12,955 nt of DNA from Anaerolineae bacterium (GTDB lineage: Bacteria; Chloroflexota; Anaerolineae; 4572-78; J111), in assembly GCA_023151115.1 (NCBI GenBank), contig JAKLJP010000094.1, forward strand, positions 1-12,955, written 5' to 3'. How positions within the stretch are numbered: the first letter of the stretch is position 1; every line of letters starts with the position of its first letter. A model generated the notes under the pieces. The model saw nothing but the letters and a program-made list of their open reading frames with translations, was not told where the DNA came from and did not search any database. The position numbers and the translations under genes are program-made. Shown piece after piece: positions 1 to 12,955 of this stretch.

Positions 1-244
1 CCCTCGATAACATCTTTGTCGAACGGCTGTGGCGTACGGTCAAGTACGAAGACATTTACCTGAAGGATTATGGAACTGTGCCTGCCTTAATCACTGGCTT
101 AACGCGTTACTTTACGTTCTACAATAACGAACCCTTTCATCAAAGTTTAGCCTATCGCACGCCGGTTGAAGTTCATTTTGGTTGTTAAGCTTGCTGCTGT
201 TTTGTTAAATATCCACCTTATTTTCTCGATTCGTGGTCTTGACA
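1..244 (+). mobile_element. Right end of an IS3-family insertion sequence (left part outside the window)
   Basis: The stretch holds the 3' end of an IS3-type DDE transposase gene (stop at 186-188) followed by about 56 bp of noncoding sequence ending in GGTCTTGACA at 235-244. IS3-family inverted repeats usually end in ...CA-3', and the unrelated downstream sequence and a new ORF begin right after 244, so I place the right terminus there. The left terminus and target duplication cannot be seen. The exact boundary is an inference; the family assignment rests on the transposase. Confidence 0.7.
3..188 (+). CDS. IS3-family transposase (OrfB, DDE integrase core), C-terminal part only
   Basis: The gene enters from the left edge of the window, so only its last 61 codons are visible. 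The reading frame gives LDNIFVERLWRTVKYEDIYL, which is the end of the rve integrase core of IS3-family OrfB proteins. The Glu of FVERLW is the third acidic residue of the DDE triad, and the Lys seven residues later is the usual companion. The tail NNEPFHQSLAYRTPVEV is the standard end of these enzymes. The protein cuts and joins the ends of its own element. Only the end is seen, so I cannot say whether the copy is intact, although no frameshift or stop interrupts this part. Confidence 0.9.
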   Translation, partial: LDNIFVERLWRTVKYEDIYLKDYGTVPALITGLTRYFTFYNNEPFHQSLAYRTPVEVHFGC

Positions 245-245
245 A

Positions 246-497
246 ATGGGCCAAGTATATAATGCTTCAAGTTTAGAAGGGTTGATCCCAGATGTAAAAT
301 ATGAAACCGTGCCTGATGCCACCCAATACAGCGCCTTCAGCGAATGTACCTCAAAAGGCGCTATGATTCTGCAAAGTGAAGGCGACAATGAGGCTATTTG
401 CGCCGATGGGGGCGAGCGGTCTCGGGCAGAAATTCATCAACAATTAGCCGAGATAATTGAAAATACTTTAGTCCAAAATCTTTCGGCTCATGTATAG
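246..497 (+). CDS. Hypothetical ORF fragment, 83 aa, abutting the IS end
   Basis: I do not recognise this product. The ORF opens two bases after the presumed IS terminus, and the frame upstream is closed by a TGA formed in the IS end. Its ATG has no Shine-Dalgarno sequence. Its last four codons lie inside the palindromic element that begins at 485. Both ends are therefore foreign to the coding sequence, which fits an internal piece of a gene cut by the IS on one side and by the palindrome on the other. The translation is acidic and hydrophilic with no membrane segment or signal peptide; a helical stretch (RAEIHQQLAEIIENTL) lies near the end. It could also be a chance ORF. Confidence 0.3.
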   Translation: MGQVYNASSLEGLIPDVKYETVPDATQYSAFSECTSKGAMILQSEGDNEAICADGGERSRAEIHQQLAEIIENTLVQNLSAHV

Positions 498-588
498 AAC
501 AAGTGCAATTTAGCGGAGGCGGCTCCCACGCCGCCGAGGGTCGGGCGTGGGAGCCCGGCCTGCTTTGCACTAGTACTTAACATGAGCC
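485..588. repeat. 104-bp imperfect palindromic element (MITE/REP-like)
   Basis: The outer arms are GGCTCATGT (485-493) and ACATGAGCC (580-588). Further in, AGTGCAA (502-508) pairs with TTGCACT (565-571), and GGCTCCCACGCC (521-532) pairs with GGCGTGGGAGCC (544-555) around an 11-base loop. About 20 of the outer 24 positions of each arm match. The whole could fold into one long hairpin. It carries no ORF of its own. It sits between an ORF fragment and a headless histidine-kinase fragment, so it either inserted there or marks a deletion joint. Confidence 0.75.
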
Positions 589-778
589 AGTAACCTTATG
601 TTATGATGCTGAGACGGTACGCTTAAGTATCTGCGATGATGGTCAAGGAAGTGTTGACCCAACCGGCGGCTTTGGCTTGCTCGGCCTGCGTGAGCGGGTC
701 CAGTTAGTGGGCGGCCAGGTCAATATTCACACCGCCCCGGAGCAGGGCTTTCGACTTGAGGTGGAGATACCGACATGA
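581..778 (+). pseudogene. Sensor histidine kinase (NarL/DegS type), C-terminal ATPase remnant
   Basis: The frame opens after a TAA at 578-580 and ends with a TGA that overlaps the ATG of the response regulator (ATGA), the usual layout of a kinase-regulator pair. The translation includes LSICDDGQGS, the G1 box of the HATPase_c domain, and GFGLLGLRERVQLVGG, the G2 region with the GLxGLRER signature of HisKA_3 kinases such as DegS and NarX, followed by the last strand GFRLEVEIPT. Everything upstream (sensor, dimerisation helix with the phospho-His, N box) is missing, replaced by the palindromic element at 485-588. About 60 codons remain of a protein normally several hundred residues long, so it cannot be a working kinase. 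Confidence 0.85.
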
Positions 779-1421
779 GCATCAAAATTTTGTTAGCCGA
801 TGATCAATCGCTCTTTCGGGAAGGGCTGCGGCTGCTGCTTTCAACGCAGCCGGATTTTGAAGTGGTGGGTGAAGCTACCAACGGCGAAGAGGCTCTGCGT
901 CTGGCCGCCAGGTTACGCCCCCAGATTGTGCTGATGGACATGCGGATGCCGGTCCTCGATGGGGTTGAAGCGACCCGCCGTTTACGCGAAACGCAGCCGG
1001 ACTGCCGGGTCATAGTTTTGACCACCTTTGACGACGACGAATTGGTGTTTGAAGGATTGCGGGCCGGGGCAGTTGGCTATCTGCTGAAGGCTGTTTCTGC
1101 CCCGCGCTTGCTCGAGGCCATTCGCACCGTTGTTCGGGGCGAATCCATCCTCGAACCCTCGGTGACGGCCAAAGTTGTGGCTGAATTTGCTCGTCTGTCC
1201 AATCAGGCTTCACGGCCACCGGCGCTGGCGAGTCCCTTATCGGAGCGCGAAATCGAGGTGCTGCGCCTGGTGACAAAGGCGCAACCAACCGCGAGATTGC
1301 CGCCACCCTCGTTATTGCCGAGGGTACGGTCAGAAACCATCTGACCAATATTCTGGGCAAGTTGGGGGTTAGCGACCGCACCGAGGCGGCGGTCAAAGCT
1401 AAAGAATTAGGGTTGGTGTAG
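775..1421 (+). pseudogene. NarL/FixJ-family response regulator, frameshifted in the HTH
   Basis: The receiver domain is complete. It has the acidic pair DD in LLADDQSLF (residues 9-10), the phospho-acceptor Asp in VLMDMRMP (residue 55), the Thr of VLTTFDD and the Lys of YLLKA. The LuxR-type HTH begins with LSEREIEVLRLV, but the frame is lost near 1278-1281 (AAGGCGCAACC). Reading on in the other frame from 1281 gives ATNREIAATLVIAEGTVR, then NHLTNILGKLGV and a natural stop at 1419-1421. Restoring one G (AAGGGCGCA) makes a perfect regulator of about 215 aa. As written, the ORF stops at 1344 with a nonsense tail and would lack DNA binding. Its kinase partner is also destroyed, which favours a real mutation, although a base missed in a short G run would look the same. 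Confidence 0.9.
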
Positions 1422-1462
1422 AAACGCCCAGTAGCCAAATAGCCGCCGGCGCCCAGAGCTAT

Positions 1463-1579
1463 GAGGATTGTTTAAAAACGGGCGATGGGTGGGTCATCCG
1501 TTGGTTCAATCGTTCCAACCGGGCGAGGAGTGGGTCTGGTGTTATGCGGATGAGGTTTTTTTGAGACGATGCCTAAGTA
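1463..1579 (+). pseudogene. Remnant of a UBP-type zinc-finger protein (internally deleted)
   Basis: Two pieces of the ZnF_UBP fold are recognisable in different frames. From 1463 the frame reads EDCLKTGDGWVI, matching the C-x-x-CLKTGD-x-WVHLR start of the domain. From about 1492 another frame reads GHPLVQSFQPGEEWVWCYAD, then EVFL, matching the end of the domain (typically HP-hydrophobic-x-S-x-EPGE-x-W-x-WCYVDE). The central part with the CGHxGCC-type zinc ligands is gone, and the two pieces are joined out of frame. The palindromic element at 1580 follows immediately. Small bacterial UBP-finger proteins are usually around 90-130 aa. The family call is from memory of its motifs. Confidence 0.6.
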
Positions 1580-1663
1580 CCTATCCGAAAACCTCCGTAA
1601 AGGACGCATCCCTATGCGTCCTCGGCTTGCTTAGGGATGCAAGCCTACGGGTTTTCGGATAGG
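1580..1663. repeat. 84-bp palindromic element with two inner hairpins
   Basis: The outer arms are CCTATCCGAAAACC...CGTA (1580-1599) and TACGGGTTTTCGGATAGG (1646-1663), complementary apart from two extra bases. Inside are two hairpins side by side: GGACGCAT/ATGCGTCC (1602-1621) and GGCTTGC/GCAAGCC (1624-1644). An alternative long pairing is also possible, because GCATCCCTA (1606-1614) is the complement of TAGGGATGC (1632-1640). As RNA this would switch between a three-way junction and a long hairpin. No ORF belongs to it. Confidence 0.75.
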
Positions 1664-1690
1664 CTCTAAGTAGATTTTTTGCAGAGAAAC

Positions 1691-1730
1691 AACAAAAGCC
1701 AGGTTGGGTTGAACCAACCTGGCTTTTGTT
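1691..1730 (-). terminator. Strong hairpin terminator downstream of the HxlR gene
   Basis: AACAAAAGCCAGGTTGG (1691-1707) pairs perfectly over 17 bp with CCAACCTGGCTTTTGTT (1714-1730) around the 6-base loop GTTGAA. On the minus strand the stem ends in CTTTTGTT and runs into GTTTCTC, a T-rich tract. It lies 26 bp after the stop of the HxlR gene. The symmetric ends suggest it could also stop readthrough from the decayed genes on the left. Confidence 0.8.
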
Positions 1731-1755
1731 CAATAGCCGGTTTTCCAGAGCAGTC

Positions 1756-2130
1756 TCAGGCCGCTTTTTGGTGGGCGTGGCCCTGCTGTTCCAGAATTTT
1801 CACAATGTCGGCGTGGTTTTCTGTACCCCAGCGGGCCAGCGTGTCCAGTACCGGCTTGAGCGTTTGGCCGAAGTTACTCAACGAATATTCTACTTTGGGC
1901 GGCACTTCGGCATAAACTTGCCGGGTAATGAGTCCATCCTGTTCCAACTCGCGAAGTTGTTGAGTCAACATTTTAGCTGTGATTTCGGGCATGCCTCGCT
2001 TTAGCTCCCCAAACCTGACCACCCCGCGCTGGTGCAGTTTCCATAAAATACGCGGTTTCCATTTACCGCTCAACAATTCCAGACAGGTTTCAACCGGACA
2101 AATATGGATGCGATTATAGACGATATTCAC
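1756..2130 (-). CDS. HxlR-family winged-helix transcriptional regulator
   Basis: HxlR/DUF24 proteins are small dimeric winged-helix regulators; several (YodB, HypR, QorR) sense quinones, diamide or hypochlorite through an N-terminal Cys. The product is 124 aa, typical for the family. It contains HICPVETCLELLSGKWKPRI (Cys11 and Cys16), with Cys11 in the place of the family redox Cys, then the recognition region FGELKRGMPEITAKMLTQQL and wing VPPKVEYSLSNFGQTL. The open frame extends about 80 codons further upstream, but I chose the GTG at 2128-2130 because it is preceded by AAGGA at suitable spacing and gives the normal family length. The gene is divergent from the operon starting at 2337, and a dyad operator lies between. 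It probably represses both itself and that operon. Confidence 0.88.
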   Translation of the reverse strand: MNIVYNRIHICPVETCLELLSGKWKPRILWKLHQRGVVRFGELKRGMPEITAKMLTQQLRELEQDGLITRQVYAEVPPKVEYSLSNFGQTLKPVLDTLARWGTENHADIVKILEQQGHAHQKAA

Positions 2131-2152
2131 CCTTAGTTTCCTTTTTGATACT

Positions 2153-2180
2153 ATATTACAAAAAAGTAAATACTTCACAA
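2153..2180 (-). promoter_or_regulatory. Predicted promoter of the HxlR gene
   Basis: On the minus strand TTGTGA (2175-2180) and TAATAT (2153-2158) are separated by 16 bp. The -35 element lies in the centre of the operator dyad at 2170-2184, so a bound regulator would block its own transcription. The -35 match is partial. Confidence 0.5.
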
Positions 2181-2184
2181 GTAT
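2164..2184. promoter_or_regulatory. Dyad operator, probable HxlR-family binding site
   Basis: ATACTT-CAC-AAGTAT (2170-2184) is a perfect 15-bp dyad. A further AAGTA at 2164-2168 makes a second, overlapping dyad with TACTT (AAGTA-AA-TACTT, 2164-2175), giving three half-sites in alternating orientation. TACTT/AAGTA-type half-sites are what HxlR/DUF24 regulators such as YodB are known to bind. The site covers the predicted -35 elements of both divergent promoters. Confidence 0.7.
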
Positions 2185-2202
2185 ACCCTTATGTGATAGA
2201 CT
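2174..2202 (+). promoter_or_regulatory. Predicted promoter of the five-gene operon
   Basis: TTCACA (2174-2179; one mismatch to TTGACA) is followed after 17 bp by TAGACT (2197-2202; two mismatches to TATAAT). The -35 lies inside the operator dyad, as expected for a promoter repressed by the divergent regulator. Transcription would start near 2209 and leave a leader of about 125 nt. Confidence 0.5.
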
Positions 2203-2209
2203 GGCAAAT

Positions 2210-2293
2210 ATGGCTATCCAGTTCCAAAAACTGGAACACGCCCTGATCACCCTTAAGGGGTTTACCGCCAAAAATGCTGAAACGTGGCGGTAA
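2210..2293 (+). other. Structured leader of the operon with a possible 27-aa ORF
   Basis: The untranslated stretch before the first operon gene can form GTTCC/GGAAC (2221-2237) and TTACCGCC/GGCGGTAA (2262-2293, 16-base loop); CCCTTAAGGG sits between them. The same span is an open frame from ATG 2210 to TAA 2291-2293 (MAIQFQKLEHALITL...ETWR, 27 codons). It has no Shine-Dalgarno sequence, so I doubt that it is translated. It may be a leader peptide, an RNA structure, or neither. Confidence 0.25.
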
Positions 2294-2336
2294 CTTAAAA
2301 AACTAAGCCGATGCAGAATTATGACGGGAGTGAACG

Positions 2337-2945
2337 ATGAAAATTGGAGTACTGGGTACGGGAAATATAGGAGGTGCAATAGGCCAAAAATGGGCCAGAG
2401 CCGGCCACGAAGTTAAGTTTGGCGCGCGCAATCTGGCTGACCCAAAAGTGACCGCACTGCTTGAGTCAAGTGGAGCGACAGCCTCAGCCGGGTCGGTTGG
2501 GGAGGCCATTAGGCACGGCGAAATCATCCTGATGGCAACGCCGGGAGGAACTGTTCAGGCAATTGTAGAAGAGCATAAGGCTGCGCTCAACGGCAAGCTT
2601 ATTATTGACGCCACCAATCGGATGGGCGAGGCTGATGTGAACAGTATCTCCAGCATCACCCAGGCCGCGCCGCAGTCCCCGGTGGTCCGGGCTTTTAATT
2701 CGCTGGGCTGGGAGAATTTTGCTAAGCCGGTTGTGGGCGGAACTCAAGCTGACCTGTTTTACTGCGGCCCGGCAGAGGCCCGCGCGACGGTGGAAAGTTT
2801 AATCACGGCAGTCGGCCTGCAGCCGGTTTATGTGGGTGGTCTGGAGCAGGTGCGTTTGGTTGACAGCCTGGGCTTATTATGGGGCGCGTTAGCCTACGGC
2901 CAAAAGCGGGGCCGCCGCCTGGCCTTTAAGCTGTTGACAGAGTAG
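2337..2945 (+). CDS. NADPH-dependent F420 reductase-like NAD(P)-binding protein (copy 1)
   Basis: The 202-aa product is a single Rossmann protein of the F420_oxidored family, close in length to F420-dependent NADP reductase (about 210 aa). Residues 1-30 give MKIGVLGTGNIGGAIG, the GxGxxG nucleotide loop, and HEVKFGARN, where the Arg after the second strand suits NADP(H). IILMATPGGTV (about 63-73) and LIIDATNRM (about 88-96) are the following strands; VVRAFNSLGWENF (about 117-129) is the family signature before the cofactor pocket. The ATG follows GGGAG with a 6-base gap. It is the first gene of the operon. It may move hydride between NADP(H) and F420 or another acceptor; many relatives are uncharacterised, so the exact substrate is open. 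Confidence 0.8.
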   Translation: MKIGVLGTGNIGGAIGQKWARAGHEVKFGARNLADPKVTALLESSGATASAGSVGEAIRHGEIILMATPGGTVQAIVEEHKAALNGKLIIDATNRMGEADVNSISSITQAAPQSPVVRAFNSLGWENFAKPVVGGTQADLFYCGPAEARATVESLITAVGLQPVYVGGLEQVRLVDSLGLLWGALAYGQKRGRRLAFKLLTE

Positions 2946-2975
2946 AGTTTACGAGGCTGAGGTAAAGGGGCAAAG

Positions 2976-3605
2976 ATGAAAATTGCGATGATCGGCACGG
3001 GGAATGTAGGCCGCGTCCTGGGCACAAGCTGGGCTAAAAAGGGCCATCAAGTTATTTTTGGCAGCCGCGACCCCGGCAGCGAGAAAATTCGAGAGGTATT
3101 GGCCGCGGCAGGCTCAAATGCCAACGCCGCCGGTACAGCCGAAGCTGGGGCGGCGGCAGAGGTGATTGTATTAGCCACCCCCTGGAATAGTACTGAACAA
3201 GTGGTTGAGTCGTTGGGAGATTTGACCGGCAAGATTGTAGTGGATGCGATCAACCCCATCGGCCCTGGTTTTCAGTTGGCCGTGGGGAGTACTACCTCTG
3301 GAGCAAAGCAAATAGCGGGGTGGGCCAAAGGTGCGCGGGTGGTCAAAGCCTTCAATACCACCGGTTGGGAGACCATGGCCGATCCCATTTACCACGGCGA
3401 GCCGGCGACCATGTTCATCTGCGGCGACGACGCCGAGGCCAAGACCGTTGTGACCGGTCTGGCTGAAGACCTGGGATTTGAAGTCGCCGATACCGGGCCG
3501 CTCTCGACCGCTCGCTACCTGGAATCCCTGGCGATGGTCTGGATTCACCTGGCTATCGTCCAAAAACAGGGCCGACAAATTGCCTTCAAAATTGTCAAAA
3601 GATAA
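2976..3605 (+). CDS. NADPH-dependent F420 reductase-like NAD(P)-binding protein (copy 2)
   Basis: This is a diverged paralogue of the gene just upstream: 209 aa, same fold and motif order. Residues 1-32 give MKIAMIGTGNVGRVLG and HQVIFGSRDP, the GxGxxG loop and an Arg that suits NADP(H). VIVLATPWNSTEQV and KIVVDAINPI correspond to the next strands, and VVKAFNTTGWETM to the pre-pocket signature. The end (LAIVQKQGRQIAFKIVKR) matches the RxxAFKxL ending of copy 1. The start ATG follows AAAGGGG. The intergenic gap to copy 1 is 30 bp, which suggests tandem duplication followed by divergence, perhaps to different acceptors. Whether F420 is the partner cannot be decided from the sequence. Confidence 0.8.
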   Translation: MKIAMIGTGNVGRVLGTSWAKKGHQVIFGSRDPGSEKIREVLAAAGSNANAAGTAEAGAAAEVIVLATPWNSTEQVVESLGDLTGKIVVDAINPIGPGFQLAVGSTTSGAKQIAGWAKGARVVKAFNTTGWETMADPIYHGEPATMFICGDDAEAKTVVTGLAEDLGFEVADTGPLSTARYLESLAMVWIHLAIVQKQGRQIAFKIVKR

Positions 3606-3621
3606 AGGAGAATTTAAGCAA

Positions 3622-4392
3622 ATGTCGCACAAAAATCTAAATCCGGTCAACCCGGCTAAACCGAAACGGGTCGCCATTGTTATTGCGAACCCCACCGTGT
3701 CAACCATCACCGGTTGGCCGGTCGGTTTTTGGTGGAGCGAGCTAACCCATCCTTATTTCAAATTTTCTGAAAAGGGCTACGAGGTAGAAATTTTTAGCTA
3801 TTTTGGCGGAAAGTGTGAAGCGGATGCCATGAGCAACCCGGATGATGTGACCAAATGGCAGGCCGAAGACTTAATCAGCCGTGGCTTTATCGGCGACCCG
3901 GCGCTCAAAGCTCTGGTGGAAAACACCCGGCCTGCCAGCGAAATTGAGCTGAACAAGTTTGACGCCATCGTTATCGCCGGTGGGCAGTCGCCCATGTTTA
4001 CCATGGAAAAAGCGGTGGAGGTTCAAAAGAAATTTGTAGAGTTTTACGAGGCAGGAAAAATTGCATGCGCTCTCTGTCACGGCGTTGCCATTCTCAAATA
4101 TGCCAAACTTTCCAATGGTCAATTCCTGGCCAAAGGCAAAACGGTTACAGGGTTTGCCAACATCGAAGAAGATTTCGCCGATGAAGCGGTCTGGTCTATG
4201 GGTTTGCTGCCTAAAGACAAGCACGTGATGCCCTGGCGCATTGAAGATGCGCTGCGGGAAATCGGGGCCAATTACATTCAGGCCGGCTTGTGGAAAGGCT
4301 TTGCGATTCGAGACGGCAACCTGGTCACCGGCCAACAGAATTTCAGCGGCTCTGAAACCGCCGAGGTGGTGATTCAAGCCCTGGGCGAGTAA
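3622..4392 (+). CDS. DJ-1/PfpI-family (Hsp31-like) protein
   Basis: The 256-aa product belongs to the DJ-1/ThiJ/PfpI superfamily (class I glutamine-amidotransferase-like fold), which includes Hsp31-type glyoxalases, chaperones and proposed deglycases. The nucleophile elbow is IACALCHGVAIL, with Cys followed by His (about residues 152-153). The conserved Glu of the GFWWSELTHPYFKF segment (about residue 38) would sit against that Cys. AIVIAGGQSPMF is the strand-turn with the GG pair. The frame is open further upstream, inside the previous gene. I chose ATG 3622 because AAAGGAG lies 11 bases before it and because it avoids overlapping the preceding gene by more than 120 bp. The neighbours suggest detoxification of reactive carbonyls or electrophiles, but no substrate is shown. 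Confidence 0.85.
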   Translation: MSHKNLNPVNPAKPKRVAIVIANPTVSTITGWPVGFWWSELTHPYFKFSEKGYEVEIFSYFGGKCEADAMSNPDDVTKWQAEDLISRGFIGDPALKALVENTRPASEIELNKFDAIVIAGGQSPMFTMEKAVEVQKKFVEFYEAGKIACALCHGVAILKYAKLSNGQFLAKGKTVTGFANIEEDFADEAVWSMGLLPKDKHVMPWRIEDALREIGANYIQAGLWKGFAIRDGNLVTGQQNFSGSETAEVVIQALGE

Positions 4393-4436
4393 TTCGTCAG
4401 GTTACAATCGGGTCTAATTTTAGGGAGAAGTGAACT

Positions 4437-5630
4437 TTGACCAAACGTCAGTGGTGGGCAAAACCCAAGCTAAGAACCGATGAAGAAGAAGACCGCGAGC
4501 GGCGGGTCGGTTGGCTGGAGCTATTTTTTGACCTGGTGTTTGTGGTGGTTGTGGCGGAGCTGTCACACAGCCTGGCCGAGCACATTTCCATCGCAGAGGT
4601 GATTGGCTTTATTTTGTTGTTCATCCCAGTCTGGTGGATTTGGATTGGCGGCACCTTTTACAACGAACGGTTTGAAACTAACGATATCAGCAACCGCGTT
4701 TTTGTGTTTCTGCAAATGCTGCCGGTGGCGGCCCTGGCCGTTTTTGCTCAGGATGCGTTGGGCGAAACTTCGACCGGGTTTGCCCTGGCCTATGCGGCCG
4801 GACGAGTCATTATCATTATCCTGTGGCTGCGCGGCGGCTGGCACGACAAAAGGTTCCGCCCGGTCTCGAACCGTTACGCTATTGGCTTTAGTCTATCATT
4901 TTTGCTGTTTGTTAGCTCGGTGTTTATCCCCGCGCCGCTGCGGTTTTGGCTGTGGGGTCTTGGCCTGTTGATTGATGTGGTCACGCCCATGACCACCCTC
5001 CACATCCAGGCCCGACTGCCCCGCTTCAGCACCTCGCGCCTGCCAGAGCGATTGGGCCTGTTTGTCATCATCGTCCTCGGCGAAACGCTGGTCGGCGTGG
5101 TGCGCGGAGTGGCCGAGCAGCACAATTTGACTTTGGCGACCGGTGTAACCGGTGCGCTGGGCATGGCCCTAGGCTTTGGCTTGTGGTGGGTTTATTTCGA
5201 TTTTGTGGCCCGCCGCCAGTTCAAGCGAGGTCGCTGGTGGCCGCTCATTTGGACTTATCTGCATTTGCCGCTGCTGATGGGTATCGTGGCTGTGGGAGCA
5301 GGCGTTAGTAATGTGGTCGCCAGCGAAGAGACAAGCTTGCCGGATGAAGCCCGCTGGCTCATTGCGGGGGCCGTCGCCGTCGCTTTGATCATCATCGGTC
5401 TGCTGGAATTGACCTTGCGCCGGCATGAAGATGAACCAACTCATCCCCGGCTCAGCCCGCTCTTAAAATTTACCGGTGGTTTGCTGGCCTTATGCCTGGG
5501 CTGGCTGGGCGTAGGCTTTAGCTCAACCTGGCTGCTAAGTTTGTTAATGCTGCCCATTTTTATGCAGATGATTTATGGGGTTTATGTCTGGTTTCAGCAG
5601 CCCATTGCTGAGCCATCGCTTGAGGCATAG
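4437..5630 (+). CDS. Low temperature requirement protein A (LtrA) family membrane protein
   Basis: The 397-aa product has the LtrA (PF06772) signature at the start, RRVGWLELFFDLVFVVVVAE (residues 22-41), and the second conserved block ERLGLFVIIVLGE (204-216). I count about ten to eleven hydrophobic segments, among them roughly 28-46, 55-72, 87-104, 113-131, 149-165, 169-183, 205-221, 236-256, 270-292, 306-325 and 346-380. No signal peptide or catalytic motif is visible. LtrA was named from a Listeria mutant unable to grow in the cold; the biochemical role is unknown. The start is a TTG preceded by AGGGAGAAG; no closer in-frame ATG suits the conserved N-terminus. It lies 44 bp after the DJ-1-like gene, and the membrane function may be linked to the stress role of the operon only by location. 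Confidence 0.9.
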   Translation: MTKRQWWAKPKLRTDEEEDRERRVGWLELFFDLVFVVVVAELSHSLAEHISIAEVIGFILLFIPVWWIWIGGTFYNERFETNDISNRVFVFLQMLPVAALAVFAQDALGETSTGFALAYAAGRVIIIILWLRGGWHDKRFRPVSNRYAIGFSLSFLLFVSSVFIPAPLRFWLWGLGLLIDVVTPMTTLHIQARLPRFSTSRLPERLGLFVIIVLGETLVGVVRGVAEQHNLTLATGVTGALGMALGFGLWWVYFDFVARRQFKRGRWWPLIWTYLHLPLLMGIVAVGAGVSNVVASEETSLPDEARWLIAGAVAVALIIIGLLELTLRRHEDEPTHPRLSPLLKFTGGLLALCLGWLGVGFSSTWLLSLLMLPIFMQMIYGVYVWFQQPIAEPSLEA

Positions 5631-5655
5631 ATTATCATATTGGAGCAATGCCAGG

Positions 5656-6180
5656 ATGTCCGCTCTCATTATTCGCCAGGTTCTGCCTGCCGACCTCAAC
5701 TGCTGCGCCGAGATTGAGGCGGCCTGTTATAGTCCGAAGGAAGGAGCGACCAGAGAACGCATCGCCACCCGTATTGAGCTATTTCCGCAGGGTTTCCTGG
5801 TCGCCCTCCTCGACGGGCAGATTGTGGGCTTTGTCAACAGCGGCTCCACCTCAAAGGACGACCTCAGCGACGAGAGCCTCAAGGATATGGTCGGCCACGA
5901 AGCCGACGGCCCAAACATTATCATCTTTTCGCTAGCCGTTCATCCCCACTATCAAAAGCAGGGCTTTGCTGCCCAGCTCATGCGCTGCTTCATCGAGCGA
6001 GCCGGGCAATTGGGTAAAGCCCGGATTTTATTGATGTGTAAAGCCGAATTAGTTCCCTACTACGAGCGTTTCGGCTTTGTCTATCGCGGCGAGTCCAACT
6101 CCACGCATGCCGGCCTAGCCTGGCACGAGATGGCTTTGCCGCTGTGTTCAGGATCGGCGGCGGCAAGGTCCAGCGCATAA
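5656..6180 (+). CDS. GNAT-family N-acetyltransferase (3' end altered by fusion)
   Basis: The 174-aa product has the GNAT fold. LIIRQVLPADLNCCAEIE is the first strand and helix; GFLVALLDGQIVGFVNS holds the central strands. Motif A, FSLAVHPHYQKQGFAAQLM (residues 91-109), has the acetyl-CoA pyrophosphate loop Q-K-Q-G-F-A; ELVPYYERFGFVYRGES is motif B. It looks closest to the AANAT-like acetyltransferases. Its start ATG follows GGAG with a 10-base gap, 25 bp after the LtrA gene, so it is probably the last gene of the operon. The family sequence ends about residue 163 (HEMALPL). The last ~11 codons (CSGSAAARSSA) are the antisense of the truncated hydrolase gene, meaning the natural stop was lost. 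The catalytic core is intact, so it may still work. Confidence 0.85.
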   Translation: MSALIIRQVLPADLNCCAEIEAACYSPKEGATRERIATRIELFPQGFLVALLDGQIVGFVNSGSTSKDDLSDESLKDMVGHEADGPNIIIFSLAVHPHYQKQGFAAQLMRCFIERAGQLGKARILLMCKAELVPYYERFGFVYRGESNSTHAGLAWHEMALPLCSGSAAARSSA

Positions 6181-6548
6181 TAGGCCCCCAGCGAGAAGCC
6201 AATCACAGTCAAACCGGGGTCGGCTTGCTCAGCACGTTCGCTGAGGAAGCGGGTTGCCTGCGCGATCTCGGCCCTGGCCTGGACATGGTTGGCGTCGAGG
6301 GCTTGGCCCAGGATTTCCGCCTGGGCAATTGTCTCGGCAACCTGACTGTGATAGAGGTCCGGGGCGAAGGCAACGAAACCGGCTTCGGCCAGTCGCGCGC
6401 AAACAGCCCGTATGGTGTCATTCAGTCCCCACCAGGCGTGGAGGACGAGCACACCCGGTCCTTCACCGTGTTCGGGTAAGGCCAGGCAACCCCAGGCAGT
6501 CTGATTGCCAACTTGATACGTTATCTCTTGTGAGGCATGATGCCCCAT
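6081..6548 (-). pseudogene. Dienelactone hydrolase family protein, 3'-truncated
   Basis: The alpha/beta-hydrolase of the DLH family is recognisable from GPGVLVLHAWWGLNDTIR (residues 30-47), GFVAFAPDLYHSQVAETIAQ (57-76) and the nucleophile elbow GFSLGAYYALDLAAADPEH (117-135), with Ser119 in place of the Cys of classical dienelactone hydrolase. After His135 the family sequence stops abruptly; the next 20 codons are antisense of the GNAT gene. A complete member has about 230 residues, so the part with the catalytic Asp and His is missing and activity is unlikely. I chose ATG 6548 because AGAGGA lies 7 bases upstream; another ATG with poorer spacing lies eight codons earlier. The promoter-like pair at 6592-6620 suits this start. 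Confidence 0.85.
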
Positions 6549-6591
6549 CTCAAAATCCTCTGACATCTCAGAACATCCCCCTGAGAGGAGG

Positions 6592-6620
6592 ACTACAGAA
6601 CAAATGATCTGCGTTGTCAA
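6592..6620 (-). promoter_or_regulatory. Predicted promoter of the dienelactone hydrolase gene
   Basis: On the minus strand TTGACA (6615-6620, perfect) and TGTAGT (6592-6597, four of six) are 17 bp apart. A start near 6585 leaves a leader of about 37 nt before ATG 6548. Confidence 0.5.
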
Positions 6621-6710
6621 ATTCTTGGGGCATAAAGAAGCCTCCAAATTTGGGCAATGCTTTGCGTGACATTAGCCGTAAACACGCGGAGTCGGTCAAA
6701 AGTTCGTAAA

Positions 6711-6773
6711 ACGTGATGCGTGATACGACGGCTCCCGGCAAAAAACCCTCACGTATCACGTTTCACGCATCAC
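6711..6773. repeat. Heptad-repeat inverted element A
   Basis: The left arm (6711-6727) consists of units CGTGATG, CGTGATA, CG. The right arm (6752-6773) consists of CGTATCA, CGTTTCA, CGCATCA, C, the same type of unit inverted. The arms pair if one 7-bp unit of the right arm (TGAAACG in reverse complement) is looped out, so they differ by one whole unit. The spacer includes a run of six A. It sits in the gap between two minus-strand genes, 12 bp beyond the stop of the 604-aa gene. Confidence 0.75.
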
Positions 6774-6784
6774 CCTTTCTTTTG

Positions 6785-8599
6785 CTACTGCACCACCACA
6801 TCCAGCCCCGGCTCGAAACGCTTCCAGCCCTCATCGCTGCTCAGGCAGGCATCCTTGCGGCTGAAACAGATGGAAAGCTGGAGTTTGTACGCACCGGGCG
6901 CGTTGAAAGCCAGGCCGTCCTCGTGGCGAAAAGTCTGGCCGGGCTGGATGACGCCGTTATCCCAACTGGTTTGGAATTGGCCGGTGCTGGTTAGCAGGCC
7001 CAAAATGCCAAAGGGGACCGGCTCGGCGGTGATATTGGTAACTTGTATACTCACAAACACTTTCTCACCCACCGCATAGGTGTTGCGGCCATCGCGGAAG
7101 CTGATCGTCACCTGCACACTGTCAGGGTCGGCCATCTGGTTAAAGACAATTTTGGTGAACTGCTGGCCGCTCAACGGAATTTCAAAATTCTGGCCCATAA
7201 ATTGAATTTTATACGTGCCGGGTACATTGCCGTAAGTTTCAAACCCACCCTGGCCGTGTTCGGGCTTGCTGCCGCTGGTCAGTTGGTCTACCACCCCGTC
7301 CGGCTTGACCACCGTGACCCGCTCATCTTTCACCCCAATATCGCCGACCAGCAAGGGCAAACCCTGGCCCGGCGTGAGGGTATAAGTCCACCGGCTGGCC
7401 GGTTTGGCCGGAGCCGCCGCCGGTTCAACCACCTCGGTAGCCGTCGCCCTGGTGAACGCGGCGGCTTCAACGACCGGCGCGGAATCGGTCAGAGCCACCG
7501 CCGGCGCAGCACCGGCAGCAGCCAGGGGTTCGGGCACAGGCGATGTCCCGGTCAAAAAGTCGGAGCCGAGCACCTGTTGAAAGGCAGCCAGCCGGTCCAT
7601 AATCGGCCCCAGATGTTCAAAAGTGTCCCACTCCGGCTTACCGGAAGCGCCGGTCACAAACAGGCACGCGCCCATCACAAAATCATCCTTCATTAATTCA
7701 CTGTTGTACCAGAGCAAACTCTGCCAGTAATCGTCCACCGGAATAGGGGTGGCAACCACGCCGCCGGGGATGTCGCGGGGCACGGTACACTCTTTGGCCC
7801 ACGGGCCAATATCCAGCGAGGGACCGCCCCACACTCCTTGAGTCATGCCACACTCGGTGATGATGACGGTGTGCTTGTCGCCGTACTGCTGGCGAATGCC
7901 GTTGTTCATCACCCGGCGGTAGCGCAGACAGCGCCACATGCCGTCATTGCCGCGGCCCTCACCGCCGGGAACGCGGTTGTGCATTTCAACCGGCCCGTTC
8001 AGGCCAATTTGATGCAGGCGGTCCATTGTCGGCCAATCGTACTCGTGGAAGCCCAAATATTTGTACGTTTCCAACGTGCCGGGGTACAATTTTAGCCACT
8101 GCGGGCCGTTGCCGTTGCCCTGGCCAAAATTAAAGGCCACCGGCTCAAAACCGGCGGCCAACATCTTTTGCCCAAACGCCACCTGATACTCATCGTAGAG
8201 TTTTTGGGTATTTTCGTCGGTCCACTCCGGGAAAACTTCGTTCAGCGACTCCCAGGCGTGGAAAATTGGCTGCCCGTTGATGTGATGGATGTCTCGGTTG
8301 ACCTCTTCCCGCAATATCCGCTCGGCCATCTCGACGCCTTTTTTGCGGGCGGCTTCCGCCGTGCCACCGCTCAACTGCCCAAAATCCTGGGGATGGACAA
8401 ACAGCCGGCCAATCAGAAAAACATCCGGGATTTCCTGACGAATCCGCTTCATCACCTCAACGCTGAAATCCAACGTTTTGACCACTTTAGGGCGAAGGCG
8501 AAAAACCGCGTCAAAGGCATCCTGCCGGGGACCGGTAATGTGAAAACCATATTTATGATTGTAGAGTGTATTAAATTTGTGGTATTTTTGATGGTACAT
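6785..8599 (-). CDS. GH-A-like TIM-barrel protein with C-terminal Ig-like domain
   Basis: The 604-aa product begins with a probable (beta/alpha)8 barrel, residues about 15-350. HAWESLNEVFPEW (114-126) has the Asn-Glu pair (N120-E121) that serves as acid/base after strand 4 in clan GH-A glycosidases; VIITECGM (245-252) supplies a Glu (E249) suited to be the strand-7 nucleophile. FHEYDWP (184-190) is a further substrate-pocket candidate. An Ala/Pro-rich linker (about 354-402) leads to a beta-rich region, then an Ig-like domain containing YAVGEKVFVSIQVTNITAEP. I cannot name the GH family. There is no N-terminal signal peptide, odd for a linker-bearing glycosidase. The start ATG follows a G7 tract acting as ribosome binding site; a good promoter lies upstream. 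Glycan cleavage is inference from the fold. Confidence 0.65.
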   Translation of the reverse strand: MYHQKYHKFNTLYNHKYGFHITGPRQDAFDAVFRLRPKVVKTLDFSVEVMKRIRQEIPDVFLIGRLFVHPQDFGQLSGGTAEAARKKGVEMAERILREEVNRDIHHINGQPIFHAWESLNEVFPEWTDENTQKLYDEYQVAFGQKMLAAGFEPVAFNFGQGNGNGPQWLKLYPGTLETYKYLGFHEYDWPTMDRLHQIGLNGPVEMHNRVPGGEGRGNDGMWRCLRYRRVMNNGIRQQYGDKHTVIITECGMTQGVWGGPSLDIGPWAKECTVPRDIPGGVVATPIPVDDYWQSLLWYNSELMKDDFVMGACLFVTGASGKPEWDTFEHLGPIMDRLAAFQQVLGSDFLTGTSPVPEPLAAAGAAPAVALTDSAPVVEAAAFTRATATEVVEPAAAPAKPASRWTYTLTPGQGLPLLVGDIGVKDERVTVVKPDGVVDQLTSGSKPEHGQGGFETYGNVPGTYKIQFMGQNFEIPLSGQQFTKIVFNQMADPDSVQVTISFRDGRNTYAVGEKVFVSIQVTNITAEPVPFGILGLLTSTGQFQTSWDNGVIQPGQTFRHEDGLAFNAPGAYKLQLSICFSRKDACLSSDEGWKRFEPGLDVVVQ

Positions 8600-8635
8600 T
8601 TCGCCCCCCCGCCATAATTTTTTAGTCTTGAGCCT

Positions 8636-8664
8636 ATCATATCACGAGCCGGGGGCAGAGTCAA
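8636..8664 (-). promoter_or_regulatory. Predicted promoter of the GH-A-like gene
   Basis: On the minus strand TTGACT (8659-8664) and TATGAT (8636-8641) are separated by exactly 17 bp, each one mismatch from consensus. The start would be near 8629, giving a leader of about 30 nt. Confidence 0.75.
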
Positions 8665-8666
8665 CG

Positions 8667-8697
8667 CAAAAAAACGGCGACTTTGGTCAGTCGCCGT
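8667..8697 (-). terminator. Rho-independent terminator, minus strand
   Basis: On the minus strand ACGGCGAC (8690-8697) pairs with GTCGCCGT (8674-8681) around an 8-base loop and is followed by a run of T (8667-8673 read as A on the plus strand). No protein gene recognised on the minus strand ends here, which points to an untranslated transcript from the right. Confidence 0.85.
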
Positions 8698-8796
8698 AAA
8701 AAAAGTCCTTTAAAAGATTTTGCCCAGAGATCGGTGGGAACGGCCGATCTCTGGGCGAAAGAAGGAAGGAGATGCGCGAGGTGCTCGCGATTTGTT
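8667..8796 (-). ncRNA. Candidate small RNA with three hairpins and a pyrimidine-rich linker
   Basis: Reading leftwards from a possible -10 TATACT (8803-8808), a transcript of about 130 nt would contain hairpin 1 CGCGAG-CAC-CTCGCG (8775-8789), an unpaired CTCCTTCCTTC-type stretch (8757-8773), hairpin 2 with a perfect 13-bp stem GCCCAGAGATCGG/CCGATCTCTGGGC (8722-8756), and the terminator hairpin. The pyrimidine stretch is complementary to GGAGG-like ribosome binding sites. There is no convincing -35, and no RNA family was recognised. The strand is chosen from the terminator. An 84-codon minus-strand frame crosses the region but runs through all hairpins and lacks a ribosome binding site. Confidence 0.45.
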
Positions 8797-8890
8797 GAGC
8801 TTAGTATAGGGTTAATTTGGTTTTTTTGCATCAGCCAATAGGCGACACTTTTGCCAAAAGCGTATGCGCGGCATGGCCTACGCCATTTTG

Positions 8891-8912
8891 CGTAGGGCAA
8901 ACGTAGGGCAAA
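8891..8912. repeat. 11-bp tandem repeat, two copies
   Basis: CGTAGGGCAAA occurs twice back to back (8891-8901 and 8902-8912), directly before the promoter at 8915-8943. CCTACGC (8877-8883) can pair with GCGTAGG (8890-8896). It could bind a regulator, or be a replication slip. Confidence 0.6.
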
Positions 8913-8914
8913 CA

Positions 8915-8943
8915 TTGATTTTTAAGAACAAGTGTGCTATAAA
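8915..8943 (+). promoter_or_regulatory. Predicted promoter of the nuclease-like gene
   Basis: TTGATT (8915-8920) and TATAAA (8938-8943) are separated by 17 bp. The start would be near 8950, which places heptad element B (8963-9020) in the leader of the mRNA for the gene at 9042. Confidence 0.65.
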
Positions 8944-8962
8944 ATAGGGGTCAAGTTTTTCA

Positions 8963-9020
8963 GTGTCAGGTGTCAAGTGTTTTCTCTTCCTCTTCACACC
9001 TGACACCTGACACTTGACAC
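8963..9020. repeat. Heptad-repeat inverted element B
   Basis: The left arm is GTGTCAG, GTGTCAA, GTGT (8963-8980). The right arm (8995-9020) ends with CTGACAC, CTGACAC, TTGACAC. The arms are inverted copies of the same 7-bp unit and pair over 17 of 18 positions, with one extra unit on the right. A pyrimidine-rich spacer lies between. In the predicted transcript it would form a hairpin about 10 nt before the ribosome binding site of the next gene. Confidence 0.75.
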
Positions 9021-9041
9021 AATCCTCATTGGGAGATCACA

Positions 9042-9758
9042 ATGGCAATAGCGAATGACAACCTTCCGACCTGGCAAATCAACAATGGCTGGCGAGAAAT
9101 TCTGGCTCGCGTTTTTGCCGGGCTGGAGACAAAGCTCAATATTACCCCGGAATGGCTGGTCAATCCGGCAACTCAGCGCCGCCTCAAGTTGGATTTGCTC
9201 TATCCGGCGATTGGGGTAGCGGTGCGATTTGAAGGCGCGGAGGTCAAGCAGCGGCGGCGGCCCAGCCTGGAGGAAGAAGCCCAACAGCGCGTCCGCGACG
9301 ATGCGCGGGTGGAGGTCTGTCGGGCGCACGGCATCGAACTGATTCTCATTGACCTGTCTCTCGAAACACCGAAAACCACCTTTCAGGCCATTGACACCGC
9401 CCTGAGCCGCGCCGCTCAGCGAGTCAAAGCGGCTGACCTGCTGGCCCAGATCAGAGAGGCGCGGGCGACAGCGGCGAATCTGGCCCGCAAAATTCAGAGC
9501 TATCGTGATTTCAAACTATATGCCGATTTATGGCAAGACCGGCAGTACCAGCCCGTCCTCTCAACCCCGGCGGCTCCACCCAAACCGAAGGTCTCCTTTA
9601 CCCCCGGCATGGAAGTCGAGCATACTGCCTTCGGCCCCGGTGTGGTCATCGCCGCTGCCCCCAGCAACGACGATACTATGATAACGGTTGATTTTATCAC
9701 CGCCGGGCAGAGAACCTTTGCCGCCAGTCTGGTCGGAGATAAGCTGCGCCGCCGTTAA
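9042..9758 (+). CDS. Nuclease-like protein with C-terminal PcrA/UvrD-type Tudor-like domain
   Basis: The 238-aa product is not one I can name. Residues about 45-107 (LKLDLLYP, VAVRFEG, then DDARVEVCRAHGIELILIDL) follow the order seen in Vsr- and DUF2726-like endonuclease folds: an Asp strand (D51), a strand ending in Glu (E64), a D-x-x-R helix and a hydrophobic strand after a Gly. A helical stretch follows (113-165). After a Pro-rich linker, FTPGMEVEHTAFGPGVVIAA (187-206) resembles the FxxGdxVxHxxFGxGxV motif of the Tudor-like domain at the C-terminus of PcrA/UvrD helicases, which contacts RNA polymerase. The start ATG follows GGGAG. DNA repair, transcription-coupled repair or defence are possible roles; none is shown. 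Confidence 0.55.
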   Translation: MAIANDNLPTWQINNGWREILARVFAGLETKLNITPEWLVNPATQRRLKLDLLYPAIGVAVRFEGAEVKQRRRPSLEEEAQQRVRDDARVEVCRAHGIELILIDLSLETPKTTFQAIDTALSRAAQRVKAADLLAQIREARATAANLARKIQSYRDFKLYADLWQDRQYQPVLSTPAAPPKPKVSFTPGMEVEHTAFGPGVVIAAAPSNDDTMITVDFITAGQRTFAASLVGDKLRRR

Positions 9759-9767
9759 TCTACTTTG

Positions 9768-9795
9768 TGTCATTTGGAGCGATAGCGAGAAATCT
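9768..9795 (+). repeat. Degenerate dispersed intergenic repeat
   Basis: The segment reading TGTCATTTGGAGCGATAGCG and then AGAAATCT closely resembles TGTCATTTCGAGCG...GCGAGAAATCT, a motif that I remember as common between genes of Chloroflexota. This is from memory and only one copy is in the window. Confidence 0.35.
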
Positions 9796-9849
9796 TGACT
9801 CACGGACAGAAAGAAACACGGATTTTTCTCATCAACCGCGCCGAAAAAC

Positions 9850-9878
9850 TTGACGTTTTTATTAAATAGGATTACTAT
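9850..9878 (+). promoter_or_regulatory. Predicted promoter of the GntR gene
   Basis: TTGACG (9850-9855) and TACTAT (9873-9878) are separated by 17 bp, with one and two mismatches to consensus. The predicted start near 9885 coincides with the edge of the operator dyad. Confidence 0.7.
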
Positions 9879-9885
9879 CCGCCCA

Positions 9886-9900
9886 AGTTGTCTGACAACT
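9886..9900. promoter_or_regulatory. GntR-type operator dyad at the transcription start
   Basis: AGTTGT-CTG-ACAACT is a perfect 15-bp dyad with the GT...AC arms typical of GntR-family sites. It starts right at the predicted +1 of the downstream GntR gene, so autorepression by roadblock or occlusion is the simplest reading. A looser pair TGTAG/CTACA follows at 9910-9928. Confidence 0.7.
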
Positions 9901-9930
9901 AATAGAGATTGTAGACATTTGGGCTACACA

Positions 9931-10662
9931 ATGCTTGAAACCCTCTCCAAAGTTGACCAGGTTACGGCCAACCTTCGCGCCCTCATAGATATGCGCCAAT
10001 TTGAAGCGGGACGCCTACCCTCGGAGCCGGCTTTGGCCGATCTATTAGGGGCCAGCCGAGCCACAGTGCGCCAGGCGTTGGCGCAACTCGCCCTCGACGG
10101 CTTGATTGTCCGCAAGCACGGCGTGGGGACGTTTGTTAATCCCCATATCCAGAACATCCAGACCCGCCTCGAAGAAGTTTGGGACTTCATCGAAATGATT
10201 CGTCTTTCCGGTCACACGCCAACGGTTCAGCATGTAGAGATGAATTTGGGGCCGGCATCGCCGGAGATTGCCCGTAAATTGGCGCTTGAATCCAAAGCCG
10301 AAGTATTAACCACCGCCAACATCTTCCTGGCCGATGGTCTGCCGGTCATTTACTGCCTCGATTTTATCCCCGCCCACCTGGTCAAACAAGCTTACCGTGA
10401 TGAAGAGCTGCACGGGCCGGTTTATACCTTTCTGGAAAAGCGCTGCGGCCAGCGGGTAGACCACAATATTACCGAAATCTTGCCCGTTGTGGCCGACCCC
10501 CACCTGAGTGAGCTGCTGGACTGCCCGCCGGGCGCGCCTTTGCACTACTTCACTGAAGTTGGGTTCAACAGCCACAACACCCCCATCCTCTACTCCGAAG
10601 AATATTACCGGCCAGAGTTCTTTTCTTTCACTGTCATCCGCAAAATGACGAGCAGGAAGTAG
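9931..10662 (+). CDS. GntR-family transcriptional regulator, HutC/UTRA subfamily
   Basis: The 243-aa product has an N-terminal winged helix with the GntR signature: RLPSEPALADLLGASRATVR, then QALAQLALDGLIVRKHGVGT (residues about 28-67). It is followed by a UTRA ligand domain (about 85-235) with VLTTANIFLADGLPVIYCLD, and ILYSEEYYRPEFFSFTV near the end, typical of HutC-like regulators. These bind small effectors, often the substrate of the pathway they control. I chose ATG 9931 rather than the earlier open frame because it gives the normal N-terminus just before the helix-turn-helix and leaves promoter and operator upstream; its Shine-Dalgarno sequence is weak. It lies 95 bp before the corrinoid-protein gene in the same direction, so its likely job is to regulate the methyltransferase pair. 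Confidence 0.9.
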   Translation: MLETLSKVDQVTANLRALIDMRQFEAGRLPSEPALADLLGASRATVRQALAQLALDGLIVRKHGVGTFVNPHIQNIQTRLEEVWDFIEMIRLSGHTPTVQHVEMNLGPASPEIARKLALESKAEVLTTANIFLADGLPVIYCLDFIPAHLVKQAYRDEELHGPVYTFLEKRCGQRVDHNITEILPVVADPHLSELLDCPPGAPLHYFTEVGFNSHNTPILYSEEYYRPEFFSFTVIRKMTSRK

Positions 10663-10736
10663 GGAGTAAGGAGTAGGGAGTAGGCAGTAAGGTGCACTTC
10701 CTATTGATAACTGATTACTGACTACTGACTACTGAC
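10658..10736. repeat. Heptad-repeat inverted element C
   Basis: The left arm is five 7-bp units AGTAGGG, AGTAAGG, AGTAGGG, AGTAGGC, AGTAAGG (10658-10692). The right arm is TGATAAC, TGATTAC, TGACTAC, TGACTAC, TGAC (10705-10736), whose reverse complement runs GTCAGTAGTCAGTA... in the same phase. The arms pair imperfectly around GGTGCACTTCC. The first unit overlaps the stop codon of the GntR gene, and the element fills the gap before the corrinoid gene. Confidence 0.75.
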
Positions 10737-10757
10737 ATCTATCTTTAAGGAGGCGCT

Positions 10758-11447
10758 ATGTTAACCAAACAAGAATATCTGGAAGAAATCGAGCAGATCA
10801 TCGTTGACGGCGATGAGGAGGAAGCAGCCGCCGTGGTGGCCGAAGCGTTGGAGGCCGGTCTCAGCGCCTTCGACATCCTCAACGACGGTTTGATGACCGG
10901 GGCCAAAACCGTGGGCCGGCTGTTTGAAACCGGCGAATTTTTTCTGCCGGAATTGATGATGACCGGCCGCGCCCTCAAAGCAGCCATGGGCCTGATTACG
11001 CCGGTGCTGCAAGCCGAGTTTGCCGGCAACATGGCCGGCAGCGATACCGGAGTGGTCGTGATGGCAACCGTCCAGACCGACATCCACGACATCGGCAAAA
11101 ATATTGTGGCCTCAATGCTGGTAGCCACCGGCTTTGAGGTGGTTGACTTGGGCGTAGATGTGCCGATCAAAAGCATCATCGCCAAAGCCCAAGAAGTCAA
11201 CGCCAACATCATCGGCTGTTCGGCCCTGCTGACCACCTCGATGCCTTTTATGCGCGACCTGGTGGATTTGCTCAAAGCCATGGGCCAGCGCGACCGCTTC
11301 AAGGTGATGGTCGGCGGGGCTTCAGTTACTCCGCTCTTTGCCGAAAAAATCGGCGCAGACGGGACCGCGCCCAACGCCATCGAAGCCGTGCAACTTGCCA
11401 AACGTTTAATTCGAGAACAACGCCAGCAGCAGGCAGTGGGGATCTAA
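10758..11447 (+). CDS. Corrinoid (cobalamin-binding) methyl-carrier protein, MtmC/MttC/MtbC type
   Basis: The 229-aa product is a cobalamin-binding methyl carrier. Residues 1-90 form the helical cap (B12-binding_2), with the typical LFETGEFFLPELMMTGRALK. The B12 domain carries the base-off, His-on motif TDIHDIGKNIV, with D108-x-H110-x-x-G113, where His110 would ligate cobalt. SALLTTSMPFM (155-165) and VMVGGASVT (183-191) are the loops holding the nucleotide tail, and GADGTAPNAIEAV is the usual end. Methyl groups would pass from the substrate-specific methyltransferase to Co(I) here and on to a pterin or other acceptor. The gene has a strong AAGGAGG four bases before its ATG and lies only four bases before the MtmB-like gene, so the two form one functional pair. 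Confidence 0.93.
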   Translation: MLTKQEYLEEIEQIIVDGDEEEAAAVVAEALEAGLSAFDILNDGLMTGAKTVGRLFETGEFFLPELMMTGRALKAAMGLITPVLQAEFAGNMAGSDTGVVVMATVQTDIHDIGKNIVASMLVATGFEVVDLGVDVPIKSIIAKAQEVNANIIGCSALLTTSMPFMRDLVDLLKAMGQRDRFKVMVGGASVTPLFAEKIGADGTAPNAIEAVQLAKRLIREQRQQQAVGI

Positions 11448-11451
11448 AACC

Positions 11452-12828
11452 ATGTTGAACTACCACGAAATTATGGACCGGGCCAGAAGCGGCCCTTATA
11501 TCAAAGAAGAAGATTGGGATTTGCAGAAAGTGGCCATGGCCACCCGCCGGTTGGTCAAGAAATATAAACTCAAGTGGGACCCAGAGGTAATTGTCACCGC
11601 CGACCCCGGCCTGGCCGATACCATTTTTGAAGCCGGCCTGGAACTGGCCAAAGAAATTGGGGCTTATTCGCGCAGCAGTGAGCGCATCATCGAATTTGAA
11701 CCCGGCGAATTGGAAGAAGGCATGCGCCTGGCCCCGCAAACCCTGGTCATGGGCGAAGGCAAAGACGCCCGCACCCTCTACGCCCGTAAAATCATGGATG
11801 AACGCCTGCCGCTGGTCTGGGCCGGCAACCCCGGCGCGCCAACGCCGGAAGAGCTGTTCTTGCCCAGCGTTATGAGCTGGATGCAAGAGCCAATTGTGGA
11901 TTTGGTCACCTGCGGCACACTGGTTCAGGTAGATGGCCGGGAAGTGCGCACCGGCGACCCGATTGAGATTATCTCGACCCGGCGCGAGCTGCAATACATG
12001 CGCCAGGGTTTGAAACGGGTGGGCCGGCCCGGCATGGGCATGCTGGCCGCCCAAAGCTCAGTCTCAGAATTGGGCGATTTGGCCGCGGCCCATCCCGATT
12101 ATCTTCGCCCGTGCGACTCGCACCTGGTGCCGATGCTGAATGAGTTAAAAATGGACAATCGTAACATCTCGCGGGCGGTCAACTCGCTGGAGTACGGCAT
12201 GCGCAACGCCTCGCTGCCCTGCGTGATTGTCGGTGGGCTGGGCGGCGACGCGCCCGGTTCGGCGGTGGTCAATGTGGCCTCGTTTATTGTGGCCAATTTG
12301 ACCTGCCTGGCCGATTATCACCTCTGCCACCCGATCCATATTCGCCACGTGGCCACCACCACCCGCAGCGTGATGTGGGTCGAGAACATCGTCCAGCAGG
12401 CCTTTGCCCGCAATGCGCCCTGTATTATTGTCAGCGACATCTACCCCAAAAGCGGCGCGCTGACCCGCGAACTGCTCTATGAAACGGCGGCCAACGCCAT
12501 CGTCATCACTGCCAGCGGCGGCCATCTGGAAGGGTGCGGCTCGGCCGACGGCAACGCCCCCAACGGCACCGGCCTGGAAGCTCGCTTTATGGGTGAGGTG
12601 GGTCACGCCGTCGCCCGGCAAAATTTGTCGCTGGAGGAAGCCAACACTCTGGTGTTGAAGCTGCTCCAAAAATACGAGCACGTCTTTGACTTGCCCGGTG
12701 GCAATCCTGGCGTTCCCTTCGATCAGGCTTACGACATGGTGCATTTGCGTCCGCTCCCCGAATGGCAGCGTATGTACGATGAGGTCAAAGCCGAAGTGCG
12801 GGAGATGGGATTAGCGACGTTGGTTTAG
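11452..12828 (+). CDS. MtmB-type (monomethylamine methyltransferase family) corrinoid methyltransferase lacking pyrrolysine
   Basis: The 458-aa product matches archaeal MtmB in length and block order: EEDWDLQKVAMA (19-30), GRPGMG (191-196), PCDSH (220-224), MLNELKMD (228-235), HPIHIR (293-298), GTGLEARFMGEVGHAVA (372-388). MtmB transfers methyl from monomethylamine to its corrinoid protein and normally carries pyrrolysine at residue 202, encoded by UAG. This ORF has no in-frame UAG before its natural TAG stop. Anchored on GRPGMG, the aligned residue is Leu198 (CTG, 12043-12045). Other MtmB active-site residues as I remember them are changed too: E229 to Leu225, E259 to Ala253, Q333 to Asp329; only Y335 is kept (Tyr331). 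The substrate is therefore probably not methylamine, and the mechanism must do without pyrrolysine, as in MtgB-type MttB relatives. The residue mapping was done by eye against a recalled reference. Confidence 0.85.
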   Translation: MLNYHEIMDRARSGPYIKEEDWDLQKVAMATRRLVKKYKLKWDPEVIVTADPGLADTIFEAGLELAKEIGAYSRSSERIIEFEPGELEEGMRLAPQTLVMGEGKDARTLYARKIMDERLPLVWAGNPGAPTPEELFLPSVMSWMQEPIVDLVTCGTLVQVDGREVRTGDPIEIISTRRELQYMRQGLKRVGRPGMGMLAAQSSVSELGDLAAAHPDYLRPCDSHLVPMLNELKMDNRNISRAVNSLEYGMRNASLPCVIVGGLGGDAPGSAVVNVASFIVANLTCLADYHLCHPIHIRHVATTTRSVMWVENIVQQAFARNAPCIIVSDIYPKSGALTRELLYETAANAIVITASGGHLEGCGSADGNAPNGTGLEARFMGEVGHAVARQNLSLEEANTLVLKLLQKYEHVFDLPGGNPGVPFDQAYDMVHLRPLPEWQRMYDEVKAEVREMGLATLV

Positions 12829-12855
12829 CTCCGTTAAGAGGATATGTTCAAATTT

Positions 12856-12952
12856 TGGAAAAATAGCGCCCTTCGATACGGCTTTCGCTTCGCTTCAGCC
12901 TACTCAGGACGCTATCAAGACCATTTTTCCAGCAAAATCGCATCCTGAGTAG
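12856..12952. repeat. Intergenic inverted-repeat element, continuing to or past the window end
   Basis: CTACTCAGGA (12900-12909) pairs perfectly with TCCTGAGTAG (12943-12952), and TGGAAAAAT (12856-12864) pairs with ATTTTTCCA (12923-12931). The two pairings interlock rather than nest. The CTTCG/GCTTCGCTTCAGCCTACTCAGG style is that of dispersed chromosomal repeats. No terminator with a clear T-run is visible after the methyltransferase gene. Confidence 0.55.
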
Positions 12953-12955
12953 CGC

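Follow-up and report, generated by a model that had tools for sequence, protein, structure and literature searches.

In MtmB, pyrrolysine (Pyl) and the residues E229, E259 and Q333 hold the methylamine adduct, and methylamine requires Pyl to turn its nitrogen into a leaving group. Characterised MtxB proteins act as demethylating enzymes. Members of the MtmB family without Pyl have also been described. One of them is MtqB (ACT9XH_RS04775) from Methanococcoides methylutens Q3c, with activities of 37, 42 and 11 nmol/min/mg on tetramethylammonium, choline and methylamine, respectively, which its report of March 2026 (PMC13044021) terms the first demonstrated function of a non-Pyl MtmB. In the same report, a tree of 1,061 MtmB sequences contains many non-Pyl members, and the authors regard those outside the MtqB branch as having no assigned function (PMC13044021). 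Similarly, Ga0180325_111810 of ‘Ca. Formimonas warabiya’ DCMF, another non-Pyl MtmB, showed the largest increase of all proteins on dichloromethane (PMC9768040).

A non-Pyl MtmB with a replaced pocket

The window analysed here is the whole stretch of 12,955 nucleotides of contig JAKLJP010000094.1 from an Anaerolineae bacterium. It ends 127 bp past a methyltransferase gene at 11452..12828 (+), an ORF of 458 codons that starts with ATG and has no in-frame stop. The 458-aa product matches the Pfam profile MtmB (PF05369) at 322 bits against a cut-off of 25, over profile positions 4-450 of 450, and aligns with M. barkeri MtmB across its length (phmmer); it belongs to the MtmB family and has the MtmB fold. 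Relative to the gene of a sister species (locus L001), dN/dS is 0.0086/0.26.

At the position of Pyl202, encoded by UAG in Pyl-MtmB, the window protein has Leu198 (codon CTG, 12043..12045, +), aligned with M. barkeri MtmB with no gap nearby. In the phmmer and MAFFT alignments, Leu225 (12124..12126, +) occupies the position of Glu229, Leu255 (12214..12216, +) that of Glu259 and Asp329 (12436..12438, +) that of Gln333, while MAFFT places Tyr331 (12442..12444, +) at Tyr335. Leu255 lies on a predicted strand, residues 251-256, that also holds Ala253 two residues earlier; by these alignments, the Glu of position 259 is lost whichever of the two is its counterpart. The result is a hydrophobic pocket with a single Asp. 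A homologue search found 1,330 sequences; of the 120 listed (72-98% identity), 119 have the pocket L/L/L/D/Y and the remaining one has L/V/L/D/Y. This constancy and the dN/dS values indicate more than chance replacement.

Phylogenetic placement and Pyl status of relatives

A scan of genome contigs yielded 210 relatives. The best 80 of these 210 were kept, so that the loci lean toward close relatives. The first 64 loci, 46-98% identical to the window protein over the best segment, span Chloroflexota, Spirochaetota, Deltaproteobacterium Smac51, Lachnospiraceae, other Clostridia and one member of Acidimicrobiia (L003), according to their record titles; many of the Lachnospiraceae and other Clostridia come from guts. 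The other 16 loci are 34-36% identical, and all 16 have an in-frame TAG at the Pyl position. The same division holds at the genome level, where TAG was absent from 20/20 matches in 12 clade genomes and present in 5/5 from four Pyl genomes, and PylB exceeded its cut-off in 4/4 tested genomes of Pyl loci versus 1/12 clade genomes. In the genome of the sister species (G001, the source of L001), which served as a stand-in for the window genome, no PylB exceeded the cut-off. The sole PylB-positive clade genome is that of Deltaproteobacterium Smac51 (L039, G009), whose clade MtmB has no TAG. The family is also patchy, as only 7/400 sampled genomes of the phylum of G001 contain an MtmB-family match, one of the seven being a fragment.

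In a FastTree tree of 175 MtmB sequences, the window protein falls in a clade of 68 leaves (support 0.997), composed of the window, 60 of the 64 loci (the other four are partial and stand outside the tree) and seven listed homologues. All 68 leaves carry Leu, Leu, Leu and Asp plus an aromatic residue (Tyr in 55, Trp in 11, Phe in 2). LLLD occurs in 69 leaves in all; the additional one, L122_m1, was left out of the clade count because it groups with three non-LLLD leaves in a 72-leaf node (support 1.0). The 46 Pyl leaves, including M. barkeri, form with 17 other sequences a clade of 63 leaves (support 0.994) from which the window protein is excluded. Their pocket is E/E/Q/Y in 45/46; the exception, L077, has TAG also at E259. 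Since duplicates were filtered out only when identical, several of these leaves may be one gene in two overlapping loci. Inside the Pyl clade, P0121 and P0122 are full-length MtmB sequences with Gln at the Pyl position and an intact E/E/Q/Y pocket, and probably represent Pyl genes whose UAG was read as Gln in translation. Together with its nearest paralogues, the window clade forms a group of 88 leaves (support 0.992), whose pockets differ between subfamilies and include L/L/L/D, N/L/L/D, G/Q/F/L, T/T/Y/T and others.

The alignment to MtmB and the tree with bacterial homologues thus place the protein inside the MtmB family with Leu198 at the Pyl position, and they confirm in part an initial annotation of this DNA. 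Its reading of a 458-codon ORF without in-frame UAG, its family assignment, the loss of Pyl and the replacement of E229 by Leu and of Q333 by Asp all hold, whereas the Ala that it had assigned to position 259 is corrected to Leu255 in both alignments. Its interpretation is also partly supported: the pocket is replaced and invariant across the clade, which suggests a substrate other than methylamine. However, its statement that no non-Pyl MtmB had been characterised is out of date, because MtqB is one, and MtqB and the DCMF protein show that this kind of protein is already known (PMC13044021, PMC9768040).

The corrinoid protein, the regulator and other features of the window

The methyltransferase gene is the last of three consecutive genes on one strand. 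Directly before it, at 10758..11447 (+), lies the gene for its cognate corrinoid protein of the MtxC type (229 aa), which matches Pfam B12-binding (95.5 bits) and B12-binding_2 (76.1 bits), both over cut-off, and NCBIfam MtgC (201.6 bits) and pyl_corrinoid (200.5 bits), both below cut-off. Its PDB relatives are 1y80, MttC and MtmC, and its translation contains D-x-H-x-x-G (TDIHDIGK), a motif that we take to count toward its identity as a corrinoid protein. The first gene, at 9934..10662 (+), encodes a GntR/UTRA transcription regulator (UTRA 96.8, GntR 57.8 bits); its ORF was listed from a TTG at 9850, and an ATG lies at 9934. This gene order is kept in L001, which is collinear with the window up to its end at 92.6% DNA identity over 9850-12955.

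Upstream of the regulator gene, a perfect palindrome, AGTTGTC-T-GACAACT (AGTTGTCTGACAACT), occupies 9886..9900. Its core, TTGTC-N-GACAA, is also present in L001 and L002, where it stands at the start of the regulator gene or shortly before it; L015 and L050 carry one at another place. The palindrome may be an operator and is a possible candidate for this role. Other features of the window include repeats of the GGAGTAGG and CTGACTACTGAC types in the gap between the regulator and corrinoid genes (10663-10740), whose copy number differs in L001; a 604-aa protein at 6785-8599 (-), conserved in L001 and without a Pfam or NCBIfam match; and a response-regulator ORF at 775-1344 (+), whose DNA-binding part is, by eye, seemingly out of frame near the end.

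Purine genes and transporters beside the relatives

Genes for putative purine uptake and for purine catabolism stand beside mtmB in some relatives, and none lies within the window itself. In L001, mtmB is followed by an adenine deaminase gene, a xanthine-dehydrogenase-type molybdenum subunit and its FAD/iron-sulphur subunit, with a second xanthine-dehydrogenase-type pair after two small ORFs. The adenine deaminase scores 613.6 bits (cut-off 472.5) and is the sole match in a genome of 9 Mb. Across the clade, adenine deaminase occurs in 5/64 loci, in each case over the equivalog cut-off and as the single copy of its genome, against 0.2 expected in that much DNA; the density behind this expectation comes from 17 genomes that include the five positives, and is hence raised. 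Two of the five loci, L030 and L038, are both Blautia, and counting four instead of five gives a P of 5e-5. The deaminase genes of L044 and L049 are on the opposite strand. Taken together, purine enzymes appear in 7/64 clade versus 0/16 Pyl loci, which is not significant alone (p 0.33).

Transporters are more frequent neighbours. Labels were assigned with phmmer (E 1e-10, >40 bits) from 22 representative proteins (19 plus three added); the ECF ATPase label, which also catches other ABC ATPases, was not counted. A YkoE-like ECF component was found in 20 clade loci, a BMP protein in 11 and a xanthine/uracil-permease-like protein in 20. At least one of them is present in 51/64 clade versus 0/16 Pyl loci (Fisher p 2.5e-9, uncorrected for relatedness), and the transporter gene lies <400 bp from mtmB in 50/64. 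The 13 clade loci without a transporter include short contigs and the cultured Pelolinea submarina MO-CFX1 (L013), whose locus is also free of purine genes. For the YkoE-like component of one ECF locus, the nearest solved relative is the HMP/thiamine component YkoE. The permease had no match in Pfam or NCBIfam in L050, and none in Pfam, NCBIfam or PDB sequences in L028. An ORF first taken for a neighbour (F19) runs antisense to the permease gene and was left out. We do not call the proteins labelled GuaD guanine deaminases, since 5'-deoxyadenosine deaminase models fit them best (scores pass the cut-off in L003 and L083 and fall short of it in L004, L101 and L104).

A scan for RNA families in 24 sources, including 12/20 ECF loci, returned neither purine nor TPP riboswitches; its only matches were two T-boxes, in L028 and in L037, the latter preceding a prolyl-tRNA synthetase gene. 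Several further proteins accompany these systems. Homocysteine S-methyltransferase-like genes (PF02574) lie beside ECF-type clusters at L008:17152-18033 and L024:12165-13061, and URO-D proteins occur in L008 and L003. A conserved protein of ~230 aa is encoded at L083:10676-11371, where it has no NCBIfam match, at L084:484-1173 and at L024:13071-13769.

Multi-copy MtmB clusters

Some genomes hold several MtmB genes together. On the L004 contig (Chloroflexi RBG_16_57_11), the region from 10,996 to 47,732 contains seven MtmB genes, all of them non-Pyl. The contig also encodes corrinoid proteins, two BMP transporters, three xanthine-dehydrogenase-type large subunits, an adenosine deaminase (313 bits, cut-off 217) and, over cut-off, 5'-deoxyadenosine deaminase, RACo and methyl-THF:corrinoid methyltransferase. 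The seven non-Pyl MtmB genes of L081-L083 lie on one contig of 53 kb (G003:C2), with corrinoid proteins, three xanthine-dehydrogenase-type large subunits, two BMP transporters and a Rieske protein. The nearest solved relatives of the Rieske protein are SxtDIOX and SxtT (259 and 255 bits), followed by NdmA (155) and NdmB (122); its similarity is suggestive of N-demethylation, although not specific to it.

Smaller clusters combine the same elements. G035 has corrinoid, MtmB, BMP transporter, a second MtmB, xanthine-dehydrogenase-type genes, ECF T and ATPase genes and a deaminase-like amidohydrolase; G002 has a xanthine-dehydrogenase-type gene, BMP transporter, corrinoid, two MtmB, THF methyltransferase and RACo; and G570, sampled among relatives of archaeon G415, combines a BMP transporter, RACo and a corrinoid protein with two MtmB. 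Such purine genes are absent at three other non-Pyl MtmB loci, L103, L106 and L107. L105 (G027:C518) encodes at 1606-3324 a dihydropyrimidinase, over cut-off, ~6 kb from a non-Pyl MtmB with a different pocket, whose substrate may be an N-methylhydantoin or a pyrimidine.

Proposed function and alternative readings

The methyltransferase is very probably a corrinoid-dependent demethylase of an N-methyl compound. That this compound is a purine base or a close analogue is, in our judgement, an even chance, and we give the same balanced odds to the fuller proposal, in which it would provide the substrate specificity, as the methyltransferase, in a corrinoid system by which anaerobic bacteria demethylate an N-methylated purine base. 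Our best guess for the substrate is adenine or guanine methylated on the ring, or a methylxanthine. We infer the direction of transfer, the substrate and the roles of Asp329 and the regulator.

Going by what is known of the family, the purine would sit between the leucines in place of the Pyl and methylamine of MtmB, and Asp329 would lie close to the nitrogen that leaves. The methyl group on the purine nitrogen would be attacked by Co(I) of the neighbouring corrinoid protein, and RACo would keep the corrinoid as Co(I). As a leaving group, the ring nitrogen of a purine resembles a phenolate; Pyl would be unneeded because this nitrogen leaves far better than that of methylamine. The methyl group would then pass from the corrinoid to tetrahydrofolate, or possibly to homocysteine in some relatives, and the freed base would be deaminated and oxidised by adenine deaminase and xanthine-dehydrogenase-type enzymes. 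The sister genome G001 contains RACo (RACo_C_ter, 313.5 bits) and MTHF:corrinoid methyltransferase (344.6 bits), neither of which lies in the window. Among clade genomes, the RACo C-terminal domain was found in 13/13 tested and the MTHF:corrinoid methyltransferase exceeded its cut-off in 8/12. Since acetyl-CoA synthase (CdhC) is present in just 4/13 clade genomes and the sister genome is negative, most of the tested genomes probably use the methyl group for the one-carbon pool or for methionine.

Counting against the purine reading are the loci that lack purine genes, the fact that the xanthine-dehydrogenase family is broad, and the ECF transporters, whose cargo need not be a purine. Demethylation of another N-methyl heterocycle of the pyrimidine, hydantoin, nicotinate or thiazole type, with purine genes marking only some relatives, is unlikely in our estimate. 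It would agree with the YkoE-like component in 20/64 loci, one of them nearest to HMP/thiamine YkoE, with the dihydropyrimidinase of the G027 paralogue cluster and with a hydrophobic pocket holding one Asp; however, the recognised catabolic enzymes near clade members are purine enzymes, and the TPP riboswitch was absent from the 24 scanned sources. We see only the slimmest chance that the enzyme works in reverse as a methylase, or mainly supplies methyl groups for methionine synthesis: the scarcity of CdhC and the homocysteine S-methyltransferase-like genes in L008 and L024 fit such a role, whereas RACo and uptake-type transporters match a catabolic or salvage one and the known MtxB proteins demethylate.

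An adenine-deaminase-like enzyme can hydrolyse N6-methyladenine to hypoxanthine and methylamine, and the window protein might act on methylamine so released, demethylating it without Pyl. The adenine deaminase near mtmB in five loci and the weak methylamine activity of MtqB (PMC13044021) favour this; we nevertheless consider it very improbable, given the exchange of Pyl, E229, E259 and Q333 for Leu, Leu, Leu and Asp in 68/68 clade leaves and the 59/64 clade loci that have no adenine deaminase. Another candidate class is that of the quaternary alkylamines, for example choline and tetramethylammonium, or of other alkylamines; the parallel with quaternary amines is one that the initial annotation had drawn. 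Such an activity may hold, as the only characterised non-Pyl MtmB that we found has it (PMC13044021), and the upstream corrinoid protein resembles the MtgC/MtbC types, yet the gene neighbourhood of the relatives points rather to purine bases. The non-Pyl, possibly MtqB-type proteins of L140 and L142, from genomes drawn as archaeon relatives and with a corrinoid-mtmB order, are 28% identical to the window protein, lie outside the window clade and have the pockets VLCYF and ITCYF, and the transporters beside the clade genes are of the BMP, ECF and permease types. Because of the clade's pocket and these transporter types, we regard a quaternary amine as quite unlikely.

A broader view can be offered tentatively, as a possibility rather than an expectation. 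The non-Pyl MtmB radiation of 88 leaves might comprise demethylases of N-methylated purines and similar heterocycles, each specific for a position and with pockets varying by subfamily, and the seven-MtmB cluster might strip several methyl positions in turn. This would constitute an O2-free counterpart, in Chloroflexota and animal guts, of the N-demethylation of caffeine and methylpurines, and Pyl would be a solution for poor leaving groups only.

Comparison with known systems

Methylated RNA and DNA bases and plant methylxanthines are widespread, and O2-dependent N-demethylation of methylated bases and methylxanthines is known; NdmA and NdmB are Rieske oxygenases that require O2. If true, our proposal would add an anaerobic route for the methyl groups of methylpurines and offer a simple reason why methylamines require Pyl while other N-methyl compounds do not. 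With a concrete class of substrates, the non-Pyl MtmB proteins outside the MtqB branch would also become a testable group of enzymes. A literature search found, among the matches listed, no corrinoid methyltransferase linked to methylpurines or their N-demethylation, and in the main text of PMC13044021, the terms purine, xanthine, adenine, Chloroflex and Anaerolin are not mentioned.

Like the window protein, MtqB belongs to the MtmB family, lacks Pyl and has an adjacent corrinoid gene. It methylates free cob(I)alamin, as we propose for the window protein; unlike the latter, it is archaeal and acts on tetramethylammonium and choline (PMC13044021). Our comparison of sequences used the possible MtqB-type proteins of L140 and L142. 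A search with M. barkeri MtmB found 551 homologues, and none of the 120 listed bears the name Methanococcoides. Ga0180325_111810 is likewise a bacterial non-Pyl MtmB, for which the authors propose a role outside methylamine demethylation; by their report it is ~30% identical to other family members (PMC9768040). Pyl-containing MtmB (PDB 1nth, 1l2q, 1tv2) has UAG/Pyl, E229, E259 and Q333, none of which the window protein retains, and 11/12 tested clade genomes have no PylB over cut-off. The non-Pyl MttB family (MtgB and others, COG5598) is separate, with 11% identity to the window protein over 332 residues. Finally, NdmA and NdmB (PDB 6ick, 6icl) catalyse the same net reaction as the one proposed here, removal of an N-methyl group from a purine, but their protein and mechanism are unrelated to those of the window protein.
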